From positions 1 through 64,000 of the forward strand of contig NZ_BMOC01000017.1 in the NCBI RefSeq assembly GCF_014646875.1: a stretch of 64,000 nucleotides of DNA, written 5' to 3'. This DNA comes from Halobellus salinus. Its GTDB lineage: Archaea; Halobacteriota; Halobacteria; Halobacteriales; Haloferacaceae. Positions 1-64,000 of this stretch are shown here, piece after piece (within the stretch, counting starts at the first letter, position 1; each line of letters starts with the position of its first letter). A program made the translations under genes and the position numbers. The notes under the pieces were generated by a model. The model worked only from the letters and a program-made list of their open reading frames with translations, was not told the DNA's origin and searched no databases.

Positions 1-826
1 CACGGGCGAGTGCGTCTTGAGCGTGATCACGTCGCTTGGTACGCCGGTCGTACAGGCGTCGGATGCGGCGACTGCTGTATCGACCGTCTTCCAAGAGTGA
101 TTGGAGACGTGCTATTTCTCGCGTCGTCTCACGGAATCGCTCGAACAGGTCACGTCCGTCGTACAGGAGCTGTTGGCCGGTTGTGGTTGTGCAAGCGACG
201 AGGTTGTTCGCACCAATGTCCAGAGCGGCTTCTTCCGAAGCCAGTGGTTGTGCCACTCGAGAATGGTCTTCGCTGATTGTGACTGGCTGAAAGGCCCTGA
301 ACGATTGGGCTTGCTCGTCGTAAAACAACTCTAATCGGCCCTGCTTGTCGTACTCTTTCCAGTTGGGGTCGCCCCGAAGTTCGAGCCGGAGGCGTTCGCG
401 GTGTCCCAATCCGTACTCGTCTTTCAGGTCTTTGCCGACAAGGATTTCGAGTCGAGAGTATTCACCCCACTCAACGGAGTACGACGTGTTGCGGATGTAC
501 GTGCGGAGTTCTCTTCCGTCTTCGGAGTTGCCCCAGAATCCGGGTTTGCCGTTCGCTTCTCCCTTCTTTTTGAGGCTGAAGAACGACCTCCACGCTTCGC
601 GGTTCTTGCGCTCAATCTGCTGAACCGTGGAGGCACCGAGAACACCGCTGTAGCGACCGCGATACTCGCTGATGTCCCATACGTCTCCATCTGGGCCAGC
701 ATAGTTCTCGCGGCGCTCATAGTTGATTTCGTTCCAGAGAGCGGCAGAAGCGTCCAACAGCCGTCGAAGCAACTCCTTGTCTTCTGGGGACTGCGGAATC
801 ACGTCGAACGTGTTGGCTCGCTTCAT
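1..826 (-). CDS. tnpB: TnpB-family RNA-guided nuclease (IS200/IS605, IS1341 type), 3' part outside window
   Basis: The reverse-strand frame is open from the ATG at 826 to the window edge (275 residues). The N-terminus [10 protein letters not shown] is followed by a helical region with [13 protein letters not shown] and [18 protein letters not shown], as in OrfB/TnpB N-terminal domains. The first RuvC motif is [11 protein letters not shown] with D203. The second and third RuvC residues and the zinc finger should lie beyond position 1. TnpB proteins are RNA-guided DNA nucleases encoded by IS605/IS1341 elements; no TnpA is visible here. The protein is clearly divergent from the TnpB at 57204-58472. 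Intactness of the 3' half cannot be judged. A small divergent ORF lies 53 bp upstream. Confidence 0.9.
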
Positions 827-879
827 CGACTACGTATTATCTCATAATGCACATAATTGCTCCGTTTATGTGATATTAT
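827..879. promoter_or_regulatory. AT-rich divergent promoter/left end of TnpB element
   Basis: This 53-bp AT-rich stretch separates the divergent tnpB and small-ORF start codons and stands out from the GC-rich surroundings. It holds TATA-like stretches such as tattatctcataatg and tgatattata. It probably combines promoters for both genes with the left end of the element. The exact element end is not visible. Confidence 0.4.
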
Positions 880-1017
880 ATGGTTGCAATTCGCATCGAG
901 TTTGACGGCGACGAACAGTACGAACGACTGAAGAAATTGAAAAAGCACCGTGGATTGAGGTGGAAGGGCTTACTGCTTGAAGGAGAAAAGAAAGTCAGAG
1001 AGGATACCCCTGAATAA
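880..1017 (+). CDS. Small protein encoded divergently to tnpB
   Basis: This is a 45-residue ORF with an ATG start that sits in the AT-rich intergenic region. It begins MVAIRIEFDGDEQYERLKKL and continues with KKHRGLRWKGLLLEGEKKV. A short strand followed by two basic helices gives it the look of a ribbon-helix-helix DNA-binding protein, but that fold is an inference. My recollection is that short ORFs of this kind occur beside tnpB genes in other haloarchaea; I could not check this. Its lower GC content than the neighbouring purK suggests that it travels with the TnpB element. A role as regulator or accessory factor of the element is speculative. Confidence 0.6.
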   Translation: MVAIRIEFDGDEQYERLKKLKKHRGLRWKGLLLEGEKKVREDTPE

Positions 1018-1145
1018 GGGTCGAACGTGGTTTGTGCCGTGGAGTGTCGGATTCACGCCCGCGGTGAACGGCGGGACTCTCTCCTTGATTCAGGTAGCTG
1101 TCGCCCGGCGGCCGGACGTTCGGCGACCCACGCCCGCGTCGGCAA

Positions 1146-1153
1146 CCTTTATT
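1146..1153 (+). promoter_or_regulatory. TATA-like element of purK
   Basis: The AT-rich run acctttattc lies about 25-30 bp before the GTG at 1178. This is the spacing of a haloarchaeal TATA box giving a leaderless or nearly leaderless transcript, and it supports 1178 as the start rather than any upstream in-frame codon. Confidence 0.5.
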
Positions 1154-1177
1154 CGGGCGCCAGGGGTACCGACGGTC

Positions 1178-2341
1178 GTGACAGTTACCGTCCCAGGACC
1201 CACGCTTGGCGTCGTCGGCGGCGGCCAACTCGGCCGGATGCTCGCCGAAGCGGCCGCACCGCTCGGCGTGGAGGTGGTCGTGCTCGACCCCACTCCGGAC
1301 TGCCCCGCCGCACCGGTCGCCCGCGACCAGGTCGTCGGCGACTTCGACGACCCCGACGCGTTCGACGACCTCGCCGCCCGCACCGACGCCGTGACGTTCG
1401 AGATCGAACTCGCCGACTCCGACTTGTTGAACCGAGTCGCCGCCGATCACGGGGTCTCGGTGAATCCCGCACCCGAGACGCTGTCGACCATCGAGGACAA
1501 ACTCGTCCAGAAACGCACGCTCGCGGACGCGGGCGTCTCCGTCCCGCCGTTCCGGCGGGTCGACGACGCCGACGACCTCCGCAGCGCCGTGGCGGAGTTC
1601 GGGTCGGTCATGCTGAAGGCCCGCACCGGCGGCTACGACGGCCGTGGCAACGTCCCAGTTTCCGACCCCGACGAGGCCGAGAACGCGATGGCGGCGGTCG
1701 GCGGCCCCGCGATGGCCGAAGCGTTCGTCGACTTCGCGCGGGAACTGTCGGTGATCGCGGTCCAGGGCGACAGCGAGGTCCGGACCTTCCCCGCGGGCGA
1801 GAACGTTCACGAAGCGGAGATCCTCCGGGAGACGGTGCTCCCCGCGCGGACGACCGACGAGATCCTCGAACGCGCCGAAGACGTCGCCCGCGACGTGCTC
1901 GATACGCTCTCGGGCCGCGGGGTTTTCGGGGTCGAACTGTTCGAGACCACGGAAGGAGCGGTCCAAGTGAACGAGGTCGCACCCCGGCCCCACAACTCCG
2001 GGCACTGGACCATCGAGGGCGCGCGGACCTCCCAGTTCGAACAGCACGTTCGTGCCGTGCTCGGGTGGCCGCTCGGATCGACCCGACTCCGGTGTCCCAC
2101 GGTGATGACGAACGTCCTCGGGACGGTCGAAGAATCACAACCCGCGCGGCTCAGCAACGTTGAGGCCGTGCTTGAAGACCCCGGGGCGTCGCTGCACTGG
2201 TACGGGAAAGACGCGGTGCGGCCGCTCCGGAAGATGGGCCACGTCACCGTCACCGGCGAGGGTGACGGGGGCACTCACAGCCTTCTCGAGCACGCGCGAG
2301 ACCTGCGTGAAGAACTACAGTTCGAGACCACAGACGGGTGA
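1178..2341 (+). CDS. purK: 5-(carboxyamino)imidazole ribonucleotide synthase PurK
   Basis: PurK makes N5-CAIR from AIR, ATP and bicarbonate in purine synthesis. It is an ATP-grasp enzyme of 387 residues. The N-terminal nucleotide-fold motif LGVVGGGQLGRMLAEAAAPLG is followed by the ATP-grasp core: KLVQKRTLADAGVSVPPFR, then VMLKARTGGYDGRG, and then the metal and substrate site VNEVAPRPHNSGHWTIEGA. The frame stays open upstream, but the GTG at 1178 gives the normal PurK N-terminus and lies at leaderless distance from a TATA-like element. It forms an operon with purE 23 bp downstream, which uses its product. Confidence 0.96.
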   Translation: MTVTVPGPTLGVVGGGQLGRMLAEAAAPLGVEVVVLDPTPDCPAAPVARDQVVGDFDDPDAFDDLAARTDAVTFEIELADSDLLNRVAADHGVSVNPAPETLSTIEDKLVQKRTLADAGVSVPPFRRVDDADDLRSAVAEFGSVMLKARTGGYDGRGNVPVSDPDEAENAMAAVGGPAMAEAFVDFARELSVIAVQGDSEVRTFPAGENVHEAEILRETVLPARTTDEILERAEDVARDVLDTLSGRGVFGVELFETTEGAVQVNEVAPRPHNSGHWTIEGARTSQFEQHVRAVLGWPLGSTRLRCPTVMTNVLGTVEESQPARLSNVEAVLEDPGASLHWYGKDAVRPLRKMGHVTVTGEGDGGTHSLLEHARDLREELQFETTDG

Positions 2342-2364
2342 GAAACCTAGGAGACAAGACCACA

Positions 2365-3012
2365 ATGACCGACTACACGACAGACGGCGACGCCGACGTG
2401 ACCGTACCGGACCTGATCGACCGGCTCCACGAGGAGGCCGACCTCAAGCCCCCCACCGCCACCACCCCGGAGGTCGGGATCATCATGGGGTCGGACTCCG
2501 ATCTGGACACGATGTCCGGCGCCCACGACGCCCTCGATCGGCTGGGGTTCGAAGAACAGACCGACTTCCAGGACCCGCCGGAGGCGCGGTTCACCTACGA
2601 GACGTACGTGGTGTCGGCCCACCGGACGCCGGAACTGATGTACGCCTACGGCGAGGCCGCCGCCGACCGCGGGCTTGACGTGGTGATCGCGGGCGCAGGG
2701 GGCAAATCCGCCGACCTCCCGAATATGACCGCCTCGATCGCGTATCCGCTCCCCGTGATCGGCGTGCCGGTCCAGGAGAAGTCCGTTGACTCGGTGATCG
2801 GGATGCCCACCGGGGCACCGATCGTCGCGGTCGACGCCGGCAAGTCGTTCAATGCCGCGCTGTCGGCCGTCCAGATCCTGGGGCGCGAGCACGTGGAGCT
2901 TCGGGATCGGTTGCACGAGTACCACGACGCACTGGTCTCCGACGTCGCGCGCGACTCCCGGGACCTCCACGACCGGGGCGTCGCCGGCTACCGCGAGAGT
3001 CGCGAGGAGTAA
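2365..3012 (+). CDS. purE: 5-(carboxyamino)imidazole ribonucleotide mutase PurE
   Basis: PurE converts N5-CAIR to CAIR, the step after PurK. The 215-residue protein has a roughly 35-residue acidic N-terminal extension before the core. The core shows GIIMGSDSDLDTM, which binds the phosphate/ribose part of the nucleotide, the SAHRTPE motif with the catalytic His, and GAGGKSADLPNMTAS. The ATG at 2365 is preceded by AGGAG at 2349-2353; an in-frame GTG at 2338 overlaps the purK stop and is less likely. Co-occurrence with PurK indicates the class I (N5-CAIR mutase) form. Confidence 0.95.
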   Translation: MTDYTTDGDADVTVPDLIDRLHEEADLKPPTATTPEVGIIMGSDSDLDTMSGAHDALDRLGFEEQTDFQDPPEARFTYETYVVSAHRTPELMYAYGEAAADRGLDVVIAGAGGKSADLPNMTASIAYPLPVIGVPVQEKSVDSVIGMPTGAPIVAVDAGKSFNAALSAVQILGREHVELRDRLHEYHDALVSDVARDSRDLHDRGVAGYRESREE

Positions 3013-3053
3013 GCTCGAACAGGGTCTGTTGGGCTACACACCCAACGATAAGA

Positions 3054-3062
3054 TTTAATTTT
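3054..3062 (+). promoter_or_regulatory. TATA-like element of the DUF6516/HTH pair
   Basis: The run tttaatttt lies about 31-39 bp before the ATG at 3093, preceded by purine-rich cgataaga that could act as a BRE. It separates this gene pair transcriptionally from purKE. Confidence 0.45.
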
Positions 3063-3092
3063 GTTGGGGCCGGATCACAATATAGGTGATCG

Positions 3093-3401
3093 ATGCCTGC
3101 AACGGCCGTGTACCGGGACGAAGGAGAGAAACCCGATGGAAGCCGGTACGAAATGGTCGCGTGGCAGGTTCCGGTGAGCGAGGACTTCCCACAGGGGCTG
3201 AAATATAGCTTCCAATATATGGACGCTGACGGTGGCACGCTCCTCCGGTACGACAACTCGCCCCACCACCCGGATATTGGTCGACACCATCGGCACACAC
3301 CCGAGAGAAACATAACGAGGCTGGAGTTCACAGGCCTCTCCGACCTGGTTGCCGACTTCCAGACCGAGGTGAACGAAATCTATGAGCGACGAACCGACTG
3401 A
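3093..3401 (+). CDS. DUF6516-like protein, putative toxin partner
   Basis: This is a 102-residue protein beginning MPATAVYRDEGEKPDGSRYE. A hydrophilic beta-rich pattern (EMVAWQVPVSEDFPQGLKYSFQYMDADG) is followed by HHPDIGRHHRH and a helical tail. From memory it matches the haloarchaeal DUF6516 family, whose members are encoded directly before an HTH protein of the HVO_A0114 type. The pair is arranged like a toxin-antitoxin module, with this protein as the likely effector, but no catalytic motif can be named. The stop lies inside the next gene (20-bp overlap), so translation is probably coupled. The base composition is slightly lower in GC than purE and nuo. Confidence 0.75.
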   Translation: MPATAVYRDEGEKPDGSRYEMVAWQVPVSEDFPQGLKYSFQYMDADGGTLLRYDNSPHHPDIGRHHRHTPERNITRLEFTGLSDLVADFQTEVNEIYERRTD

Positions 3402-3849
3402 CACCGAACCCACGCACGACGAATTCACGCCCGACCCCGACGAGGTCGAGTACGCTTCGACTCTCCGCATCACGTCGCTCCCAGCAGAGCGGGCGCAGGC
3501 GGCGGCAATCGAGCGGGCCGAACGGTGGGAGCAGGGCGAGGAAGTCCCACACGTCGTCAACTTCGAGGACCGTGTACGGCTCCGTCAGCTACTCACTGAC
3601 CGGCGGATGGAACTGCTCGAAGCAGTTATGCAGCATCCACCCGAGAGCATCCGCGCGCTGGCTGACCGTCTCGACCGCGACGTACACGATGTCCACGACG
3701 ACCTGTACCTGTTGGCCGAGTACGAGATCGTTCATTTCGAGGCGGATGGCCGCGCGAAGAGACCGTACGTCCCCTACGACACGGTCCGGATCGAGGTCGA
3801 GTTCGGTCTACCGCGTGGCGCTGGGTCAGAGTCGACCGCATCGGCGTGA
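3382..3849 (+). CDS. HTH transcriptional regulator (HVO_A0114-type), putative antitoxin
   Basis: This 155-residue acidic protein contains a winged-helix region at about residues 65-125. RLRQLLTDRRMELLEAVMQ is followed by HPPESIRALADRLDRDVHDVHDDLYLLAEYEIVHFE, with the helix-turn-helix order of ArsR/MarR-type regulators and a wing at ADGRAKRPYVPYD. It overlaps the DUF6516-like gene by 20 bp. Haloarchaeal HVO_A0114-family proteins have this size and position. The likely role is autoregulation of the pair and neutralisation of the partner, inferred from the gene arrangement. The ATG at 3382 is the first plausible start. Confidence 0.75.
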   Translation: MSDEPTDTEPTHDEFTPDPDEVEYASTLRITSLPAERAQAAAIERAERWEQGEEVPHVVNFEDRVRLRQLLTDRRMELLEAVMQHPPESIRALADRLDRDVHDVHDDLYLLAEYEIVHFEADGRAKRPYVPYDTVRIEVEFGLPRGAGSESTASA

Positions 3850-3930
3850 TCCCGCTCGGTCGTGTTCACCCCGCCGACCCGCGGCCACAAATCAACGCTT
3901 ATGAGGTGCCACCCCTAAGCGCTACGTACA

Positions 3931-3935
3931 AGGAG
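3931..3935 (+). promoter_or_regulatory. Shine-Dalgarno of nuoA
   Basis: AGGAG lies 8 bp before the ATG at 3944. It is one of the few clear Shine-Dalgarno sites in a window where many starts look leaderless. The nuo transcript therefore has a real 5' leader; a weak TATA candidate (cttatg) lies near 3898. Confidence 0.55.
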
Positions 3936-3943
3936 AACACGGA

Positions 3944-4357
3944 ATGAGTGAATGGATCGCAATCGGGGCCTTGGGGCTCGTCGCGGTCGGCATCCCGCTG
4001 GGGATGATGGCCGTCTCCGCGATACTCCGCCCGGCGGTACCCGAACAAGGAAAAGGCGCCACCTACGAGAGCGGTGAGATCCCGACCGGCACGGCGCGCG
4101 TCCAGTTCAACATCCAGTACTACATGGTCGCGCTGCTGTTCGTCGTGTTCGACGTCGAGACCGTTCTCATCTTCCCGTGGACCGTGATCTACCGGTCCGC
4201 GCTGAGCCAGGGCGTCGCCCTCTCGACGGTGCTGTGGCCGATGCTCGCGTTCGTGGGCATCCTCGTCGTCGGTCTGGTGTGGGCGTGGCGCAACGGCGCG
4301 GTCGAGTGGGTCAAAAGCCCGCTCGCGAACCGCCAAAAGACGGAACGAAACGCATGA
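3944..4357 (+). CDS. nuoA: Complex I subunit NuoA
   Basis: This is the small membrane subunit A (ND3-like) of the proton-pumping quinone oxidoreductase, 137 residues. There are three membrane segments at about residues 5-27, 62-82 and 90-112. The loop between the first two carries YESGEIPTGTARVQFNIQYY, and the second helix has the conserved FVVFDVETVLIFPW motif. It is the first gene of an eleven-gene operon, and its stop overlaps the nuoB start (ATGA). Confidence 0.95.
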   Translation: MSEWIAIGALGLVAVGIPLGMMAVSAILRPAVPEQGKGATYESGEIPTGTARVQFNIQYYMVALLFVVFDVETVLIFPWTVIYRSALSQGVALSTVLWPMLAFVGILVVGLVWAWRNGAVEWVKSPLANRQKTERNA

Positions 4358-5064
4358 GCAGTCAACGAGAAACACCATTCGTCACGGACGATTCGCAAGT
4401 ACAGACCGACACCCGGGACGCTCGGATGACCGGCGGCGGCGCGGACAACCGATTTAATTCCAAACTCCGGCAGGCGTTCGGCTCCTCGCCGTTCATCCTG
4501 ACGAAGTTCGACCAGTTCATGAACTGGGTCCGCGGGTCGTCGATGTTCATGCTGCAGTTCGGGATCGCGTGCTGCAGCATCGAGATGATGCACACCTACT
4601 CGGTGAAACACGACCTCGACCGGTTCGCCGCGGGCGTTCCCCGCGCGTCGCCGCGACAGGCCGATGTCATCATCGTCCCCGGGACCATTGTCTCGAAGTT
4701 TGCTCCGCGCATGAAGCGGGTCTACGACCAGATGCCCGAGCCGAAGTTCGTGGTCGGTATGGGGTCGTGTACCATCTCCGGCGGTCCGTTCCAGGAGGGG
4801 TACAACGTCATCAAGGGTGCCGAGGAGGTTATTCCCGTGGACATCCACGTCCCCGGATGCCCGCCCCGGCCGGAGGCGCTGATCTACGGCGTCGCGAAGC
4901 TCCAGCAGCGCATCGCGGAGGGCGAGTCCAGCCCGGTAACGGTCAAACCCTACGAGCTCCAACAGTTCGACGACCTCGAACAGGATGAGATCGTTGAGCA
5001 ACTCGCCGAGGAGATCAACGAGGAGGATCTGGTGATGCGGTACAACTGGGCTGATTCGCCATGA
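4354..5064 (+). CDS. nuoB: Complex I subunit NuoB (N2 Fe-S cluster)
   Basis: This peripheral-arm subunit of 236 residues holds the terminal [4Fe-4S] cluster N2. The expected cysteines are C73-C74 in GIACCSIEMMHT, C139 in VGMGSCTISGGPF and C169 in HVPGCPPRPEAL. The N-terminus has about 35 acidic residues before the conserved core, and the C-terminus has an acidic tail rich in Glu. The ATG overlaps the nuoA stop by 4 bp, and the gene overlaps nuoCD by 4 bp. It works with NuoCD to pass electrons to quinone. Confidence 0.96.
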   Translation: MSSQRETPFVTDDSQVQTDTRDARMTGGGADNRFNSKLRQAFGSSPFILTKFDQFMNWVRGSSMFMLQFGIACCSIEMMHTYSVKHDLDRFAAGVPRASPRQADVIIVPGTIVSKFAPRMKRVYDQMPEPKFVVGMGSCTISGGPFQEGYNVIKGAEEVIPVDIHVPGCPPRPEALIYGVAKLQQRIAEGESSPVTVKPYELQQFDDLEQDEIVEQLAEEINEEDLVMRYNWADSP

Positions 5065-6731
5065 GCTTAGAGGAACCCACCCCCGACGACGGCGTCGTCG
5101 AGGCCCTTCCGACCGGCGGCGACGAGATCGCCGACCTGCTCGGGGATCTGGTCGTCGGCCGCGAGGAACACATGAACGCGCCGGGGTTCGTCATCCGACC
5201 CGACGACGTCCAGGAGACGCTCCGGCGCCTCCGCGACGAGGCCGGCTTCGATCACCTCTCGTGCGTCACCGCCGAGGAGCGCGAGGACCGCTACGAATCG
5301 ATCTACCACCTCACCAGTTTCGACGACCGACAGCGCGAGGCCAGCGTGGTCGTCCCGACGCCGAAGGACGATCCCGCAAGCCAGACCGCCGAACCCGTCT
5401 TCCGGACGGCCGACTGGCACGAACGCGAGGCGTACGACCTGATCGGGATCGACTACGAGGGCCACCCTGACCTGCGCCGGATACTGCTACCCGACACCTG
5501 GCAGGGTCATCCGCTCTCGCAGAACTACGACAAGGACCGGCCGCAGATCGTGACGCTGAAAGAGTGGGAGAACCCGCTGGCCGACGACCACCGCGAGGAG
5601 GAAGGAGACACGATGTACGTCAACATCGGCCCGCACCACCCCGCGACCCACGGCGTGCTCCACGTCAAGACCGTGCTCGACGGCGAGCAGGTCGTCGACG
5701 TGGATCCCGACATCGGCTACCTCCACCGGTGCGAGGAGCAGATGTGTCAGAGCAAGACCTACCGCCACCAGATCATGCCGTACCCCGACCGGTGGGACTA
5801 CGCCTCGTCGGGGTTGCTCAACGAGTGGGCGTACGCCCGCGCGGCGGAGGACCTCAACGACATCGACGTGCCGGAGTACGCCCAGGTCATCCGGACGCTG
5901 GGCGCGGAGCTCTGTCGGATCGCCTCGCACATGCTCGCGGTCGGGACGTTCGCGCTGGACGTCTACGGCGACTTCACCGCGATCTTCATGTACGCGATGC
6001 GGGACCGCGAGAAGGTCCAGAACGTCTTAGAGGAACTCACCGGCCAGCGCATGATGTTCAACTACTTCCGGCTGGGCGGGGTCGTGTGGGACCTCCCCGA
6101 ACCCCGCGAGGACTTCTTCGAGATGATCCGAGACTTCCTCGACGACCTGCCGGAGGCCCTCGAGGAGTACCACGACCTCATCACGTCCAACGAGATCCTC
6201 CAGTCGCGGACAATCGACACCGGCGTGCTCCCGCCGGAGGTTGCGAAATCCTACGGCGCGACCGGGCCGGTCGCCCGCGGGTCGGGGATCGACTACGACC
6301 TCCGCCGCGACGACCCCTACGGCTACTACGACGAACTCGAGTGGGACGTCGTCACCGAGGACGGCTGCGACAACTTCAGCCGGCTGCTCGTCCGGCTTCG
6401 GGAGGTCGAGGAGTCCGCGAAAATCATCGAGCAGTGCGTCGACCTGCTCGAGGACTGGCCCGAAGACGAGCGCACGATCCAGTCGAACGTCCCGCGCACC
6501 CTGCGACCCGACGACGACACCGAGATCTACCGCGGGGTCGAGGCCGCTAAGGGGGAACTCGGCATCTACATCCGCGCCGACGGCACCGAAAAGCCCGGCC
6601 GGTTCAAGATCCGGAGTCCGTGTTTCTCCAACCTCCAGACGCTGCCGGAGATGAGCAACGGCGAGTACATTCCGGACATGGTTGCGTCGCTGGGTAGCCT
6701 CGACATCGTGCTCGGCGAGGTGGACCGCTGA
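5061..6731 (+). CDS. nuoCD: Fused complex I subunits NuoC and NuoD
   Basis: One 556-residue chain joins the 30-kDa NuoC domain (about residues 1-185, with FRTADWHEREAYDLIGI and HPDLRRILLPD) to the 49-kDa NuoD domain (from about 190). NuoD begins YVNIGPHHPATHGVLH, with the quinone-site histidines, and contains PYPDRWDYASSGLLNEWAYA and the C-terminal RSPCFSNLQTLPEM. Fusion of C and D is common in haloarchaea and in some bacteria. The protein is cytoplasmic-side and forms the quinone-binding cavity with NuoB. Its stop overlaps the nuoH start by one base (TGATG). Confidence 0.96.
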   Translation: MSLEEPTPDDGVVEALPTGGDEIADLLGDLVVGREEHMNAPGFVIRPDDVQETLRRLRDEAGFDHLSCVTAEEREDRYESIYHLTSFDDRQREASVVVPTPKDDPASQTAEPVFRTADWHEREAYDLIGIDYEGHPDLRRILLPDTWQGHPLSQNYDKDRPQIVTLKEWENPLADDHREEEGDTMYVNIGPHHPATHGVLHVKTVLDGEQVVDVDPDIGYLHRCEEQMCQSKTYRHQIMPYPDRWDYASSGLLNEWAYARAAEDLNDIDVPEYAQVIRTLGAELCRIASHMLAVGTFALDVYGDFTAIFMYAMRDREKVQNVLEELTGQRMMFNYFRLGGVVWDLPEPREDFFEMIRDFLDDLPEALEEYHDLITSNEILQSRTIDTGVLPPEVAKSYGATGPVARGSGIDYDLRRDDPYGYYDELEWDVVTEDGCDNFSRLLVRLREVEESAKIIEQCVDLLEDWPEDERTIQSNVPRTLRPDDDTEIYRGVEAAKGELGIYIRADGTEKPGRFKIRSPCFSNLQTLPEMSNGEYIPDMVASLGSLDIVLGEVDR

Positions 6732-7789
6732 TGGGTCCGCTCCAGTCGCAGGTGCTGCTTCCCGAACGCATCGCCGGGTTGCTGGGCCTGTCCGGCACTG
6801 CCGGCCAGATCGTCGGCGGACTACTCGGGGCGTTCATCATCGCCAATCTGCTCTTGGTCCAGACTGCAGTCGCCGGCCCGTGGGCCAAGCGGAAGATCAC
6901 CGCGGCCTTCACCGACCGGATCGCAGTCAACCGCGTCGGGCCGTTCGGGCTGTTCGTGATCGTCGCCGACGCGGTCCGACTGCTCTCGAAGGAGCTCGTG
7001 ATTCCCGATGGTGTTGACCGCCCGGCGTACGACCTCGGCCCCCTTCTGGTGCCGTTTTCCGCACTGCTCGGCTTCGCGGTCATCCCGATGGGCAACGGGA
7101 TCCACCTCGCGGACCCCGAGACCGGCCTGGTGTTCGCGTTCGCGGCGTCATCGATCGCGTCGCTCGGACTCGTGATGATGGGCTATGCGTCGAACAACAA
7201 GTACTCGCTTCTGGGCGGGCTCCGGGCGATTGCGTCGAACATCGCCTACGAGATCCCCTTGATCATCACCGCGGCGTCGGTGATCATCTTCACCGGGTCG
7301 CTGCAGATGAGCGAGATCGTCGCCCAGCAGGCCGAACCGCTCCTCACCCTGGGTGGCGTCGCGATCCCGCAGTGGTTCGCGTTCGTCAACCCCTTCGCGT
7401 TCGCGCTGTTCGTGGTCGCGAACCTCGCGGAGGTCGGCCGCAACCCCTTCGACGTTCCCGAAGCCCCGACCGAGATCGTCGCGGGCTACCAGACCGAGTA
7501 CTCCTCGGTGTATTTCGTGTTGATCTACCTCGGGGAGTTCATCCACATCTTCCTGGGCGGGGCGCTCGCCGCGACGCTGTTTCTCGGCGGCCCCGCCGGA
7601 CCAGTCCTGCCCGGCTTCATCTGGTTCACGATCAAGATCTGGGCGTTTTATCTGTTCACCCAGTGGGCGCGGTCGGCCGTGCCGCGCATCCGCGTCGACC
7701 AGTTCCTCGACGTCGGGTGGAAAGGTATGCTGGTGCTGTCGTTTGCGAACCTGGTGCTCACGGCCGTAATCGTGGGAGTGATAGCATGA
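6731..7789 (+). CDS. nuoH: Complex I subunit NuoH
   Basis: This ND1-like membrane subunit of 352 residues links the quinone site to the proton-pumping arm. About eight hydrophobic segments are visible. The conserved cytoplasmic loops are present: the first has RIAVNRVGPFGLFVIVADAV, and the large loop has EVGRNPFDVPEAPTEIVAGYQTEYSS, the ND1 signature near the quinone chamber. The C-terminal part has WARSAVPRIRVDQFLDVGWKG. It overlaps nuoI by 4 bp. Confidence 0.96.
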   Translation: MGPLQSQVLLPERIAGLLGLSGTAGQIVGGLLGAFIIANLLLVQTAVAGPWAKRKITAAFTDRIAVNRVGPFGLFVIVADAVRLLSKELVIPDGVDRPAYDLGPLLVPFSALLGFAVIPMGNGIHLADPETGLVFAFAASSIASLGLVMMGYASNNKYSLLGGLRAIASNIAYEIPLIITAASVIIFTGSLQMSEIVAQQAEPLLTLGGVAIPQWFAFVNPFAFALFVVANLAEVGRNPFDVPEAPTEIVAGYQTEYSSVYFVLIYLGEFIHIFLGGALAATLFLGGPAGPVLPGFIWFTIKIWAFYLFTQWARSAVPRIRVDQFLDVGWKGMLVLSFANLVLTAVIVGVIA

Positions 7790-8247
7790 TCGGCGTACTC
7801 AAATCGATGGCAACGACAATGAAGCACGCACTGGACGGGGAGACGTTCACGGTGGAGTACCCGGACGTCGCACCCGAAGTCAGCCCCCGGTTCCGCGGGG
7901 TCCACAAGTTCAGCCAGGAGCGGTGCATCTGGTGTCGGCAGTGTGAGAACGTCTGTCCCAACGACACGATCCAGATCGTCCAAGACGACAAGCGGAACGG
8001 CGAACAGTACAACCTCCACATCGGGCAGTGTATCTACTGTCGGCTGTGTGAAGAGGTCTGTCCGGTTGACGCCATCCTGCTCACCCAGAACTTCGAGTTC
8101 GTGGCCGACACCAAAGACGACTTCGTGTACAACAAAGAACAGCTCAAGAACGTCCCTTGGTACAAGGACATCGACCCGCTCAACTCCAGAGAGCCCGACC
8201 GCGACGCGTGGATTGGCGAAGGGAGCGGCGAGGTCGACTACCAGTAG
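7786..8247 (+). CDS. nuoI: Complex I subunit NuoI (2x[4Fe-4S] ferredoxin)
   Basis: This is a 153-residue ferredoxin-like subunit with two CxxCxxCxxxCP motifs: C47, C50, C53, C57 and C82, C85, C88, C92. These hold clusters N6a and N6b, which relay electrons to NuoB. Because NuoE, NuoF and NuoG are absent from the operon, NuoI is the probable entry point for electrons from an unidentified donor, as in the archaeal Fpo-type enzyme. The ATG overlaps the nuoH stop. A 153-bp gap follows before nuoJ1, the only sizeable gap in the operon. Confidence 0.95.
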   Translation: MIGVLKSMATTMKHALDGETFTVEYPDVAPEVSPRFRGVHKFSQERCIWCRQCENVCPNDTIQIVQDDKRNGEQYNLHIGQCIYCRLCEEVCPVDAILLTQNFEFVADTKDDFVYNKEQLKNVPWYKDIDPLNSREPDRDAWIGEGSGEVDYQ

Positions 8248-8400
8248 CGTCGCAGGCGGCGTTCCGTGAGCCGCGACCGGACTGCGGTGGGACGCCCGGG
8301 TCGCCCGGCAGCAGCATCGGTTCTCAGCGGCCAACGGACGCGCCCGGCCGCTCGCGGCTTCTCGAAATCTTCAAAGGGGTTCCTGAAGGAGACACACACA

Positions 8401-8661
8401 ATGGTTTATGAGACCATCGCGTTCGCGCTGTTTGCCCTCGTGACCGTGGGCTGCAGCCTCGGCGTTGTCCTCGTGCGGGACATCTGGCACTCCGCACTCC
8501 TGCTTGGGGGCGCGCTCTTGAGCGTCGCGGTGCACTACGTGATGTTACAGGCGGAGTTCCTCGCCGCGATGCAGATCCTCGTGTACGTCGGCGGGGTTCT
8601 CATCCTGATCACGTTCGCCGTGATGCTGACGCGAACACAACCGGAGGTGAGTAGCGCATGA
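8401..8661 (+). CDS. nuoJ1: Complex I subunit NuoJ, N-terminal half
   Basis: This 86-residue protein covers the first three membrane helices of NuoJ (ND6-like). It contains WHSALLLGGALLSVAVHYVMLQAEFLAAMQILVYVGGVLILITFAVML, where the conserved Glu and the VYVGG turn identify the family. The ATG at 8401 has AAGGAG about 12 bp upstream; upstream in-frame codons would add a basic, non-membrane stretch. Its partner is the adjoining nuoJ2, which overlaps by 4 bp. NuoJ is thus split into two polypeptides. Confidence 0.9.
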   Translation: MVYETIAFALFALVTVGCSLGVVLVRDIWHSALLLGGALLSVAVHYVMLQAEFLAAMQILVYVGGVLILITFAVMLTRTQPEVSSA

Positions 8662-9011
8662 CAACAAAACCCGAGTTGAACCTGGGGTCGCACCTGCTGC
8701 CCGGGCTCGCGGCCGCCGCGCTGTTTGTCGTGATGGCGGCGACTGTTCTCTCGGCGTCGTTCCCGGACCCGCAGGGGTTCGCCGAGGGGGCGAACATCAC
8801 GGCCAGTATCGGCTATGCGATGTTCAACCTCTCGCTGGGCGACGTCCCGGGCGAGAGCTTCCTGGTCGCGTTCCTCGTTATCGCCGTCACCCTTGATGTC
8901 GCACTTGACGGCGCGGTCCACCTCGCGACTCGAGAGTCCGACGACGGTCGTACGCTGCTTGCCGACGGCGGGCGGGAGCTCAAACGCACCCTTTTCGGGG
9001 GTGAGGAGTGA
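8658..9011 (+). CDS. nuoJ2: Complex I subunit NuoJ, C-terminal half
   Basis: This 117-residue protein has two strong hydrophobic segments (about residues 14-33 and 63-83) separated by a polar loop, matching the last two helices of NuoJ. A cytoplasmic tail (ARESDD to the end) follows. The position directly after nuoJ1 with an ATGA overlap, and before nuoK, supports the assignment more than sequence motifs do. Many haloarchaea annotate this as a second NuoJ-like gene. Confidence 0.82.
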   Translation: MTTKPELNLGSHLLPGLAAAALFVVMAATVLSASFPDPQGFAEGANITASIGYAMFNLSLGDVPGESFLVAFLVIAVTLDVALDGAVHLATRESDDGRTLLADGGRELKRTLFGGEE

Positions 9012-9313
9012 TGGTCCCGCCGGAGTACTACCTACTCCTGTCGGCGGCAGTGTTCTGCATCGGGTTGTTCGGCATCCTGACCAGGCGGAACGCCCTGCTG
9101 TTCCTGATGTCGGTTGAGCTGATGCTGAACGCCGCGAACATCAACCTCGTGGCGTTCTCCTACGTGTGGGGCAACATCACGGGCCAAACGTTCGGGCTGT
9201 TCACGATGGCGCTCGCGGCCGCGGAGGTCGCGGTCGGGATCGGGATCATCCTGGTACTGTACCGCAGCTTCGACGGCGTTGACGTCACCGACGCAACAAC
9301 GATGAGGTGGTAA
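9011..9313 (+). CDS. nuoK: Complex I subunit NuoK
   Basis: This ND4L-like membrane subunit of 100 residues has three helices. The second and third carry the conserved glutamates, in LFLMSVELMLNAANINLVAF and ALAAAEVAVGIGIILVLYR, which take part in proton transfer. I chose the ATG at 9011, whose first base is the last of the nuoJ2 stop; the GTG at 9008 is an alternative that adds one Met. Confidence 0.94.
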   Translation: MVPPEYYLLLSAAVFCIGLFGILTRRNALLFLMSVELMLNAANINLVAFSYVWGNITGQTFGLFTMALAAAEVAVGIGIILVLYRSFDGVDVTDATTMRW

Positions 9314-9314
9314 G

Positions 9315-11333
9315 ATGGTCGGAATATTCGATTTCACACCCGCGATCGTGTTGCTTCCGTTCGTCTCGTTCTTGATCGCTCTCGCGGTCGGCGACCACCT
9401 GCCGAAGGGCGGCGCTCTCGCCGGAATCACCGCGACCGCCGGGTCGCTGGCCCTGGCGATCGGGACCGTCCTCGCGGTTGCGGGCGGCCGGACCTACGAC
9501 GCGACCCTCTACACCTGGGCCGAGGGGCTTGAGGCGGTAAACCTTACGTTCGGTGTCCTGATCGACCCGCTGTCGGCGTTGATGTTACTCATCGTGACGC
9601 TCGTGGCGTTCCTGGTTCACGTCTTCAGCCTCGGGTACATGAACGACGAAGACGAGACCGGCCTGCCGCGGTACTACGCCGGTCTCGGGCTGTTCACCGC
9701 GTCGATGCTCGGGTTCGTCGTCGCCGACAACCTGCTCATGGCGTTCATGTTCTTCGAGCTCGTCGGGCTGTGTTCGTACCTCCTGATCGGCTTTCACTTC
9801 CGGGAGCCTGGCCCGCCGAGCGCCGCGAAGAAGGCGTTTCTCGTGACGCGGTTCGGCGACTACTTCTTCCTCGTGGGCGTCGTCGCCGTCTTCGGGACGT
9901 TCGGGACGGCGGCGTTCGTCGGGAGCGAGTCGTTCCCCGCGCTCGCGGAGGCGGCGCTCCGCGGCGAAACGAGTGTGAACACGTTCGGGTTCGCCCCACA
10001 GACCTGGTTCACGATCGTCGGCCTCCTGGTCTTGGGCGGCGTGATCGGTAAATCGGCGCAGTACCCACTGCACACCTGGCTCCCAGACGCGATGGAGGGT
10101 CCGACGCCGGTGTCGGCGCTCATCCACGCCGCGACGATGGTCGCCGCCGGCGTCTACCTCGTCGCCCGGATGTACGGCTTCTACGCGATCTCCCCCACCG
10201 CGCTCGCCATCATCGCGTTCGTCGGCGGGTTCACCGCCCTCTTTGCGGCGACGATGGGGCTTGTCAAACGCGAGATCAAGCAAGTGCTGGCGTACTCGAC
10301 GATCTCCCAGTACGGGTATATGATGCTCGCGCTGGGCGGCGGCGGCTACGTCGCTGCGACCTTCCATCTGATGACTCACGCCTTCTTCAAGGCGTTGCTG
10401 TTCCTCGGCGCCGGGTCTGTCATCATCGCGATGCACCACAACGAGGACATGTGGGACATGGGCGGGCTGCGGTCGAAGATGCCCGTTACCTACTACACGT
10501 TCCTCTCCGGATCGCTGGCGCTCGCGGGGATTTTCCCCTTTGCCGGCTTCTGGTCGAAAGACGAGGTGCTCTACGAGACGCTGCTCCACGGCCTCGACGG
10601 CGACCCGATCCTGCTGGCGGCGTACGCTATGGGACTGCTCGCGGTGTTTTTCACCGGACTCTACACCTTCCGGATGGTGTTCCTGACGTTCCACGGCGAC
10701 CCGCGGTCCGGGACCGCCGAGGACCCACACGGCGTCCGGTGGAACGTGAAGTTCCCGCTGGTCGTGCTCGGCGTGCTGGCCGCAGTCGCCGGGTTCGTGA
10801 ACATGGTGCCCGTCAAGAAGGTGACCGGTCTGAAGATCGACTTCCTCCACAAGTGGCTGGAACACGGCTACGCCGGGCTGACGGTCGAACACTACGGTGA
10901 GCTCCTTCACGACTTCCCGCACTACGGGTCGGCGGGACTGGAACTCAGCCCGCTCGGCCCGGGTGCGGTCTCGCTCGGACTCGCGCTGGCGGGTGCCGTT
11001 GTTGCCCACCGGCTGTACAACGTGCCCGAACCCGTCGAACACACGGATCGACTCGGTGAGATCAAAACGGTGCTCTATAACAACTACTACCAGGACGAGT
11101 ATCAGGTCTGGATCGCAAACGGCCTCACGCGCTCTATCGCCCGCGCGGCGAACAAGTTCGATGGCGGCGTTGTCGACGGGGTCGTCAACGGCGTCTCAAG
11201 CGTCAGCCTGTTTTCCGGCAGCCGGATCCGCCGGATCCAGACGGGCGTGGTGAGCAACTACGCGGTGCTTCTCACGCTCGGGTTGACCGCGCTGATTCTG
11301 GCGTTCGGCCTCGCCGGGGGGTGGTTCGTGTGA
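9315..11333 (+). CDS. nuoL: Complex I subunit NuoL (antiporter-like)
   Basis: This is the largest antiporter-like proton-pumping subunit (672 residues). Key motifs are FFELVGLCSYLLIGFHF with the channel Glu, the lysine helix GGVIGKSAQYPLHTWLPDAMEGPTPVSALIHAATMV, and KREIKQVLAYSTISQYGYM. The C-terminal region (about 500-672) contains the stretch corresponding to the long lateral helix and ends with a transmembrane segment. It starts one base after nuoK and overlaps nuoM. Confidence 0.96.
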   Translation: MVGIFDFTPAIVLLPFVSFLIALAVGDHLPKGGALAGITATAGSLALAIGTVLAVAGGRTYDATLYTWAEGLEAVNLTFGVLIDPLSALMLLIVTLVAFLVHVFSLGYMNDEDETGLPRYYAGLGLFTASMLGFVVADNLLMAFMFFELVGLCSYLLIGFHFREPGPPSAAKKAFLVTRFGDYFFLVGVVAVFGTFGTAAFVGSESFPALAEAALRGETSVNTFGFAPQTWFTIVGLLVLGGVIGKSAQYPLHTWLPDAMEGPTPVSALIHAATMVAAGVYLVARMYGFYAISPTALAIIAFVGGFTALFAATMGLVKREIKQVLAYSTISQYGYMMLALGGGGYVAATFHLMTHAFFKALLFLGAGSVIIAMHHNEDMWDMGGLRSKMPVTYYTFLSGSLALAGIFPFAGFWSKDEVLYETLLHGLDGDPILLAAYAMGLLAVFFTGLYTFRMVFLTFHGDPRSGTAEDPHGVRWNVKFPLVVLGVLAAVAGFVNMVPVKKVTGLKIDFLHKWLEHGYAGLTVEHYGELLHDFPHYGSAGLELSPLGPGAVSLGLALAGAVVAHRLYNVPEPVEHTDRLGEIKTVLYNNYYQDEYQVWIANGLTRSIARAANKFDGGVVDGVVNGVSSVSLFSGSRIRRIQTGVVSNYAVLLTLGLTALILAFGLAGGWFV

Positions 11334-12856
11334 TCATCGAAGCCCTCATCGCGGTCACGTTCCTCGCGGCGCTGGTCGTGTTCGTCGCGCCCAACGCCGC
11401 CGCCGCGAAGTTGGCGGCGGCGCTATCGGTTCTCCCCGTTGTGGGGAGCCTCTGGATGTGGGCGGCCTACGACGCGAGTGGGAACGCGCTGCTCGGCGGC
11501 GAGATCGCGTTCGAGACCGACGTCGTGTGGCTGACCGCTGGCGGCCTCGACCTCCACTGGTTCGTTGGCGTCGACGGGATCAGCCTCCCCTTGGTGGTGC
11601 TCACGACCGTGCTGACGACGCTCGCGATCGTGAGTGCGTGGACGCCCATTTCTAACCGAGAGTCGCAGTTCTACGGCCTCGTGCTCCTCATGGAGGCGAA
11701 CCTGCTCGGGGTGTTCACGGCGTTGGACTTCTTCGCGTGGTTCGTTTTCTGGGAGGCGGTGTTGGTGCCGATGTACTTCCTGATCGGGGTGTGGGGCGGG
11801 CCGAACCGCCGGTACGCCGCGATCAAGTTCTTCGTCTACACCAACATCGCGTCGCTCGTGATGTTCATCGGGTTCATCGCCTTGGTGTTCGGCCTCGGCG
11901 ACTCGGTGACGTCGCTGCGGCTGCCGGAGATCGCCCAGGCGCTGCGGGCGGGCGAGCTCGGCGGCTTCGCCGGGCTTGACGCCGCGACGCTGAAGACGGT
12001 CGCGTTCGTAGCGGTCTTCATCGGGTTCGCGGTGAAGGTGCCGGTCGCGCCGCTGCACACGTGGCTCCCCGACGCCCACGTTGAGGCGCCGACCCCGGTG
12101 TCGGTGTTGCTTGCGGGCGTTCTCCTGAAGATGGGGACCTACGCGCTGCTTCGGTTCAATTTCACGATGATGCCCGACGTCGCGACCGCGCTCGTGGTGC
12201 CGATCGCCGGGATCGCGGTGATCAGCGTGATCTACGGCGCGATGCTGGCGCTGGCCCAGGAGGATCTCAAGCGGATCGTGGCGTACTCGTCGGTGTCGTC
12301 GATGGGGTATGTCATCCTCGGGTTGGTCGCGTACACGACCTACGGGGTCGGCGGCGCGACGTTCCAGATGATCGCCCACGGCCTCATCTCGGGGCTGATG
12401 TTCATGGCGGTCGGCGTGATCTACAACACGACCCACACGCGGATGGTGGGCGACATGTCCGGGATCGCCGATCGGATGCCTGTTACCGCCGGGATCTTCG
12501 TCGCCGGCGCGTTCGGATACATGGGCCTGCCTCTTATGGCGGGGTTCGCGGGCGAGTTCTTCATTTTCAAGGGGTCGTTCGCGTCGACGGTCCACTCGGC
12601 GATGCCGCTGTTTACTGCCGCGGCGATGTTCGGGATCGTGATCGTGGCGGGCTACCTGCTGTTTGCGATGCAGCGCACGCTGTTCGGGCCGTTCAGCTTC
12701 GACGACGACTACGACGTCACGACTGCGCCGTTCCACGACGTCGCGCCGCTTGCGGTTCTGCTGCTGCTGACGATCGTTCTGGGCGTCGCCCCCGACCTCT
12801 TCTTCGGGATGATCCAAGAGGCTGTTAACCCCATCCTCACGGGTGGTGGGCTATGA
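11330..12856 (+). CDS. nuoM: Complex I subunit NuoM (antiporter-like)
   Basis: This second antiporter-like subunit (508 residues) shares the core motifs FVFWEAVLVPMYFLIGVWGG, KVPVAPLHTWLPDAHVEAPTP and LKRIVAYSSVSSMGYV. About fourteen hydrophobic segments are visible. I selected the GTG at 11330, which overlaps the nuoL stop as GTGA, the usual coupling in this operon; the GTG at 11321 would add three residues. The stop overlaps the nuoN start by 4 bp. Confidence 0.95.
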   Translation: MIIEALIAVTFLAALVVFVAPNAAAAKLAAALSVLPVVGSLWMWAAYDASGNALLGGEIAFETDVVWLTAGGLDLHWFVGVDGISLPLVVLTTVLTTLAIVSAWTPISNRESQFYGLVLLMEANLLGVFTALDFFAWFVFWEAVLVPMYFLIGVWGGPNRRYAAIKFFVYTNIASLVMFIGFIALVFGLGDSVTSLRLPEIAQALRAGELGGFAGLDAATLKTVAFVAVFIGFAVKVPVAPLHTWLPDAHVEAPTPVSVLLAGVLLKMGTYALLRFNFTMMPDVATALVVPIAGIAVISVIYGAMLALAQEDLKRIVAYSSVSSMGYVILGLVAYTTYGVGGATFQMIAHGLISGLMFMAVGVIYNTTHTRMVGDMSGIADRMPVTAGIFVAGAFGYMGLPLMAGFAGEFFIFKGSFASTVHSAMPLFTAAAMFGIVIVAGYLLFAMQRTLFGPFSFDDDYDVTTAPFHDVAPLAVLLLLTIVLGVAPDLFFGMIQEAVNPILTGGGL

Positions 12857-14370
12857 CGCCCGACGCGCTCGCGCTCCAGACGGAGACGGTCGCCGCCTGG
12901 ACCGCACTGGCGCCGGCGATCCTGCTCGGACTGACCGGCCTGGCGTTGCTCGGGGTGGACACGCTGTGGCCCGACGACCCGAGCAACGCGGTGCTTGCGG
13001 GCGTCGCGGCCGCGGGGTCGATCCTCTCGTTCGCTGTCACCGGCTGGTTCCTCGTTGCCGGCACCGGCCAGGCGAGTACCGGCGGCGCGATCGCGCTGTA
13101 CGGCGACGCGTTGGTCGTCGACGGGATGAGCCTGTTTTTCACGCTCATCTTCACCGTCGTGACCGCGATGGTCGTGGTCGCGGCCTACGACTACCTCGAC
13201 GACCACTCTCACCGCGCGGAGTTCTACTCGCTGACCCTGTTCGCGGCGACGGGGATGGCGGTTATGGCGACCGCAAACTCCCTGGCGACGGTGTTTATCA
13301 GCCTTGAACTCGCCTCTTTGCCGTCGTACGCTCTCGTGGCGTTTCTGAAGACCGACCGCGGAAGCGTTGAGGCCGGACTCAAATACTTCCTGATCGGCGC
13401 GGTCTCTTCCGCTGTCCTGGCGTTCGGCATCAGCCTGGTGTACGCCGTTACTGGGTCGCTCGTGCTCGGCGACGTAGCCGCCGCGATTGGGACTCCCGAG
13501 ATGGCGGGCGTGCTCGGTCTGGGCGTGCTGATGATCCTCGGCGGGTTCGCGTTCAAGACCGCGTCGGTGCCGTTCCACTTCTGGGCACCGGAGGCCTACG
13601 AGGGCGCACCCGCACCCATCTCGGCGTTCCTCTCGTCGGCGTCGAAAGCCGCCGGGTTCGCGGTCGCGTTCCGCGTGTTCGTCCAAGCGTTCCCCTTGGA
13701 GGCCGTACCCGCGGGCGTCGACTGGGTGATCGCGTTCCAGGTGCTCGCGGTCGTCACGATGACGCTGGGCAACTTCGCGGCCGCAACCCAGGAGAACGTC
13801 AAGCGGATGTTGGCGTACTCCTCGATCGGCCACGCGGGCTACGCCCTGATCGGGCTGGCGGCGCTGACCGCGGGCGGCCCCAACGGGGACGTCCTCGGGG
13901 CGTCGATGGCGCACCTGCTGGTCTACGGGTTCATGAACACCGGCGCGTTCCTGTTCATCGCCCTGGTCGAACACTGGGGCGTCGGCCGGACCTTCGAGGA
14001 CTACAACGGGCTGGCGTCGACCGCGCCTATCGCGGCTGTCGCGATGACGGTCTTCATGTTCAGCCTCGCGGGGTTGCCGCCGTTCGGTGGGTTCCTCTCG
14101 AAGTACGTGCTGTTTTACTCCGCGATCGAGGCGGGGTTCTGGTGGCTCGCGGCGGTCGGCGCGGTCAACAGCGCGCTGTCGCTGTTCTACTACAGCCGCG
14201 TGGTGAAAGCGATGTGGATCGAGACGCCCGTCGCCGACTTCGAGATCGAGAGCCGGCCGGTTGGGCTCTACACCGCGGTGCTGTTCGCCGGCGTCGGGAC
14301 GCTGCTGCTGTTGCCCGGGTTCGGACCGGTCATCGAGACGGCCCAGACGGTCGCCGCGACGCTGTTCTGA
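12853..14370 (+). CDS. nuoN: Complex I subunit NuoN (antiporter-like)
   Basis: This third antiporter-like subunit (505 residues) ends the operon. Family features include SLELASLPSYALVAFLKTDRGSVEAGLKYFLIGA, FKTASVPFHFWAPEAYEGAPAPISAFLSSASK with the transport lysine, and NVKRMLAYSSIGHAGYAL. The sequence then runs into the tRNA-Lys promoter region 105 bp downstream, so the operon ends here. Confidence 0.95.
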   Translation: MTPDALALQTETVAAWTALAPAILLGLTGLALLGVDTLWPDDPSNAVLAGVAAAGSILSFAVTGWFLVAGTGQASTGGAIALYGDALVVDGMSLFFTLIFTVVTAMVVVAAYDYLDDHSHRAEFYSLTLFAATGMAVMATANSLATVFISLELASLPSYALVAFLKTDRGSVEAGLKYFLIGAVSSAVLAFGISLVYAVTGSLVLGDVAAAIGTPEMAGVLGLGVLMILGGFAFKTASVPFHFWAPEAYEGAPAPISAFLSSASKAAGFAVAFRVFVQAFPLEAVPAGVDWVIAFQVLAVVTMTLGNFAAATQENVKRMLAYSSIGHAGYALIGLAALTAGGPNGDVLGASMAHLLVYGFMNTGAFLFIALVEHWGVGRTFEDYNGLASTAPIAAVAMTVFMFSLAGLPPFGGFLSKYVLFYSAIEAGFWWLAAVGAVNSALSLFYYSRVVKAMWIETPVADFEIESRPVGLYTAVLFAGVGTLLLLPGFGPVIETAQTVAATLF

Positions 14371-14475
14371 GGCGGTCCGTTTCCGCGGTTGGGTTTCGCA
14401 GTCGGGGCGGTGTCGCCACCACAGCCTACCCGAAAGGAAACACATTTACTTGCGCCACCGATACGATCTGGTGGA

Positions 14476-14549
14476 GGGCCGGTAGCTCAGTCCGGCAGAG
14501 CGTCTGACTCTTAATCAGACGGTCGCGCGTTCAAATCGCGTCCGGCCCG
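14476..14549 (+). tRNA. tRNA-Lys (CTT)
   Basis: The 74-nt cloverleaf has the acceptor stem GGGCCGG (14476-14482) pairing with CCGGCCC (14542-14548), then discriminator G. The anticodon stem TCTGA/TCAGA encloses loop CTCTTAA with anticodon CTT at 14510-14512. The T-loop is TTCAAAT. CCA is not encoded. A TATA-like aacacatttac lies about 30 bp upstream, and a T5 run follows at once. The 3' end is duplicated downstream at 14645-14669. Confidence 0.95.
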
Positions 14550-14554
14550 TTTTT
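14550..14554 (+). terminator. T-rich terminator of tRNA-Lys
   Basis: A run of five T residues directly follows the tRNA 3' end, as usual for archaeal terminators. No hairpin is needed in this type. Confidence 0.4.
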
Positions 14555-14644
14555 ACCACGGATTAACTCGCGAGTGGCAAAACAGCCACGAGGGATTTGA
14601 ATCGCAGGAAAGTCGCGCGGAGCGAAGCAAGCACGTCCGACCGT

Positions 14645-14669
14645 GCGTTCAAAATCGCGTCCGGCCCGT
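14645..14669 (+). repeat. Imperfect copy of the tRNA-Lys 3' end (att-like)
   Basis: Bases 14645-14669 repeat the tRNA 3' segment 14527-14550, with one extra A in the T-loop. The two copies are 118 bp apart. Duplication of a tRNA 3' end is the mark left by tyrosine-integrase elements, in which the segment is the attachment core. No integrase gene lies between the copies, so if this is an att site the element has been lost or reduced. The intervening sequence also holds gagggatttgaatc, which resembles a reversed T-arm. Confidence 0.55.
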
Positions 14670-14700
14670 CCGATGATACTGTTTTTCTAACATATGTTGT

Positions 14701-15769
14701 GAGGGTGCCATAGAACGATTACCATACCAAAGAGCAGGGTGAACGCTGAGGTGGAGTGAGTTCAGCGACCCTGCAAGATGACCCTTCGGTAGAGTCGTTC
14801 TTCAATGTCGCGGAGACCGAGACGCCAGCGTCGTTTGAGCATTTCTCCTTCGAGTTTCTCGAAGAGTTCGACGTGTTCGCCCCGGCGGAGACGGGGCGAA
14901 CACGAGACCACGAACCACCAGAGCTGATGCGTGACTCTCTCCACTGCTACTACAAGGACATCTACGGCATTCGTCCCGTTGAACGGGAGCTTCGGAACAC
15001 GGTTGTCTGGCTGAGTTGTGGCTTCGATCGACCGCCGTCGAGAGACGCGGTCGATCGCTTTCTCACTGCACTTGAACACGTCGTTACCAAGGTATTCGGC
15101 CACCTCGTCGAGTAGGCCGCCCGCCGCGGCCTGCTCGACTCGACATACTGCATTGATTCAACAGATGTGAGGGCGATGCCTGCCGATCAAGACGCGTCGA
15201 AGTGCTACGATCCAACCGACGACGAGTACTACCGCGGCTACGGCTGTACAATCGTCTCGACCGGGCAAAAGATCCCGATTGCGGCTGAGTTCACCGAGAG
15301 CAAACAAGCGCCAGAGGAGACGGCGATGCACGTCACGCGTGACGCGCTCGCCGTCGCCAAGCCGATCTGGATGGTCGGTGACAGCGCCTACGACACGCTC
15401 GACTGGCACGACCACCTGCTGGCCGCAGGGGTCGTGCCAGTCGCCCCGTACAACGCGCGAAACACCGACGACCCGAAAGACATCGAGTACAGGGTCGAAG
15501 ACCGCATCGAACAACACAGCGAGGACGTACAGCTGAAGCAGTCCACGTTGGATGGGACGTACAACCGACGTACTGGAGTCGAACGAACCAACGAATCAGT
15601 GGAGCACTGCGGCCTCGGGCGAACGCGCGCCCGAGGCCGCGTCCACGCGCGAGCACAAGTGTCCCTCGCGCTGTGCCTTCGCCTCGTCGTCGCAATCACC
15701 AACTACGAATGCGGAGACAATCCGGGAAGCACGATCATCACGGTGTGAGAAGAGATCTATGACACCCTC
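14701..15769 (+). mobile_element. Insertion sequence with 14-bp terminal inverted repeats
   Basis: The element is about 1069 bp with terminal inverted repeats at 14701-14714 (gagggtgccataga) and 15756-15769, matching at 13 of 14 positions. It carries one DDE transposase gene, interrupted by an amber codon. Flanking bases show no clear target duplication, so the copy may be old or may have taken part in recombination. The right end lies inside a vapC-like toxin gene. The family is one of the common haloarchaeal DDE IS groups (IS5-like is my best guess). Confidence 0.8.
14756..15748 (+). pseudogene. DDE transposase with one in-frame amber stop
   Basis: The transposase starts at the GTG at 14756 and would be 330 residues. 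A TAG at 15113-15115 interrupts it after HLVE; the same frame continues at once with the expected sequence and stays open to 15748. Replacing TAG by CAG (Gln) would restore the protein, so this is a single point mutation. The catalytic triad lies after the stop: first Asp in IDSTDVRAMP, second in VGDSAYDTLDW, Glu in TGVERTNES. The fragment before the stop is an N-terminal helical domain. The copy is probably inactive unless complemented in trans. Confidence 0.88.
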
Positions 15770-15906
15770 GCGGTGTAGTTTTCTATCTCGTCGTGGACGA
15801 ACTCGGGTGTCAGGAGGTCGGGTTCGAGGGTGACGATGTGTTCGCGGGTCTTCGAGTCGGTGATGAGCGCGGAGATGACGACGTTGGCGTCGATGACCAG
15901 CTTCAT
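15757..15906 (-). pseudogene. VapC-like PIN-domain toxin, 3' part lost at IS insertion
   Basis: The ATG at 15906 begins MKLVIDANVVISALITDSK, the N-terminal PIN-domain motif with the first catalytic Asp. After IENYT the frame enters the terminal repeat of the IS and stops at 15757, giving only 49 residues where PIN toxins have about 130-150. The missing acidic residues make it inactive. I see no continuation of the gene on the other side of the IS (below 14700), so the rest is deleted. It follows the antitoxin gene by 7 bp. Confidence 0.8.
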
Positions 15907-15913
15907 CCGGCGA

Positions 15914-16144
15914 CTACTCCGACTGCTTCTCGACGCGTTCGCGTCCACTCTGGTTGATTCTGTCTGCGATGTCGGCGACGTCGCTCTCGGTGAGTTCGCT
16001 GTCGGACGTGAGTTCGTCCATCACTTCGAGCGTCTCGATTTTCTCCTGAATTGCCTGACGAGTGACCTCGCTCCAGTTGATCTCCGGATGTTCCTCCATT
16101 CGGTCTTTGAGGTCGTCGTCGACGTTGACCGTGATACTGGGCAT
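15914..16144 (-). CDS. VapB-like ribbon-helix-helix antitoxin
   Basis: This 76-residue protein starts MPSITVNVDDDLKDRMEEHPE and continues INWSEVTRQAIQEKIETLEVM. One strand followed by two helices makes a ribbon-helix-helix DNA-binding domain, then an acidic tail that should wrap the toxin. The start at 16144 leaves six shorter in-frame upstream codons unused and places a palindrome 17-32 bp ahead. The gene is intact although its partner toxin is truncated, so it is an orphan antitoxin. Confidence 0.8.
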   Translation of the reverse strand: MPSITVNVDDDLKDRMEEHPEINWSEVTRQAIQEKIETLEVMDELTSDSELTESDVADIADRINQSGRERVEKQSE

Positions 16145-16160
16145 ACAGGGAACTATGTGC

Positions 16161-16176
16161 ACACAGAATACTGTGT
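16161..16176 (-). promoter_or_regulatory. Palindromic operator candidate of vapB
   Basis: ACACAG-AATA-CTGTGT is a perfect 6-bp inverted repeat with a 4-bp spacer. It lies 17-32 bp before the antitoxin start, next to an AT-rich TATA candidate (taatacac read on the reverse strand). A ribbon-helix-helix dimer bound here would block the promoter, the usual autoregulation of such modules. Confidence 0.55.
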
Positions 16177-16328
16177 ATTACGGTAAACTGGGCTTTGGAC
16201 ACAGAAGGTTGGACTCCGGAACTGTCGAGTGCCACCGTCGCCCGTCAGTGAACTCCCGTTGTCCCACCCGTCTGAATAGAATTCTCGAACTGTTCCCGCT
16301 CAATACGCCCTGAAACGACCGATTTCGG

Positions 16329-16625
16329 CTACCTGCTCTCGCGCTGTTCGACCTTGTTCAACTCGATCAGCAGCCGGAACACCGCCTTCACCAGGTTCGA
16401 GTCGACGTCGAAATGCTCGGCGTTTCGACCCGCCCGGTCCATCACGCGTTCCTCCTGGCCCTCATCGGTCGTTGGCAGCCCCTGGTCGGCTTTCACGCCC
16501 GCGATGGAGTCGGCGACGTAGGTTCGGCGCGCGATCAGTTCGACGATCTCCCGATCGATGTTCTCGATCTCCTCGCGGAGTTCGTCCAAGGACGGTTCCC
16601 CGTCGGTGTTGTCGTTATTGCTCAT
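16329..16625 (-). CDS. aroQ: Chorismate mutase (AroQ class)
   Basis: This 98-residue all-helical chorismate mutase makes prephenate for Phe and Tyr. The motif LDELREEIENIDREIVELIARRTYVADSIAGVKADQGLPTTD shows the arginines and lysine that bind chorismate, followed by DEGQEERVMDRAGRNAEHF. The first 15 residues are acidic and polar. The start overlaps the stop of the shikimate kinase gene (ATGA), so both are translated from one mRNA and act in the same pathway. Confidence 0.93.
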   Translation of the reverse strand: MSNNDNTDGEPSLDELREEIENIDREIVELIARRTYVADSIAGVKADQGLPTTDEGQEERVMDRAGRNAEHFDVDSNLVKAVFRLLIELNKVEQRESR

Positions 16626-17473
16626 AAGATGTGTGCTCCGTCGGTCCGCGTGGTCGTTCGCCAGGTCCGGCCGCCGCGCTCGCTCCACCGACTGCGGACG
16701 CGGTCGAGCGCGCCGCGCTCTCCGACTGCGACGACGCTCGGGCCTGTTCCCGACAGTGACACCCCCGCGGCGTGGGGCATCGCTTCGACCGCAGGATCGG
16801 GTGAGAACCCGAGCGCCGCCGAAAAGGCCAGGCCGTTAACCGTCATCGCCTCGGCGTAGCGTCCCTCGAGGGCGAGGTCCGCGACCAGTTCCGCCATCGG
16901 CGCGACGTTCGCGCACCGTTCCACGTCGGCATCCGCGGAGTAGGCCCGTTCGTCGGGCGTCCACACGAGCACGTCCCACGCCACCTCGTCGCGGGCGAGC
17001 AGTTCGTCCTCCCGATTATCGGTGACGGTGACACCGCCGAGCATCGACGCCGACGCGTCGTCGAACGCCCCAGTGACAGTGACGCCGACATCCCGCGCGG
17101 CGCGGACGCCCAACCGGCACGCCTCGACCGGAGCGGGGTCGACGCCGACGGCGTCCGCAGTCGCGAGCACGGTCGCGTTGGCGGCGGCGCTCGAACTCTT
17201 CAATCCGGCAGCCATCGGCACGTCACTCTCGGTTCGAACTGTTCCGCCCGACACGTCGCTGCCGCCGTAGGCCTCGACCGCGAGTTCGACACACCGCTCG
17301 ATCAGTCCAGTGTCGGCGCCGTCGTCCTCAGCGACCGTCCCCGTCACGCGCCCCGAGTCGTCGAGTTCGACGGTGGCTGAGGTTTCGATATCGATGGCGA
17401 ACGCTGAGCCGACGCCGGTCGACAGCGCGTTCAGCACCGTGCCCGCCCCGAGCGCTGCTGCACGACCTCGCAT
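16622..17473 (-). CDS. aroK: Archaeal shikimate kinase (GHMP family)
   Basis: This kinase phosphorylates shikimate in the aromatic pathway. It is the archaeal GHMP type, unrelated to bacterial AroK, with 283 residues. The ATP-binding motif is VPMAAGLKSSSAAANA. The C-terminal part has VSLSGTGPSVVAVG, the third GHMP motif, and MRGRAAALGAGTVLNALSTGVGSAFAID is the typical N-terminus. An AT run (cttttagc on the reverse strand, about 17496-17503) lies 25 bp before the ATG, suggesting a leaderless transcript. It forms an operon with chorismate mutase. Confidence 0.94.
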   Translation of the reverse strand: MRGRAAALGAGTVLNALSTGVGSAFAIDIETSATVELDDSGRVTGTVAEDDGADTGLIERCVELAVEAYGGSDVSGGTVRTESDVPMAAGLKSSSAAANATVLATADAVGVDPAPVEACRLGVRAARDVGVTVTGAFDDASASMLGGVTVTDNREDELLARDEVAWDVLVWTPDERAYSADADVERCANVAPMAELVADLALEGRYAEAMTVNGLAFSAALGFSPDPAVEAMPHAAGVSLSGTGPSVVAVGERGALDRVRSRWSERGGRTWRTTTRTDGAHIL

Positions 17474-17495
17474 GTGTTAAGCCGGGGCGACCGGG

Positions 17496-17726
17496 CTAAA
17501 AGGTGTAGCGGTCGACCGGCGAGACCGGTCGGGGTTGTTGGCCGTGCTCCGCGGCGAACTCGACGGTCGTCCCGCGGGAGAACGTAACCGTCCGGTCGGC
17601 CTCGAACTGGTCCCCGACCGAGAGTTCTCCGTGGGTGAGTCGCTCCCCCCGGTCCCCTGATCGGCGGCCCCCACGCCCACCGCGGTGTTTTTGAGACCCC
17701 CGGCCGAATTCGGGGTATGAGCGCAC
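17496..17726 (-). CDS. Possible small protein upstream of shikimate kinase
   Basis: The reverse frame from the ATG at 17726 encodes 76 residues. The last 45 or so (LTHGELSVGDQFEADRTVTF onward, ending SPVDRYTF) have haloarchaeal codon bias and an acidic, beta-rich look. The N-terminal 30 residues are Gly/Arg-rich and look like non-coding sequence, and the ATG overlaps the divergent DUF5796 start. Either the gene uses an unusual start near 17650 or it is a remnant. I do not recognise the family. Confidence 0.3.
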   Translation of the reverse strand: MRSYPEFGRGSQKHRGGRGGRRSGDRGERLTHGELSVGDQFEADRTVTFSRGTTVEFAAEHGQQPRPVSPVDRYTF

Positions 17727-18190
17727 GCAACGACGTCCCGCCGAGCACTGTGGGCGTCGACCTCGTAGACGCCGGCGTCGAGGTGGAGTATGTCGACGGC
17801 CGGACGACGTTCTACCGGGGCGTCCCGGAACCCGTCACCGACACGCTCACCACACCGCCGAAAAAAGAGACCCACGTTCTCGTGACCGACCCGACGGAGA
17901 CCGAGGGGGTCCTGCTGTACATCAACGATCTGAAAACTCACGACGATATTCTGGAGTCGACAGGGGCCGGCCGGGTCATCCTCGACGACGGCGAGACCGA
18001 GGAGGTGTTTCCCGGGGTCACGGTGCGTCGCCCCGGCGGGATGCGTACAGAAGTCGAGGCCGACCCCACACTCGCTCGCGGCCGCGTGTTCGTTTTCGTC
18101 GAGGACGATTGGGGGGAGGCTTCCTACGAGTTCGTGACCGAAGACGACGCGGCCGGTGGTGAGTCCGAAACCGCCACCGACACGGCATGA
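17717..18190 (+). CDS. DUF5796 family protein
   Basis: This 157-residue acidic protein is confined, as far as I know, to haloarchaea. The beta-rich sequence includes STVGVDLVDAGVEVEYVDGRTTFYRGVP, the repeated hydrophobic pattern THVLVTDPTETEGVLLYIND, and VFVFVEDDWGEASYEFV. No catalytic motif is visible and the function is unknown. A T-rich run (tgtttttgag) 20-30 bp before the ATG is a likely TATA box. It overlaps the next gene by 4 bp, so the pair is cotranslated. Confidence 0.85.
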   Translation: MSARNDVPPSTVGVDLVDAGVEVEYVDGRTTFYRGVPEPVTDTLTTPPKKETHVLVTDPTETEGVLLYINDLKTHDDILESTGAGRVILDDGETEEVFPGVTVRRPGGMRTEVEADPTLARGRVFVFVEDDWGEASYEFVTEDDAAGGESETATDTA

Positions 18191-18417
18191 GCCGCAGGAA
18201 ACAGTGGCGTCCGTTAACTCGGTCGACCGTGGGGTCGGCGCCGGCGGCGTACGGCCTGGTTGAGTTCGGCGACGGCGATGGAGCCGTGCTCCGAGCGACA
18301 GCGGGGTTTCTCCCCGACGAACTCCGTGAGGAACTGGCGTACGGCGACGCTGAGGCGGTTCGGTGGGAGCGCGCTCAGTCCCGCGAGCACGCCGAACGCC
18401 TGCTGGACGAGACGTGA
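18187..18417 (+). CDS. DUF7508-like small protein
   Basis: This is a 76-residue protein. After a basic N-terminus the stretch PAAYGLVEFGDGDGAVLRATAGFLPDELREELAYGDA has a strand-strand-helix layout reminiscent of a degenerate GIY-YIG fold, though the GIY and YIG residues are missing. I believe it matches the haloarchaeal DUF7508 family, from memory. The overlap with the DUF5796 gene (ATGA) predicts a common role, which is unknown. Confidence 0.75.
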   Translation: MSRRKQWRPLTRSTVGSAPAAYGLVEFGDGDGAVLRATAGFLPDELREELAYGDAEAVRWERAQSREHAERLLDET

Positions 18418-18481
18418 ACGGGCCGTCGGGAGAAGGGACTGTGTAGCCGCCGCGGTAACGGGGTCCCGTCTCTGTCGGTGA

Positions 18482-19753
18482 TCAGTGGTCGTCGTGGTTG
18501 TGGTCGTCGTGGTTGTGGTCGTCGTGGTTGTGGTCGTCGTGGTTGTGGTCGTCGTGGTTGTGGTCGTCGTGGTTGTGGTCGTCGTGGTTGTGGTCGTCGT
18601 GGTTGTGGTCGTCGTGGCTATCCCCGTGCGCCTCGTGATCGTGATGCTCGTCCTCGTGTGGGTCGGTCGGTACCCCACTCAGGTTCCCCTCGTCGTCGAA
18701 CCGCTTCGCGCGCAGGAACCGCGTCCGGTAGCGGTTCGCGCCCTCGTAGACATCAGCCTCCCGAACCTCGTCGGTGCGGTCCTCGGCCACCGTGTCGATG
18801 ATCTCTTCGATCTGTTCCTTCTCGGAGGGCGTCAGCTCGAACTCGTAGGTGTGTGTCTCTTCCTCCTCGAGTTTCGTCCACCGCCTGGCGGCGGCGACAA
18901 CGAGCGAGCACGGCTCCCGGCAGGGGAACGCCCCGGCTCCGCCATCGGCCTCGAGTTCGTGGTCGGCGTCGTACTCCCACTCCCGGCGCTTGAGACACTG
19001 GGAGTCGACACAACACGTCTCGGCCACCCAGTCGACCGCCTCGGACGGTAACTCCTCTACGACGCCGTAGATGCCGGTCTGGCGCTCGGCGGTCTCTCGC
19101 CAGTGGGTCACGTCGAGGTCGCCCTCGCGTTCGAGGTTCCAGTTCGCGATCGACGCGGGGTAGATCGTGTCCAGTGCCTCCACGGCGTCGCGGCCGTCGA
19201 GGTCGGGGAAGATCCACCCCGAAGCCAGCGAGGGCGCGGTCCGGAGCGGCCGGTATCGGCCGTCCTCGTCGTAGGTCGACAGCTCCCGGGCGTCCAGGGG
19301 GTCGTGGTAGGCGTCGAGGTCCCCTGGGTCGGCGCTAGCGTCGTCAGCGTGGCGGATCTCGTAGCGCCGCTGGCCGTCCTCGCCGAGCGTTACGGTCACG
19401 AGGACCTCTCCCCACTCGGTCTCCAGTCCGGCTCGGAGCGCGTCGTACCGCTCCGGAACGATGTGGTCGGCGGCGGCTTCGGCGTGTCGGAGGAACGCCC
19501 GACGGTGCCGGCTGCGGCTCCCGATGGCCTCCGCCCAGAAGTACCAGTTCGTGACGTAGGGCGCGACGTGGTCGGAGCGAACCACCTCCCGGAGCTTCGA
19601 TTCCGACACCCCCTCGTGGGTCGCGTCGGGGGTTTCCAGGGTGTAGGCGCCGTCGCCGTCGGCTGTCACCCGGAGGCCGTCGAGATCGATCGGTCCCTCG
19701 GTGTCGACCCGGTCGAACAGGGTGTGGACCTGCTCGTTCCGCACGTCAGTCAC
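18482..19753 (-). CDS. DR2241-type CbiX-associated protein with His-rich C-terminus
   Basis: This 423-residue protein resembles DR2241, a family encoded next to CbiX chelatases. The N-terminal two thirds include EAIGSRSRHRRAFLRHAEAAADHIVPERYDALRAGLE. Near residue 245-285 a cysteine cluster appears (ETCCVDSQC and FPCREPC), consistent with an Fe-S or zinc site reported for the family. The C-terminus, from about residue 365, is rich in His and Asp and ends with nine HDDH(N) units, a likely Ni/Co-binding tail. It overlaps cbiX by 8 bp. A role in metal delivery or cobalamin synthesis is inferred from the neighbour. Confidence 0.82.
   Translation of the reverse strand: MTDVRNEQVHTLFDRVDTEGPIDLDGLRVTADGDGAYTLETPDATHEGVSESKLREVVRSDHVAPYVTNWYFWAEAIGSRSRHRRAFLRHAEAAADHIVPERYDALRAGLETEWGEVLVTVTLGEDGQRRYEIRHADDASADPGDLDAYHDPLDARELSTYDEDGRYRPLRTAPSLASGWIFPDLDGRDAVEALDTIYPASIANWNLEREGDLDVTHWRETAERQTGIYGVVEELPSEAVDWVAETCCVDSQCLKRREWEYDADHELEADGGAGAFPCREPCSLVVAAARRWTKLEEEETHTYEFELTPSEKEQIEEIIDTVAEDRTDEVREADVYEGANRYRTRFLRAKRFDDEGNLSGVPTDPHEDEHHDHEAHGDSHDDHNHDDHNHDDHNHDDHNHDDHNHDDHNHDDHNHDDHNHDDH
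18485..18619 (-). repeat. 15-bp tandem repeat, 9 units, encoding HDDHN
   Basis: The unit gtggtcgtcgtggtt is repeated eight times without change (18485-18604), followed by a ninth copy with one change (18605-18619). The array stays in frame and reaches the codon before the stop of the DR2241-type gene. Perfect identity at the third codon positions points to recent expansion by slippage or unequal exchange, so copy number probably differs between strains. Confidence 0.95.
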
Positions 19754-20621
19754 CCGTCGCTGTCGTCTCGCGGGTCTCCTCGCGCACGGTTGCGATGGCG
19801 GCGTCGATGTCGGCCCCGGCCTCGGATGCGCGTTCGAGCACCACGTCGGCCATCAGTCCCTCGGTCCCGACCGCGCCGGCGTACCAGATCCGGTGGTCGT
19901 CGACGGTCGCGGGGATGTCGTACCCGGTCCGGTAGTCGTCGGTCAGCCCCATGTCCTCGGGGATGTCCTCCTGGGTGTGGAAGCCGTCGGCGATGAAAAG
20001 CGGGACCACCACCACGTCCTCACTCTCGAAGTAGTCGGTCACATCGTCGACCTCGGGCTCCTCGTCCATGTACAGCGCCTGGACCTCGTCGAAACGACCC
20101 ATCTCGCGCACGCGACCGGCGTGATACTCGATCGCCTTCGCGGAGTTCTCGTTGCGCTCGGTGCCGTGGCCGACGACCGCGAACCCGAACCCCTCGCCTA
20201 CGTCGGGATCGTCGACCACCGTCTCGGCGCGCCGGACCAACACGTCGGTCATCGCCCTGTGGGTACCGACCGGCCCGCAGTAGTGGACGGTCTGGCCGGT
20301 GTCCTCGGCGGTGAGCGTCGCAGTGTCCGCACTCAGCCCGTCGGACTCCCACTCGGAAACGTCCCACTTCGACAGTCTGAGTTCCCGCGGAATGACCTGT
20401 TCGGTGAAATACCCCTCGCTGATGAACATCGGGACGACGTAGACCTCCTCGCTTTCGACGGTGCGGAGGACTTCCCTGAGTGATGGTTCTTCCTTCCAAA
20501 AGCCCGTCTTCACCTCGTCGAACGCGCCTGTCGCGCGGATGGTGTCCGCGTGTCGATGGGTCGGCGTCGACGAGTCGGGGTTGAGGTGCGACCCGTGGGC
20601 CACGATGACCAACGCTTGCAT
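19746..20621 (-). CDS. cbiX: Sirohydrochlorin cobaltochelatase CbiX
   Basis: This class II chelatase inserts cobalt into sirohydrochlorin early in cobalamin synthesis. It has 291 residues with two repeated CbiX halves: MQALVIVAHGSHLNPDSSTP with the metal-site His in the first, and FGFAVVGHGTERNENSAKAI in the second. VVPMFISEGYFT and VVPLFIADGFHT are the matching later motifs. The ATG at 20621 starts directly at the conserved strand; a longer frame upstream has no family similarity. It overlaps the His-rich DR2241-type gene downstream. Confidence 0.92.
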   Translation of the reverse strand: MQALVIVAHGSHLNPDSSTPTHRHADTIRATGAFDEVKTGFWKEEPSLREVLRTVESEEVYVVPMFISEGYFTEQVIPRELRLSKWDVSEWESDGLSADTATLTAEDTGQTVHYCGPVGTHRAMTDVLVRRAETVVDDPDVGEGFGFAVVGHGTERNENSAKAIEYHAGRVREMGRFDEVQALYMDEEPEVDDVTDYFESEDVVVVPLFIADGFHTQEDIPEDMGLTDDYRTGYDIPATVDDHRIWYAGAVGTEGLMADVVLERASEAGADIDAAIATVREETRETTATGD

Positions 20622-20714
20622 ACCATACGTTGGGGACGGCGCACTCTTAGGGACTTCGGGTTCCACCACCGATCCGGTGGCTTCCGGATCTCGAACCCCT
20701 CCAGCCCGCGTGGC

Positions 20715-21377
20715 CTACGCGTGGTCGGGGTCGCCGGTACACGCCCGGATGACCTCACCGACGACATCCCGGTCAGCTGCAATCAGATACCGCCGTCCCT
20801 CCACCAAGGTCGTCGAGTGCTGCACTGCGACGTGCCCATCGGTTTCGGCGATCACAACCGATCCCTCCGGGAGAACGTCCGAAACCACCTCGCCCGCGGC
20901 CGGCGCGCCGTACCCGACTCGGATGTCGAGAATCTCGAGGTCCCCCGTCACCTCCTCGATGGTCCGGACGTCGCTGCCGGTGAGCGCGTTGACCGCCGCG
21001 CGGACACTGGCGCGTTCCGGGAAGTACACCTCGTCGACGTACTCGCTGTACTCGTCGCCCGCGCGGTCCTCGATCCGGGCCACGGTCCTGACCTCCGGGG
21101 CCAACTCCGTTGCGGCCATACACACCACCAGGTTGGTGTCTTCCTTGTCGGTCAGCGCGCCGACGACCTCGGTCCGGTCGGTGATGGCCTCCCGGAGCAC
21201 CGACGGCTTGGTCGCGTCGCCCCGACTGACCCCGATGTGGTCGTGGTCGACGGCCCCGACAGCGCTTGGGTCGGGATCGACCACGGTTACCTCGCGCCCG
21301 CGGTCCGCGAACTGTTGTGCGACTCGGTGTCCGACGCGCCCGCTCCCGGCGATCACGACGTGCGGCGTATCAACCAT
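20715..21377 (-). CDS. TrkA-type potassium channel/transport regulatory protein
   Basis: This 220-residue cytoplasmic protein has an RCK/TrkA-N nucleotide fold at residues 1-130 (HVVIAGSGRVGHRVAQQFADRGREVTVVDPD) and a TrkA-C domain at about 140-210. Such proteins bind NAD(H) or ATP and gate potassium uptake systems, a central need in salt-in halophiles. No transporter gene is adjacent, so its partner is elsewhere. A TATA-like taattatta lies just before the ATG. Confidence 0.9.
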   Translation of the reverse strand: MVDTPHVVIAGSGRVGHRVAQQFADRGREVTVVDPDPSAVGAVDHDHIGVSRGDATKPSVLREAITDRTEVVGALTDKEDTNLVVCMAATELAPEVRTVARIEDRAGDEYSEYVDEVYFPERASVRAAVNALTGSDVRTIEEVTGDLEILDIRVGYGAPAAGEVVSDVLPEGSVVIAETDGHVAVQHSTTLVEGRRYLIAADRDVVGEVIRACTGDPDHA

Positions 21378-21524
21378 ACCTCCGAATCACACTAATAATT
21401 AATAAGGTTCCTTGCCGATATACGGCGGCCTTTTTGTCGCCACCGACGATGCGGCGTGTCTCCCGGGTGACGCGCGGGTCGCGTGGCCACGCATCCGTCG
21501 CAGGCGCCCGAGACGAGCACACTA

Positions 21525-21532
21525 CTTAATAG
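21525..21532 (+). promoter_or_regulatory. TATA-like element of the acyl-CoA ligase operon
   Basis: cttaatag lies in actacttaatagcgcc. A start site about 25 bp downstream (near 21555) would give a leader of about 125 nt before the ligase ATG at 21681, enough to include a 37-codon ORF. Confidence 0.5.
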
Positions 21533-21570
21533 CGCCGTCCGGAAAGAACAGAACCCACGGACGCCATCAG

Positions 21571-21684
21571 ATGATCGGAGACATACACCACGACAGCGAA
21601 CACGGCCGGGTCGCCCCCGGGCACTCGATCGGGCACGACCCGTCAGGCGGGACGCGGCGTCCCCCGGGAGCGATCCACCGATGA
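21571..21684 (+). CDS. 37-residue upstream ORF coupled to acyl-CoA ligase
   Basis: An ATG at 21571 opens a 37-codon frame (MIGDIHHDSEHGRVAPGHSI then GHDPSGGTRRPPGAIHR). Its TGA overlaps the ligase ATG as ATGA, the same coupling seen between true operon partners in this window. It begins about 15 nt after the predicted transcription start. The peptide is rich in His, Gly and Pro and has no known domain. It may be a small protein or a translated leader that brings ribosomes to the ligase start. Confidence 0.4.
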   Translation: MIGDIHHDSEHGRVAPGHSIGHDPSGGTRRPPGAIHR

Positions 21685-23198
21685 ACTTTGCAAACCACGT
21701 CGACATCGCGGCGCGTACCCACGCCGAGTCGCTCGCGGTGGCGGATCCACACCGGGAGGTAAGCTACGCCGAACTGTCCCGCGAGACCGACGCCGTCGCG
21801 AGGGGGCTGGCCGACCTCGGCGTCGATCCCGGCGACCGCATCGCGCTGCTGCTCCCGAACAGCGTGACGTTTACCACGGCGTACTTCGGCGCCATGAAAC
21901 GCGGCGCGGTCCCGGTTCCGGTCAACCTCCGGTTCGATCCCGAGACGGTCGGCTTCGTTCTGGAGAACACGGACGCGTCGGCACTCGTCACGAGCGGTCG
22001 CTTCGAGGAGACGGTCACCGACCGCAACGCGGGAGTCGACCACCTGATCGTCGCGGACGGCGACGCCGGCGTCGGGTACGACGAGTTACTCGACGACGGC
22101 GGCGCGACCGTCGACGTGGCCGGACGCCGCAGCGACGAGATCGCGGAGATCCTGTTCACGAGCGGGACCACCGGCCGCCCGAAAGGCGTCACACACACCC
22201 ATGGCAACCTCGTGGCCAACGGCTGGGGATACGTCCGTTGTTTCCCGTTCTACTCGTCTGAGACCGTCGGCCTGACGGTCGTGCCGCTGTTTCACGCCGC
22301 GGGGTTGAACGTCACTACGACGCCGCTGACTCTCGTCGGCGCCGAGAACCACTTCCTCCCGACGTGGGACGCCGAGACTGCCCTGGAGACGATGGCCGCC
22401 CGCGGGGTGACGGCCGCGATGTTCGTCCCCACGATGCTCATCGACCTGCTCGAACACGGGGTCGAAAAATACGACCTCTCGGCGCTGTCGCACGTGATCG
22501 TCGGCGGCGCCCCGATGCCGAAAGAGCGGATCGAGGCTGTCGAAACGGCGCTCGGGGTCACGCTCCTAGAAGGCTACGGGATGACCGAGACAACGCCCGC
22601 GGCCGCGGTCAATCGGCCGGGACAGGACGTCCGAAAGGCCGGAAGCATCGGTCCGCCGATGCGGGACATCGTCGACGTGCGGATCGAGGATCCAGAAACC
22701 GGCGAGACAGTCGGCACCGGCCGAAGAGGCGAACTCCTGTGGCACGGCGACACGGTCACCCCCGGGTACTGGAACCGCCCCGAGACGAACGAGGAGGCGT
22801 TTGTCGAGCGCGACGGGCGGACGTGGCTCCGGTCGGGAGACGTTGGGCGGATGGACGACGACGGCCACCTGTTCGTGGAGGACCGCCTCGACGACATGAT
22901 CGTCACCGGCGGCGAGAACGTCTACCCCCGGGAGGTCGAGGACGTGAGCTACGAACTCGACGGCGTCGTGGAGGTCGGTGTCGTCGGGACACCGCACGAC
23001 CGCCTCGGCGAGCAGGTCACGGCAGTCGTCGTTTCGGATGGGTCGGTGACTGCCGCGGACGTCAAGTCGATCTGTCGTGAACGCCTCGCGGAGTATAAGC
23101 TACCGCGCTCGGTCGAGTTCGTGGAGTCGATCCCGAAAACCTCGACCCGAAAGGTGGACAAGGTGGCGCTCAGAGACCGGTTCAGCGAGGACGGGTGA
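21681..23198 (+). CDS. Acyl-CoA ligase (AMP-binding, FadD-like)
   Basis: This 505-residue enzyme of the ANL superfamily activates a carboxylic acid to acyl-AMP and then acyl-CoA. It shows the AMP-binding motif ILFTSGTTGRPKGVTHTHGN, the A5 motif LEGYGMTE, the A7/A8 region WLRSGDVGRMDDDGHLFVEDRLDDMIVTGGENVYPREVED and the catalytic lysine near the C-terminus in PKTSTRKVDK. Substrate is probably a medium or long fatty acid, which sequence alone cannot fix. It stands alone apart from the small ORF overlapping its start. Confidence 0.92.
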   Translation: MNFANHVDIAARTHAESLAVADPHREVSYAELSRETDAVARGLADLGVDPGDRIALLLPNSVTFTTAYFGAMKRGAVPVPVNLRFDPETVGFVLENTDASALVTSGRFEETVTDRNAGVDHLIVADGDAGVGYDELLDDGGATVDVAGRRSDEIAEILFTSGTTGRPKGVTHTHGNLVANGWGYVRCFPFYSSETVGLTVVPLFHAAGLNVTTTPLTLVGAENHFLPTWDAETALETMAARGVTAAMFVPTMLIDLLEHGVEKYDLSALSHVIVGGAPMPKERIEAVETALGVTLLEGYGMTETTPAAAVNRPGQDVRKAGSIGPPMRDIVDVRIEDPETGETVGTGRRGELLWHGDTVTPGYWNRPETNEEAFVERDGRTWLRSGDVGRMDDDGHLFVEDRLDDMIVTGGENVYPREVEDVSYELDGVVEVGVVGTPHDRLGEQVTAVVVSDGSVTAADVKSICRERLAEYKLPRSVEFVESIPKTSTRKVDKVALRDRFSEDG

Positions 23199-23289
23199 CC
23201 GGCGGCGCTCTCACATCCCCGACCCCGTCTACCGTTGTCGCTCCCCCGCAACCCGCCGGCTTATGCCCCTCGGCGACGACGGGTGACGT

Positions 23290-23796
23290 ATGTCATTAGC
23301 CGCAGAGACGCGGGCCGCGGTCCGAACCCGCCCGTGGTTGCTTCGAGCGCTCCGCGCAGGCGTGGTAAGCTACACTACTGCGGCGGAGTCACTCGGAATC
23401 GAGGGTGACCGCGACGCGGTCGCGACCGCGTTGCGCCGGTTCGAAGACGACCTCTCGCCCGCCGACACCGAGACCCGCGAGGTGACCGTCCGGATGCAGA
23501 GCGGCGTCGAGCTAGCCGGGTCCGACGCCGAGGCCGGGCCGGATGCGGCAGGGACCGAGCCGCTGGTGTCGGTCGGCGGCGAACGGATGGTGCAGGGCGG
23601 CGGCCGGCTGACCGCGATCTTGGTCGACGGCGACGTCGACGCCGGGGCACTCTCGGCGGTCGTCGATCGGCTCGGCGCCGAGAACGTTGTGGTGGACGCG
23701 GCGGGTGTCGTGGGCGACCGCCTCGTGGTGGTGGTGCCGCGGAGCGACGGCGCGAACGCGCTCCGACTGGTCGAGGACGCGATGGCGGACACGTAG
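23290..23796 (+). CDS. Haloarchaeal conserved protein (DUF7523-like)
   Basis: This 168-residue protein has an N-terminal helical region with an HTH-like layout (TRPWLLRALRAGVVSYTTAAESLGIEGDRDAVATALRRFEDDL). The C-terminal half (ERMVQGGGRLTAILVDGDVDAGALSAVVDRLGAENVVVDAAGVVGDRLVVVVP) has the beta-alpha-beta pattern of an ACT-like domain. This suggests a ligand-sensing regulator, which is inference. The DUF7523 label is from memory. It is convergent with the downstream dehydrogenase gene. Confidence 0.75.
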   Translation: MSLAAETRAAVRTRPWLLRALRAGVVSYTTAAESLGIEGDRDAVATALRRFEDDLSPADTETREVTVRMQSGVELAGSDAEAGPDAAGTEPLVSVGGERMVQGGGRLTAILVDGDVDAGALSAVVDRLGAENVVVDAAGVVGDRLVVVVPRSDGANALRLVEDAMADT

Positions 23797-23825
23797 GCCG
23801 GCGCTGGGGCGGCGCTCCAACGGCT

Positions 23826-24788
23826 TCACACCGACAGTCGATCGACCGACCGCCGGACAACGGCGGCGGAGTCGGCGAGTGCGTCCCGTTCGGCCGACGA
23901 GAGGTCGAACTCGAGGACGTCGCGGACGCCACCGCTCCCGACGACACACGGGAGGCTCACGAAGACCTCCCGGCTGATGGCGTGGTGACCGGACACCGGG
24001 GTCGAGACCGTGAGAACCCCTCGACCGTCGCCGAGGATCCGTTCGACGATCGTCGCTACCGACCGCGCAACGCCGTAGTTCGTCCGCCCTTTCCGATCGA
24101 TGATCTCGTAGGCGGCGTTTCGGACCTCGTCGTCGACGCGCGTCCGCAACGCCTCGGCGTCGCCAACTCCCGTCTGCGCGCAGTACTGCCCGAACGGGAC
24201 GCCGCCGACGGTCGCCCCGCTCCAGACCAAGACCTCGCTGTCGCCGTGCTCGCCGATCACGTACGCGCCGATGTCGGCGGGGTCAAGGTCGAACTCCCGC
24301 CCCAACGCGTGTCTGAACCTGGCGGTGTCGAGCACGGTCCCGGAGCCGATCACCCGACCGGCCGGCAGGTCCGACACCGACCACGCCACCTGTGTGAGGA
24401 CATCCACGGGGTTGGTGACGATCAAAAGCACCGCGTCGTCGTCCAACCCCTCGGTGACCTCCGGGATCGTGTCGGCGAAGATCCCGGCGTTCCGGTCGAG
24501 CAGATCCAGCCGCGTCTCGTCGGGGGCCTGACTCGCGCCCGCCGTCACGATTACCACGTCGGCGTCCCAGCAGTCCTCGTACCCGCCCGCTCGAACGTCC
24601 GTCGGCGTTGTGAACGGGGTGGCGTGGCTCAGATCCATGGCCTCCCCCACCGCCCGCTCGTCGTCGATGTCGACGAGGACGACCTCGCCTACGAGGCGAC
24701 TGTCGGCGAGTGCGAACGCGGCCGTCGACCCGACCGCACCGGCCCCGCCGACGACCGCGACCGTTCCCTGTCGGCGTTGTTTCGACAT
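23826..24788 (-). CDS. NAD-dependent lactate/malate dehydrogenase, LDH-type specificity
   Basis: This 320-residue member of the LDH/MDH family has the nucleotide motif VAVVGGAGAVGSTAAFAL. Catalytic residues are D154 and R157 in GSGTVLDTARFRHALG and H181 in VIGEHGDSEVLVWS. The specificity loop reads TAGASQAPDETRLDL, with Gln at position 87. In this family Gln at that site reads lactate/pyruvate, and malate dehydrogenases carry Arg. It is therefore more likely an L-lactate dehydrogenase than the haloarchaeal MDH usually annotated. A TATA-like acatatgtac lies about 25-34 bp upstream. Confidence 0.9.
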   Translation of the reverse strand: MSKQRRQGTVAVVGGAGAVGSTAAFALADSRLVGEVVLVDIDDERAVGEAMDLSHATPFTTPTDVRAGGYEDCWDADVVIVTAGASQAPDETRLDLLDRNAGIFADTIPEVTEGLDDDAVLLIVTNPVDVLTQVAWSVSDLPAGRVIGSGTVLDTARFRHALGREFDLDPADIGAYVIGEHGDSEVLVWSGATVGGVPFGQYCAQTGVGDAEALRTRVDDEVRNAAYEIIDRKGRTNYGVARSVATIVERILGDGRGVLTVSTPVSGHHAISREVFVSLPCVVGSGGVRDVLEFDLSSAERDALADSAAVVRRSVDRLSV

Positions 24789-24910
24789 ACAATATACTTA
24801 CTACGATACGAGTACATATGTGTTGGCGATCGGCGGATGCCGTGAGTCGAACCCCCGGTTCGTTCGGCGTTCCGACGGGTTGAAAACCGCGACCGGTGAA
24901 ATGGCAGCCG

Positions 24911-26401
24911 ATGACGCTGTCCGTGACCAACACCCTGACGGGGGAGCGCGAGCGCTTCGAGCCGCGGAACGACGACGAAGTCCTGCTCTACGTCTGTGGG
25001 CTGACGGTCTCGGACGAGGCACACCTGGGGCACGCTCGACTGTGGCTGCACGCCGACGTGATGCACCGGTGGCTCGACCACGAGGGCTACGACGTCCGGC
25101 ACGTCGAGAACGTCACCGACGTCAACGAGAAGATTGTCGCGCGGACCGGCGAGCCGGGCGTCGGCGACACCGAACCCGAGGTGGCCGAGTTCTTCACCTC
25201 GACGGTTATCCGAGATATGCGCGGGCTGAACCTGAAACGCGCGGAGGTGTACCCCCGCGTCTCCGAGCACGTCCCCGAGATCGTCGACCTCGTAGAGACG
25301 CTGATCGACCGCGGGTACGCCTACGAGTCGAACGGCTCGGTTTACTTCGACGTGACCACCTTCGACGAGTACGGCAAGCTCTCGAACCAGGATGTCGAGT
25401 CGATCGAGTCCCAGGGCACCGACGTGGCGCGCTCCGAGAAGCGCCACCCCGCTGACTTCGCGCTCTGGAAGGCGGGTGCGGTCGCCCCCGCGGACGTGGC
25501 GGAACACCGCGACCCCGACCTCGACCCCATCGAAGAGCCCGGGGGCGAGACGTGGGACGCCCCGTGGGGCGCGGGGCGGCCGGGGTGGCACGTTGAGTGT
25601 TCGGCCATGTCGATGACGCATCTGGACGACACCATCGATATCCACGCCGGCGGCCGCGATCTGGTTTTCCCGCACCACGAAAACGAGATCGCTCAAAGCG
25701 AGGCCGCGACCGGTCGGGAGTTCGCCCGCTACTGGCTCCACGTGGGGCTGCTCCAGACCGCGGGCGATAAGATGTCCTCCAGCCTCGGGAACTTCCTCAC
25801 GGTCGACGACGCCCTGGCGGAGTACGGCGTCGACGTCGTGCGGACGTTCTACCTCGCGACGGCGTACCGCAGCGAGCAGACGTTCGGCGAGGCCGAAATG
25901 CAGGAGGCCGAAGAGCGGTGGGACCGCTTGGAGCGCGCCTATGACGCCGCGGTCGACGCCTGCGACAGCACCGACGCTTACGCCACCGTCGCGGACGAGG
26001 ACCTCCGCGACGCCGTCCCCGAGGCCCGGGCGTCGTTCCGGGCGGCGATGAACGACGACTTCAATGTTCGGGAGGCGATGGCGGCGCTGCTGGAACTCGG
26101 GACCGCGGTGAACCGCCACCTCGACACCCGCGACCACTACGACTACCGCGCGCTTCGGGAGGCCGTCGAGACTCTTGAGGAGTTCGCGGGCGACGTGTTC
26201 GGCCTCTCGCTCGGTGACGGCGCCGCAGACGGCGGTGACGTGAGCGTCGCCGAGGACCTGGTCGAACTGGTGTTGGAGGTTCGGGAGGCCGAGCGCGAGG
26301 CGGGCAACTACGGCCGGGCCGACGACCTCCGAGACGAACTGACGGCGCTCGGGATCGAGGTCCAGGACGGCGACGAGGGGCCGACCTACCGGTTCGAGTG
26401 A
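24911..26401 (+). CDS. cysS: Cysteinyl-tRNA synthetase
   Basis: This class I aminoacyl-tRNA synthetase (496 residues) charges tRNA-Cys. The HIGH-like motif is in LTVSDEAHLGHARLWLHADV, and the KMSKS motif is GDKMSSSLGNFLTV. Zinc ligands include the first Cys in YVCGLTVSDE, the Cys in WHVECSAMSM and the His pair in FPHHENEIAQS. The C-terminal part is the helical anticodon-binding DALR-like region. The ATG at 24911 starts at the family N-terminus; the GTG at 24896 is a longer alternative. Confidence 0.96.
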   Translation: MTLSVTNTLTGERERFEPRNDDEVLLYVCGLTVSDEAHLGHARLWLHADVMHRWLDHEGYDVRHVENVTDVNEKIVARTGEPGVGDTEPEVAEFFTSTVIRDMRGLNLKRAEVYPRVSEHVPEIVDLVETLIDRGYAYESNGSVYFDVTTFDEYGKLSNQDVESIESQGTDVARSEKRHPADFALWKAGAVAPADVAEHRDPDLDPIEEPGGETWDAPWGAGRPGWHVECSAMSMTHLDDTIDIHAGGRDLVFPHHENEIAQSEAATGREFARYWLHVGLLQTAGDKMSSSLGNFLTVDDALAEYGVDVVRTFYLATAYRSEQTFGEAEMQEAEERWDRLERAYDAAVDACDSTDAYATVADEDLRDAVPEARASFRAAMNDDFNVREAMAALLELGTAVNRHLDTRDHYDYRALREAVETLEEFAGDVFGLSLGDGAADGGDVSVAEDLVELVLEVREAEREAGNYGRADDLRDELTALGIEVQDGDEGPTYRFE

Positions 26402-26404
26402 TGG

Positions 26405-26692
26405 TCAGTCGACCGTGAACAGGTCCGTGCCGTCCGGCACCGCGAACAGCCCCATCCGGACCCCGGCGTCGAGCCACCCGTAGCCGTACGAGACCGCCGC
26501 CAGCGCGTTCACCGGGTCGCCGTGCTCGCGGAAGTGGCGCCCGTCTTCCAGATACGAAAGCACCATCTCGCGGATCTCGGCGGCGGCATCGCCGAGCGGT
26601 GTCGCCGACGGGACGGCGACCTCGGCGGCCGCGAGCGCGTCGGCGAGCATCCCCTCATATCGGTCCGTCTTCTCGTTGAGATCAGCGGGCAT
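26405..26692 (-). CDS. DUF357 family protein
   Basis: This 95-residue helical protein of the archaeal DUF357 family contains DLNEKTDRYEGMLADALAAA, REMVLSYLEDGRHFREHGDPVNALAAVSYGYGWLDAGVRMGLF. The family is widespread in archaea, and a known structure is a helical bundle; the function is not settled. An AT run (ctatttag on the reverse strand) about 25-32 bp before the ATG supports a leaderless start. It is convergent with cysS, leaving three bases between the stop codons. Confidence 0.88.
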   Translation of the reverse strand: MPADLNEKTDRYEGMLADALAAAEVAVPSATPLGDAAAEIREMVLSYLEDGRHFREHGDPVNALAAVSYGYGWLDAGVRMGLFAVPDGTDLFTVD

Positions 26693-26850
26693 ACCCGCTC
26701 TCGTCGAGCCAGGGCTAAATAGGCCGGCACCGGGCGGCACGAACAGGCAGCAACGAGCCGCGTGGCTGTCAGCGACCCCGGGGATACCGCCGGGCACGCC
26801 GCGTACACGACAGCGGAACCTAAAAGAACGCGTCCGACGAAGGAACGAGT

Positions 26851-27963
26851 ATGACAGGACACACAGACGAGGTCGTCGATCATCGACCGCTCATCGTCAC
26901 GGGTTCGGGGATCGCGGGGCTGTCGGCCGCGATCTACGCCGGCCGGTCGAACAACGACCCGCTGGTCTTCGAGGGGGACGAACCCGGCGGTCAGCTCACG
27001 CTGACCACCGAGGTCGACAACTACCCCGGGTTCCCGGAGGGGATCTCCGGGCCGGAGCTCATCCAGAACATGAAGTCCCAGGCCGAGCGGTTCGGCGCGG
27101 AGATCGAGAACGGCATCGTGGCGGACGTCGACATCGCCGAGGGAGGCTCAGTGGACAACCGGACGCAGTCCGGTGAGCCGGAGGAGCGCCCGTTCACCGT
27201 CCGGCTGACCAACGGCGACGTCTACACCGCCGACGCCGTGATCGCGGCCTCGGGCGCATCGGCGCGAACGCTCGGCATCCCCGGCGAGGACGACCTGATG
27301 GGCTATGGGCTCTCGACGTGTGCGACCTGCGATGGGGCCTTCTTCCGCGGGGAGGACATCCTCGTGGTCGGCGGCGGCGACGCCGCGATGGAGGAAGCCG
27401 ACTTCCTCACCAAGTTCGCGGATACCGTCTACATCGCCCACCGCCGCGAGGAGTTCCGCGCCGAGGACTACTGGATCGATCGGGTGCTGGAGAAAGTCGA
27501 CGACGGCGAAATCGAGATTATGCGAAACACCGAGGTGACCGAACTCCACGGCAGCAAGGAGGAGGGCCTCGACCACGCCACGTTGGTCTCCCACCCCGAG
27601 GGCCACCCCACGGACAAACTCGACGACCCCGACACCGAGACCACCGAGTTCGACGCCGGCGCGGTGTTCTACGCCATCGGCCACACCCCGAACACCGAAT
27701 ACCTGGAGGGAACGGGCGTCGAACTCGACGACGCGGGCTACCTCCACACCCGGGGCGGCGACGGTGGCGGCCAGACCGCCACCGATGTCGACGGCATCTT
27801 CGGCGCGGGCGACGTGGTGGATCACCACTACCAGCAGGCCGCGACCGCCGGCGGAATGGGTGTGAAAGCCGCCCTCGACGCCGACGACCACCTCGAAGAG
27901 CTCGAACGCGACGCGAGGGCCGCAGCCGGTAGTGACGTCGCGGCCGCAGAAAGCGACGACTAA
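26851..27963 (+). CDS. trxB: Thioredoxin reductase-like FAD-dependent oxidoreductase
   Basis: This 370-residue flavoprotein has the FAD motif VTGSGIAGLSAAIYAGRSN, the redox CxxC in STCATCDGAFF, the NAD(P) motif ILVVGGGDAAMEEADFL and the C-terminal FAD motif DGIFGAGDVVDHHYQQAATAGG. It is about 50 residues longer than bacterial TrxB because of an acidic insertion (around GGSVDNRTQSGEPEE) and a charged tail. It reduces thioredoxin-like partners in the cytoplasm. cctaaaag at about 26818-26825 is the likely TATA box, giving a leaderless mRNA. Confidence 0.93.
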   Translation: MTGHTDEVVDHRPLIVTGSGIAGLSAAIYAGRSNNDPLVFEGDEPGGQLTLTTEVDNYPGFPEGISGPELIQNMKSQAERFGAEIENGIVADVDIAEGGSVDNRTQSGEPEERPFTVRLTNGDVYTADAVIAASGASARTLGIPGEDDLMGYGLSTCATCDGAFFRGEDILVVGGGDAAMEEADFLTKFADTVYIAHRREEFRAEDYWIDRVLEKVDDGEIEIMRNTEVTELHGSKEEGLDHATLVSHPEGHPTDKLDDPDTETTEFDAGAVFYAIGHTPNTEYLEGTGVELDDAGYLHTRGGDGGGQTATDVDGIFGAGDVVDHHYQQAATAGGMGVKAALDADDHLEELERDARAAAGSDVAAAESDD

Positions 27964-28004
27964 GACTCACCCTTGTTCCCCTCGCTGAGCGGAGCGAAGC
28001 TCGT

Positions 28005-28020
28005 GAGGCGCTTGCGCCTC
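28005..28020 (+). terminator. GC-rich hairpin after trxB
   Basis: GAGGCGC-TT-GCGCCTC is a perfect 7-bp inverted repeat. It starts 42 bp after the trxB stop within gctgagcggagcgaagctcgtgaggcg. It has no T-run, so it may act as an mRNA 3' end structure or simply be a dispersed haloarchaeal hairpin. Confidence 0.35.
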
Positions 28021-28234
28021 AGCGTACCAGCCCCGCTCGCTCTGCCGGCGGTGACCGCCGTGCGTAGCGCGGCGACACACCGTGTCGGCTTCCGGACGCG
28101 ACGCGGACTCTTGAACCGGAGCGTCGAAGCCGGCACGGTTGTGCGCTTGCCAATCTGACAGCGACGGGGAGTCGGTCCCGGGAGAATCGCCCCGGAACGG
28201 AAGCGATTACCCGCGGGCGTTCCTGGACTCACCC

Positions 28235-29659
28235 GTGTCACGGCTCCGACAGACCGGGTCCGCGCTGGCCCGGAGCCTCGCGAACGCGGGCGTCATCGAC
28301 GAGCCGCGGCTCCGCGCCACGGTTGATCTGGCGTGGCCCCGGGTCGTCACCGGGTTCGCGATCATGTCCAAGCGGACGGTGGACCTGGCGCTCGTTGGGA
28401 TCGTGCTCGGGCCGGCGGCCGTTGCGGGGCTGACCCTCGCGAACGCGTTCTGGATGGTCGCGAAGTTCCTCGCGATCGGGCTGGCCGGCGGCACGGTCTC
28501 GTTAGTCTCACAGAACTACGGCGGCGACGACGTCGGTCGCGCCGCGACAGTCGTCCGGCTGAGTGTGTTGCTCGCGGTCGCATTCGGGGCCCCGGTGGCC
28601 GTGTTTTTGAGCGCCGCCGCCGGCCCGCTGGTCGGACTGCTGGGGGAAAACCCAGCGAGCATCAGATACGGGACGGCATACCTCGCCGTGGTCGCGCCCG
28701 GACTGCTGTTCGAGTATCTGAATCTGATCGCCAGCCGGACATACGCGGGGGTGAGCGACACCGTGACCCCGATGGCGGTGCGGGCGGGCGGCGCACTCGC
28801 CAACATCGCGCTGTCGGCGACGTTCGTACTCGGGCTCGACATGGGCGTCGTCGGAGCGGCGCTCGGAACGGCGCTTGCGACCGGGCTAGTGACGGTCGTG
28901 TTCGCGTGGGGTATGACGGGGCGGAACTACGTCCGCGGGTGGGGAGCGAGCCCCGTGCCGCTCACCCGGTCGGGACCCTGGGCCGACGCCGACCTCCTTC
29001 GGCAGATCGCGCGGGTATCGACCCCGCTGGTCGCGCGCCGCGCCGCACAGGGGCTCGCGGTGTTTCCGCTGCTGGCGATCGCAGCGACGTTCGGCCCGGT
29101 CGCAGTGGCCGCCATCGGCGTCGGGCGGCAGGTCCGATCGCTGCTGGGGAGTTTCTCGTGGGGCTTTTCGATCGCGGCGTCGACGCTCGTCGGCCAGGAA
29201 CTCGGCGCGGGCGCGGAGGGCGAAGCCGAGGCCTACGGCTGGGGGATCGTCCGGCTGTCGGCGGTGGTGTACGTGATCGCGGCGGCGGTGGTCGCGGCGT
29301 TCGGCGACCCGATCGCGGGGATCTTCGTGAACGACCCCGTCAACCGGGGCCTGTCCGCGCAGTTCGTCCGCGTGGCGGCAGCAAGCGTCGTTGCCCTCGG
29401 GGTCGACGGATCGATCACCGGGGCGCTCCGTGGCGCGGGCGACACCCGAGTCCCGTTCCTGGCGACGCTTGCAGGGCTGTACCTCGTCGCACTTCCGGTG
29501 GCGTGGCTCGGCACCGTTGCTCCCGCCCTCGGGGTCGGCGGTCTGTTGTTCGCGCTCCTGGCGGAGTACGCGGTGCCGATGGTTGTGAATCTCCGACGGT
29601 TCCGGTCAAACCGGTGGAAGACCATCAGCCGGGGGTATCGGCCGACTGCAGGCAACTGA
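28235..29659 (+). CDS. MATE family efflux transporter
   Basis: This integral membrane protein of 474 residues has twelve hydrophobic segments in two similar halves, typical of Na+- or H+-driven multidrug and toxin exporters. Recognisable parts are LAWPRVVTGFAIMSKRTVDLALVGIVLGPAAVAGLTLANAF and, in the second half, VAAIGVGRQVRSLLGSFSWGFSIAASTLVGQELG. The frame extends to a TTG at 28139; I prefer the GTG at 28235, because it begins just before the conserved helix and removes a polar Cys/Ser/Asp-rich stretch. Substrate unknown. Confidence 0.85.
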   Translation: MSRLRQTGSALARSLANAGVIDEPRLRATVDLAWPRVVTGFAIMSKRTVDLALVGIVLGPAAVAGLTLANAFWMVAKFLAIGLAGGTVSLVSQNYGGDDVGRAATVVRLSVLLAVAFGAPVAVFLSAAAGPLVGLLGENPASIRYGTAYLAVVAPGLLFEYLNLIASRTYAGVSDTVTPMAVRAGGALANIALSATFVLGLDMGVVGAALGTALATGLVTVVFAWGMTGRNYVRGWGASPVPLTRSGPWADADLLRQIARVSTPLVARRAAQGLAVFPLLAIAATFGPVAVAAIGVGRQVRSLLGSFSWGFSIAASTLVGQELGAGAEGEAEAYGWGIVRLSAVVYVIAAAVVAAFGDPIAGIFVNDPVNRGLSAQFVRVAAASVVALGVDGSITGALRGAGDTRVPFLATLAGLYLVALPVAWLGTVAPALGVGGLLFALLAEYAVPMVVNLRRFRSNRWKTISRGYRPTAGN

Positions 29660-29725
29660 ATCGGGTCGAATGTTGCCCGGCGGAACGATCGTCCTCGCGT
29701 ACCGGGGTCCGAGCGTCCACAGCAC

Positions 29726-30076
29726 TCAGACGCCGACGGCCACTATCGACGCGGCGACCGAGCCGATGACCCACCCGAACCCGGTCCAGGTCAGCACCGC
29801 AAACGCCCGGCGCGCGCCGGCCTGAGTCCACTCCGACTCGCCGTCGCGGTACTCCTGCATCCGTTCGACCGACTCCCCGAGTCCGATCGCGCCCGACCAC
29901 GCGGTGACGCCGAACCCGAACACCAGCGCGCCGAGCGCGAACGCGGTGTCGGTCGCACCCCGCGGGGACGTGACCGCGAGGAGACCCGCGGACGCTGCAA
30001 CGCCGACCGCGACACCCACGCCCACCCAACGGGCCACGGAGCGGACGACCTCGGCGGGGCCGGCGCCGTCAGTCAA
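29726..30076 (-). CDS. Small haloarchaeal membrane protein (DUF7268-like)
   Basis: This protein of about 116 residues has three hydrophobic segments (ARWVGVGVAVGVAASAGLLAV, AFALGALVFGFGVTAWSG, and the C-terminal FGWVIGSVAASIVAVGV) with a charged loop GESVERMQEYRDGESEWTQAG. The start is uncertain: TTG at 30076 overlaps the dppC stop by 8 bp, and TTG at 30100 is longer. It is the last gene of the peptide-transporter operon and may be an accessory membrane protein. The DUF number is from memory. Confidence 0.7.
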   Translation of the reverse strand: MTDGAGPAEVVRSVARWVGVGVAVGVAASAGLLAVTSPRGATDTAFALGALVFGFGVTAWSGAIGLGESVERMQEYRDGESEWTQAGARRAFAVLTWTGFGWVIGSVAASIVAVGV

Positions 30077-30986
30077 CGGTCTCCCGCATCCGCGGGTCAA
30101 GCGCGTCGCGCATGCCGTCGCCGAGGAGGTTGAACCCGAGGACGGTCAGCGCCAGCGCGAGTCCCGGGAAGAACGACCACCACCACGCCCCGGAGAACAG
30201 TCCGAACTCGACGCCGTTCGACAGCATCATACCCCACGTCGGTTCCCCGGGGCTGGCGCCGAACCCGAGAAACGACAGCGCCGCGATATCGATAATCGCG
30301 AGCCCGTAGTTGAGGGTCGACTGGACGGTGATCGGCGCGAGGCAGTTGGGGAGGACGTGCCGGATCAGGAGCCGGGGGTCTGTCGCCCCCAGCGCGCGCG
30401 TCGCGTCGGTGTACTCGTCTTCGAGCACTTTCAGCGCGGCCCCACGGACAACGCGGGCGAACCGCGGGGTGTACACAAGCGTCAGCGCGCCGACCGCGCG
30501 CCACAGCCCCAACTCCTCCGGGAAGATGGTGACGAGCGCCAGCGCCAGGAGGAGCGACGGGAACGACAGCAGCACATCCATAGTCCGCATGATGACGTTG
30601 TCCGTGAGGTCGCCGTAGTACGCCGCGACGATCCCGAGCCCGACGCCGAGCACCGTCGACGCGGCAACCGTGACGGTCCCGTAGAGCACCGCGTACCACG
30701 CGCCGTAGAGCACTCGCGGGAAGATATCCCGTGCCTGCCCGTCGGTGCCGAACACGTACTCGGAGCTCGGCGGCGCCTCGTCGGGGTTGACACCGAACTG
30801 CGTTGTGAGCAGTGCTTCGAGGTCGTAACTGAAGCGGGCGTAGACCGCCAGGGCGACCACAAGCGCGATGACGGCGAGCCCGGTCACCGCAAGCCGGTTC
30901 GACAGGAGCTGTGAGAGGAACGGACTGGCTCGGATCCGCTCGATGATGCCGCGGTCGACCGCCGTGGTTTGGGTTTCGGTGCTCAT
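30069..30986 (-). CDS. dppC: Peptide ABC transporter permease DppC-like
   Basis: This 305-residue inner subunit has an N-terminal helix, a periplasmic-type loop (FSYDLEALLTTQFGVNPDEAPPSSEYVFGTDGQARDIFPRVLYG) and a five-helix BPD_transp_1 core. The coupling EAA loop is YTDATRALGATDPRLLIRHVLPN, which contacts the ATPase. It forms a heterodimer with DppB to import oligopeptides or similar solutes. The start overlaps the dppB stop by 4 bp. Confidence 0.93.
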   Translation of the reverse strand: MSTETQTTAVDRGIIERIRASPFLSQLLSNRLAVTGLAVIALVVALAVYARFSYDLEALLTTQFGVNPDEAPPSSEYVFGTDGQARDIFPRVLYGAWYAVLYGTVTVAASTVLGVGLGIVAAYYGDLTDNVIMRTMDVLLSFPSLLLALALVTIFPEELGLWRAVGALTLVYTPRFARVVRGAALKVLEDEYTDATRALGATDPRLLIRHVLPNCLAPITVQSTLNYGLAIIDIAALSFLGFGASPGEPTWGMMLSNGVEFGLFSGAWWWSFFPGLALALTVLGFNLLGDGMRDALDPRMRETVD

Positions 30987-31996
30987 TGTTCGATTCGGGG
31001 GTCGAGAACGGAGTAGGTCACGTCCACGCCGAGGTTGACGAGCGTGTACAGCACCGCGAACACCAGCACTGTCGCCTGCACGACGGGGTAGTCGCTCCGG
31101 CTGATCGCGTCGACGAGCAGGGTCCCGATACCGTTGATCTCGAAGACCGTCTCGGTGAGGACCGCGCCGCCGAGCAGGGAGCCGAACTGGATCCCGATCA
31201 CGGTGATCACGGGGATGAACGCGTTCCGCAGCCCGTGTTTCATGATCGTGATCTTCTCGCCTTGGCCCTTCGCCCGAGCGGTTCGCATGTAATCCTGGCG
31301 GATCACTTCAACCATCGAGGAACGCATCATCCGGGAGATCAGCGCCATCTGGTAGATCCCGAGCACGACCACCGGTAGTGCCAGGTGGACGACCGCCGAC
31401 CGGAACGCCGCGACGTTGCCCGCCAGCAGCGTGTCCACCAGGATGAACCCCGTCTGTGTCTCGACGAAGTACGCCGAGCCGATCCGGCCGCTCGTCGGCA
31501 ACAGCCCGAGGAACTGCGCGAAAAGCAGGATCAAAAGCGGGCCGCTCCAGTAGATGGGAATGCTGATCCCACTAAGCGCGCCGACACGGGTCAGGTGGTC
31601 GGTCAAGGTGTCCTGTCTGACCGCGCTGAGAATGCCGAGCGGCAACCCGAACAGGAGTCCGGCGACCTCGCCCAGCAGCGCGAGTTCGATCGTGATCGGC
31701 AGCCGGTTCGCGAGAATCTGGCTCACCGGCGTTCCGCGCTGGATCTGGTAGGACTGCCCGAAGTCGAACGCGGCGACATCGCCGAGGAACCGGACGTACT
31801 GCTGCCACAGCGGGTCGTCCAGCCCGAGGTCGCCTCTGACCTCGTTGATGAACTCCTGGCTGGCGCGCTCACCGGCGATTGTGACCGCCGGGTCGCCCGG
31901 AGAGAGGTGGAGGATCGCAAACACCACTGTCGCGACCCCGAACAGCACGGGAAACAGGAGCAAGAGCCGTTTCACGAGGAACTGCTTGGAGACCAT
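30983..31996 (-). CDS. dppB: Peptide ABC transporter permease DppB-like
   Basis: This 337-residue permease has six hydrophobic segments. The N-terminal KRLLLLFPVLFGVATVVFAILHLSPGDPA is the typical first helix and GDPA motif of DppB/OppB. The EAA loop is RQDYMRTARAKGQGEKITIMKHGLRNAFIPVITV. It pairs with DppC and lies 35 bp downstream of the binding-protein gene. Confidence 0.93.
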   Translation of the reverse strand: MVSKQFLVKRLLLLFPVLFGVATVVFAILHLSPGDPAVTIAGERASQEFINEVRGDLGLDDPLWQQYVRFLGDVAAFDFGQSYQIQRGTPVSQILANRLPITIELALLGEVAGLLFGLPLGILSAVRQDTLTDHLTRVGALSGISIPIYWSGPLLILLFAQFLGLLPTSGRIGSAYFVETQTGFILVDTLLAGNVAAFRSAVVHLALPVVVLGIYQMALISRMMRSSMVEVIRQDYMRTARAKGQGEKITIMKHGLRNAFIPVITVIGIQFGSLLGGAVLTETVFEINGIGTLLVDAISRSDYPVVQATVLVFAVLYTLVNLGVDVTYSVLDPRIEQ

Positions 31997-32030
31997 CAGG
32001 GGTGTGTGAGGTGGGCTGGCGCTCCGATCG

Positions 32031-33737
32031 CTACTCGACCTCGACCTGCTTGAGGTACGGGCCGCCGATGGCGGCGACCACGTAGTTGCTCACGCCGGTG
32101 CTGACGCCGCGGACCTCGTCGGCGTAGTCGATGTACACCCACGGGGCCTCGTCGTGCGCGATCTGTGAGGCCTCCTGGTACAGCTCCGCGCGTTCGCCCT
32201 CGTCGCTGACCTGCTGGGCCTGGTCGACGAGGTCCATGAACTCGGCGTTGGCCCACGCGGCGTTGTTCCCCGTATTGAAGCCCTCGGTCCCCCAGTCGAT
32301 CCAGTCCTGCCCCTCGGGCGATTCCACCTGCGGGTGCATGAGGGCGTAACAGAAGTTGTCGGGGTCGGCGTTGTCGGTGAACCACCCGGCCAGCGTCGCG
32401 TCGTGGCGCCCCTCGCTGGTGTAGGTGAGGTAATCCGAGAACTGCCGGTCGTCGATCTCCACCTCGATTCCCACCTGCTGGAGGTTCGAGCGGATGGTCT
32501 CGGCGGTCGGCAGCGGCGCGGGGTTGTACCCGCGCGGGTTCTGAAACGTCGTCAGCGTGAACGAGAACCCGTCGCCGTACCCCGCTTCCTCGAGCAGACT
32601 CTGCGCCTGTTCGGGGTCGTGTTCGTAGGGGCTGATGTCCTCGTTGTGGCCGAACAGCGCCGGCGGGATCGGCTGGTCGGCCTGGGTGGCGATCCCGGAG
32701 TAGATGTTCTCGACGATGGTTTGGGTGTTGATCGCGAGGCTGACCGCCCGCCGGACCCGACGGTCGCGGAACGCCTCGACCCGGGAGAGGTTGAACGCCA
32801 TGTACCCGATGTTGATCCCGGTCGCGGTACGGGTCTCGGCGGTGTCGGAGCCGTCGACGATCTGCATACTGTCGGGGTCGAGCCCGTCGATGATGTCGAG
32901 TTCCTCCTCGACGAGCGCCTGTGCGCGCGTTGAGTTCTGGCCGCGAGTGAGGAACAGCACCTCGTCGATGTTGGGCGCGTCGCCCCAGTAGTCGTCGAAG
33001 GCCGTGAGCTGGATTCGGTTGTTGGAGTTGTCGAGCGTCTCCAACTCGAAGGGGCCGGTCCCCACCATCGCCTCGTCGAGATCGGTGTCACCCTCGATGG
33101 CGTCTTGGGAGACGACCACCGCGGTGAACATGGCGAGGTTCCGGAGGAACGGCGCGTACTCCTGGGTCAGCGTGATCGAAAGCTCGTAGTCGCCCGGCGC
33201 GTCGATCGAGTCGATCCAACTCCCCAGCGTGAACGGCCCGTACACCGACGCGTCCTCGAAGTAGTACTCGTACTCCTCGTCGACGAACCGTCGGTAGGTC
33301 GCGATGAAGTCGTCGGCGGTAAAGTCCGTGCCGTCGTGGAACGTAACGTCCTCTCGGAGGGTCACGGAGACGGACTGGCCGTCGACCGACCAGTCGGTCG
33401 CCAGCGACTCCGTGAGCGCCGCCTCGCCCGGCTCGAACGCGATCAGCCCCTCGTAGGCCTGGTTTGTCACCTTCGCGACCTCGCCGCTGGTGGTGTTCTG
33501 CGGGTCGAGGGTACTGGAGTGGGCGCCGCGGCCGTACCGGAGGGTCTGGGTGTCGCCACCGCCACCGCCGCTGTCGGCTTCGGTCTGGGTGTCGTCGCCC
33601 CCGCCGTCGTCGGCTTCGGTGTCGTCACCACCGCCGCCACACCCTGCGAGAGAGGTTATTGACGCTGTTGCGACGGTCGCGCCGCCGGCAGTCTTGAGGA
33701 AACTACGCCTGGAGGTCTCGTCCGCTTCGCGGGACAT
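32031..33737 (-). CDS. dppA: Peptide ABC transporter substrate-binding lipoprotein
   Basis: This 568-residue family 5 solute-binding protein starts MSREADETSRRSFLKTAGGA, a Tat signal with RR at 10-11. The lipobox LAGC with C33 follows, then an acidic Gly/Asp linker as in haloarchaeal lipoproteins. The core begins at TLRYGRGAHSSTLDPQNTTSGEVAKVTNQAYEGLI. The ATG at 33737 is set by the signal peptide and by tatatag about 20-26 bp upstream; the longer frame has no signal. It captures peptides outside the cell for DppBC. Confidence 0.94.
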   Translation of the reverse strand: MSREADETSRRSFLKTAGGATVATASITSLAGCGGGGDDTEADDGGGDDTQTEADSGGGGGDTQTLRYGRGAHSSTLDPQNTTSGEVAKVTNQAYEGLIAFEPGEAALTESLATDWSVDGQSVSVTLREDVTFHDGTDFTADDFIATYRRFVDEEYEYYFEDASVYGPFTLGSWIDSIDAPGDYELSITLTQEYAPFLRNLAMFTAVVVSQDAIEGDTDLDEAMVGTGPFELETLDNSNNRIQLTAFDDYWGDAPNIDEVLFLTRGQNSTRAQALVEEELDIIDGLDPDSMQIVDGSDTAETRTATGINIGYMAFNLSRVEAFRDRRVRRAVSLAINTQTIVENIYSGIATQADQPIPPALFGHNEDISPYEHDPEQAQSLLEEAGYGDGFSFTLTTFQNPRGYNPAPLPTAETIRSNLQQVGIEVEIDDRQFSDYLTYTSEGRHDATLAGWFTDNADPDNFCYALMHPQVESPEGQDWIDWGTEGFNTGNNAAWANAEFMDLVDQAQQVSDEGERAELYQEASQIAHDEAPWVYIDYADEVRGVSTGVSNYVVAAIGGPYLKQVEVE

Positions 33738-33756
33738 ACTGGGGGTAAATACACCT

Positions 33757-33763
33757 ATATAGT
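33757..33763 (-). promoter_or_regulatory. TATA box of dppA
   Basis: tatatag lies 20-26 bp before the ATG at 33737 in an AT-rich stretch between dppDF and dppA. The binding-protein gene can thus be transcribed separately from the ATPase gene upstream, giving higher levels of the extracellular component. Confidence 0.55.
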
Positions 33764-33792
33764 TAATATTACTGGATCCAAACGGAAAATAA

Positions 33793-36516
33793 TCATTGTT
33801 TGTCGGTGTAGAGGTGACACGAAACCGGGTGGTCGTCGTCTGACAGCGACGGACGGTCACACTCACACACACTCTCGAAGGTCTCACGCAGTACCCCACG
33901 CGCGTCGTCCCACCGCTTCTGCGCGACGAGATCGAACGACCGGGCAACGGCGTCCCGGGCCTCGCCGGTGAGCGGGCCGTCGAAGAACTGCTCGAACAGC
34001 GCGGCGTGGTCCCCGCCGTCGGCGACGGCCCGCGTCGCATCGACCGCTGCCTCGGCGTCCGCCGCGATCGCGTTGAGATCGACGTCGCCGGCCTCGACGC
34101 GCTGCCGGTAGAACATCACCTCCCGGTACCGCTCCTGGTCGATGTCCAAGTCTGCCGGCGGGATCACCGATGGACACCGGGTCCGGAACCGACACCCCGA
34201 CGGCGGATCGATCGGGGAGGGCACGTCGCCTTTCAGAATCGTGCGATCGCCCGTCGACGCGAGTGGGTCAGGGTCCGGGATCGCCGAGAGCAACGCCCTC
34301 GTGTAGGGGTGTTTGGGGTCGTCGAACAGGGTCTCGGTCTCGGCGACCTCCGCGATCTCCCCCAGGTACATCACCGCAACCCGGTCGGAGATGTGCCGGA
34401 CCACGCTCAGGTCGTGGGCGATGAACAGGTAGGTCAGCCCGAATTCCTCCTGAAGATCCTCGAGCAGGTTGATTATCTGTGCCTGTACCGAGACGTCGAG
34501 CGCCGACACCGGCTCGTCGGCGACGATGAAGTCGGGGTCGACCGCGAGCGCTCGCGCGATCCCGACCCGCTGGCGCTGGCCGCCCGAGAGCTCGTGGGGG
34601 TAGCGGTCGTACTGGCCGCGTTCGAGCCCGACGGACTCCATCAGCTCGAACACCCGCTGCCGGCGGCCGCCCTTCGCCAGACCGTGGATCTTCAGCGGCT
34701 CCATAATGGTCTGGCCAGCGGTCATCCGGGGGTCGAGACTCGACATCGGGTCCTGGAACACCATCTGCACGTCCTTCCGCCGCTCCCGCAACTCCGACTT
34801 CGAGAGGCCGCCGAGGTCCTCGCCAGCGAAAACCACCCGGCCGTCGGTCGGCGGGTCCAAGTGGAGGATGGCCCGACCGGCGGTCGACTTCCCACACCCC
34901 GACTCACCCACTAGCCCGAGGGTTTCGCCCTCGTGGACGTCGAGATCGATGCCGTCAACCGCCCGCACGCTGGGGTTGCCGCCGCCGACCACCCTGTCGA
35001 GGACGCCGTCGTCCTGCTCGTAATACTTCCGCATCCCCTCGACCTCGACGAGGGGATCACCGATCTCGGTGTCGGTCGCGGCGGCGACGCCGTCGGTCCC
35101 GTAGGCGGTCTTGTCGAACGACTCGTGGATACATTTCGAGCGGTGGTCGGCGTCAGCGGGGCCGTGCTGGAGTTCGGGGATCTCCCCCTCCCGACACTCC
35201 GCTTCCGCCCACGGACACCGCGGCGCGAAGTGACACCCGTCGGGCATGTCGATCAGGTCGGGGACGTTCCCCTCGATCGGGGTGAGCCGCTCTTTCTCCT
35301 CGGTCGGCACCGACTCGAGTAGGGTGTACGTGTACGGGTGCGAGGGGTTGTGAAAGATCTCCTCGACCGGCCCCTCCTCGACGATCTCGCCGGCGTACAT
35401 CACCGCCACCCGGTCGCAGGTTTCGGCGACGACACCCAGATCGTGGGTGATCATGAGTACCGACATCCCCAGATCCGACTGGAGGTCGTCGATCAGATCC
35501 AGGATCTGCGCCTGTATGGTGACGTCGAGGGCGGTGGTGGGCTCGTCGGCGATGAGGAGGCTGGGCTGACACGCCAGCGCGATCGCGATCAGCACCCGCT
35601 GGCGCATCCCGCCGGAGAACTCGTGGGGGTAGTCGTCCAACCTGGCTTGTGCCTCCGGGATACCGACCTCCCGAAGCATCTCTACGACCTCGGCCATCAC
35701 CTCCTCGTCACCGCTCCGGCCGCCGATCTTCGGCAAGATCTCTCGGATCCCGTTGCGCCAGTTGTCGGACTTCTGTCCGCCGTGTCGGTGGAGCCGCAGG
35801 GATTCGGCGATCTGCTCGCCGACGGTCACCGCGGGGTTCAGCGAGGTCATAGGATCCTGGAAGATCATCCCCATCTCCCCGCCGCGGATCCGCCGAACCG
35901 CCTCCTCCGGCGCGGCGGTCACGTCGATCACGCCCTCGTCGATCGCCAGAGCTCCCGGGTCGGCGCCGTCGTTGAGCCGGGCGCGGGCGCTGTCGTCGAC
36001 GTACACGAAGCCGTCGGTGGCGTCGTCGACGGCCGACGCGAGCGACACCCCGACGGCTTCGGGGTCGGTGCGGCCGTCCAGGTCGTCGGCCGACGCCCGG
36101 AGCGCCGACCCGAGTCCCGCCGGATCCGCGCGGTTGTCGAGGTCATCTGCGATCCCGCGGAGCTCGCGGGGGGCGTCCCGAACGCCCTCGCGGGCCCGGA
36201 GGTCGTCTGCGATGGCGTACACCGCATCGATCAGCTCGAACGGATACGCCACGAGACCGCGGTCGAACTCGTCGAGCAGCCGGCCTGCCAGGCCGGCGCT
36301 GCGGAACGTAACCCGGCCGTCGACGATCTCGCCGGGGTCGTCGATCAGGTCCATGGCGGAGAGGGCCGTGACGCTCTTGCCGGAGCCAGACTCCCCGACG
36401 AGACCGACTGTTTCGCCCGGTTCGATGTCGAGGTCGATGCCGTCGACAGCCCTGACGGCACCCCGCTCGGTCCTGAACTGCGTTCGGAGATTCGAGAGTG
36501 AGAGGAGGTCGGTCAC
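33793..36516 (-). CDS. dppDF: Fused peptide ABC transporter ATPase (DppD-DppF) with N-domain insertion
   Basis: One 907-residue chain holds both nucleotide-binding domains. Domain 1: Walker A GESGSGKS (41-48), Q-loop [10 protein letters not shown] (Q220), signature [10 protein letters not shown], Walker [13 protein letters not shown]. Domain 2, from about residue 490: [29 protein letters not shown]. Each is followed by a Cys-rich OppD/F tail ([14 protein letters not shown] and CRFRTRCPS). Between residues about 73 and 200 domain 1 has an acidic helical insertion of about 130 residues, absent from standard OppD. The last 110 residues form another acidic helical tail. An AT run ctattttt lies 25-33 bp upstream. 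Confidence 0.93.
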
Positions 36517-36886
36517 TGGTTGGCGTTGTCGGTGGAACAGAAAAATAGCTTGTGGACCACCGGGGGCGTTTCACCGTTCGGTAGCGCGGAGACCCCGTCC
36601 TCAGCGAGCGAAGCGAGCAGGCCGGGAGGAAGCGCGTTCGCACAGGTTCACGCGGTACTGTTCAGATAAGACCGAAAGCGGGGAGAGAGTCTCGGAGATG
36701 GCCTCGAAAGCCCCCGCGGTCTCGGCTCCCGCGACCCGCTGTCGCTGTCGCTCGAAACACGCTCGCGTCTTTCGTGATCACGCATCGCTTGTCTGAACAC
36801 TGCCGTTCTCACCAGTCCCATCCCGAGTGAACAGCACCGTTGGGGGAGTCGCAGGGCATTTGCCGCTCCGCCGCGAACCCGTAGCG
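36517..36886. other. Intergenic region between dppDF and a phosphatase gene
   Basis: This 370-bp region separates divergent genes. Near the left side ctattttt (reverse strand, about 36541-36549) is the likely TATA box of dppDF. At 36605-36620 there is an agcgagcgaagcgagc motif of a type common in haloarchaeal spacers. I see no RNA gene, no coding frame with haloarchaeal codon bias and no long repeat in the rest. Confidence 0.5.
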
Positions 36887-37561
36887 ATGACCGCCGACAC
36901 CCCGCCGCTCGCGCTCGACATTGACGGCACACTCACCGACGGCTCCGGACGCCTCGACCCCCGGACGTTCGAGTACCTCCCGGAGTGGGATGCGCCGGTG
37001 GTGCTCGCTACCGGAAAGGCGTTCCCGTACCCGGTGAGCCTGTGTCACTACTTCGGGATCGACCCGACCGTGATTGCAGAGAACGGCGGCGTCGTCCTAG
37101 CCGACGGGGAAGTCTCCTACCAAGGCGACCCGGAACGTGCCGCCGACGCGGTGGCCGCCTTCGAAGAGCGGGGTGGCGACCTGGAGTGGCCGACGTTCGA
37201 TGCGATCAACGAGTGGCGGGAGACCGAGATCGCCGCAAACGTGTCCGCCGACGAGGAGCTGTTTCGGTCGGTCGCCGCGGAGTACGGGTTGGAAGTGTTC
37301 GACACCGGCTACGCTTACCATATCAAGACCCCCGGCGTCGAGAAGGGGGTCGGCCTCCGCGCGGTCGCAGACACCTTGGATACCGATCCAACGGAGTTCG
37401 TCACCGTCGGCGACAGCGTCAACGACGTGTCGATGTTCGAGGTCGCGGGGCGGTCGTTCGCGGTCGAAAACGCCGACGACGCCGCCAAGGCGGCGGCCGA
37501 GACGGTCGTGGAGGGGTCGTACTTCGACGGGACGGCGTCGGTGCTCGACTCGCTGCGGTGA
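36887..37561 (+). CDS. Archaeal phosphoglycolate phosphatase-type HAD hydrolase
   Basis: This 224-residue HAD-superfamily (Cof/TA0175 type) phosphatase has motif I LALDIDGTLTDGSG, with the nucleophile and acid Asp pair, motif III lysine in GVEKGVGLRAVADTL and motif IV VGDSVNDVSMFEVAG. ENGGVVLADGE is a typical cap-region motif. Archaeal members hydrolyse phosphoglycolate; sucrose- or mannosyl-phosphate activity is an alternative. The ATG at 36887 starts at the conserved strand. Confidence 0.88.
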   Translation: MTADTPPLALDIDGTLTDGSGRLDPRTFEYLPEWDAPVVLATGKAFPYPVSLCHYFGIDPTVIAENGGVVLADGEVSYQGDPERAADAVAAFEERGGDLEWPTFDAINEWRETEIAANVSADEELFRSVAAEYGLEVFDTGYAYHIKTPGVEKGVGLRAVADTLDTDPTEFVTVGDSVNDVSMFEVAGRSFAVENADDAAKAAAETVVEGSYFDGTASVLDSLR

Positions 37562-37826
37562 CCCACGATCCAGGGAGTGACTCAACAGGACCCGGCGCTT
37601 CCGGACGGGCGGGGCCGTTGCTGACCTGATCTGTGACCGCATCGGCCGTGCGGCGTCCTGCGCGACTATCGGCCGAGGGTTGTCCAGAACCGACGATCCG
37701 GTCCGGCGCGACCACGCGGTCGCGTCGGCCGGCGGACGGGGGACCGACACCGACACCGACACGGTCGAACCCGTGTCGGGTTGGCGCTGCTGTCCCACGC
37801 CGACGCCTGTATGCGTCGCGGAGACG

Positions 37827-38030
37827 CTACCCCTCGACGGCGTCGCGACGCCCGGCGAACGGCGCGAACGACCCGTTGATGTCCCACTCGTGGATACAGT
37901 GAAGGCTGCCGACCCGCGGGCCGTCGTCCCCCGACGCCACACGCCACGCGCCCGAATCCTCGTCCCAGACTTCGGTGCGGTCGCACAGCTCACACGACCG
38001 TTTGTTCGGGGTTCGGAGTGTCCGTGTCAT
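37827..38030 (-). CDS. HEWD family small protein
   Basis: This 67-residue haloarchaeal protein contains the eponymous HEWD tetrapeptide in SLHCIHEWDINGSFAPF. A CxxC pair (CELCDRTEVWD) near residue 13 together with the later Cys and His suggests a zinc site. The function is unknown. It is divergent from the methyltransferase gene, with a 10-bp inverted repeat in the shared spacer. Confidence 0.85.
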   Translation of the reverse strand: MTRTLRTPNKRSCELCDRTEVWDEDSGAWRVASGDDGPRVGSLHCIHEWDINGSFAPFAGRRDAVEG

Positions 38031-38059
38031 ACCCGACCTCGGGGGTGGAGCGTGTTAAT

Positions 38060-38106
38060 CCTAACTCCACCGGCGAAGTGTTTTAGCCGTCCCCGTTGGA
38101 GTTAGG
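38060..38106. promoter_or_regulatory. 10-bp perfect inverted repeat around methyltransferase promoter
   Basis: CCTAACTCCA (38060-38069) and TGGAGTTAGG (38097-38106) are exact reverse complements 27 bp apart. The TATA-like gttttag of the downstream gene lies between them, and the second arm ends two bases before the ATG at 38109. This could be a paired operator for a dimeric regulator, or an mRNA hairpin if transcription starts upstream. Confidence 0.55.
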
Positions 38107-38108
38107 GT

Positions 38109-38663
38109 ATGGGGTTTCACACGTTCTCGATCGACCGCGCCGACGACCTCGAGAGTCCGGACCGCTACCGGTACGGGTCCAGGGAGGAGCTGTTGGGCGC
38201 GCTCGATCCCGGCGCCGGCGACGTGGTCGCGGACATCGGCAGCGGAACGGGCTTTTACACCGACGAGATCGCGCCGCACGTCGGCCGGATGTACGCGGTC
38301 GACGTCCAACCGGAGATGCACGACCGCTATCGCGAGAACGGGCCGTCGAACAACGTCGAGTTCGTGACCGCGGAGGCGTCGTCGCTCCCGTTCGACGACG
38401 ACGAACTCGACGCCGCGGTGTCGACTATGACCTACCACGAGTTCGCCACCGACGCCGCGCTCGCGGAGCTCGCACGGGTGATCCGCCCCGGCGGGCGGGT
38501 TGTCACGCTGGATTGGTCGGGGAAGGGACCCGGGGTCGACGGCCCGCCGGTTGGCGAGCGGTTCGGGCTCGGTGACGCCGTCGACGCGTTCGAGACGGCC
38601 GGGTTTCGGACCGTCGACGCGGCGACCCGCGTCGAGACGTTCCGGCACACGGCTGTGCGGTAG
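38109..38663 (+). CDS. Class I SAM-dependent methyltransferase
   Basis: This 184-residue UbiE/COQ5-like methyltransferase has motif I VVADIGSGTGFYTDEIAPHVG, motif II MYAVDVQPEMHDRY, SSLPFDDDELDAAVSTMTYHEF (motif for the catalytic face) and ARVIRPGGRVVTLDW. It is compact, with little room for a substrate-binding domain, so the substrate cannot be predicted. Confidence 0.88.
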   Translation: MGFHTFSIDRADDLESPDRYRYGSREELLGALDPGAGDVVADIGSGTGFYTDEIAPHVGRMYAVDVQPEMHDRYRENGPSNNVEFVTAEASSLPFDDDELDAAVSTMTYHEFATDAALAELARVIRPGGRVVTLDWSGKGPGVDGPPVGERFGLGDAVDAFETAGFRTVDAATRVETFRHTAVR

Positions 38664-38769
38664 CGGGCGAACACACACGTACGTCGAATCCGTCCTGCAA
38701 TCGACTACAACATGTAGCATTATCTCTCGATAGGGTAACAATTATCACGACCTGCCCCCTGTACAGGGT

Positions 38770-38919
38770 ATGACATTGTACAACGGCGAAGTCGACCCGT
38801 ACCAGCCCGAAGAGGGCTACTACGAGTGTCTGGAGTGTGGAGCCCGCGGAGAAAGCGACGGCGAGTGTGAGGGTTGCGGCAGCGACGCGCTCGTGAACAT
38901 CGCGGTCCCACGGGAGTAA
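38770..38919 (+). CDS. Rubrerythrin-like zinc-ribbon small protein (DUF7129-like)
   Basis: This 49-residue protein begins MTLYNGEVDPYQPEEGYYEC. Four cysteines in CLECGARGESDGECEGCG (CxxC and CxxC spacing) form a rubredoxin-like metal site, and it ends NIAVPRE. Such mini-proteins are common in haloarchaea and are named rubrerythrin-like. The start ATG follows gtacagggt after an AT-rich stretch (attatctctc) about 45 bp upstream. Role unknown. Confidence 0.85.
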   Translation: MTLYNGEVDPYQPEEGYYECLECGARGESDGECEGCGSDALVNIAVPRE

Positions 38920-38980
38920 CCACCCGCCGTCCACACACGCTGCCGTCCGGCCCCCTCCGCGCGTTCGCGCCGACGGCCAG

Positions 38981-40009
38981 TCAGCGCTCGCCGTCGATAT
39001 CGGCGAGACCGGTGTAGCGCTCAAGTAGCAGTACGAGGACTGCACCGACCACCGCGGCGGCCGCGAACGTCGCGACCGCGGTCGGGGTCCAGGATCGCCC
39101 GAGTGCGACCAGCCGACCGGTCGTGCGAGCGACTGGCGCGCGGAGCGCCCCCGCGATCAACGCTACGAGGAACGCAAGCGTCGTTGCGCGGTCGCGGTCG
39201 AGCGCCCGCCTGACGGCGTGGGCTACGGAGAACAACCCGACGAACGCGCCGGCGACGAACGCGATGACCACGGCCCCGTTTTCCGCGACCGGCTCGACGG
39301 GGCCGCCGACTACGACCCCGAGCAGGCCGTCGACGAACGCCGACAGCGTCCCCGTCAGGTAGGTGTACTGCCCGAGGATGATGAGGAGCAGCGACCCCGA
39401 GATCCCGGGGAGGATCATGGCGCTGACTGCGATCGCGCCCGCCAGGACCGTCACGGGGAGGCTCTGTCCCAGCGCCGCGGCGGCCTCCCCGGAAACCACG
39501 AACGCGAGCGAGAATCCGACGACGACAGCGGCCACGCGCCGGGGGGTACTGAGGCTGACCTCCGAGAGCAACACCCACGCCGAGGCCGCGATGAGGCCGA
39601 AAAAGAACCCGAACGTGACTACCGGCGCGTTCTGGATGCCGACGTGGACCACCCGAGTCACCGTCAGGATCGCGGTGAATACGCCGGCGACCAAGACGAG
39701 GAGGAACCTGGCGTCGATCGCCCGCAGCGCGTCGGCGGCGTCGCCCCGACGGTCCGGGAAGACACCGACCGCAACGGTGTAGAGCCGGGCGGGTGAGACC
39801 GCTGTGATCGCGGCGATCAGCCGCTCGTAGATCCCGGTGATCAGGGCGATCGTCCCCCCGGAGACGCCGGGGACGGCGTCGGCAGCGCCCATGGACAGGC
39901 CCTTCAGATAGACGACGACCCACGCGGTGTCCGCGGCGCCACCCGCGACTCCGGTGGCCCGTTCCGGGTGGTCGTCGTCGCCGCCCGGCCGGTCGCGCTC
40001 GTTCGACAT
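38981..40009 (-). CDS. DUF368 membrane protein (PopT-type polyprenyl-phosphate translocase)
   Basis: This 342-residue polytopic membrane protein has the family motif GLSMGAADAVPGVSGGTIALITGIYERLI near the N-terminus and its internal repeat AMILPGISGSLLLIILGQYTYL. DUF368 proteins (PopT) have been shown in bacteria to recycle undecaprenyl phosphate across the membrane. In an archaeon the substrate is probably dolichyl phosphate used for glycoprotein assembly. About 25 acidic residues precede the first helix. The adjacent aglM-type gene fits a glycosylation context. Confidence 0.9.
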   Translation of the reverse strand: MSNERDRPGGDDDHPERATGVAGGAADTAWVVVYLKGLSMGAADAVPGVSGGTIALITGIYERLIAAITAVSPARLYTVAVGVFPDRRGDAADALRAIDARFLLVLVAGVFTAILTVTRVVHVGIQNAPVVTFGFFFGLIAASAWVLLSEVSLSTPRRVAAVVVGFSLAFVVSGEAAAALGQSLPVTVLAGAIAVSAMILPGISGSLLLIILGQYTYLTGTLSAFVDGLLGVVVGGPVEPVAENGAVVIAFVAGAFVGLFSVAHAVRRALDRDRATTLAFLVALIAGALRAPVARTTGRLVALGRSWTPTAVATFAAAAVVGAVLVLLLERYTGLADIDGER

Positions 40010-40103
40010 ACCCACCCGTTCGGGAGCCTCCTACTCCGGGCTTTCGTTTTTACCGGCCAGCCGGACGCGAACGTTGAAACCCACGGCCGGCGTTCGGCCG
40101 GGT

Positions 40104-41396
40104 ATGCGCATCAGCATCGTCGGCAGCGGCTATGTCGGAACGACGATCGCGGCGTGTTTCGCCGACGTCGGCCACGACGTAGTCAACATCGACATCGACG
40201 AGGGGATCGTCGCGTCGCTCAACGACGGCCAGTCGCCGATCCACGAGCCCGGGTTAGACGAGTTGGTCGCCGAACACGCCGGAGAGGGGCTCCGTGCCAC
40301 GACCGACTACGCCGCGGTGACCGACACCGAGGTGACGTTTCTGGCGCTTCCGACCCCCGCAGAGGACGGTGGCCACATCGACCTCTCGGTCACGAAGTCC
40401 GGTGCACGGTCGCTCGGGGCGGCGCTCGGCGAGTCCGACACCGACCACGTCGTAGTGACAAAGAGCACGGTCGTTCCCACCACCACCGAGGGGACTATCG
40501 CACCGATCGTCGCCGAGGAGTCGGGGATGAGTGTCGGCGACGACCTCCACGTCGGGATGAACCCCGAGTTCCTCCGGGAGGGAAGCGCCGTCTCCGACTT
40601 CCTCGGCCCCGACAAGGTGGTCCTCGGCGCCGAGACCGACCGCGCGCGGGAGGCGCTTCGGGGCGTGTTCGACCCGCTGGTCGAGCGGGCGTCGGACCCG
40701 CCGGTGATTGAGACCGGGATCGCGGAGGCGGAGATGATCAAATACGCCAACAACGGCTTTCTGGCGGCGAAGATCTCGCTAGCCAACGATATCGCGAACG
40801 TCTGTCGGGAGTACGACGTCGACTCCGAGGCGGTGCTCTCGGCGATCGGCCTCGATCACCGCATCGAGTCGGAGTTTCTCGGTGCAGGCGTCGGGTGGGG
40901 CGGGAGCTGTTTCCCAAAAGACGTCGCCGCGATCATCGCGGCCGCCCGCGGTGTGGGATACGAACCCATGATGCTCGAAGCCGCCGTTGAAGTCAACGAC
41001 CGCCAACCCGTCCGGCTGCTGGATCGGCTCCGCGAGTACGTGGATCCAGCGGGCGCACGCGTCGCGGTGCTCGGCCTCGCGTTCAAGCCCGGCACTGACG
41101 ACATCCGGAACTCACGGGCGATCCCGCTGGTCGAAGCGCTGTCCGAGGCGGGATCGGACATTGTCGGCTACGACCCGGTCGCGACCGACAACTTCCACGG
41201 GCGGTACCCCGACATCGACTACGCCGACTCCGCGGCTGCGGCGCTGGACGGCGCCGACGCCGCCTTGGTGGTCACCGACTGGCCGGAGTTCGCCGACCTC
41301 AACGGGGAGTTCGACGCGATGGCGACCCCGGTGGTCGTTGACGGCCGCCGGATCGTCACCCGTCGCGAGGGGATCGTCTACGAGTCGCTGGTGTGA
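40104..41396 (+). CDS. aglM: UDP-glucose 6-dehydrogenase (AglM-like)
   Basis: This 430-residue enzyme oxidises a UDP-sugar to the UDP-uronic acid. NAD motif: MRISIVGSGYVGTTIAACFADVGHDV. The catalytic Cys lies in AGVGWGGSCFPKDVAA, and the catalytic Lys in EMIKYANNGFLAAKISLAN. The C-terminal UDP-binding domain has VLGLAFKPGTDDIRNSRAI. In Haloferax the AglM enzyme supplies glucuronic acid for the S-layer N-glycan. GDP-mannose dehydrogenase is a related alternative. It lies divergent from the popT-type gene with a 94-bp spacer. Confidence 0.9.
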   Translation: MRISIVGSGYVGTTIAACFADVGHDVVNIDIDEGIVASLNDGQSPIHEPGLDELVAEHAGEGLRATTDYAAVTDTEVTFLALPTPAEDGGHIDLSVTKSGARSLGAALGESDTDHVVVTKSTVVPTTTEGTIAPIVAEESGMSVGDDLHVGMNPEFLREGSAVSDFLGPDKVVLGAETDRAREALRGVFDPLVERASDPPVIETGIAEAEMIKYANNGFLAAKISLANDIANVCREYDVDSEAVLSAIGLDHRIESEFLGAGVGWGGSCFPKDVAAIIAAARGVGYEPMMLEAAVEVNDRQPVRLLDRLREYVDPAGARVAVLGLAFKPGTDDIRNSRAIPLVEALSEAGSDIVGYDPVATDNFHGRYPDIDYADSAAAALDGADAALVVTDWPEFADLNGEFDAMATPVVVDGRRIVTRREGIVYESLV

Positions 41397-41435
41397 AACA
41401 ACCACACACCCTCAAGTAGGTGTGACAATGTATCG

Positions 41436-41546
41436 AGCTTCACCATCGACGTGGACGCAGCCCCCGAACAGCGACTGGAGAACCACCCGGCCGTCGATCG
41501 GGTGAAGCCGCCCGACGCGCCCCCGCGGCTACATATCGGTCAGTAG
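41436..41546 (+). pseudogene. Possible gene remnant
   Basis: A 36-codon frame reading SFTIDVDAAPEQRLENHPAV then DRVKPPDAPPRLHIGQ ends in TAG. It has haloarchaeal GC3 bias but no start codon except an internal GTG. It looks like the C-terminal end of a lost gene and has no visible promoter. A short functional peptide from the GTG at 41451 cannot be excluded. Confidence 0.25.
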
Positions 41547-41570
41547 TCGACATCACCGCTCCGGAGGGGT

Positions 41571-41578
41571 ATTATAAT
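41571..41578 (+). promoter_or_regulatory. TATA box of the DUF7260-like gene
   Basis: attataat lies about 33-40 bp before the ATG at 41611 and only 9-16 bp before the ATG at 41587. This favours 41611 as the start, with a short leader. Confidence 0.5.
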
Positions 41579-41610
41579 CGTTTACGATGGGTTGCCGTCG
41601 AGTGCTGCGT

Positions 41611-42390
41611 ATGACCGCGACGGCCGTTCGGACCACAACGGATTCGCGATCGGTACCCGGCGATCTCCGTGCGTGTCTCAACGCTGAACAGCGCGCAGTC
41701 GCCGCGGAAGCCGAGGCCTTCGACGCGTTCGTGGACCGGATCCGGGAGATCGAAGCGGAACCACCCGTTCCGAGCGGTGTCCGGGGAATCGCCCACCGGA
41801 GCGGTGGGTCCGGGCTCCGCCGGGTCGAAACGGCCTATGCGGAGACCGTGATGAGCGTGTCACACTACGACACTGACTACGGCGACACCTACCGGGAGAG
41901 CGTCGTCACGGAGTTCGGTCCGGAAGTCGGCGTCGCGCTGGCAGACGGGCGGCGGTTCCAACCGCACCTCAAGCGGGCCGTCATCGGGACCGCAAACTCC
42001 TGTCGGGCGGACCGGGAGTCGTTTCTGGAGACGCTCGAAATCGAGTCCGAGTCGCTCTCGGCGGTCGAGGATGCACTCCGCGGCATCGAGCAGGAACTGC
42101 GGGAGTTCGAGTCTGGGTCGGCCTCAACCCGCGGGTACGGCGCGCTCGAAGCGGAGTGGCGTCGACTCGGTGTGATCGCCGAGGAGCTAACCCGGGTGTC
42201 GACCACCCGCCAACGGGCGATCATTCGGCAGCGACGCGAGTTCGTTATGCCGTCGGAGGCCCCGGACACCCCGACGTACCTCTACGACGAGTTCGACGAC
42301 GACTACCCGGTGCTGTCGGTTTGCGTGCGGCTCCACACGCGCGTTCAGCGGTGCAAATCGGACCGGGAGCGCGAGCTCGCCGGGGTGTGA
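41611..42390 (+). CDS. Haloarchaeal conserved protein (DUF7260-like), helical
   Basis: This 259-residue protein is mainly helical. Long amphipathic stretches (ACLNAEQRAVAAEAEAFDAFVDRIREIE and FLETLEIESESLSAVEDALRGIEQELREFES) suggest coiled coils, and ERRQ-like repeats continue to the C-terminus, which ends with two cysteines (VCVRLHTRVQRC). No signal peptide or membrane segment is visible. Function unknown; the DUF label is from memory. The start is placed by the TATA box. Confidence 0.75.
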   Translation: MTATAVRTTTDSRSVPGDLRACLNAEQRAVAAEAEAFDAFVDRIREIEAEPPVPSGVRGIAHRSGGSGLRRVETAYAETVMSVSHYDTDYGDTYRESVVTEFGPEVGVALADGRRFQPHLKRAVIGTANSCRADRESFLETLEIESESLSAVEDALRGIEQELREFESGSASTRGYGALEAEWRRLGVIAEELTRVSTTRQRAIIRQRREFVMPSEAPDTPTYLYDEFDDDYPVLSVCVRLHTRVQRCKSDRERELAGV

Positions 42391-42479
42391 CGCCGTTTCG
42401 TGAGCGCGTGTCGACTGTCCGCTCAGCCCCCGGAGCCGCGGACGGAAACGTACTTCCCGCCGTCGGCCGTCTCGTCGGT

Positions 42480-43658
42480 ATGCTCTCCGTTGCGCTCGCC
42501 GGAAAACCCAACGCGGGCAAGTCTACCTTCTACACGGCGGCGACCATGGCCGACGTCGACGTGGGGAACTACCCGTTCACCACAATCGACCCGAACCGCG
42601 GCGTGACCCACGCCCGGACGCGGTGTCCGTGTCTCGACCGCGAGACGCGGTGCGGCAACTGCGAGGCCGGGATCCGGTACGTTCCGGTCGAACTCCTAGA
42701 CGTCGCCGGGTTGGTCCCCGGCGCCCACGAGGGGCGAGGGCTGGGCAACCAGTTCCTCGACGCGCTGACCGACGCCGACGCCATCCTGTCTGTGGTTGAT
42801 GCCGCCGGGGAGACGAACGCCGAGGGCGAACCGACTGAGGTTGGCGCCTTCGACCCGCTCGAGGAAGCTGACTTCGTGGAGGCCGAACTCGAACAGTGGC
42901 TCGCAGGGATCATCGCGGACAACTGGGAGACCGTTGTGAGAAAGTCCCGATCCCCCGATTTCGACATCGACGACGCGCTCACCGAGATGCTGACCGGGTT
43001 CGGCGCCACCGTCTACGACGTTGCGGCGTCGCTGCGGGTGGTCGAGTACCCTCAAGATCCCCAGCAGTGGACCGACGACGACCGCGAGCGACTGGCGCGT
43101 GACGTCCGCGAACGCACCAAACCAATCGTGTTGGTCGCCAACAAGGCCGACATCGCGCCGGACGGGAACGTCGACCGGCTGCGCGAGGGGACAACGGTCC
43201 CGGTCGCCGCAGCGACCGCCGACGGCGAACTCGCGCTGCGGACGGCCGTCGACGCCGGCGTTGTCGAGTACCACCCGGGCGACGCCGACTTCGACGTGGC
43301 GGGTGAGGTCTCCGACGCCCAGCGCGACGGGCTCGAAACCATCCGCGATGTGATGGCCGAACACGACGGGACGGGCGTCCAGACGGCCATCAACACCGCC
43401 GTCTACGACACCCTGGATAGGATCACCGTCTACCCGGTCGAAAACGAGACCCGGTGGACCGACGGCAGCGGCGAGACCCTCCCCGACGCCGTCCTCCTCC
43501 CGCGGGGGTCGACGCCGAAGGACCTCGCCTACGCTGTCCACTCCGACATCGGCGACGGCTACCTCCACGCGGTCGACGCGCGATCGGACCGCCGGATCGG
43601 CGAAGACCACGAACTCGAGGAGGGCGACGTGGTGAAGGTCGTGAGCACCGCGAACTGA
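42480..43658 (+). CDS. YchF/Obg-type GTPase with TGS domain
   Basis: This is a 392-residue P-loop NTPase of the archaeal YchF-like branch. G1 is LSVALAGKPNAGKSTFYTAATMADV, G3 LLDVAGLVPGAHEGRGLGNQFLD and G4 VLVANKADIAP. A cysteine cluster (RTRCPCLDRETRCGNCEAG) before G3 is typical of the archaeal group. The C-terminal TGS domain (LPDAVLLPRGSTPKDLAYAVHSDIGDGY to VVKVVS) suggests ribosome or RNA binding. Nucleotide preference (ATP or GTP) cannot be told from the sequence with certainty. Confidence 0.92.
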   Translation: MLSVALAGKPNAGKSTFYTAATMADVDVGNYPFTTIDPNRGVTHARTRCPCLDRETRCGNCEAGIRYVPVELLDVAGLVPGAHEGRGLGNQFLDALTDADAILSVVDAAGETNAEGEPTEVGAFDPLEEADFVEAELEQWLAGIIADNWETVVRKSRSPDFDIDDALTEMLTGFGATVYDVAASLRVVEYPQDPQQWTDDDRERLARDVRERTKPIVLVANKADIAPDGNVDRLREGTTVPVAAATADGELALRTAVDAGVVEYHPGDADFDVAGEVSDAQRDGLETIRDVMAEHDGTGVQTAINTAVYDTLDRITVYPVENETRWTDGSGETLPDAVLLPRGSTPKDLAYAVHSDIGDGYLHAVDARSDRRIGEDHELEEGDVVKVVSTAN

Positions 43659-43679
43659 AGCTCCGTCGCACCCCGTCGA

Positions 43680-44804
43680 CTACCTGGTGACCGCGTCGTA
43701 CGCGTCGCTCATCACATCGAGCGCGGCTTCCAGCGACTCCTCGTCGGTCGCATAGGAGAGCCGCGCCTTCCCTCGGCCGGCGTCACCGAACGCCTCGCCG
43801 GGGACGACCACGACCCCGCGGTCCAGACACGCGCCGACGAAGCCGTCGGGCACCTCCGGCATACAGTAGAACGCGCCGCCGGGTGTCGGCACGTCCAGTC
43901 CGATGTTCCGAAGCCCCTCGACGACGAGGTCGCGCCGGCGACGGAACGAGTCGGTCATCTCGCTCACGAGGTCCTGTGGTCCGGTGAGTGCCGCCTCCGC
44001 GGCGAACTGCGATGGCGCGGCCGCACACGCCTGGGCGTACTGGTGGACGCGGAGCATCCGCTCGACCCGTTCGGGGCCGCCCGTGACCCACCCCAGGCGC
44101 CAGCCGGTCATCGAGTAGAGCTTCGATGCGGAGTTGACGACCACGACGTTGTCGCGGTCGGCGAACTCGAGCGGGGATCGGAACTCGCCGTCGAAGACGG
44201 TGTACTCGTAGACCTCGTCGGAGACGCAGAGGACGTCGTGGTCGTCGGCGATTCGGGCGAACTCCCGGACGTCCTCGGGCGGCGACACCGCGCCGGTGGG
44301 GTTCCCGGGGCTGTTCACCACGAACGCCACGGTGTCGTCGGTGATCGCGGCCTCAACCGCGTCGGGGTCGAGCGTGAGGTCGTCGCGGAGCGGGACCGGA
44401 ACCGGCGTCCCGCCCGCCAACCGAGTCAGGGCGTCGTAGGAGACGAACCCCGGATCCGGGATCAACACCTCGTCGCCGGGGTCGAGGTGAGCTTCCATCA
44501 CGACGTGGAGCGCCTCCGACCCGCCGGCGGTGGCGATCACGTTCGCGGGGTCGACGTCGACCCCCTGATCCCGGGCGTGTTTGTCAGCGATGGCCTTCCG
44601 GAGCGACGCCATCCCCTTGTTCTCGGTGTAGCCGTCGGCGAGACCCTCCCTGATCGCCTCCGCCGCGGCCTCCCGGGCGTGGGCCGGGGCCGCGAAGTCG
44701 GGCTGGCCGAGTCCGAGGTTGATGGCGTCGTCGCCGGCGGCCTCGAACACTTCGCGGATCCCGCTGATCGACACGGATTCGACGCGGTCGGAGAACTCCG
44801 TCAT
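43680..44804 (-). CDS. PLP-dependent aminotransferase (aspartate aminotransferase family)
   Basis: This 374-residue class I/II aminotransferase has INLGLGQPDFAAPAHARE near the N-terminus, NSPGNPTGAVSPPEDV for PLP contacts, VCVSDEVYEYTVFDG and the PLP lysine in VVNSASKLYSMTGWRLGWVTGG. The likely substrates are aspartate or aromatic amino acids with 2-oxoglutarate. The ATG at 44804 starts at the conserved helix; the longer frame overlaps the repeat-flanking region and lacks similarity. Confidence 0.9.
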   Translation of the reverse strand: MTEFSDRVESVSISGIREVFEAAGDDAINLGLGQPDFAAPAHAREAAAEAIREGLADGYTENKGMASLRKAIADKHARDQGVDVDPANVIATAGGSEALHVVMEAHLDPGDEVLIPDPGFVSYDALTRLAGGTPVPVPLRDDLTLDPDAVEAAITDDTVAFVVNSPGNPTGAVSPPEDVREFARIADDHDVLCVSDEVYEYTVFDGEFRSPLEFADRDNVVVVNSASKLYSMTGWRLGWVTGGPERVERMLRVHQYAQACAAAPSQFAAEAALTGPQDLVSEMTDSFRRRRDLVVEGLRNIGLDVPTPGGAFYCMPEVPDGFVGACLDRGVVVVPGEAFGDAGRGKARLSYATDEESLEAALDVMSDAYDAVTR

Positions 44805-44867
44805 GTCTGCGAGGGAGAGTGCCACCGAGTTAGGTCTTGCTTCCGAAACCGCGGGCCACAACAGCGA

Positions 44868-45007
44868 CTCACTCGCGGACTTCGCGCAACCGATCGACGT
44901 GGCTCACTCGCGGACTTCGCGCAACCGATCGACGTGGCTCACTCGCGGACTTCGTGCAACCGATCGACGTGGCTCACTCGCGGACTTCGCGCAACCGATC
45001 GACGTGG
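44868..45007 (-). repeat. 35-bp tandem repeat, 4 units, copied from the 3' end of a gene
   Basis: Four 35-bp copies (44868-44902, 44903-44937, 44938-44972, 44973-45007) differ by one base only. The unit ctcactcgcggacttcgcgc plus 15 further bases corresponds, on the reverse strand, to the last 11 codons and stop of the small gene ending at 44974 (HVDRLREVRE then TGA). The first copy is the gene's own end and the other three lie behind it as non-coding duplicates, each carrying a stop codon. Confidence 0.95.
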
Positions 45008-45159
45008 CTCATCACGACCGCCAGGGTCGCGTCGGCGTCGGTGTACCCGCGGTCGTAGTCGTCGTGCGCGGCGTCGATGTCGTCGATGACGCCGGCAACG
45101 ACGTCTTCGGTCGGTTTCGATCCGTTCTCGGCGTCGAGCGTGTCGGCAGCGTCAGTCAC
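44974..45159 (-). CDS. Small acidic protein of unknown family
   Basis: From the GTG at 45159 the frame encodes 61 residues (MTDAADTLDAENGSKPTEDV and so on, ending MSHVDRLREVRE). It is acidic, helical and codon-biased as a haloarchaeal gene. tcttttcacc-like AT bases about 25 bp upstream (45183-45190) could be the TATA box. The divergent helicase gene starts 104 bp away. I do not recognise the family. Its 3' end is the source of the 35-bp tandem repeat. Confidence 0.6.
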   Translation of the reverse strand: MTDAADTLDAENGSKPTEDVVAGVIDDIDAAHDDYDRGYTDADATLAVVMSHVDRLREVRE

Positions 45160-45232
45160 ACGTCGAACGTCCGCGGCGACGGTGAAAAGTCCGCCGCCAC
45201 ACCGCCGGGGAGCGTCTCCCCGCGGCCGACAG

Positions 45233-45240
45233 TATATATA
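45233..45240 (+). promoter_or_regulatory. TATA box of the XPB helicase gene
   Basis: TATATATA lies 23-30 bp before the GTG at 45263, giving a leaderless transcript. This is the strongest TATA match in the window and fixes the start, since in-frame upstream codons would be untranscribed. Confidence 0.7.
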
Positions 45241-45262
45241 CGAAGCCGACCCAGAATTGACC

Positions 45263-46618
45263 GTGCTCACGCTTCGGTACGACGACGGCACCATCCGGCT
45301 CGACGGGGTCGACGATGCCGACGTGGCCGTCGAGTCGCTGCCCGGGGTGGCGTGGGACGACCGGGGGCTCGTCGCGCGCACGTCAGCGTACCGGTACGCT
45401 GACCTCCGCGACACCCTCGGCGAGCGCGGCGTCGCGTTCGAGGACGAGGTTGCGACCTCAGTCAGCGAACGGCTGTCGGTGTCACACGCCTACGACCTCC
45501 GGCCCTACCAGGCGGAGGCGGTGGCGGCGTGGCGCGAGGCGGGCGAGCGCGGTGTGATCGAACTCCCGACAGGTGCCGGCAAGACCGTGGTCGCGGTCGA
45601 CGCTATCGCCGCGCTGGGGGTCCCGACGCTCGTGGTCGTGCCCACGATCGACCTGCTCGACCAGTGGCGTCGGGAACTCGAAACCGAATTCGACGCGGAA
45701 GTGGGGCAGTTCGGCGGCGGCGAGCAGACGGGGGCGCCGATCACGGTCTCGACGTACGATTCGGCGTACCTCCGCGCGGAGGACGTCGGCGGTGACTTCG
45801 GGTTCGTGGTCTTCGACGAGGTTCACCACCTCGGCGGGGAGGGGTACCGCGACGCCGCCCGGTTGCTTTCGGCCCCCGCCAGACTGGGGCTGACGGCGAC
45901 GTTTGAGCGGCCCGACGGCGCCCACGAGGTGGTCGCCGACCTGGTCGGGCCGAAAGTCTACGAGGCGAGCGTCGACGACCTCGCGGGTGAACACCTCGCC
46001 GACTACGAGATCCGGCGGATTGAGGTCGCGCTCGGACCCGACGAGCGGGCGGCGTACGAGGACGCCCAGGGAACGTTCGTCGACTACCTGAAGCGGTCGA
46101 ACCTCTCGCTGCGCAGCGGGTCGGACTACCGGAAGTTGGTGATGCGGTCGGGAAACGACCCGGCGGCGCGGGAGGCGCTGCTGGCGAAACAGCGCGCGCG
46201 GCGGATCATGATGAACGCCGACGCGAAAGTAGCGCGGTTGGGGCGACTGCTCGACCGCCACCGCGAGGACCGCGTGATCGTGTTCACCGCCCACACCGAC
46301 CTCGTCTACCGGCTCTCCGAGCGGTTCCTCCTGCCGGCGATCACCAGCGAGACCGGAGCGGCCGAGCGCCGGGAGATCTTGGAGCGCTTCCGCGAGGGCA
46401 CCTACACCCGAGTCGTGACCGCGAACGTCCTCGACGAGGGCGTCGACGTCCCCGACGCCAACGTCGCGGTTGTACTCGCGGGGTCGGGGTCGGAGCGGGA
46501 GTTCACCCAGCGCCTCGGCCGCATCCTCCGGCCGAACGCGGACGGCGGGCGCGCACTGCTCTACGAGGTGGTGAGCCGGGAAACCGCCGAGGAGCGGGTC
46601 GCCGACAGGCGTCGGTGA
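45263..46618 (+). CDS. xpb: XPB/Rad25-type DNA helicase
   Basis: This 451-residue superfamily 2 helicase unwinds DNA with 3'-5' polarity in archaeal nucleotide excision repair. An N-terminal damage-recognition-like domain (residues 1-75) precedes the motor. Motif I is VIELPTGAGKTVVAV (about residue 100), motif II FDEVHHLGGEG with DEVH, motif III GLTATFERPDG, motif V VLDEGVDVPDANV and motif VI EFTQRLGRILRP. Its nuclease partner Bax1 lies 543 bp downstream in the same direction, with a lipoprotein gene inserted in opposite orientation between them. Confidence 0.93.
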   Translation: MLTLRYDDGTIRLDGVDDADVAVESLPGVAWDDRGLVARTSAYRYADLRDTLGERGVAFEDEVATSVSERLSVSHAYDLRPYQAEAVAAWREAGERGVIELPTGAGKTVVAVDAIAALGVPTLVVVPTIDLLDQWRRELETEFDAEVGQFGGGEQTGAPITVSTYDSAYLRAEDVGGDFGFVVFDEVHHLGGEGYRDAARLLSAPARLGLTATFERPDGAHEVVADLVGPKVYEASVDDLAGEHLADYEIRRIEVALGPDERAAYEDAQGTFVDYLKRSNLSLRSGSDYRKLVMRSGNDPAAREALLAKQRARRIMMNADAKVARLGRLLDRHREDRVIVFTAHTDLVYRLSERFLLPAITSETGAAERREILERFREGTYTRVVTANVLDEGVDVPDANVAVVLAGSGSEREFTQRLGRILRPNADGGRALLYEVVSRETAEERVADRRR

Positions 46619-46645
46619 CACCGGGTCCGGGTCCCGAGACGGACG

Positions 46646-47047
46646 TCACTCGACGGAGACGCTGATTCCCCCGCCGGCGGCGAACCGGTCGTACGTGATC
46701 CCGAAGGTGACTGCCCACTCTGTCTTCGCGTCGCTATCGACCGTGACGGCCGTCTCCCGCACGAACTCCTCGCCCTCCACGTCGACCGCGACCCGGACAC
46801 TCCCGGTTCGTTGAATTTCCCCGCGGTTCTCGACGGTCCCGAACACCCGGAGCGCGCCGTCGTCGTCGGCCTCGAAATCGAAGGTCTCGACCGCGAGGTC
46901 CGGCCGATCCGGCGTCTCCCGTGGCTGGTCGGCTGGCGGGTCGGGAGGGTTCCGTGGCCCCGTCGCTCGCGGAAGCCGGCCGACGCACCCGCCGAGCGCC
47001 GCCGCCAGACAACTCAGACAGCCGCGGATCGCGGATCGTCGCCGCAT
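46646..47047 (-). CDS. Putative lipoprotein with FxLYD-like domain
   Basis: This 133-residue protein starts MRRRSAIRGCLSCLAAALGG with C21 after an LGG lipobox, then a Pro-rich linker. The domain LAVETFDFEADDDGALRVFGTVENRGEIQRTGSVRVAVDVEGEEFVRETAVTV has the beta-sandwich FxLYD pattern seen in secreted haloarchaeal proteins. It should be anchored on the outer face of the membrane. It sits between xpb and bax1 on the opposite strand; no link to DNA repair is implied. Confidence 0.75.
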   Translation of the reverse strand: MRRRSAIRGCLSCLAAALGGCVGRLPRATGPRNPPDPPADQPRETPDRPDLAVETFDFEADDDGALRVFGTVENRGEIQRTGSVRVAVDVEGEEFVRETAVTVDSDAKTEWAVTFGITYDRFAAGGGISVSVE

Positions 47048-47161
47048 CGTCCGACCAACCGCCGGCGGCGGGTATCGGCTTTTCGGTGCCGGTCCGGGCG
47101 CCCCCGCAGCGAGCCGGCCGCGTCCCCGGTACTCTTGAGCAGGCGGGTCGTACCTCCGGCC

Positions 47162-48724
47162 GTGCTCCGGAAAGACCTCCTGCGCGTCTCCCGGGCGGGC
47201 GGCGGCTACCACCCGCAGTTCGCCGACCGGAGCCACCGCCCGGTCGCAGCCCGGACCATCGGCGTCTTCCAGGGTCACGTTGAGGAGCCCCGGGGTCGCC
47301 TCGACAACGCGCTCGACGGTCTCGAAGCCGACGCCGAGGATTTCAAGCTGGTCCGGGGGTTCGCCGCGCTGCTGGAGCGGGATGCCACCTTCGAGGCTCG
47401 GGCACCGCTGCCGCCGGTGCGCGTCCGGCGGAGCGTTTTCGAGGCCGCGGAGTCGGTCGGCGGCGTCGTCGACGACGGGGGCCGATCGGCGGCGCTCACG
47501 GCGGCGGCAGAGCGGTTGGGTGCCGATGTCGACGCCGTCGAGGCGTCGCTGTACGCCGACCGCGACGTCAACGAGGTGCTCTCGGCGTTCGACTCGCGGT
47601 GGGATCCCGACGGGTTGATAGAGCAGTACAACCTCTCGCTCGCCCAGACCGCGCTGTTCGACGCGACCGAGGTCCGGATCCGAAGCTCCGACCCCAAACG
47701 CCTGGTGTCTGCGGTCAAGCGGCTCGGACTCCTCTACGAGATTCGGCGACACGGCGACGACGACCACGAGCGGGAACTCGTCGTCACTGGCCCTGACGCG
47801 CTCTTTCGACGCACGCGACGCTACGGCACCGCCTTCGCCAGGCTGCTCCGGAGCGTCGCGGCGGCCGCCGAGTGGTCGCTCGAAGCGACGGTCGACGACC
47901 GCGGGACCGACCGCGAACTCCGCCTCGGCCCCGACGATGTGTCGGTGCCGGGCGTCGATCCGATCGTCGAACCGACCTACGACAGCGGGGTCGAGGCCGA
48001 CTTCGCCCGCCGTTTTTCGAGTCTGGACCTCGACTGGGACCTCTCACGGGAGCCGGAGCCGCTGGCGGCGGGCGCCCGCGCGATGATCCCGGACTTCGCG
48101 TTCGACTACCGGCCGGGCGGCCGCGGAGCCGGGGCGGGCGGCGAAGGGTCGGCCGATACGCCTTCTCTTCGGGTCTTCTTCGAGGTGATGGGGTTCTGGA
48201 CGCCGGGGTACGTCGAAAAGAAACTCGACCAGTTCGGGAGCGTCGACGACGACGTCGAACTCCTGGTCGCGGTCGACGAGTCGTTGGGGGTGGGCGAGGA
48301 GATCGAAGCGCTCGACCATCGGGTGGTCACGTACACCCGACGAGTCCGTGTGAAAGACGTCGTGGACGCACTCCGGGAGTACGAGGCCGAGCTGGTGGCG
48401 GCGGCCGCGGCGTCGCTACCGGCCGAACTCGTCCCCGACGCCGACGTGATCGGGCTGGATGCGGTGGCTGCCGACCGTGGCGTGAGCGTCGACGCCCTCG
48501 ATTCCGTGGCGTTTCCCGACCACGAGCAGGTCGGGCGGACGCTGGTCCGTCCCGCTGTGCTCGACGCCGTCGACGCCGAACTGGAGGTCGGGCTGTCGCT
48601 GTCGGACGCAGAGTCGGTCCTCGACGAGTACGGCATCGACGACGCCTCCGCGACGCTGTCGCGGCTGGGCTACCGGGTCGAGTGGGTGGGACTCGGCGGC
48701 GGGACGCTCCACGAAAGGGAGTAG
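47162..48724 (+). CDS. bax1: Bax1 nuclease (DUF790), XPB partner
   Basis: This 520-residue protein of the DUF790 family is known in archaea as Bax1, which binds XPB and cuts beside repair bubbles. The start MLRKDLLRVSRAGGGYHPQF is typical. The C-terminal nuclease core has the acidic residues in ARAMIPDFAFDYRP and LRVFFEVMGFWTPGYVEKKL, a PD-(D/E)xK-like layout. The GTG at 47162 gives the family N-terminus. The last codons (GTLHERE) and stop are the first copy of a 29-bp tandem repeat. Confidence 0.9.
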   Translation: MLRKDLLRVSRAGGGYHPQFADRSHRPVAARTIGVFQGHVEEPRGRLDNALDGLEADAEDFKLVRGFAALLERDATFEARAPLPPVRVRRSVFEAAESVGGVVDDGGRSAALTAAAERLGADVDAVEASLYADRDVNEVLSAFDSRWDPDGLIEQYNLSLAQTALFDATEVRIRSSDPKRLVSAVKRLGLLYEIRRHGDDDHERELVVTGPDALFRRTRRYGTAFARLLRSVAAAAEWSLEATVDDRGTDRELRLGPDDVSVPGVDPIVEPTYDSGVEADFARRFSSLDLDWDLSREPEPLAAGARAMIPDFAFDYRPGGRGAGAGGEGSADTPSLRVFFEVMGFWTPGYVEKKLDQFGSVDDDVELLVAVDESLGVGEEIEALDHRVVTYTRRVRVKDVVDALREYEAELVAAAAASLPAELVPDADVIGLDAVAADRGVSVDALDSVAFPDHEQVGRTLVRPAVLDAVDAELEVGLSLSDAESVLDEYGIDDASATLSRLGYRVEWVGLGGGTLHERE

Positions 48725-48845
48725 GAAACGGGACTCTCCACGAGAGGGAGTAGGAAACGGGACGCTCCACGAGAGGGAGTAGGAAACGGGACGCTCCACG
48801 AGAGGGAGTAGGAAACGGGACGCTCCACGAAAGGGAGTAGGAAAC
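48701..48845 (+). repeat. 29-bp tandem repeat, 5 units, copied from the 3' end of bax1
   Basis: Units at 48701-48729, 48730-48758, 48759-48787, 48788-48816 and 48817-48845 share gggacgctccacgaaaggga followed by gtaggaaac with one or two changes. The first copy is the coding end of bax1, with its TAG stop. The four others follow as non-coding duplicates, and a partial sixth (gagacgctacgag) runs towards the next gene, whose stop lies only 7 bp after the array. Confidence 0.95.
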
Positions 48846-48851
48846 GAGACG

Positions 48852-49439
48852 CTACGAGCGGAGGTCCTCACGCCGCCCCTTCGGAACGGTCGAACGGAGT
48901 TCGCCGTGGAGGTAGAGGCCGACGCCGATCGGTTCCACGCCGCCCGCGATGTCGTGCGCCGCGATCACGTACCCCCAGTCGCCGTCCCACCGCGGGAGGT
49001 CCTGGTCGTCACCGCGGGCGAACCGGGCGGCTTCCTCACCGTCGAGGGTGACGACGTTCCGGGTCGCCTCGGGGCCGAACCGCTGGACCGCGTTGGTCGA
49101 GGGTTTCCAGTGCTCCTGGCGGGTCCGGAGGATCCGCAGCCCAAGCCCCTCGGCGTCGACTGGGGAGACGACGTCGCCCGCGAACGCCCAGAGTTTGCCG
49201 TTCCCGCGCTCCCAGAAGGTGTGGCTCTCCCACGTGCTCGGCGGGATCCCGTACCGGTCGTCCCACCACTCGATCACCTCGTTCCGAGTGGGTCGGCCGG
49301 GAACCACCCGGTCGCCGGCCGTCGCGGGGAGGCGGTCGAACCGGTGGCTGTCGTTCTCGGGTGGGTCGGCGTCCGACGCTGCCGCGGACCCGGCGTCGGG
49401 GTCGGTCCCGTCGCTGGAGTCGGTCCCATCGTCGCTCAC
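48852..49439 (-). CDS. DUF7122-like protein, partner of RNA methylase
   Basis: This 195-residue protein has an acidic Ser/Asp linker (residues 1-40). The folded part FDRLPATAGDRVVPGRPTRNEVIEWWDDRYGIPPSTWESHTFWERGNGKLWAFAG includes DAEGLGLRILRTRQEHWKPSTNAVQRFGPEATRNVVTL, which resembles the PUA-like domains that accompany RNA-modifying enzymes. Its GTG overlaps the stop of the NSUN-type methylase gene by 4 bp. It probably supplies RNA binding for that enzyme (inference). The DUF number is from memory. Confidence 0.78.
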   Translation of the reverse strand: MSDDGTDSSDGTDPDAGSAAASDADPPENDSHRFDRLPATAGDRVVPGRPTRNEVIEWWDDRYGIPPSTWESHTFWERGNGKLWAFAGDVVSPVDAEGLGLRILRTRQEHWKPSTNAVQRFGPEATRNVVTLDGEEAARFARGDDQDLPRWDGDWGYVIAAHDIAGGVEPIGVGLYLHGELRSTVPKGRREDLRS

Positions 49440-50371
49440 GCCGTCACCTCCAGTTTCGCACAGAAGAACCCGCCGGTGTCGTTGCGATGGGGGTACACGC
49501 GGTGGGCGAGTTCGAGCGAGGAGTCGTAGGTCTCGCTCTGCCACTCGGTGATTCCGGGGTCGGTGTCGAATCCCTCGGGCGGCTCCCACTCTCGGAGTTC
49601 GCAGTCACCGCCGAGGACGTGATCCACCACCGCCTCGTTCTCCTCGGGCGCGAACGTGCAGGTGGCGTAAACCACGGTGCCACCGGGCCGGGTGGCGTCG
49701 ACCGCGCGGCGGAGAATCCCCTTCTGGACGCCCGCGACGCCCTCGACGTGGCTCAGCGACCACTCCTCGAAGGCGTCGGGGTTCTTCCGGATCGTCCCCT
49801 CGCACGAACACGGCGCGTCGACCAGTGCGCGATCGAACTCCTCGATCCGCCTTTCGTCCCGGGTCCGGTCCCCGAACGGCTTGAGCGAGAAGTTCCGCGC
49901 GTCCTGGTTGGTGACCGCGAGGTTGGTGACGCCGAGGCGTTCGGCGTTGTGCCGGAGCGCCGACAGCCGCCCGAGGTTGTTGTCGTTGCCGATCACGACC
50001 CCCTCGTCGTCCATCAGCGCCGCGATCTGGGTGGCTTTACTCCCCGGCGCGGCGCAGGCGTCCCACACGACCTCCCCCGGCTGGGGGTCGAGCGCGAGCG
50101 CGGGCAGCGTCGACACCTCCTCCTGGCCGTGGAGCCACCCGTGGAAGTACGGCCACGACGTGCCCGGGCCGCGCTCGTCGAGTTTCAGGACGCCCGGGTG
50201 CCAGTCGGTCGGCTCGTAGCCGACGCCCTCGGCGTCGAGCGCCTCGCGAGCGCGCTTGACGGATGTCTTCAGGGTGTTGACGCGGACGACCGAGGGAAGC
50301 GGCCGGCCGCACGCCGCTCGGAACGCGTCGGGGTCCTCAACCAGCGACGCGTACCGCTGGGGTGGCTGCAT
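49436..50371 (-). CDS. NOL1/NOP2/sun-family RNA m5C methyltransferase
   Basis: This 311-residue SAM-dependent RNA (cytosine-5) methyltransferase binds SAM at VVWDACAAPGSKATQIAALMDD. The two catalytic cysteines lie in ALVDAPCSCEGTIRKN (motif IV) and VVYATCTFAPEENEAVV (motif VI). The N-terminal PSVVRVNTLKTS is the usual start of the Rossmann-adjacent region. tRNA is the probable substrate. The ATG at 50371 starts before the conserved region. Its partner gene downstream overlaps by 4 bp. Confidence 0.92.
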   Translation of the reverse strand: MQPPQRYASLVEDPDAFRAACGRPLPSVVRVNTLKTSVKRAREALDAEGVGYEPTDWHPGVLKLDERGPGTSWPYFHGWLHGQEEVSTLPALALDPQPGEVVWDACAAPGSKATQIAALMDDEGVVIGNDNNLGRLSALRHNAERLGVTNLAVTNQDARNFSLKPFGDRTRDERRIEEFDRALVDAPCSCEGTIRKNPDAFEEWSLSHVEGVAGVQKGILRRAVDATRPGGTVVYATCTFAPEENEAVVDHVLGGDCELREWEPPEGFDTDPGITEWQSETYDSSLELAHRVYPHRNDTGGFFCAKLEVTA

Positions 50372-50456
50372 ACGGGCCCGAACCCGTCGCGGGCGCTTGT
50401 GGGTGTCGGTTCCGGGGCGTCCGACACCCCGCGCGAGCGACACCGGGCAGGCCGTC

Positions 50457-50759
50457 TCAGTGATCCTCGGTGAGCGCGTCTACCGGGATCGAATCCCAGC
50501 CCCGTGTCTCGTTGCCCATCTGGATATCCGGTTCGGCCTTCTCCAACGCTTCGGTAGGGGACATACCGTGTTCTTCCTCGAATTCCTCGGTGGAGTCGTC
50601 GAGGATCTGTCGGATCATCCTGATGGCCGCTGCCTCGTCGGCAGGGGATTGCGAGAGGTCGTCGATATCAGCCAAGCGGGCGATGACTCGGCCATCGACC
50701 GCGATCTCGGCGACATCACTCTCGCTGAACTCCGCTGAGTCCGGTGATTCGGACGACAT
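50457..50759 (-). CDS. Small acidic protein of unknown function
   Basis: This is a 100-residue, strongly acidic protein: MSSESPDSAEFSESDVAEIA, then VDGRVIARLADIDDLSQSPADEAAAIRMIRQILDDSTEEFEEEHGMSP. It is mostly helical and lacks membrane segments and cysteines. An AT run (aaaactatgtag on the reverse strand) about 26-35 bp before the ATG supports the start. It is divergent from the PAC2 gene. I do not recognise the family. Confidence 0.65.
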   Translation of the reverse strand: MSSESPDSAEFSESDVAEIAVDGRVIARLADIDDLSQSPADEAAAIRMIRQILDDSTEEFEEEHGMSPTEALEKAEPDIQMGNETRGWDSIPVDALTEDH

Positions 50760-50877
50760 ACTCCCGGCTTAGTACCAACGCACTACATAGTTTTGATCCC
50801 GCTTGATCAGTTGTAGGATGCCCGGCGGCTCCACAGCGTCCCGCAGGTTTACCACCACCGTTTGCGTATTCCGTGGT

Positions 50878-51615
50878 ATGACCAATATCTCCGTTCGGGA
50901 GGCCGTCGACGTAACGGAGCCGTCGCTGATCGAGGGGTTCCCCGGCGTCGGACTCGTCGGGAAGATCGCGGCCGACCACCTGGTCGAGGAGTTCGATATG
51001 ACCCATCACGCCAACGTCCACTGCGACTCGCTCCCAAAGGTCGCGGTCTACCGCGACGGCGACGCGGAGCTCCAGCCGCCGGTCCGGATCTACGCCGACG
51101 CCGACCGCGACCTGCTGGTGCTCCAGAGCGACGTGCCGGTCGGCCCCGAGGCGGCCTCGGAGCTCACGACGTGTCTCACCGGGTGGTACGACGACCGCTC
51201 GGTCCGGCCGGTCTACCTCTCGGGGATCCCGGAGGGGAAAGACGAGTCGCCGCCGGCGCTGTACGGTGTCGGTGTCGGCGCGGGGGTCGAAGCCGTCGTT
51301 GACGCCGGTATCGACGCGCCGAGCGAGGCGGGGCTCGTCTCCGGGCCGACTGGTGTCCTCCTGAGCGACGCCGTCGAGTCCGGCCGGACTGCCGTCGGTC
51401 TCGTCGTCGAGTCGGATCCGCAGTTCCCCGACCCGGAGGCCGCCCGGGTGGTGATCAAGAACGGAATCGAGCCGCTCGCGGGCGTCGATGTCCCCATCGA
51501 CCACCTCGTCGAACGGGCCGAGCAGATCCGCGACGCGAAAGAGCGGCTCGCAAAGCGGATGCAGAACGCCGGCGACGAGAGCACGCAGGCGCGGCCCATC
51601 GGCATGTACCAGTAG
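50878..51615 (+). CDS. PAC2 family protein (proteasome assembly chaperone-like)
   Basis: This 245-residue PAC2-superfamily protein starts MTNISVREAVDVTEPSLIEGFPGVGLVGKIAADHLVEEF, the family motif with FPGVGLVG. The middle has VRPVYLSGIPEGKDESPPALYGVG and SGPTGVLLSDAVESGRTAVGLVVES. Archaeal members are thought to help proteasome assembly by analogy with eukaryotic PAC2. The C-terminal helical stretch DHLVERAEQIRDAKERLAKRM may be a dimerising coil. Confidence 0.88.
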   Translation: MTNISVREAVDVTEPSLIEGFPGVGLVGKIAADHLVEEFDMTHHANVHCDSLPKVAVYRDGDAELQPPVRIYADADRDLLVLQSDVPVGPEAASELTTCLTGWYDDRSVRPVYLSGIPEGKDESPPALYGVGVGAGVEAVVDAGIDAPSEAGLVSGPTGVLLSDAVESGRTAVGLVVESDPQFPDPEAARVVIKNGIEPLAGVDVPIDHLVERAEQIRDAKERLAKRMQNAGDESTQARPIGMYQ

Positions 51616-51713
51616 CCGGGTTCGATCCGTCCGGATCCGGGACCGACCCGGTCGCCGCCGACACCCACGCCCGTTTCTTCACGTTTAAGAAGCGTCCCGC
51701 CCGAGAGTCGCGT

Positions 51714-52412
51714 ATGAGCGACGAGTCCTCCGAGGGCCGGACGACGGCCGCGACAGCCGACGACGACGGAACGCCCGACGGGAGCGACAGCGACGCCGAA
51801 CCGGACGGAGTCAACGGCGACCCAACAGAGGCCGGACAGCGGGACGCTGCCGACCTCGCCGCCCGGGTCGAGGAGTACGACCCCGACCTCGCCACGGCGG
51901 TGGCGGATCTTGAGTCACGACACACCGAGTTGGAGTCTGATCTCGCCGCGAAGACCGCGCGGGTCGACGAGTTGGAGAACGCGCTTGCACGCTCGAAGGC
52001 GGACTTCAAGAACTACAAGAAGCGCGCGAAGCGTCGTGAAGAGGAGATACGCGAGCGTGCGACCGAGGACTTCGTGGGCCGGATCGTGAGCGTCCGCGAC
52101 AACCTGGTCCGGGCGCTCGATCAGGAGGCGGGCGCCGACATCCGGCCGGGGGTCGAGTCGACCGTCGAGGAGTTCGACCGGATCCTCGCCGAGGAGAACG
52201 TCACCGAGATCGCGCCCGAGCCCGGTTCGGACGTCGACCCGACGCGCCACGAGGTGCTGATGCGCGTCGACGCCGACCACCCGGAGGGAACCGTCGCCGA
52301 GGTCTACCGCCCGGGCTACGAGATGGCCGGGTCGGTGCTTCGGGAGGCGCAGGTGACAGTGAGCGAGGGCGGGAGCGGCGATAGCGAGAACGGCACGGAG
52401 AACGGCTCGTAA
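51714..52412 (+). CDS. grpE: GrpE nucleotide exchange factor
   Basis: This 232-residue cofactor of DnaK has an acidic N-terminus of about 45 residues, then a long coiled coil (DPDLATAVADLESRHTELESDLAAKTARVDELENALARSKADFKNYKKRAKRREEE). The beta domain is NVTEIAPEPGSDVDPTRHEVLMRVDADHPEGTVAEVYRPGYEMAGSVLREAQVTV. DnaK and DnaJ are not next to it here. The C-terminus adds another acidic tail. Confidence 0.94.
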   Translation: MSDESSEGRTTAATADDDGTPDGSDSDAEPDGVNGDPTEAGQRDAADLAARVEEYDPDLATAVADLESRHTELESDLAAKTARVDELENALARSKADFKNYKKRAKRREEEIRERATEDFVGRIVSVRDNLVRALDQEAGADIRPGVESTVEEFDRILAEENVTEIAPEPGSDVDPTRHEVLMRVDADHPEGTVAEVYRPGYEMAGSVLREAQVTVSEGGSGDSENGTENGS

Positions 52413-52427
52413 CCCGATTTCCGGGGA

Positions 52428-53375
52428 TCAGTCGGGATCCTCGCCGCCACGTCGGATCCGCCGGCCGTACCGCAGGACCACCCCGCCGACGAGCGCCAGC
52501 GGGACGCCGAACGCGACGAGGTACGGCAGCGCGTACGCGAACCCGACCACCAGGGCACGGGTCGCAACCACGACCCCACCGATCGACTGGAGCAACGCTG
52601 ACACGACCGGGGTGTCATACCACCGGTCGGGCGCGACTCTGTCGGGCGTCGGCCGGGGCTCCGCCAGCCGGACCGTCAACGTCGAGTACGCCACCCGATC
52701 CTCCAAGGACTGCTGTCGGGCGTCGAGCCGCTCGATCTCCTGCTGCACGTCGGAGAGTTCGCGTTGGACCGCGAGCACGTCCTCCGTGGTGTTTGCTCGC
52801 TCGTAGAGCGTTCGGAGCCGGTCGCGTTCGGCGCGGAGGTTTTCGAGCCGCGCCTCGATGTCGACGAGTTGGTCGGTCACATCGCGGGAGTTAGTCTCGA
52901 CCGACTGGACCGCGCCGAGCGCCCGTGCGTCGTCGACCAATGCGTCAAACTCCTCACTCGGGACGCGGACGACGACCTCCCCGCGGGTCCACGTCTCGTT
53001 GTCGATCTCCCGGCGGTCCTCGCGGCTGTCGCTGACGTACCCGCCGTACCCCTCGACCGTCGCGGTCAGACTCGACCGTGCGGACTCGAAATCTCTGACC
53101 TCAACAGCAACAGCTCCGGTCCGGATGATCGCGCGGTCGCCGCCAGCGTCGCTTCCGCTATCCCCACTGTCGGCGTCGCCGCCGGACCCACTGGCGTCAG
53201 CCTCCACGTCAGGGTCCTGGGCTGGGGCTCCGGTCGCCTCGGGCCGGCCGGCGTCGCCGCCGGTCGCCTGTTCGTACCCGGCGTCGCCGCCACCCGCGCT
53301 GCCGGCGCCCCCACACCCCGCGAGCACCACGAGTGCGGCGAGGCCGACAGCCGAGAGCGTTCGGTTCGAAATCAT
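52428..53375 (-). CDS. DUF4349 lipoprotein
   Basis: This 315-residue secreted lipoprotein starts MISNRTLSAVGLAALVVLAG with C21 as lipobox cysteine. It continues with a Gly/Asp/Ser-rich linker, and from about residue 85 the DUF4349 domain: RAIIRTGAVAVEVRDFESARSSLTATVEGYGGYV. A coiled coil (ARLENLRAERDRLRTLYERANTTEDVLAVQRELSDVQQEIERLDARQQSLED) and a C-terminal membrane helix (ALPYLVAFGVPLALVGGVVLR) follow. ttttata at 53399-53406 (reverse strand) is a good TATA box at leaderless distance. Function unknown. Confidence 0.88.
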   Translation of the reverse strand: MISNRTLSAVGLAALVVLAGCGGAGSAGGGDAGYEQATGGDAGRPEATGAPAQDPDVEADASGSGGDADSGDSGSDAGGDRAIIRTGAVAVEVRDFESARSSLTATVEGYGGYVSDSREDRREIDNETWTRGEVVVRVPSEEFDALVDDARALGAVQSVETNSRDVTDQLVDIEARLENLRAERDRLRTLYERANTTEDVLAVQRELSDVQQEIERLDARQQSLEDRVAYSTLTVRLAEPRPTPDRVAPDRWYDTPVVSALLQSIGGVVVATRALVVGFAYALPYLVAFGVPLALVGGVVLRYGRRIRRGGEDPD

Positions 53376-53469
53376 CCTGACGTTGGGTACGACGTGCCGT
53401 ATAAAAGACACACCGGAGGCACAGAAGGGTTTTTGAGTCTCCGCGGGTCGCGGGCGGTCGTCCGCGAGG

Positions 53470-54570
53470 TCAGTCGGGGTTCGACTCGGGCCCGGGCTCC
53501 GGAACCGCCCCCGGTTCGGGGTTCTCGCCGGTGTCCGCCGTCGCATCCGCCGAGCGTGTCGTGTCCGCCGTCGCATCCGCCGAGCGTGTCGTGTCCGCCG
53601 TCGCATCCGCCGAGCGTGTCGTGTCCGCCGTCGCATCCGCCGAGCTTGTCGTGTCCGCCGTCGCATCCGCCGAGCTTGTCGCGTCTGCCGGACCGTCTGC
53701 CCGCGTGTCGGACCCGCTGTCACGCCGTTCGGCGCCGGGAGCCGGCTGGATCAGCCGGATGTCGCCCGAGGCACGGATCGTCCCGTCAACCTCCGCGCCG
53801 TCGTGGAGCTCCAGCGCCGAACACGAGATGTCGCCGCGGACGTGGGCGCCGTTAGCGACGGTGACCGTCCCGTCGCGGGTGGTCACGTCGCCGTGGACCT
53901 GCGTCCGTTCGCCGATGTCGATGTCGTCGCGAGCGCGGAGGCTCCCGAAGACATTGTTGTCGGCGCCGACGTCGATGGCCTCCGCGCGGAGGTTGCCGTG
54001 GAGCCGACACCCGTCGCCGACCGTCGCCGGAGTCGACACCCGCCACGCGTCGTCCGACACTGTCGATCCCCGCGGGATCACCAGCGGGTCCTCGTCGCTG
54101 TCGCCGGAGAGCGCTTCCGCGAGTTCGTCTGCGGCCTCGTTCTCCCCGATCGACAGGAGCTGTGAGAGCACCAGGAAATAAAAGACCAGGGTCGGAACCG
54201 GGTTCCGGATCACGATCCACCCGTTGGCCTCGAACCCCTCCTCGATGTCGACGTCGTCGCCGATATCGAGGTCGCCGGAGACCATCAACCGGCCGCCGAT
54301 GTGGACGCGTTCGCCGAGGTAGGCGTCGTCACCGACCAGGACGTTGCCGGCCACGTCGCACCACACGTCCAGCCGGCAGTCGCTCTCGGCCTCGATGTCG
54401 CCACCGAACGTGACGCGCTCGCCCGCGAGGACGTTCCGCCCTCTGACGCCGAACTCCACCGTGCTCTGGCCGCCGGCGACGATGTCGCCGTCGGTCACCA
54501 GATCGTGCTCCTCGGCGGTGGTGCCGTCGGGGATCTCCAACGCGTCGAGCGGGTCCTGACCGAGTGCCAC
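53470..54570 (-). CDS. Bactofilin-like polymer-forming protein with membrane segment and repeat tail
   Basis: This 366-residue protein consists of short beta-helix turns, as in bactofilins/polymer-forming proteins: VFGSLRARDDIDIGERTQVHGDVTTRDGTVTVANGAHVRGDISC and similar turns near the N-terminus. A hydrophobic stretch at residues 125-141 (PVPTLVFYFLVLSQLLS) splits the beta-helix and probably binds the membrane. The C-terminus has five ADATADTTRS-type repeats and a Pro-rich end. The GTG at 54570 is favoured because gtttattag (reverse strand) lies 22-30 bp upstream. A scaffold role is likely, by family. Confidence 0.8.
   Translation of the reverse strand: MALGQDPLDALEIPDGTTAEEHDLVTDGDIVAGGQSTVEFGVRGRNVLAGERVTFGGDIEAESDCRLDVWCDVAGNVLVGDDAYLGERVHIGGRLMVSGDLDIGDDVDIEEGFEANGWIVIRNPVPTLVFYFLVLSQLLSIGENEAADELAEALSGDSDEDPLVIPRGSTVSDDAWRVSTPATVGDGCRLHGNLRAEAIDVGADNNVFGSLRARDDIDIGERTQVHGDVTTRDGTVTVANGAHVRGDISCSALELHDGAEVDGTIRASGDIRLIQPAPGAERRDSGSDTRADGPADATSSADATADTTSSADATADTTRSADATADTTRSADATADTTRSADATADTGENPEPGAVPEPGPESNPD
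53531..53680 (-). repeat. 30-bp tandem repeat, 5 units, encoding TTRSADATAD-type linker
   Basis: Five 30-bp units begin at 53531, 53561, 53591, 53621 and 53651. The first three are identical; the last two share one change (cgagcg to cgagct). They stay in frame and encode a Thr/Ala/Asp-rich linker about 20-70 codons before the stop of the bactofilin-like gene. Confidence 0.95.
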
Positions 54571-54680
54571 ACTCCCGAGCAACGCACGCGAGCTAATAAA
54601 CGACCCGTCAGACGGGTGTCTGACGGCCGGCGACAGCGCGCGACTGATGTGTTTTTATCCGGGGGCGACCACGGACGAGT

Positions 54681-54878
54681 ATGACCGCACTGTCGTTCGA
54701 CGAGACGGGTGTCGACGTCGTTTACGAGGGGACGGAGTTCCGACTCGAGAAGTCGCTGATCGAGGAGGCAGTGGAGAAGTCCTACCCCGATGTGACCGAC
54801 CACGAGGTGCTAAAGATCGTCGAGGAGAACCCCTCGCTCAGCGGCGAACCGCGACGGATCGGCGACATCCTCCAGTAG
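54681..54878 (+). CDS. DUF5800 family protein
   Basis: This 65-residue haloarchaeal protein begins MTALSFDETGVDVVYEGTEF and continues RLEKSLIEEAVEKSYPDVTDHEVLKIVEENPSLSGEPRRIGDIL. It is acidic and has a short beta hairpin followed by helices. The function is not known. tgtttttatc about 25-34 bp before the ATG is the likely TATA box. Confidence 0.85.
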   Translation: MTALSFDETGVDVVYEGTEFRLEKSLIEEAVEKSYPDVTDHEVLKIVEENPSLSGEPRRIGDILQ

Positions 54879-54912
54879 CGACACCTCCCGCCGCCGCCCT
54901 GTCCCGTTCCGA

Positions 54913-55596
54913 CTACCCGAACCGCTCCTCCAGACAGATCTTCACGATCGACTTCGCGATGGCGGCGCCGCCGCCCAGCGGGTCGAGTTTGGTCTCACCC
55001 GCGCGCTCTCGGTACGGGATCGGCTCCTCTCTGACCCGGTAGCCCCGGATCAGCGGCCGGAGCAACAGCTCCGCCGAGAGCCCGGTGTTCTCGGTCCACT
55101 CGATGTCGTGGAGGAGGTCCCGACGATACGCGCGCATCCCCGTGGTGGTGTCGTGGACGCGCTCGCCCGCGAGCACCGACGCCACCGCGGCGAAGGCGGC
55201 GTTGCCGAACCGGTTGAACTCGGGCATCGCGTCGGCGCCGTGGTAGAGGCGGTCGCCGGAGACCACGTCGTACCCCTCGTTGATCAGCTCTACGAACTGG
55301 GGAAGCCGCTCCATCGGGTAGGTGTCGTCGCAGTCGGTGGTGACGATCACCGGCCGCTCGGGTGTCAGTACGGCTTCACGGACCGCGTGTCCGTACCCCT
55401 GCGGCGGCTGTTCGATCACGGTCGCACCGTGCTCGCGGGCGATCTCGGGCGTCCGGTCGTCGGAGCTGTCGACGCAGACGACCTCGGCGCGGTCGTCGGT
55501 CACGTCCGCGATGTCCGAGAGCACGGTTCCGACCGCGGCTTCCTCGTTGTAGGTCCCCATCACGACCGCGAGGTCGTCGACGGTGTACTCGGTCAT
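54913..55596 (-). CDS. Family 2 glycosyltransferase (dolichyl-phosphate hexosyltransferase type)
   Basis: This 227-residue GT-A enzyme has LAVVMGTYNEEAAVGTVLSDIAD for nucleotide-sugar binding, VVCVDSSDDRTPEIAREHGA, and the metal-binding Asp cluster in IVTTDCDDTYPMERLPQFV. SGDRLYHGADAMPEFNRFGN and TTGMRAYRR are typical of dolichol-phosphate-hexose synthases. No C-terminal membrane domain is present, so it acts at the cytoplasmic face. The ATG at 55596 is preferred to the GTG at 55599. Confidence 0.9.
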   Translation of the reverse strand: MTEYTVDDLAVVMGTYNEEAAVGTVLSDIADVTDDRAEVVCVDSSDDRTPEIAREHGATVIEQPPQGYGHAVREAVLTPERPVIVTTDCDDTYPMERLPQFVELINEGYDVVSGDRLYHGADAMPEFNRFGNAAFAAVASVLAGERVHDTTTGMRAYRRDLLHDIEWTENTGLSAELLLRPLIRGYRVREEPIPYRERAGETKLDPLGGGAAIAKSIVKICLEERFG

Positions 55597-55667
55597 CACC
55601 CGTGCTTCCCCCCGGGGATATTTGAGTTTTTAGGTACGCCAAAAAAGCGGCGACGGTGCGGTCGGAC

Positions 55668-56453
55668 TTACGACTGCGGATCCGGAACACCGGCGGGCTC
55701 GCCGGCGACGGCGCCGATCGACTCCTCGTGGAGACGGTTGGCTACTACGTCCGCAAGATTCCGGAGGTTCTCGGTGTCGTCGCGGTTGTACGACACCAAG
55801 GTGTCGAGCGCGTCGTCGTCGCCGTCGCGGGCGTAGCGGTGCCACAGCCGGACCGCGTCGCGGCCCGAGAGGTCCGGGCGGTCGCGGTCGATCCCGACGG
55901 CTTTCTCGATGGATTTTAATCCCCCAGTCAGGTCGATCCGGCGGCAGGGGTACATCAGGTCGAGGTGGGGCGCGTCGATAGAAACGTCGAAACAGTCCTC
56001 CAGAAAGGGCACGTCGAACTGTTTGCCGTTGAACGAGACGACCAGCGGAGTGCCGGCGAACAGCTCCCGGAGCGCCGGGGCCGTGAGGTCCTGGCCGCGA
56101 ACCAGTGTGGTCGTCTCGCCGTTCCGGGTGACCGAGACCGTCGTGACACTATTGTACGCCGACTCCAGCCCGGTGGTCTCGATGTCGAAGAACGCGGCGT
56201 CGCCGCGGAAGTTCTCGTAGAAGCGCCAGGTCTCGCTCGCAGGGAACCGGTCGCGGAAATACCGCGCGTCACCGTCGTCGAGGCGCTCGAGGGCCTCAGC
56301 CACGAACGACTCCACTCGATCGCCGGTCTTTGGCCCAAGTGGGGAGCGCTCGGGATCGAACTCCTCCCAGGTGAGGATCCCCGACTCCCACACCGAGCGC
56401 TCACGGCGTTCGCCCACGCCCTCCGCGGGCACGAAGCTGTTCTCGATTCGCAT
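55668..56453 (-). CDS. YprB-like ribonuclease H-fold exonuclease
   Basis: This 261-residue protein has a DEDD-type nuclease fold. The catalytic D90 and E92 are in FFDIETTGLES, the third acidic residue is in VSFNGKQFDVPFLE, and the last is in LVSYNRDDTENLRNLADVV. The N-terminal 85 residues (ENSFVPAEGVGERRERSVWE) form a region common to archaeal YprB-like proteins. It probably degrades RNA or single-stranded DNA 3'-5'. The substrate is not known. Confidence 0.85.
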   Translation of the reverse strand: MRIENSFVPAEGVGERRERSVWESGILTWEEFDPERSPLGPKTGDRVESFVAEALERLDDGDARYFRDRFPASETWRFYENFRGDAAFFDIETTGLESAYNSVTTVSVTRNGETTTLVRGQDLTAPALRELFAGTPLVVSFNGKQFDVPFLEDCFDVSIDAPHLDLMYPCRRIDLTGGLKSIEKAVGIDRDRPDLSGRDAVRLWHRYARDGDDDALDTLVSYNRDDTENLRNLADVVANRLHEESIGAVAGEPAGVPDPQS

Positions 56454-56519
56454 ATCCGGTCTCAGGCATCGGGCGCGCCTAAAGGCTTCGAGGTGTGTCT
56501 GGATATGGATAGGTGTCTA

Positions 56520-56768
56520 TCAGTAACTCTCGACCGCAACGCCCAACTTTTCGAAATCTTCGATATGCCGCGTCAGCACAGGTTCTCCTTCGCGTTCCGC
56601 AGCAGCCGCGACAGCGGCGACACCCGTCCCGATCCCGATGTATAGTTCCGTGACAGTCATCGCTGGAAGTCTCATCGGGGCCCCGCTCTCCTCCAATTCT
56701 TCGGCCTTCCGAACTGCCCCTTCGTCGCCGCCAAGAAGATCGAGAACGAACGCCGTATCAAGAATCAC
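56520..56768 (-). pseudogene. VapC-like PIN toxin with internal deletion
   Basis: The GTG at 56768 starts MILDTAFVLDLLGGDEGAVR, and the frame ends REGEPVLTRHIEDFEKLGVAVESY, matching both ends of haloarchaeal PIN toxins. The protein is 82 residues where about 125-130 are expected. The middle is missing after TELYIGIG, where the central acidic residues of the PIN site should be. The frame is kept, but activity is unlikely. The GTG overlaps the end of the antitoxin remnant by 11 bp. Confidence 0.75.
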
Positions 56769-56997
56769 GGAACCGGCCTTTCAGTTCGCGGACCTCCGCG
56801 ACATCACGTTCGTCCGCCTCGTCGATCGTCTCGCGCATTGCGTCAACGTCTTCTGAATCAAGGAGTCCAGCGAGATCCGTGATCGACGGCCGACGGGTGA
56901 GACGATCAACCGCCTCCGAGAACGTCTCGCCTTCACGCTTGTGCGCCTCGATGTATGCGTACGTGTCCTCATCAAGACGGACAGATCTCGTTCACAT
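56758..56997 (-). pseudogene. VapB-like antitoxin with nonsense codon 2
   Basis: The reverse frame reads ATG-TGA-ACG-AGA-TCT and then TRSVRLDEDTYAYIEAHKRE and on to the TGA at 56758 (about 77 further codons), an antitoxin with VRLDEDTYAYIEAHKREGETFSEAVDRL. The TGA at 56992-56994 directly follows the start, so no product is expected unless a downstream codon is used; the next Met is far inside. Together with the toxin deletion this is a dead vapBC locus. Confidence 0.65.
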
Positions 56998-57154
56998 AGC
57001 TAGAGGAACAACTGTGTACGGGTTGAATCTGATGCTACTGTCGGGTGTATTTTGATACCCGAAGAGTCAGTCCCGGAAACAAACGGGATCGACAACGAAA
57101 TCACTGGGCCGCTACCGAGCGAAATATCCGGTCGTTGTACCGCCCGTCTCTATC

Positions 57155-57330
57155 TTGACATCCTCCCCGCGCTAAAGGGCGAGGATTCCCAAGCGTTGGG
57201 ATATTAAGGTTTGCAACCCACCTGTTCCCTCGGGCGGAACGACCCAGAGGTTTGATTGAACAGGTAGGCTACTGGCCGTGCCAAACGACCGTTACTCATA
57301 TCCCCCGTAGGGAGACTCTGAGTTATCTTT
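57155..57330 (-). ncRNA. Predicted omega-RNA/sotRNA at the 3' end of tnpB
   Basis: TnpB guides are made from the end of tnpB and the element right end. Here the scaffold would run from inside the last tnpB codons through the hairpin at 57161-57184 to about 57155, and the guide would be the next roughly 20 nt outside (57154 to 57135). Sense-overlapping transcripts of this kind are known in Halobacterium. Start position is a guess; no promoter was identified. Confidence 0.45.
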
Positions 57331-58472
57331 CTGCGAATATTTACTGCACCATTCACGTCCGCGTTCATCGTCGCACCGCACGACTCACAGGCGTACAAGC
57401 CGCGCTCCACGCGGTTTGAATCAAGCTCCCGACCACAGCACGAACACGTCTTACTCGTGTCTCGCTCGCTCGTGCGGTCTACGAGGATACCGTGTTCCTC
57501 TGATTTGTATTCGAGTAGGTTCGTGAACCGGTCGAACTCCCACCCGTGGAGTTTCTTGTTCCCACGCTTGCCCCAGTTTCGAGACTCGCCGTTCTCATCT
57601 TCTCGAATCTCGCTCAAGTCACCGATGGCGATGCGACCAACCTCGTGGTCGATACATTGCTCTACGATGTGCTTGGCGAGTGCGTGCAGGAAGTGGTCTT
57701 TCCGCCGAGACAACTTCTGTCGAGCGCGAGTCGCCCAACAAGACGGGCCGTCCTCACCTTCGGTGTCGTACTCGTCACGGGTGAAGTAGTGCTTGTCTTG
57801 TTTCAGCACGTTCCCCGGATACAACTCGGCGTCACCGTCGTCGTAGGCGATGGCGAGGTAGTTCTTGATACCGAGGTCGATACCCGCCGTGTTGTCGCCG
57901 GGTGCGTCCTCGACAGGTATCTCGACCTTGCAGACGAGGTGGAGTTCCCAGCGGTCGCCGTTCCAGACGGCTCTGACCTGCTGGATGTTCTCCACGGTCA
58001 CGTCCGGTCGCGTTTCGTACTCACAGAGAAGAAAGTCCGAGCGGTGGTTCTTGAGGTTGAACCCTTTGCTCAGGCGGAGTTGATTGTGTTTGGAATCGTG
58101 CTTGATACCCTTCTGCTTCCACGTCACGGTGGAGCGAGGGTGTTCGTCGCCGTGTTTGCGGTAGCCGGGTGGGTTGGCGTCCTCGTCTCCGCGTTGGCGT
58201 GCTTTGTACCAACTGGTGAACGACTCAGCAAGCTCTTCAAGAACTCGCTGACTTGACTGAGAATGTAGGTCACTGTATCGTTCGTGTTCCTTGAGTTCGG
58301 ATTTGAGTTCGCCATCGTCGGGGATTTCCCCGTCTTCATCCCACCGACCTTGTGAGTAGTACCGGGCGACGTTCCACAGTTTCGACGCGGAGAACCCACA
58401 CTGGTCGAGGTCGCCACTCACTTGAGAGTGGTTGACGACTTTCGCTCGATAGGTACGGGTTGTCTCCAACAT
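57204..58472 (-). CDS. tnpB: TnpB RNA-guided nuclease (IS1341 type), complete
   Basis: The 422-residue protein has all expected elements. RuvC residues are D199 in AGIDLGIKNYLAIAY, E288 in IAIGDLSEIRED and D372 in TMNADVNGAVNI. The zinc finger is CSCCGRE (C343, C346) with CESCG (C362, C365). The N-terminal REC-like part contains SSQRVLEELAESFTSWYKARQ and a Trp/Lys-rich strand. The GC content is lower than in the neighbouring genes, consistent with transfer. All catalytic residues are present, so it is probably active. Confidence 0.95.
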   Translation of the reverse strand: MLETTRTYRAKVVNHSQVSGDLDQCGFSASKLWNVARYYSQGRWDEDGEIPDDGELKSELKEHERYSDLHSQSSQRVLEELAESFTSWYKARQRGDEDANPPGYRKHGDEHPRSTVTWKQKGIKHDSKHNQLRLSKGFNLKNHRSDFLLCEYETRPDVTVENIQQVRAVWNGDRWELHLVCKVEIPVEDAPGDNTAGIDLGIKNYLAIAYDDGDAELYPGNVLKQDKHYFTRDEYDTEGEDGPSCWATRARQKLSRRKDHFLHALAKHIVEQCIDHEVGRIAIGDLSEIREDENGESRNWGKRGNKKLHGWEFDRFTNLLEYKSEEHGILVDRTSERDTSKTCSCCGRELDSNRVERGLYACESCGATMNADVNGAVNIRRKITQSLPTGDMSNGRLARPVAYLFNQTSGSFRPREQVGCKP

Positions 58473-58690
58473 CTAACTGTTTTCATAACCGGTTATGGGG
58501 GATTGCATACTAAAAGCAACGACTAAGCATGGAATATCCAGCAGTGCCATCGAACGTGGTTAGTGGAGGAGTTGTCGGCTGTATCCCCGCCCTGAAGGGC
58601 GGGGTTTTAGCCTTGTATCTTCCATAAGCTTAGCGAGGCCTACGAGTCGACGCCGTCGGTGTTTTGTCGGTCGGATCCCTCCCACGAGGT

Positions 58691-59404
58691 ATGTGCGGCC
58701 GCTACACGCTGACGACGCCCGCCGCGGATCTGGAGGAACGGTTCGGCGCCACCTTCGAGGACCCGCCGGAGCCCCGGTACAACTGCGCGCCCGGCCAGTC
58801 GCTCCCGGTCGTCGCCGACGACGATCCAGGTCAGTTCACGCAGTTCAACTGGGGCCTGATCCCGTCGTGGGCCGACGACGCCAGTGTGGGAAACGACCTG
58901 ATCAACGCCCGCGCGGAGACGGTCGACGAGAAGCCGAGTTTCGCCGACGCCTTCGAGCGCCGCCGGTGTCTGGTGCCCGCCGACGGGTTCTACGAGTGGG
59001 TGAGCGCCGACGGCGGGACCAAACAGCCCCACCGGGTCGCGCTCGAAGACGACCGGCCGTTCGCGATGGCGGGGCTGTGGGACCGGTGGGAGCCGACTCA
59101 CACCCAGACCGGCCTGAGCGATTTCGGCGCGGGCGGCGGGGCCGAGCAGGAGTCCGACGCCATCGAATCGTTCACGGTCGTCACGACCGACCCCAACAGC
59201 GTGGTTTCGGACCTCCACCACCGGATGGCGGTCGTGCTCGACCCCCACGAGGAGTCGACGTGGCTCCACGGCAGCCCGGCGGAGGCGGCCGACCTCCTGG
59301 ATCCCCACCCGGGCGAGGCGTGGCGCACGTATCCCGTGTCGACGCGGGTCAACAGCCCCGCCAACGACGCCCCGGAGCTGATCGAACCGATTGAGGTCGG
59401 CTGA
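58691..59404 (+). CDS. SRAP domain protein (YedK/HMCES family)
   Basis: This 237-residue protein forms protective crosslinks with abasic sites in single-stranded DNA. The catalytic cysteine is exposed as residue 2 in MCGRYTLTTP after Met removal. Other family residues are N72 in DLINARAETVDEKPSF, E102 in ADGFYEWVS and the His pair in VSDLHHRMAVVL. The ATG at 58691 must be the start because Cys2 has to be N-terminal. It is a single gene between the TnpB element and the molybdate transporter. Confidence 0.93.
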   Translation: MCGRYTLTTPAADLEERFGATFEDPPEPRYNCAPGQSLPVVADDDPGQFTQFNWGLIPSWADDASVGNDLINARAETVDEKPSFADAFERRRCLVPADGFYEWVSADGGTKQPHRVALEDDRPFAMAGLWDRWEPTHTQTGLSDFGAGGGAEQESDAIESFTVVTTDPNSVVSDLHHRMAVVLDPHEESTWLHGSPAEAADLLDPHPGEAWRTYPVSTRVNSPANDAPELIEPIEVG

Positions 59405-59436
59405 ACGTCCGGAGGAATCGGTCGGTGGCGGCCACC

Positions 59437-60432
59437 TCAGCAGGGGTGAAGCCGATCCCGTGGGAGCGTGATCACGACATCTGTCCCCACCTCAGGCGGG
59501 GAGTCTGTGAAGGATTCGACTGTCACCTCGTCGAATGCGAGGGTTACGCGGTGCGTGGCGTCCTCGCGGACAACCCGCCGAACCGTCGCGCGCAGGTCCC
59601 CGTTGTCGTCGTCCAGCCTCACAGCCTCGGGCCTGATTGCGACCCGCTCGGCCGTCCCGTTGCCGTGGGCGTCACCCCTGCCGGGGGTGTCGCCGTCAAG
59701 TAGTGACCGGACTGCGGGGGTGGAGGCCAGTTCGATGACGTTCGAGCCGGTGAAGTTCGCCACTATCGGCGACTCGGGGCGTTCGAACACTGCATCGGGC
59801 GTACCGCGCTGGACGACCTGGCCCTGGGCCATCACGATGATCCGGTCGGCGATCGCACGCGCGGTCGTACGGTTGTGGGTGACGTAGATTGAGGTCACGT
59901 CCGCGAGAACGTCGACAAGGTCGTCGCGGAGCGACTGTCGCGTCGGCACGTCCAGTGCGGCCAGCGGTTCGTCGAGCAGGAGTACGTCGGGACGGACTGC
60001 CAGCGCGCGGGCAAGCGCAACGCGCTGTTTCTCCCCACCCGAGAGGGTCGGCGGCGTCCGGTCCGCGAGGTGGGCCACACCGAGTTCTGCGAGCAATCCC
60101 TCCGCGTCGCGCGGGTTCTCACAGTACTGCGCCCCGTACCTGACGTTGTCCCGGACGGTCATGTGCGGGAACAGCGCGTAGTCCTGGAAGACGAAACCGA
60201 AGTCCCGCCGTTCGGGCGCACGGTCGGCGATGTCGGTCCCGTTGACTGTGACTGTCCCATCGTGGCCGTGGAACCCGGCGACCGTCTCCAACAGCAGCGT
60301 CTTGCCGCTCCCACTCGGTCCGAGAATGACAAGCGTCTCCTCGTCGCCGGCTTCGAGCGTCGCGTCGACGGTGAACGGCTCGGCGCCCTCGGCAGTGAAC
60401 GTCGACGCGATGTCAGCAGCGAGCTGCGTCAC
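59437..60432 (-). CDS. wtpC: Molybdate/tungstate ABC transporter ATPase
   Basis: This 331-residue ATPase has Walker A ILGPSGSGKTLLLET, Q-loop FVFQDYALFPHMTVRDNVRYG, signature TLSGGEKQRVALARAL and Walker B LLLDEPLAALD. The C-terminal TOBE/Mop-like region (VAIRPEAVRLDDDNGDLRATVRRVVREDATHRVTLAF) is typical of anion importers. It overlaps wtpB by 4 bp and is the last gene of the three-gene operon. Confidence 0.9.
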   Translation of the reverse strand: MTQLAADIASTFTAEGAEPFTVDATLEAGDEETLVILGPSGSGKTLLLETVAGFHGHDGTVTVNGTDIADRAPERRDFGFVFQDYALFPHMTVRDNVRYGAQYCENPRDAEGLLAELGVAHLADRTPPTLSGGEKQRVALARALAVRPDVLLLDEPLAALDVPTRQSLRDDLVDVLADVTSIYVTHNRTTARAIADRIIVMAQGQVVQRGTPDAVFERPESPIVANFTGSNVIELASTPAVRSLLDGDTPGRGDAHGNGTAERVAIRPEAVRLDDDNGDLRATVRRVVREDATHRVTLAFDEVTVESFTDSPPEVGTDVVITLPRDRLHPC

Positions 60433-61412
60433 GGTACCCCCCCGATCGTGTTGTCGTCGGTCAGGTATCGAACAATAAGGAATATCATAGCCGAAACCGC
60501 AAGTAGCAGGAACGCGACCGCGCCGCTCTCCTGGAGACCGCCCTGGAGATACGTGTTGTAGACGAACACCGGCGCGTGCTGGGCGGTCACCTCGCCGCCG
60601 GCGAAGGGATAAAAGAAGCTGACGCTGTAGGCGACGACCGCCACAGCGCCGAACTCAGAGACGGCGCGGGCCCAGGCCAGCACGCCGCCGGTTATCATCC
60701 CGCGTACAGCGAGTGGTCCCGTGACCCGTCGAAACGTCTCCCAGCGGTTCGCGCCGTGGATGCGGGAGGCATACTCCAGACGGTGGTCGATCGCCTCGAA
60801 CGCTTCCCGGGTGGCGTTGACCGCGTAGGGGGCCGCAACGAACGCCATCGCCAACACCATTCCCACCATCGACCCGAGCACGGAGATGCTGGGGAAGGCG
60901 CCACCCTCCCCGAAGCCGAAGAGAACGAGAATCCCCGCCACCGAGTGCGGGACGACGAGCGGCAGATCCACGAGGCTCTCGACCAGCGGCTGGCCGGAGA
61001 ACCCCTCGGAGAGCAGGTGCGCCAGCGGGACGCCGAAGGCCAAACTGAGTATCGCCGCCAGAAGCGGGCCGTAGATACCGAGATACAGGACGCGGTGGAC
61101 ATCCGGATCTGCCGCCTTCTCGACGACCAACGACGGCGTCTGTCGCGCGACAAACATAAACAGCGGGAGCCCGAGGGCAATCAGCAGGACGCTACCGAGC
61201 GTGGCGGTCGCAACGACGAACGACGAACCGTCAAGCAGGTACGCCGTGACGGCCGCACTACCGATCATGAAGTACGCATACCACGTCGGCCGGCCGGTAG
61301 CGTAAGCAGCCACGAACGCGAGCAGTTGGACGCCAACGAATCCGGCGACGAGCACAGCGGTTTGTACTCTGCCGGTTTTGACATCGAGTCCAGATCCGGT
61401 CTCTGTGGCCAT
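60429..61412 (-). CDS. wtpB: Molybdate/tungstate ABC transporter permease
   Basis: This 327-residue permease has the BPD_transp_1 core. The first helices are MATETGSGLDVKTGRVQTAVLVAGFVGVQLLAFVAAY and on. The EAA loop is EYASRIHGANRWETFRRVTGPLAVRGMITGGVLAW, followed by SEFGAVAVVAYSVSFFYPF, which is conserved in ModB/WtpB. There are two more N-terminal helices than in bacterial ModB. It lies 27 bp after wtpA. Confidence 0.92.
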   Translation of the reverse strand: MATETGSGLDVKTGRVQTAVLVAGFVGVQLLAFVAAYATGRPTWYAYFMIGSAAVTAYLLDGSSFVVATATLGSVLLIALGLPLFMFVARQTPSLVVEKAADPDVHRVLYLGIYGPLLAAILSLAFGVPLAHLLSEGFSGQPLVESLVDLPLVVPHSVAGILVLFGFGEGGAFPSISVLGSMVGMVLAMAFVAAPYAVNATREAFEAIDHRLEYASRIHGANRWETFRRVTGPLAVRGMITGGVLAWARAVSEFGAVAVVAYSVSFFYPFAGGEVTAQHAPVFVYNTYLQGGLQESGAVAFLLLAVSAMIFLIVRYLTDDNTIGGVP

Positions 61413-61439
61413 TACGATACTTCGGGTGTTCGAGCCATC

Positions 61440-62582
61440 TTATAGTTCCAGCGGGCCGAGGTTGTCTTGGGCGCTGGCAACTTCCATCACGCGGTCCGGA
61501 ATGGCGTCCTCGGATGCGCTCGGGACGACAATCGGATCGACCGGAACCAGGCCGAGTTCCTCGAGGACCGCGCGCCCGGGATCCGTCGCGAAATACTCGA
61601 TCCACTGCGCCCCGCGCTCAGGCGCCTCCGCGACGCTCGGGACCGTGATCCCGTACGCGATCGGTGCGCCCGTGAACGTCCCCGAGTCGGTCTCGACTTC
61701 GGCCTTCGCGTAGTGCTCGGCGTAGTCGGTCGTGGCCTGGGAGAGGTCGACCTCGTCCTGGAGGTTGACGTACGGTAGCCCGGAACTCGCGGAGATCGAC
61801 TGGTAGTAGAAGACGTAGTCGAGCTCGCCCGATTCGAGCTGACCTTCGAGATTCGTCTCCGTTCCCGTGGGGACAACGGAGTTCTGCCGGAGCTGTTGGT
61901 ACGTCTCGTCGTCGTAGAGGCGTTCGCCCTGGAACTCCTCGGCGCCGAGTTGCTGTGTCATCACGGCACGGTAACCGCCGGGGTCGACAGCGGGATCGGA
62001 GTGGCCGATGGTGATGTCGTCGCGCGTGAGCACCTCCCACCAGTTGTCCGCCGAAATGTCGTCGGCGCCCGGGGAGTCCTCGCGGTACTGGATCGACATC
62101 GAGTTTGTCGTGAAGATCGCATACCAGTCGCCGAAATCCGGGAGCACCCGGTTCCGGATGAGTCGGAAATCCGAGGTCCCGAGTACGTCGGCCGATCGAC
62201 CCTGTTGGGTGATCTTCTGTGTTGACGCCACGGAGCCTTTCGCCTCGCGGGTCACGTCGACGCCGAACTCCTCTTCGAACTGGGGTTCGGCTTCGCTGAA
62301 CGGCGGCGCGAGCGACCCGGCGTGGAAGATGGTCATCGAGTCCGAGAGCGGGGTTTCCGTTTCGGTCGGGGTTTCGGTATCCATCGATCCCTCGGAGTCG
62401 GTGGACTCGTCGGTTTCAGTGTCATCAGATCCGCCGGATCCCTCGGACCCGCCCGAACAGCCGGCGAGGCCGGCAACGCCCGCGGCGGCACTCGCCGCGA
62501 GGAACGATCGTCGTGTAACCGATTTACTGGAGCGTGGCGCGTCCCGATGGTCCGTAGTTCGTCGTTGTTTCGTCATAGACAT
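61440..62582 (-). CDS. wtpA: Molybdate/tungstate-binding lipoprotein
   Basis: This 380-residue binding protein has a Tat-type signal (VTRRSFLAASAAAGVAGLAG, with RR at 24-25) and C42 as lipobox cysteine, then an acidic Thr/Glu linker. The core shows MTIFHAGSLAPPFSEAEPQFEEEFG, VLGTSDFRLIRNRVLPDFGDWYAIFTTNSMSIQYRE and IGHSDPAVDPGGYRAVM, which match WtpA-type oxyanion binders rather than sulfate binders. The ATG at 62582 is close to 26 bp from the shared TATA element; the ATG at 62576 is a near alternative. Confidence 0.92.
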   Translation of the reverse strand: MSMTKQRRTTDHRDAPRSSKSVTRRSFLAASAAAGVAGLAGCSGGSEGSGGSDDTETDESTDSEGSMDTETPTETETPLSDSMTIFHAGSLAPPFSEAEPQFEEEFGVDVTREAKGSVASTQKITQQGRSADVLGTSDFRLIRNRVLPDFGDWYAIFTTNSMSIQYREDSPGADDISADNWWEVLTRDDITIGHSDPAVDPGGYRAVMTQQLGAEEFQGERLYDDETYQQLRQNSVVPTGTETNLEGQLESGELDYVFYYQSISASSGLPYVNLQDEVDLSQATTDYAEHYAKAEVETDSGTFTGAPIAYGITVPSVAEAPERGAQWIEYFATDPGRAVLEELGLVPVDPIVVPSASEDAIPDRVMEVASAQDNLGPLEL

Positions 62583-62604
62583 ATCGGCGTTCTACCATCG
62601 GAGA

Positions 62605-62611
62605 CATAATG
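62605..62611. promoter_or_regulatory. Shared TATA-like element between wtpA and the ModE-like gene
   Basis: CATAATG lies in the 58-bp divergent spacer. Read on either strand it is TATA-like (cataatg/cattatg), 26 bp from the wtpA start and about 33 bp from the regulator ATG. One element could serve both directions, so a regulator bound here would control both genes together. Confidence 0.4.
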
Positions 62612-62640
62612 CTTTTGCTCGCGTCCGCAAAGAGGAAGGT

Positions 62641-63336
62641 ATGACCCGCGCGCAGTTCGACGCCTATATTCGGGCTGACGGCGTGACGCTCGACGCCGGC
62701 GATGTTGGCCTCCTGCGCGCGGTCGACCGCGAGGGGTCGCTCAACGCCGCCGCGTCGGAACTGGGCCGATCGTACGCCCACGCCCAGCGCCGCGTCGTCG
62801 AACTCGAGGAGGCGTTCGGGTCCCTCGTCGAACGCCAGCGTGGCGGCTCCGGCGGCGGCGGGAGCACCCTCACCGGGACTGCAGAAGACCTCCTCGCCGC
62901 GTTCGAGCGGACGCGGACGGGGTTCGAGGGCGTCGCCGGAGTCGCCGAGACGGTGCTCGCGGGGTCGATCACCCGACGCGACGGCGAGTTGGTCACCGTC
63001 GACACCGACGCGGGACTCGTTCGTGCGCTGGTTCCCGACGGCGAGGGCAGGGTGCAACTCTCGATCCGGGCGGACGCCGTGACACTGACCCACCCCGACG
63101 ACACACCGGTGCCGGAGCACACGAGCGCCCGGAACCGCTTTGCCGGCACGATTCGGGGGATCGAACCCGGAGAACGCATCGCGCGGATCGCGGTCGATAT
63201 CGGGATCGACGACCCGCTGCTCGCGCTCGTGACCCGGGACAGCCGGGAGAAACTCGGCCTGGGCGTGGGCAGCGACGTGGTCGCCTCGTTCAAAGCGACC
63301 GCGACCCGCGGGACTCCGGTCCGGGGCGACGAGTGA
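62641..63336 (+). CDS. modE: ModE-like regulator: winged helix with TOBE domain
   Basis: This 231-residue regulator has an N-terminal winged helix of the ModE/LysR type at residues 15-75 (VGLLRAVDREGSLNAAASELGRSYAHAQRRVVELEEAFGSLVERQ), followed by a Gly-rich wing (GGSGGGGSTLT). The C-terminal part RNRFAGTIRGIEPGERIARIAVDIGIDDPLLALVTRDSREKLGLGVGSDVVASFKATA is a TOBE/Mop fold that binds molybdate or tungstate. It is divergent from wtpABC and should repress it when the oxyanion is abundant, as ModE does. Confidence 0.88.
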   Translation: MTRAQFDAYIRADGVTLDAGDVGLLRAVDREGSLNAAASELGRSYAHAQRRVVELEEAFGSLVERQRGGSGGGGSTLTGTAEDLLAAFERTRTGFEGVAGVAETVLAGSITRRDGELVTVDTDAGLVRALVPDGEGRVQLSIRADAVTLTHPDDTPVPEHTSARNRFAGTIRGIEPGERIARIAVDIGIDDPLLALVTRDSREKLGLGVGSDVVASFKATATRGTPVRGDE

Positions 63337-63557
63337 ACACACCAAAGGCGTAATGTATAATGGGTTCATCGCCGAGTAACGAAACCACTGGCACTGTCGG
63401 TTCAGGCCTCGTGTCTCACAACACAGTGTGGCGCCGAGCCTCTGGCAGACGCGTTCGTCCCCGTACTGTCTGAACTCGATTTTCCGGGTTCTTGCCGTCC
63501 AAAACGCCAGTATTTCGATCCAAGCGGTTTTGTGGCCCGGGTGGTTTCCGTGACGTA

Positions 63558-64000
63558 ATGGAGGTCGTTCTCGGGAACCGTCACGAGATTCCGATCCGAA
63601 TCTCACGCCGCGAGCTGACCGGCGCGTTAGGGGATTCGGTTACGGTGCTCCCGGTCGTCGTCGCAGTCGCCGCGCTCACAGACCTCTCGCTGGCGCGGCT
63701 CCTCCTCGGATTCGCGACCTTCCAGATCGTGTGGGGGCTCTACTACGGCCTCCCGGTGTCGGTCGAGCCCATGAAGGCGCTGGCCGCGCTCGTGATTGCC
63801 GGCGGGCTCGGGGGCGCAGAGCTCGTTGTTGCGGGGTTGCTCGCGGGATCCGTACTGCTTCTCGTCGGCGCCACCGACACGCTCGGCCGGATCGAAGCGC
63901 TCGTCGGGCGGCCGGTCGTTCGCGGCATCCAACTCGCGGTCGGGCTCGTCCTGCTGGAGACCGGCGTCCAGTTGAGTCTCGATGGTCCCGCGTACGCACT
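63558..64000 (+). CDS. MOT1-type molybdate/sulfate permease, N-terminal part
   Basis: The ATG at 63558 opens a frame running off the window (147 residues seen). The start MEVVLGNRHEIPIRISRREL is followed by GALGDSVTVLPVVVAVAALTDLSLARLLLGFATFQIVWGLYYGLPVSVEPMKALAAL, with hydrophobic segments and the conserved GD and PxxxEPMK-like motifs of MOT1 molybdate transporters. Its position beside the ABC transporter and the ModE-like gene supports a molybdate role; SulP-type sulfate transport is the alternative. The 221-bp spacer before it shows no gene. Confidence 0.85.
   Translation, partial: MEVVLGNRHEIPIRISRRELTGALGDSVTVLPVVVAVAALTDLSLARLLLGFATFQIVWGLYYGLPVSVEPMKALAALVIAGGLGGAELVVAGLLAGSVLLLVGATDTLGRIEALVGRPVVRGIQLAVGLVLLETGVQLSLDGPAYA

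What the first reader, a model, noticed from the sequence alone, without database searches (positions are those of the whole stretch)
18482..20621. CbiX paired with a protein carrying a nine-unit HDDH tail
The cobalt chelatase gene overlaps a DR2241-type gene with a cysteine cluster and a His/Asp tail of identical repeats. Together they look like a metal insertion enzyme plus a metal-storage or delivery partner whose capacity can change by repeat number.
Basis: partly seen in the sequence, partly recalled or inferred. Interest (0 to 1): 0.5.

Follow-up and report, generated by a model that had tools for sequence, protein, structure and literature searches.

The report
Iron-chelatase gene pair with histidine tail
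In a salt-loving archaeon, two overlapping genes of a kind usually named after cobalt (vitamin B12) chelatases most likely insert iron to make siroheme instead, and the partner protein carries a fast-changing histidine/aspartate repeat tail that may buffer metal.

Summary
On the minus strand a CbiX gene (19746-20621) overlaps by 8 nt a DR2241-family gene (18482-19753) with an Fe-S-type cysteine cluster and a tail of nine HDDH units, encoded by 8.9 identical 15-nt repeats. The cobalt reading does not hold. This is the only CbiX gene found in a 99% complete genome without a CbiG match, and it fits the class (cbiX2) that haloarchaeal annotators predict to be a ferrochelatase. In 119 haloarchaeal genomes, all 87 with DR2241 encode siroheme users (AhbA/B-type heme synthesis or nitrite/sulfite reductase); 28 of 32 without it have none. 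CbiG shows no association. In four archaeal genomes examined CbiX and DR2241 are one fused frame; fused or paired forms sit beside uroporphyrinogen-III methyltransferase or nitrite/sulfite reductase in haloarchaea and Deinococcus. Best reading: a two-subunit sirohydrochlorin ferrochelatase. The His/Asp tail is an optional, fast-evolving addition: 84 of 119 distinct DR2241 proteins have no tail histidine, 7 have eight or more, in differing repeat units. Metal buffering by the tail has a precedent (Bacillus CbiX-L) but is unproven. New variant of a known kind.

The parts
19746..20621 (-). CbiX-type class II chelatase gene of the haloarchaeal cbiX2 class (ATG at 20621; upstream in-frame GTG at 20669)
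   Evidence: PF01903 two stretches; PRK02395.1-1 equivalog 573.6 bits over cut-off 324; best PDB match 2jh3
20166..20168 (-). codon of His168 (307-aa numbering), first conserved chelatase His, C-terminal half
   Evidence: H in 117 of 118 CbiX2 sequences, the other X; aligned with the GHG of A. fulgidus CbiX-S
19977..19979 (-). codon of His231 (307-aa numbering), second conserved chelatase His, C-terminal half
   Evidence: H in 118 of 118; in the N-terminal half the matching place is Tyr87 (115 of 118)
18482..19753 (-). DR2241-family partner gene, 423 aa, GTG start
19746..19753 (-). 8-nt overlap of the end of cbiX and the start of the DR2241 gene
   Evidence: an 8-nt overlap is also estimated in 23 of 135 loci, duplicates and the window's own locus included
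19520..19738 (-). DUF7348 N-terminal domain
   Evidence: PF24039 80.6 bits, cut-off 27
19127..19459 (-). DR2241 stabilising domain
   Evidence: PF18069 150.2 bits, cut-off 26.4
18881..19126 (-). 4Fe-4S-type domain with four invariant cysteines
   Evidence: PF18009 118.7 bits, cut-off 27; invariant columns in 25 sequences
18485..18617 (-). array of 8.9 identical 15-nt units encoding (HDDHN)8-HDDH, ending at the stop codon
   Evidence: block-mean pLDDT 35-48 over the tail of the model

Best explanation
The pair is the sirohydrochlorin ferrochelatase module of this Halobellus-type archaeon. CbiX2, a duplicated class II chelatase with its His pair in the C-terminal half, puts Fe2+ into sirohydrochlorin to make siroheme for nitrite/sulfite reductase and for AhbA/B-type heme synthesis. 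DR2241, with its 4Fe-4S-type domain, is its partner subunit, fused to it in some other haloarchaea and in Deinococcus; an iron/redox sensing or iron-handing role for it is inferred. The His/Asp tail is a dispensable, disordered, recently expanded addition that most likely raises local Fe2+/divalent metal near the chelatase (inferred, and the least certain step). Shown by computation: domains, co-occurrence, fusion, operon context, tail turnover. Not shown: activity, metal specificity, complex formation, metal binding by the tail.
For: Own genome: one CbiX gene and no CbiG match, but two AhbA/B-type genes (4 domains) and a NIR_SIR gene. Of 119 genomes, AHB or NIR_SIR is present in 87 of 87 DR2241+ and 4 of 32 DR2241- (Fisher 2.7e-23); CbiG in 32 of 87 and 14 of 32 (p 0.53). 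Of the four exceptions, G270 has cbiX2 cut off at a contig end, G157 is 62% complete, G257 has only a partial NIR_SIR match, and G174 is a real exception. Both states occur inside genera g37, g52, g58 and g59, each scored genome following AHB/NIR_SIR. In four archaeal genomes (L142-L145) one frame holds CbiX, DR2241 and Fer4_23; in G192 it lies between a ferredoxin-nitrite-reductase-like gene and uroporphyrinogen-III methyltransferase. In 12 of 16 DR2241+, AHB-, NIR+ genomes of the order set, the NIR_SIR match is 2.0-2.6 kb from the DR2241 match. Three Deinococcus plasmids have the CbiX protein beside cobA and nitrite/sulfite reductase with cysC, PAPS reductase and sat. In the 14 control genomes DR2241 is found only in H. 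volcanii and Deinobacterium chartae; both also have CbiX, AHB and NIR_SIR, and D. chartae has no CbiG match. His168/His231 are conserved, the arrangement of the proven ferrochelatase Paracoccus CbiX with essential His127 and His187 (PMC4063343, abstract and passages; C-terminal region per PMC7689651, passage).
Against: Class II chelatases often lack metal specificity and it cannot be predicted from their structures (PMC7689651, passage). G174 has NIR_SIR and CbiG but no DR2241 and no close cbiX2, so another enzyme can do the job there. In G165 the two genes are on opposite strands, and in 2 of 135 loci they are more than 300 nt apart. In the window the pair is not beside siroheme genes; in the two loci whose neighbours were identified (L106, L124) these are DUF7523, cysS and adenylosuccinate synthetase. 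PMC4063343 (Discussion) says small CbiX of archaea may well be cobaltochelatases. The genomes are related, so Fisher values overstate independence. DR2241 positives were a hand-picked sample; negatives were all those the two surveys found.
Confidence: 0.8

Rival explanations
1. One reading: a cobaltochelatase for cobalamin whose partner stores cobalt in the tail.
For: CbiX family name; B. megaterium CbiX-L, a cobaltochelatase, has a C-terminal extension with a 4Fe-4S centre and a long His-rich region proposed to store or deliver metal (PMC7689651, passage).
Against: No CbiG match in a 99% complete genome and no other CbiX gene; 55 of 87 DR2241+ genomes lack CbiG while 14 of 32 DR2241- genomes have it; among the five genomes with tails of eight or more His that were scored for CbiG, only G018 has it. 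Against this last point: most scored Halobellus-type genomes with 4-7 tail His do have CbiG.
Confidence: 0.05
2. The chelatase serves siroheme as above, but the His/Asp tail has no metal role: it is a low-complexity acidic tail of the kind halophilic proteins tolerate, grown by slippage in GAC/CAC codons.
For: 84 of 119 distinct DR2241 proteins have no tail His, so the tail is dispensable; GAC and CAC differ by one base and dominate the codons; the closest relative in the tree (86% identity in the core) has a different repeat unit and 6 His.
Against: Among 1089 acidic ORFs in 81 sources, nine had 8 or more His in the last 60 residues and five of these are DR2241. Of the other four, one is antisense to a larger ORF that reads like an ABC-transporter permease and three look like wrong-frame ORFs by eye (not tested). 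Rich tails need six changes on the tree, so His has been raised repeatedly in this protein.
Confidence: 0.45
3. A broad-specificity class II chelatase used for both iron and cobalt, with specificity set by metal supply.
For: Reviewed lack of specificity in this enzyme class (PMC7689651, passage).
Against: Cobalamin producers of the family carry a second, higher-scoring CbiX gene near CbiG, e.g. G092, G086 and G072.
Confidence: 0.1

Closest known systems
DR2241 of Deinococcus radiodurans (PDB 2jh3) and its plasmid paralogue WP_010889272.1
   Same: CbiX halves plus DR2241 and Fe-S-type domains; two 2jh3 chains are the only fold matches of the model at E 0.001 or better
   Different: One chain in Deinococcus, two overlapping genes here; extra DUF7348 domain and His/Asp tail here; the crystallised copy lacks the C-half GHG motif that the window protein and the plasmid paralogue keep (alignments)
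Haloarchaeal cbiX2 (HVO_1128), predicted ferrochelatase
   Same: The class to which the window CbiX best fits: kept without de novo cobalamin synthesis, as in the argument of PMC3403918 (passage) and the prediction of PMC8305020 (passages)
   Different: DR2241 has no occurrence in the main text of PMC8305020 and does not turn up there or in PMC3403918 in the library search; supplements were not read; HVO_1128 itself was not aligned here
Bacillus megaterium CbiX-L
   Same: Chelatase associated with a 4Fe-4S centre and a His-rich stretch (PMC7689651, passage)
   Different: Cobaltochelatase; catalytic His in the N-terminal half; cluster and His-rich stretch on the same chain
Paracoccus pantotrophus CbiX, proven sirohydrochlorin ferrochelatase
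   Same: His pair in the C-terminal half; siroheme role (PMC4063343, abstract, passages and Discussion; PMC7689651, passage)
   Different: No DR2241 partner is described in the parts read; that PDB 4ccs (231 residues, named CBIX) is this protein is recalled

Membership tests
Class II sirohydrochlorin chelatases (CbiX/SirB/CbiK) | one or two CbiX domains | tested here: met
   PF01903 two stretches, 116.2 bits
Class II sirohydrochlorin chelatases (CbiX/SirB/CbiK) | pair of active-site His | tested here: met
   His168 and His231 conserved in 117 and 118 of 118
Sirohydrochlorin ferrochelatase (Paracoccus CbiX type) | His pair in the C-terminal half | tested here: met
   second N-half His replaced by Tyr87
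Sirohydrochlorin ferrochelatase (Paracoccus CbiX type) | genome that needs siroheme | tested here: met
   AHB and NIR_SIR in G000
Sirohydrochlorin ferrochelatase (Paracoccus CbiX type) | Fe2+ insertion activity | not testable with these tools
   needs an assay
Cobaltochelatase of de novo cobalamin synthesis | cobalamin corrin pathway in the genome | tested here: not met
   no CbiG_C match in G000; other corrin genes not searched
DR2241 family | DR2241 domain plus Fer4_23 domain | tested here: met
DR2241 family | bound 4Fe-4S cluster | not testable with these tools
   four invariant Cys only
B. megaterium CbiX-L | MXCXXC motif and His-rich stretch on the chelatase chain | tested here: not met
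   read from the translations: the chelatase chain has no such tail and the partner's Cys are in CCVDSQC and CREPC
Metal-storage/metallochaperone His-rich tails | metal binding by the tail | not testable with these tools
   sequence only

The most novel reading that the evidence does not exclude
DR2241 is a dedicated Fe-S subunit that senses iron or redox state and gates iron entry into the siroheme/heme branch, and its His/Asp tail is an evolvable iron buffer whose capacity changes by in-frame repeat slippage and has been raised repeatedly in haloarchaea.
Probability: 0.25. Interest if true: 0.6.

Novelty: new variant of a known kind. Interest (0 to 1): 0.4.

Why it matters
The iron-insertion step was left out of the published reconstruction of haloarchaeal heme synthesis (PMC8305020, passage). 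The co-occurrence and fusion data here support the cbiX2 prediction and add DR2241 as its partner in archaea and Deinococcus. Such proteins are named after a cobaltochelatase family, so the name probably misleads. The optional tail gives a natural series for testing whether His-rich appendages help chelatases get metal.

Tried and rejected
Cobalt role: rejected. AHB as the only user: not enough by itself, since 20 of 87 DR2241+ genomes lack AHB, and all 20 have NIR_SIR. Tail linked to cobalamin: no consistent link seen. Neighbours as a clue in the window's own family: DUF7523 (84 of 104 loci, other strand) and housekeeping genes, uninformative. Fold prediction of DR2241: confident for about the first 160 residues, poor in the Fe-S part (pLDDT below 50 at 216-304), so it adds only the two 2jh3 matches and low confidence in the tail. 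Within-species repeat variation could not be tested: no second strain of the species turned up among the loci fetched. The lack of Tyr/Val in rich tails was dropped as an argument because His-free tails have almost none either.

Rows dropped: L070 from the tail count (no anchor); duplicate loci collapsed to 119 proteins. The 119 genomes are a different set: all 10 DR2241-negatives of 170 family genomes, all 22 non-family negatives among 391 order genomes of at least 97% completeness (all 22 negative again with more candidates scored), the own genome, 14 of its 16 genus mates, and hand-picked other positives (28 in the family, 44 in the order).

Full report
WHAT IS THERE. On the minus strand a CbiX gene (19746-20621) and a DR2241-family gene (18482-19753) overlap by 8 nt. 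The partner has DUF7348, DR2241 and Fer4_23 domains, four cysteines invariant in the 25 aligned sequences, and a C-terminal tail (HDDHN)8-HDDH written in 8.9 identical 15-nt units. The nearest named relatives are Halobellus. The genome is a 54-contig draft, 99.26% complete.

IT IS PROBABLY NOT A COBALT SYSTEM. The own genome has two CbiX-domain matches, both in this one gene, and no CbiG_C match, although the CbiG model does find Haloferax volcanii in the control set. It has four AsnC_trans_reg2 domains in two genes (the AhbA/B type; that this Pfam family marks siroheme decarboxylase is recalled, not from a call) and one NIR_SIR gene. PMC3403918 (passage) raised that cbiX2 may be a ferrochelatase because it persists where de novo cobalamin synthesis is predicted absent; PMC8305020 (passages) predicts one CbiX as cobaltochelatase and the other as ferrochelatase and gives HVO_1128 (cbiX2) as not isofunctional with known cobaltochelatases.

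CO-OCCURRENCE. I scored 53 family genomes and 66 order genomes. Over 119 genomes AHB or NIR_SIR is present in 87 of 87 with DR2241 and in 4 of 32 without; CbiG in 32 of 87 and 14 of 32. The 32 negatives are all that searches turned up (at 97% completeness or more, rechecked); the 87 positives are a hand-picked sample of those found. Of the four exceptions, G270 carries cbiX2 running off a contig end, G157 is 62% complete, G257 matches NIR_SIR only at profile positions 102-153, and G174 is a genuine exception with NIR_SIR and CbiG but neither DR2241 nor a close cbiX2. Genera g37, g52, g58 and g59 contain both states, and every scored genome in them follows the rule, so more than one loss is involved. 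Fisher values ignore relatedness. In the 36 genomes searched with the window CbiX, matches of 50% identity or more over 250 residues or more occurred only in DR2241+ genomes and in G270; G298, without DR2241, has a 40-residue stretch at 53%, perhaps a remnant. Among 14 control genomes DR2241 is found in H. volcanii and Deinobacterium chartae only; both have CbiX, AHB and NIR_SIR, and D. chartae has no CbiG match.

FUSION AND OPERONS. In G186, G072, G192 and G221, one open frame of 571-696 aa holds CbiX, DR2241 and Fer4_23. G192 has a ferredoxin-nitrite-reductase-like gene before it and uroporphyrinogen-III methyltransferase after it; in G072 the methyltransferase also follows and a NIR_SIR match lies within 0.5 kb of the CbiX match. 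In 12 of the 16 DR2241+, AHB-, NIR+ genomes of the order set, NIR_SIR lies 2.0-2.6 kb from DR2241; in the other four it is far away or on another contig. Plasmids of Deinococcus ficus, D. radiodurans and D. wulumuqiensis carry the CbiX protein next to cobA and nitrite/sulfite reductase, with sulfate-assimilation genes, in one direction in D. ficus and divergent in the other two; the D. radiodurans one matches 2jh3 over nearly its whole length. Halorussus halophilus has DR2241 followed directly by cobA; Natronorubrum bangense has the pair without siroheme neighbours. In G165 CbiX and DR2241 are about 1.7 kb apart on opposite strands. PMC1274311 (passage) lists DRA0012 and DR2241 together as predicted sirohydrochlorin cobaltochelatases.

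MECHANISM. His168 and His231 (307-aa numbering) are conserved in 117 and 118 of 118 CbiX2 sequences, while the second place of the N-half is Tyr (115 of 118). This is the C-half arrangement of Paracoccus CbiX, a proven sirohydrochlorin ferrochelatase (PMC4063343, abstract, passages and Discussion; PMC7689651, passages). The same Discussion holds that small archaeal CbiX may well be cobaltochelatases; the window protein is the two-domain form. Inferred: CbiX2 inserts Fe2+; DR2241 binds it through its folded domains and carries an Fe-S cluster whose role, sensing or structure, is open. PMC7689651 (passage) notes that Fe-S centres in several chelatases are not needed for catalysis.

THE TAIL. Among 119 distinct DR2241 proteins (the window included), tail His counts are 0 in 84, 1-3 in 17, 4-7 in 11 and 8 or more in 7. 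The 7 rich tails lie in one 31-row group of the tree (94/86), two in its Halobellus half and five in the half with Halobaculum, G169 and a metagenome genome; both halves also hold rows with 0-3 His, and the rich state needs six changes over the 119 rows. One His-bearing ancestor of the group is not excluded. Units differ: 15 nt in the window, 27 nt in L086 and in L040, 9 nt in L106. The closest relative in the tree (L040, 86% core identity) has 6 tail His in a different unit. So the tail turns over much faster than the core. In 81 sources, 1089 acidic ORFs gave nine with 8 or more His in the last 60 residues; five are DR2241. Of the other four, the one in the window (30947-31375) is antisense to an ORF that reads like an ABC-transporter permease; three look like wrong-frame ORFs by eye. 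Taking 81 DR2241 rows, Fisher p is 2e-4 with the four counted as real and 2e-6 without (a rough figure, since the sources are centred on DR2241 and related). This favours selection for His in this protein, consistent with metal buffering beside a chelatase, but is no proof. Richness does not follow cobalamin synthesis in a simple way: of the five rich-tailed genomes scored, only G018 has CbiG, while most scored Halobellus-type genomes with 4-7 tail His do have it.

NOVELTY. The cbiX2 ferrochelatase prediction is published. DR2241 as its constant partner, its tie to siroheme users, and the optional His/Asp tails were not found in my paper searches (open-licence papers only, supplements not read). 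I rate it a new variant of a known kind.

Noticed in passing
window 20715-23198: A TrkA-N gene and an AMP-binding acyl-CoA ligase-type gene sit between cbiX and the DUF7523 gene; each is found in only 1 of 104 related loci, while DUF7523 is near the pair in 84 of 104, suggesting an insertion in this lineage.
   Followed up: partly
window 44868-45011, 48700-48853, 53531-53690: Three other near-perfect tandem arrays with periods 35, 29 and 30 nt and 4-5 copies.
   Followed up: no
window 16329-17473: A chorismate mutase (CM_2) gene next to a GHMP-kinase-type gene, each found in 15 of 104 loci.
   Followed up: no
genus g13 (G050-G056): Seven family genomes have no match to CbiX, DR2241, CbiG, AhbA/B-type or NIR_SIR models, which points to loss of the sirohydrochlorin branches; one of the seven is 79% complete.
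   Followed up: partly
PDB 2jh3 against L156 5941-7413: D. radiodurans has two CbiX-DR2241 proteins; the crystallised one lacks the C-half GHG motif, the plasmid one beside cobA and nitrite/sulfite reductase keeps it.
   Followed up: partly
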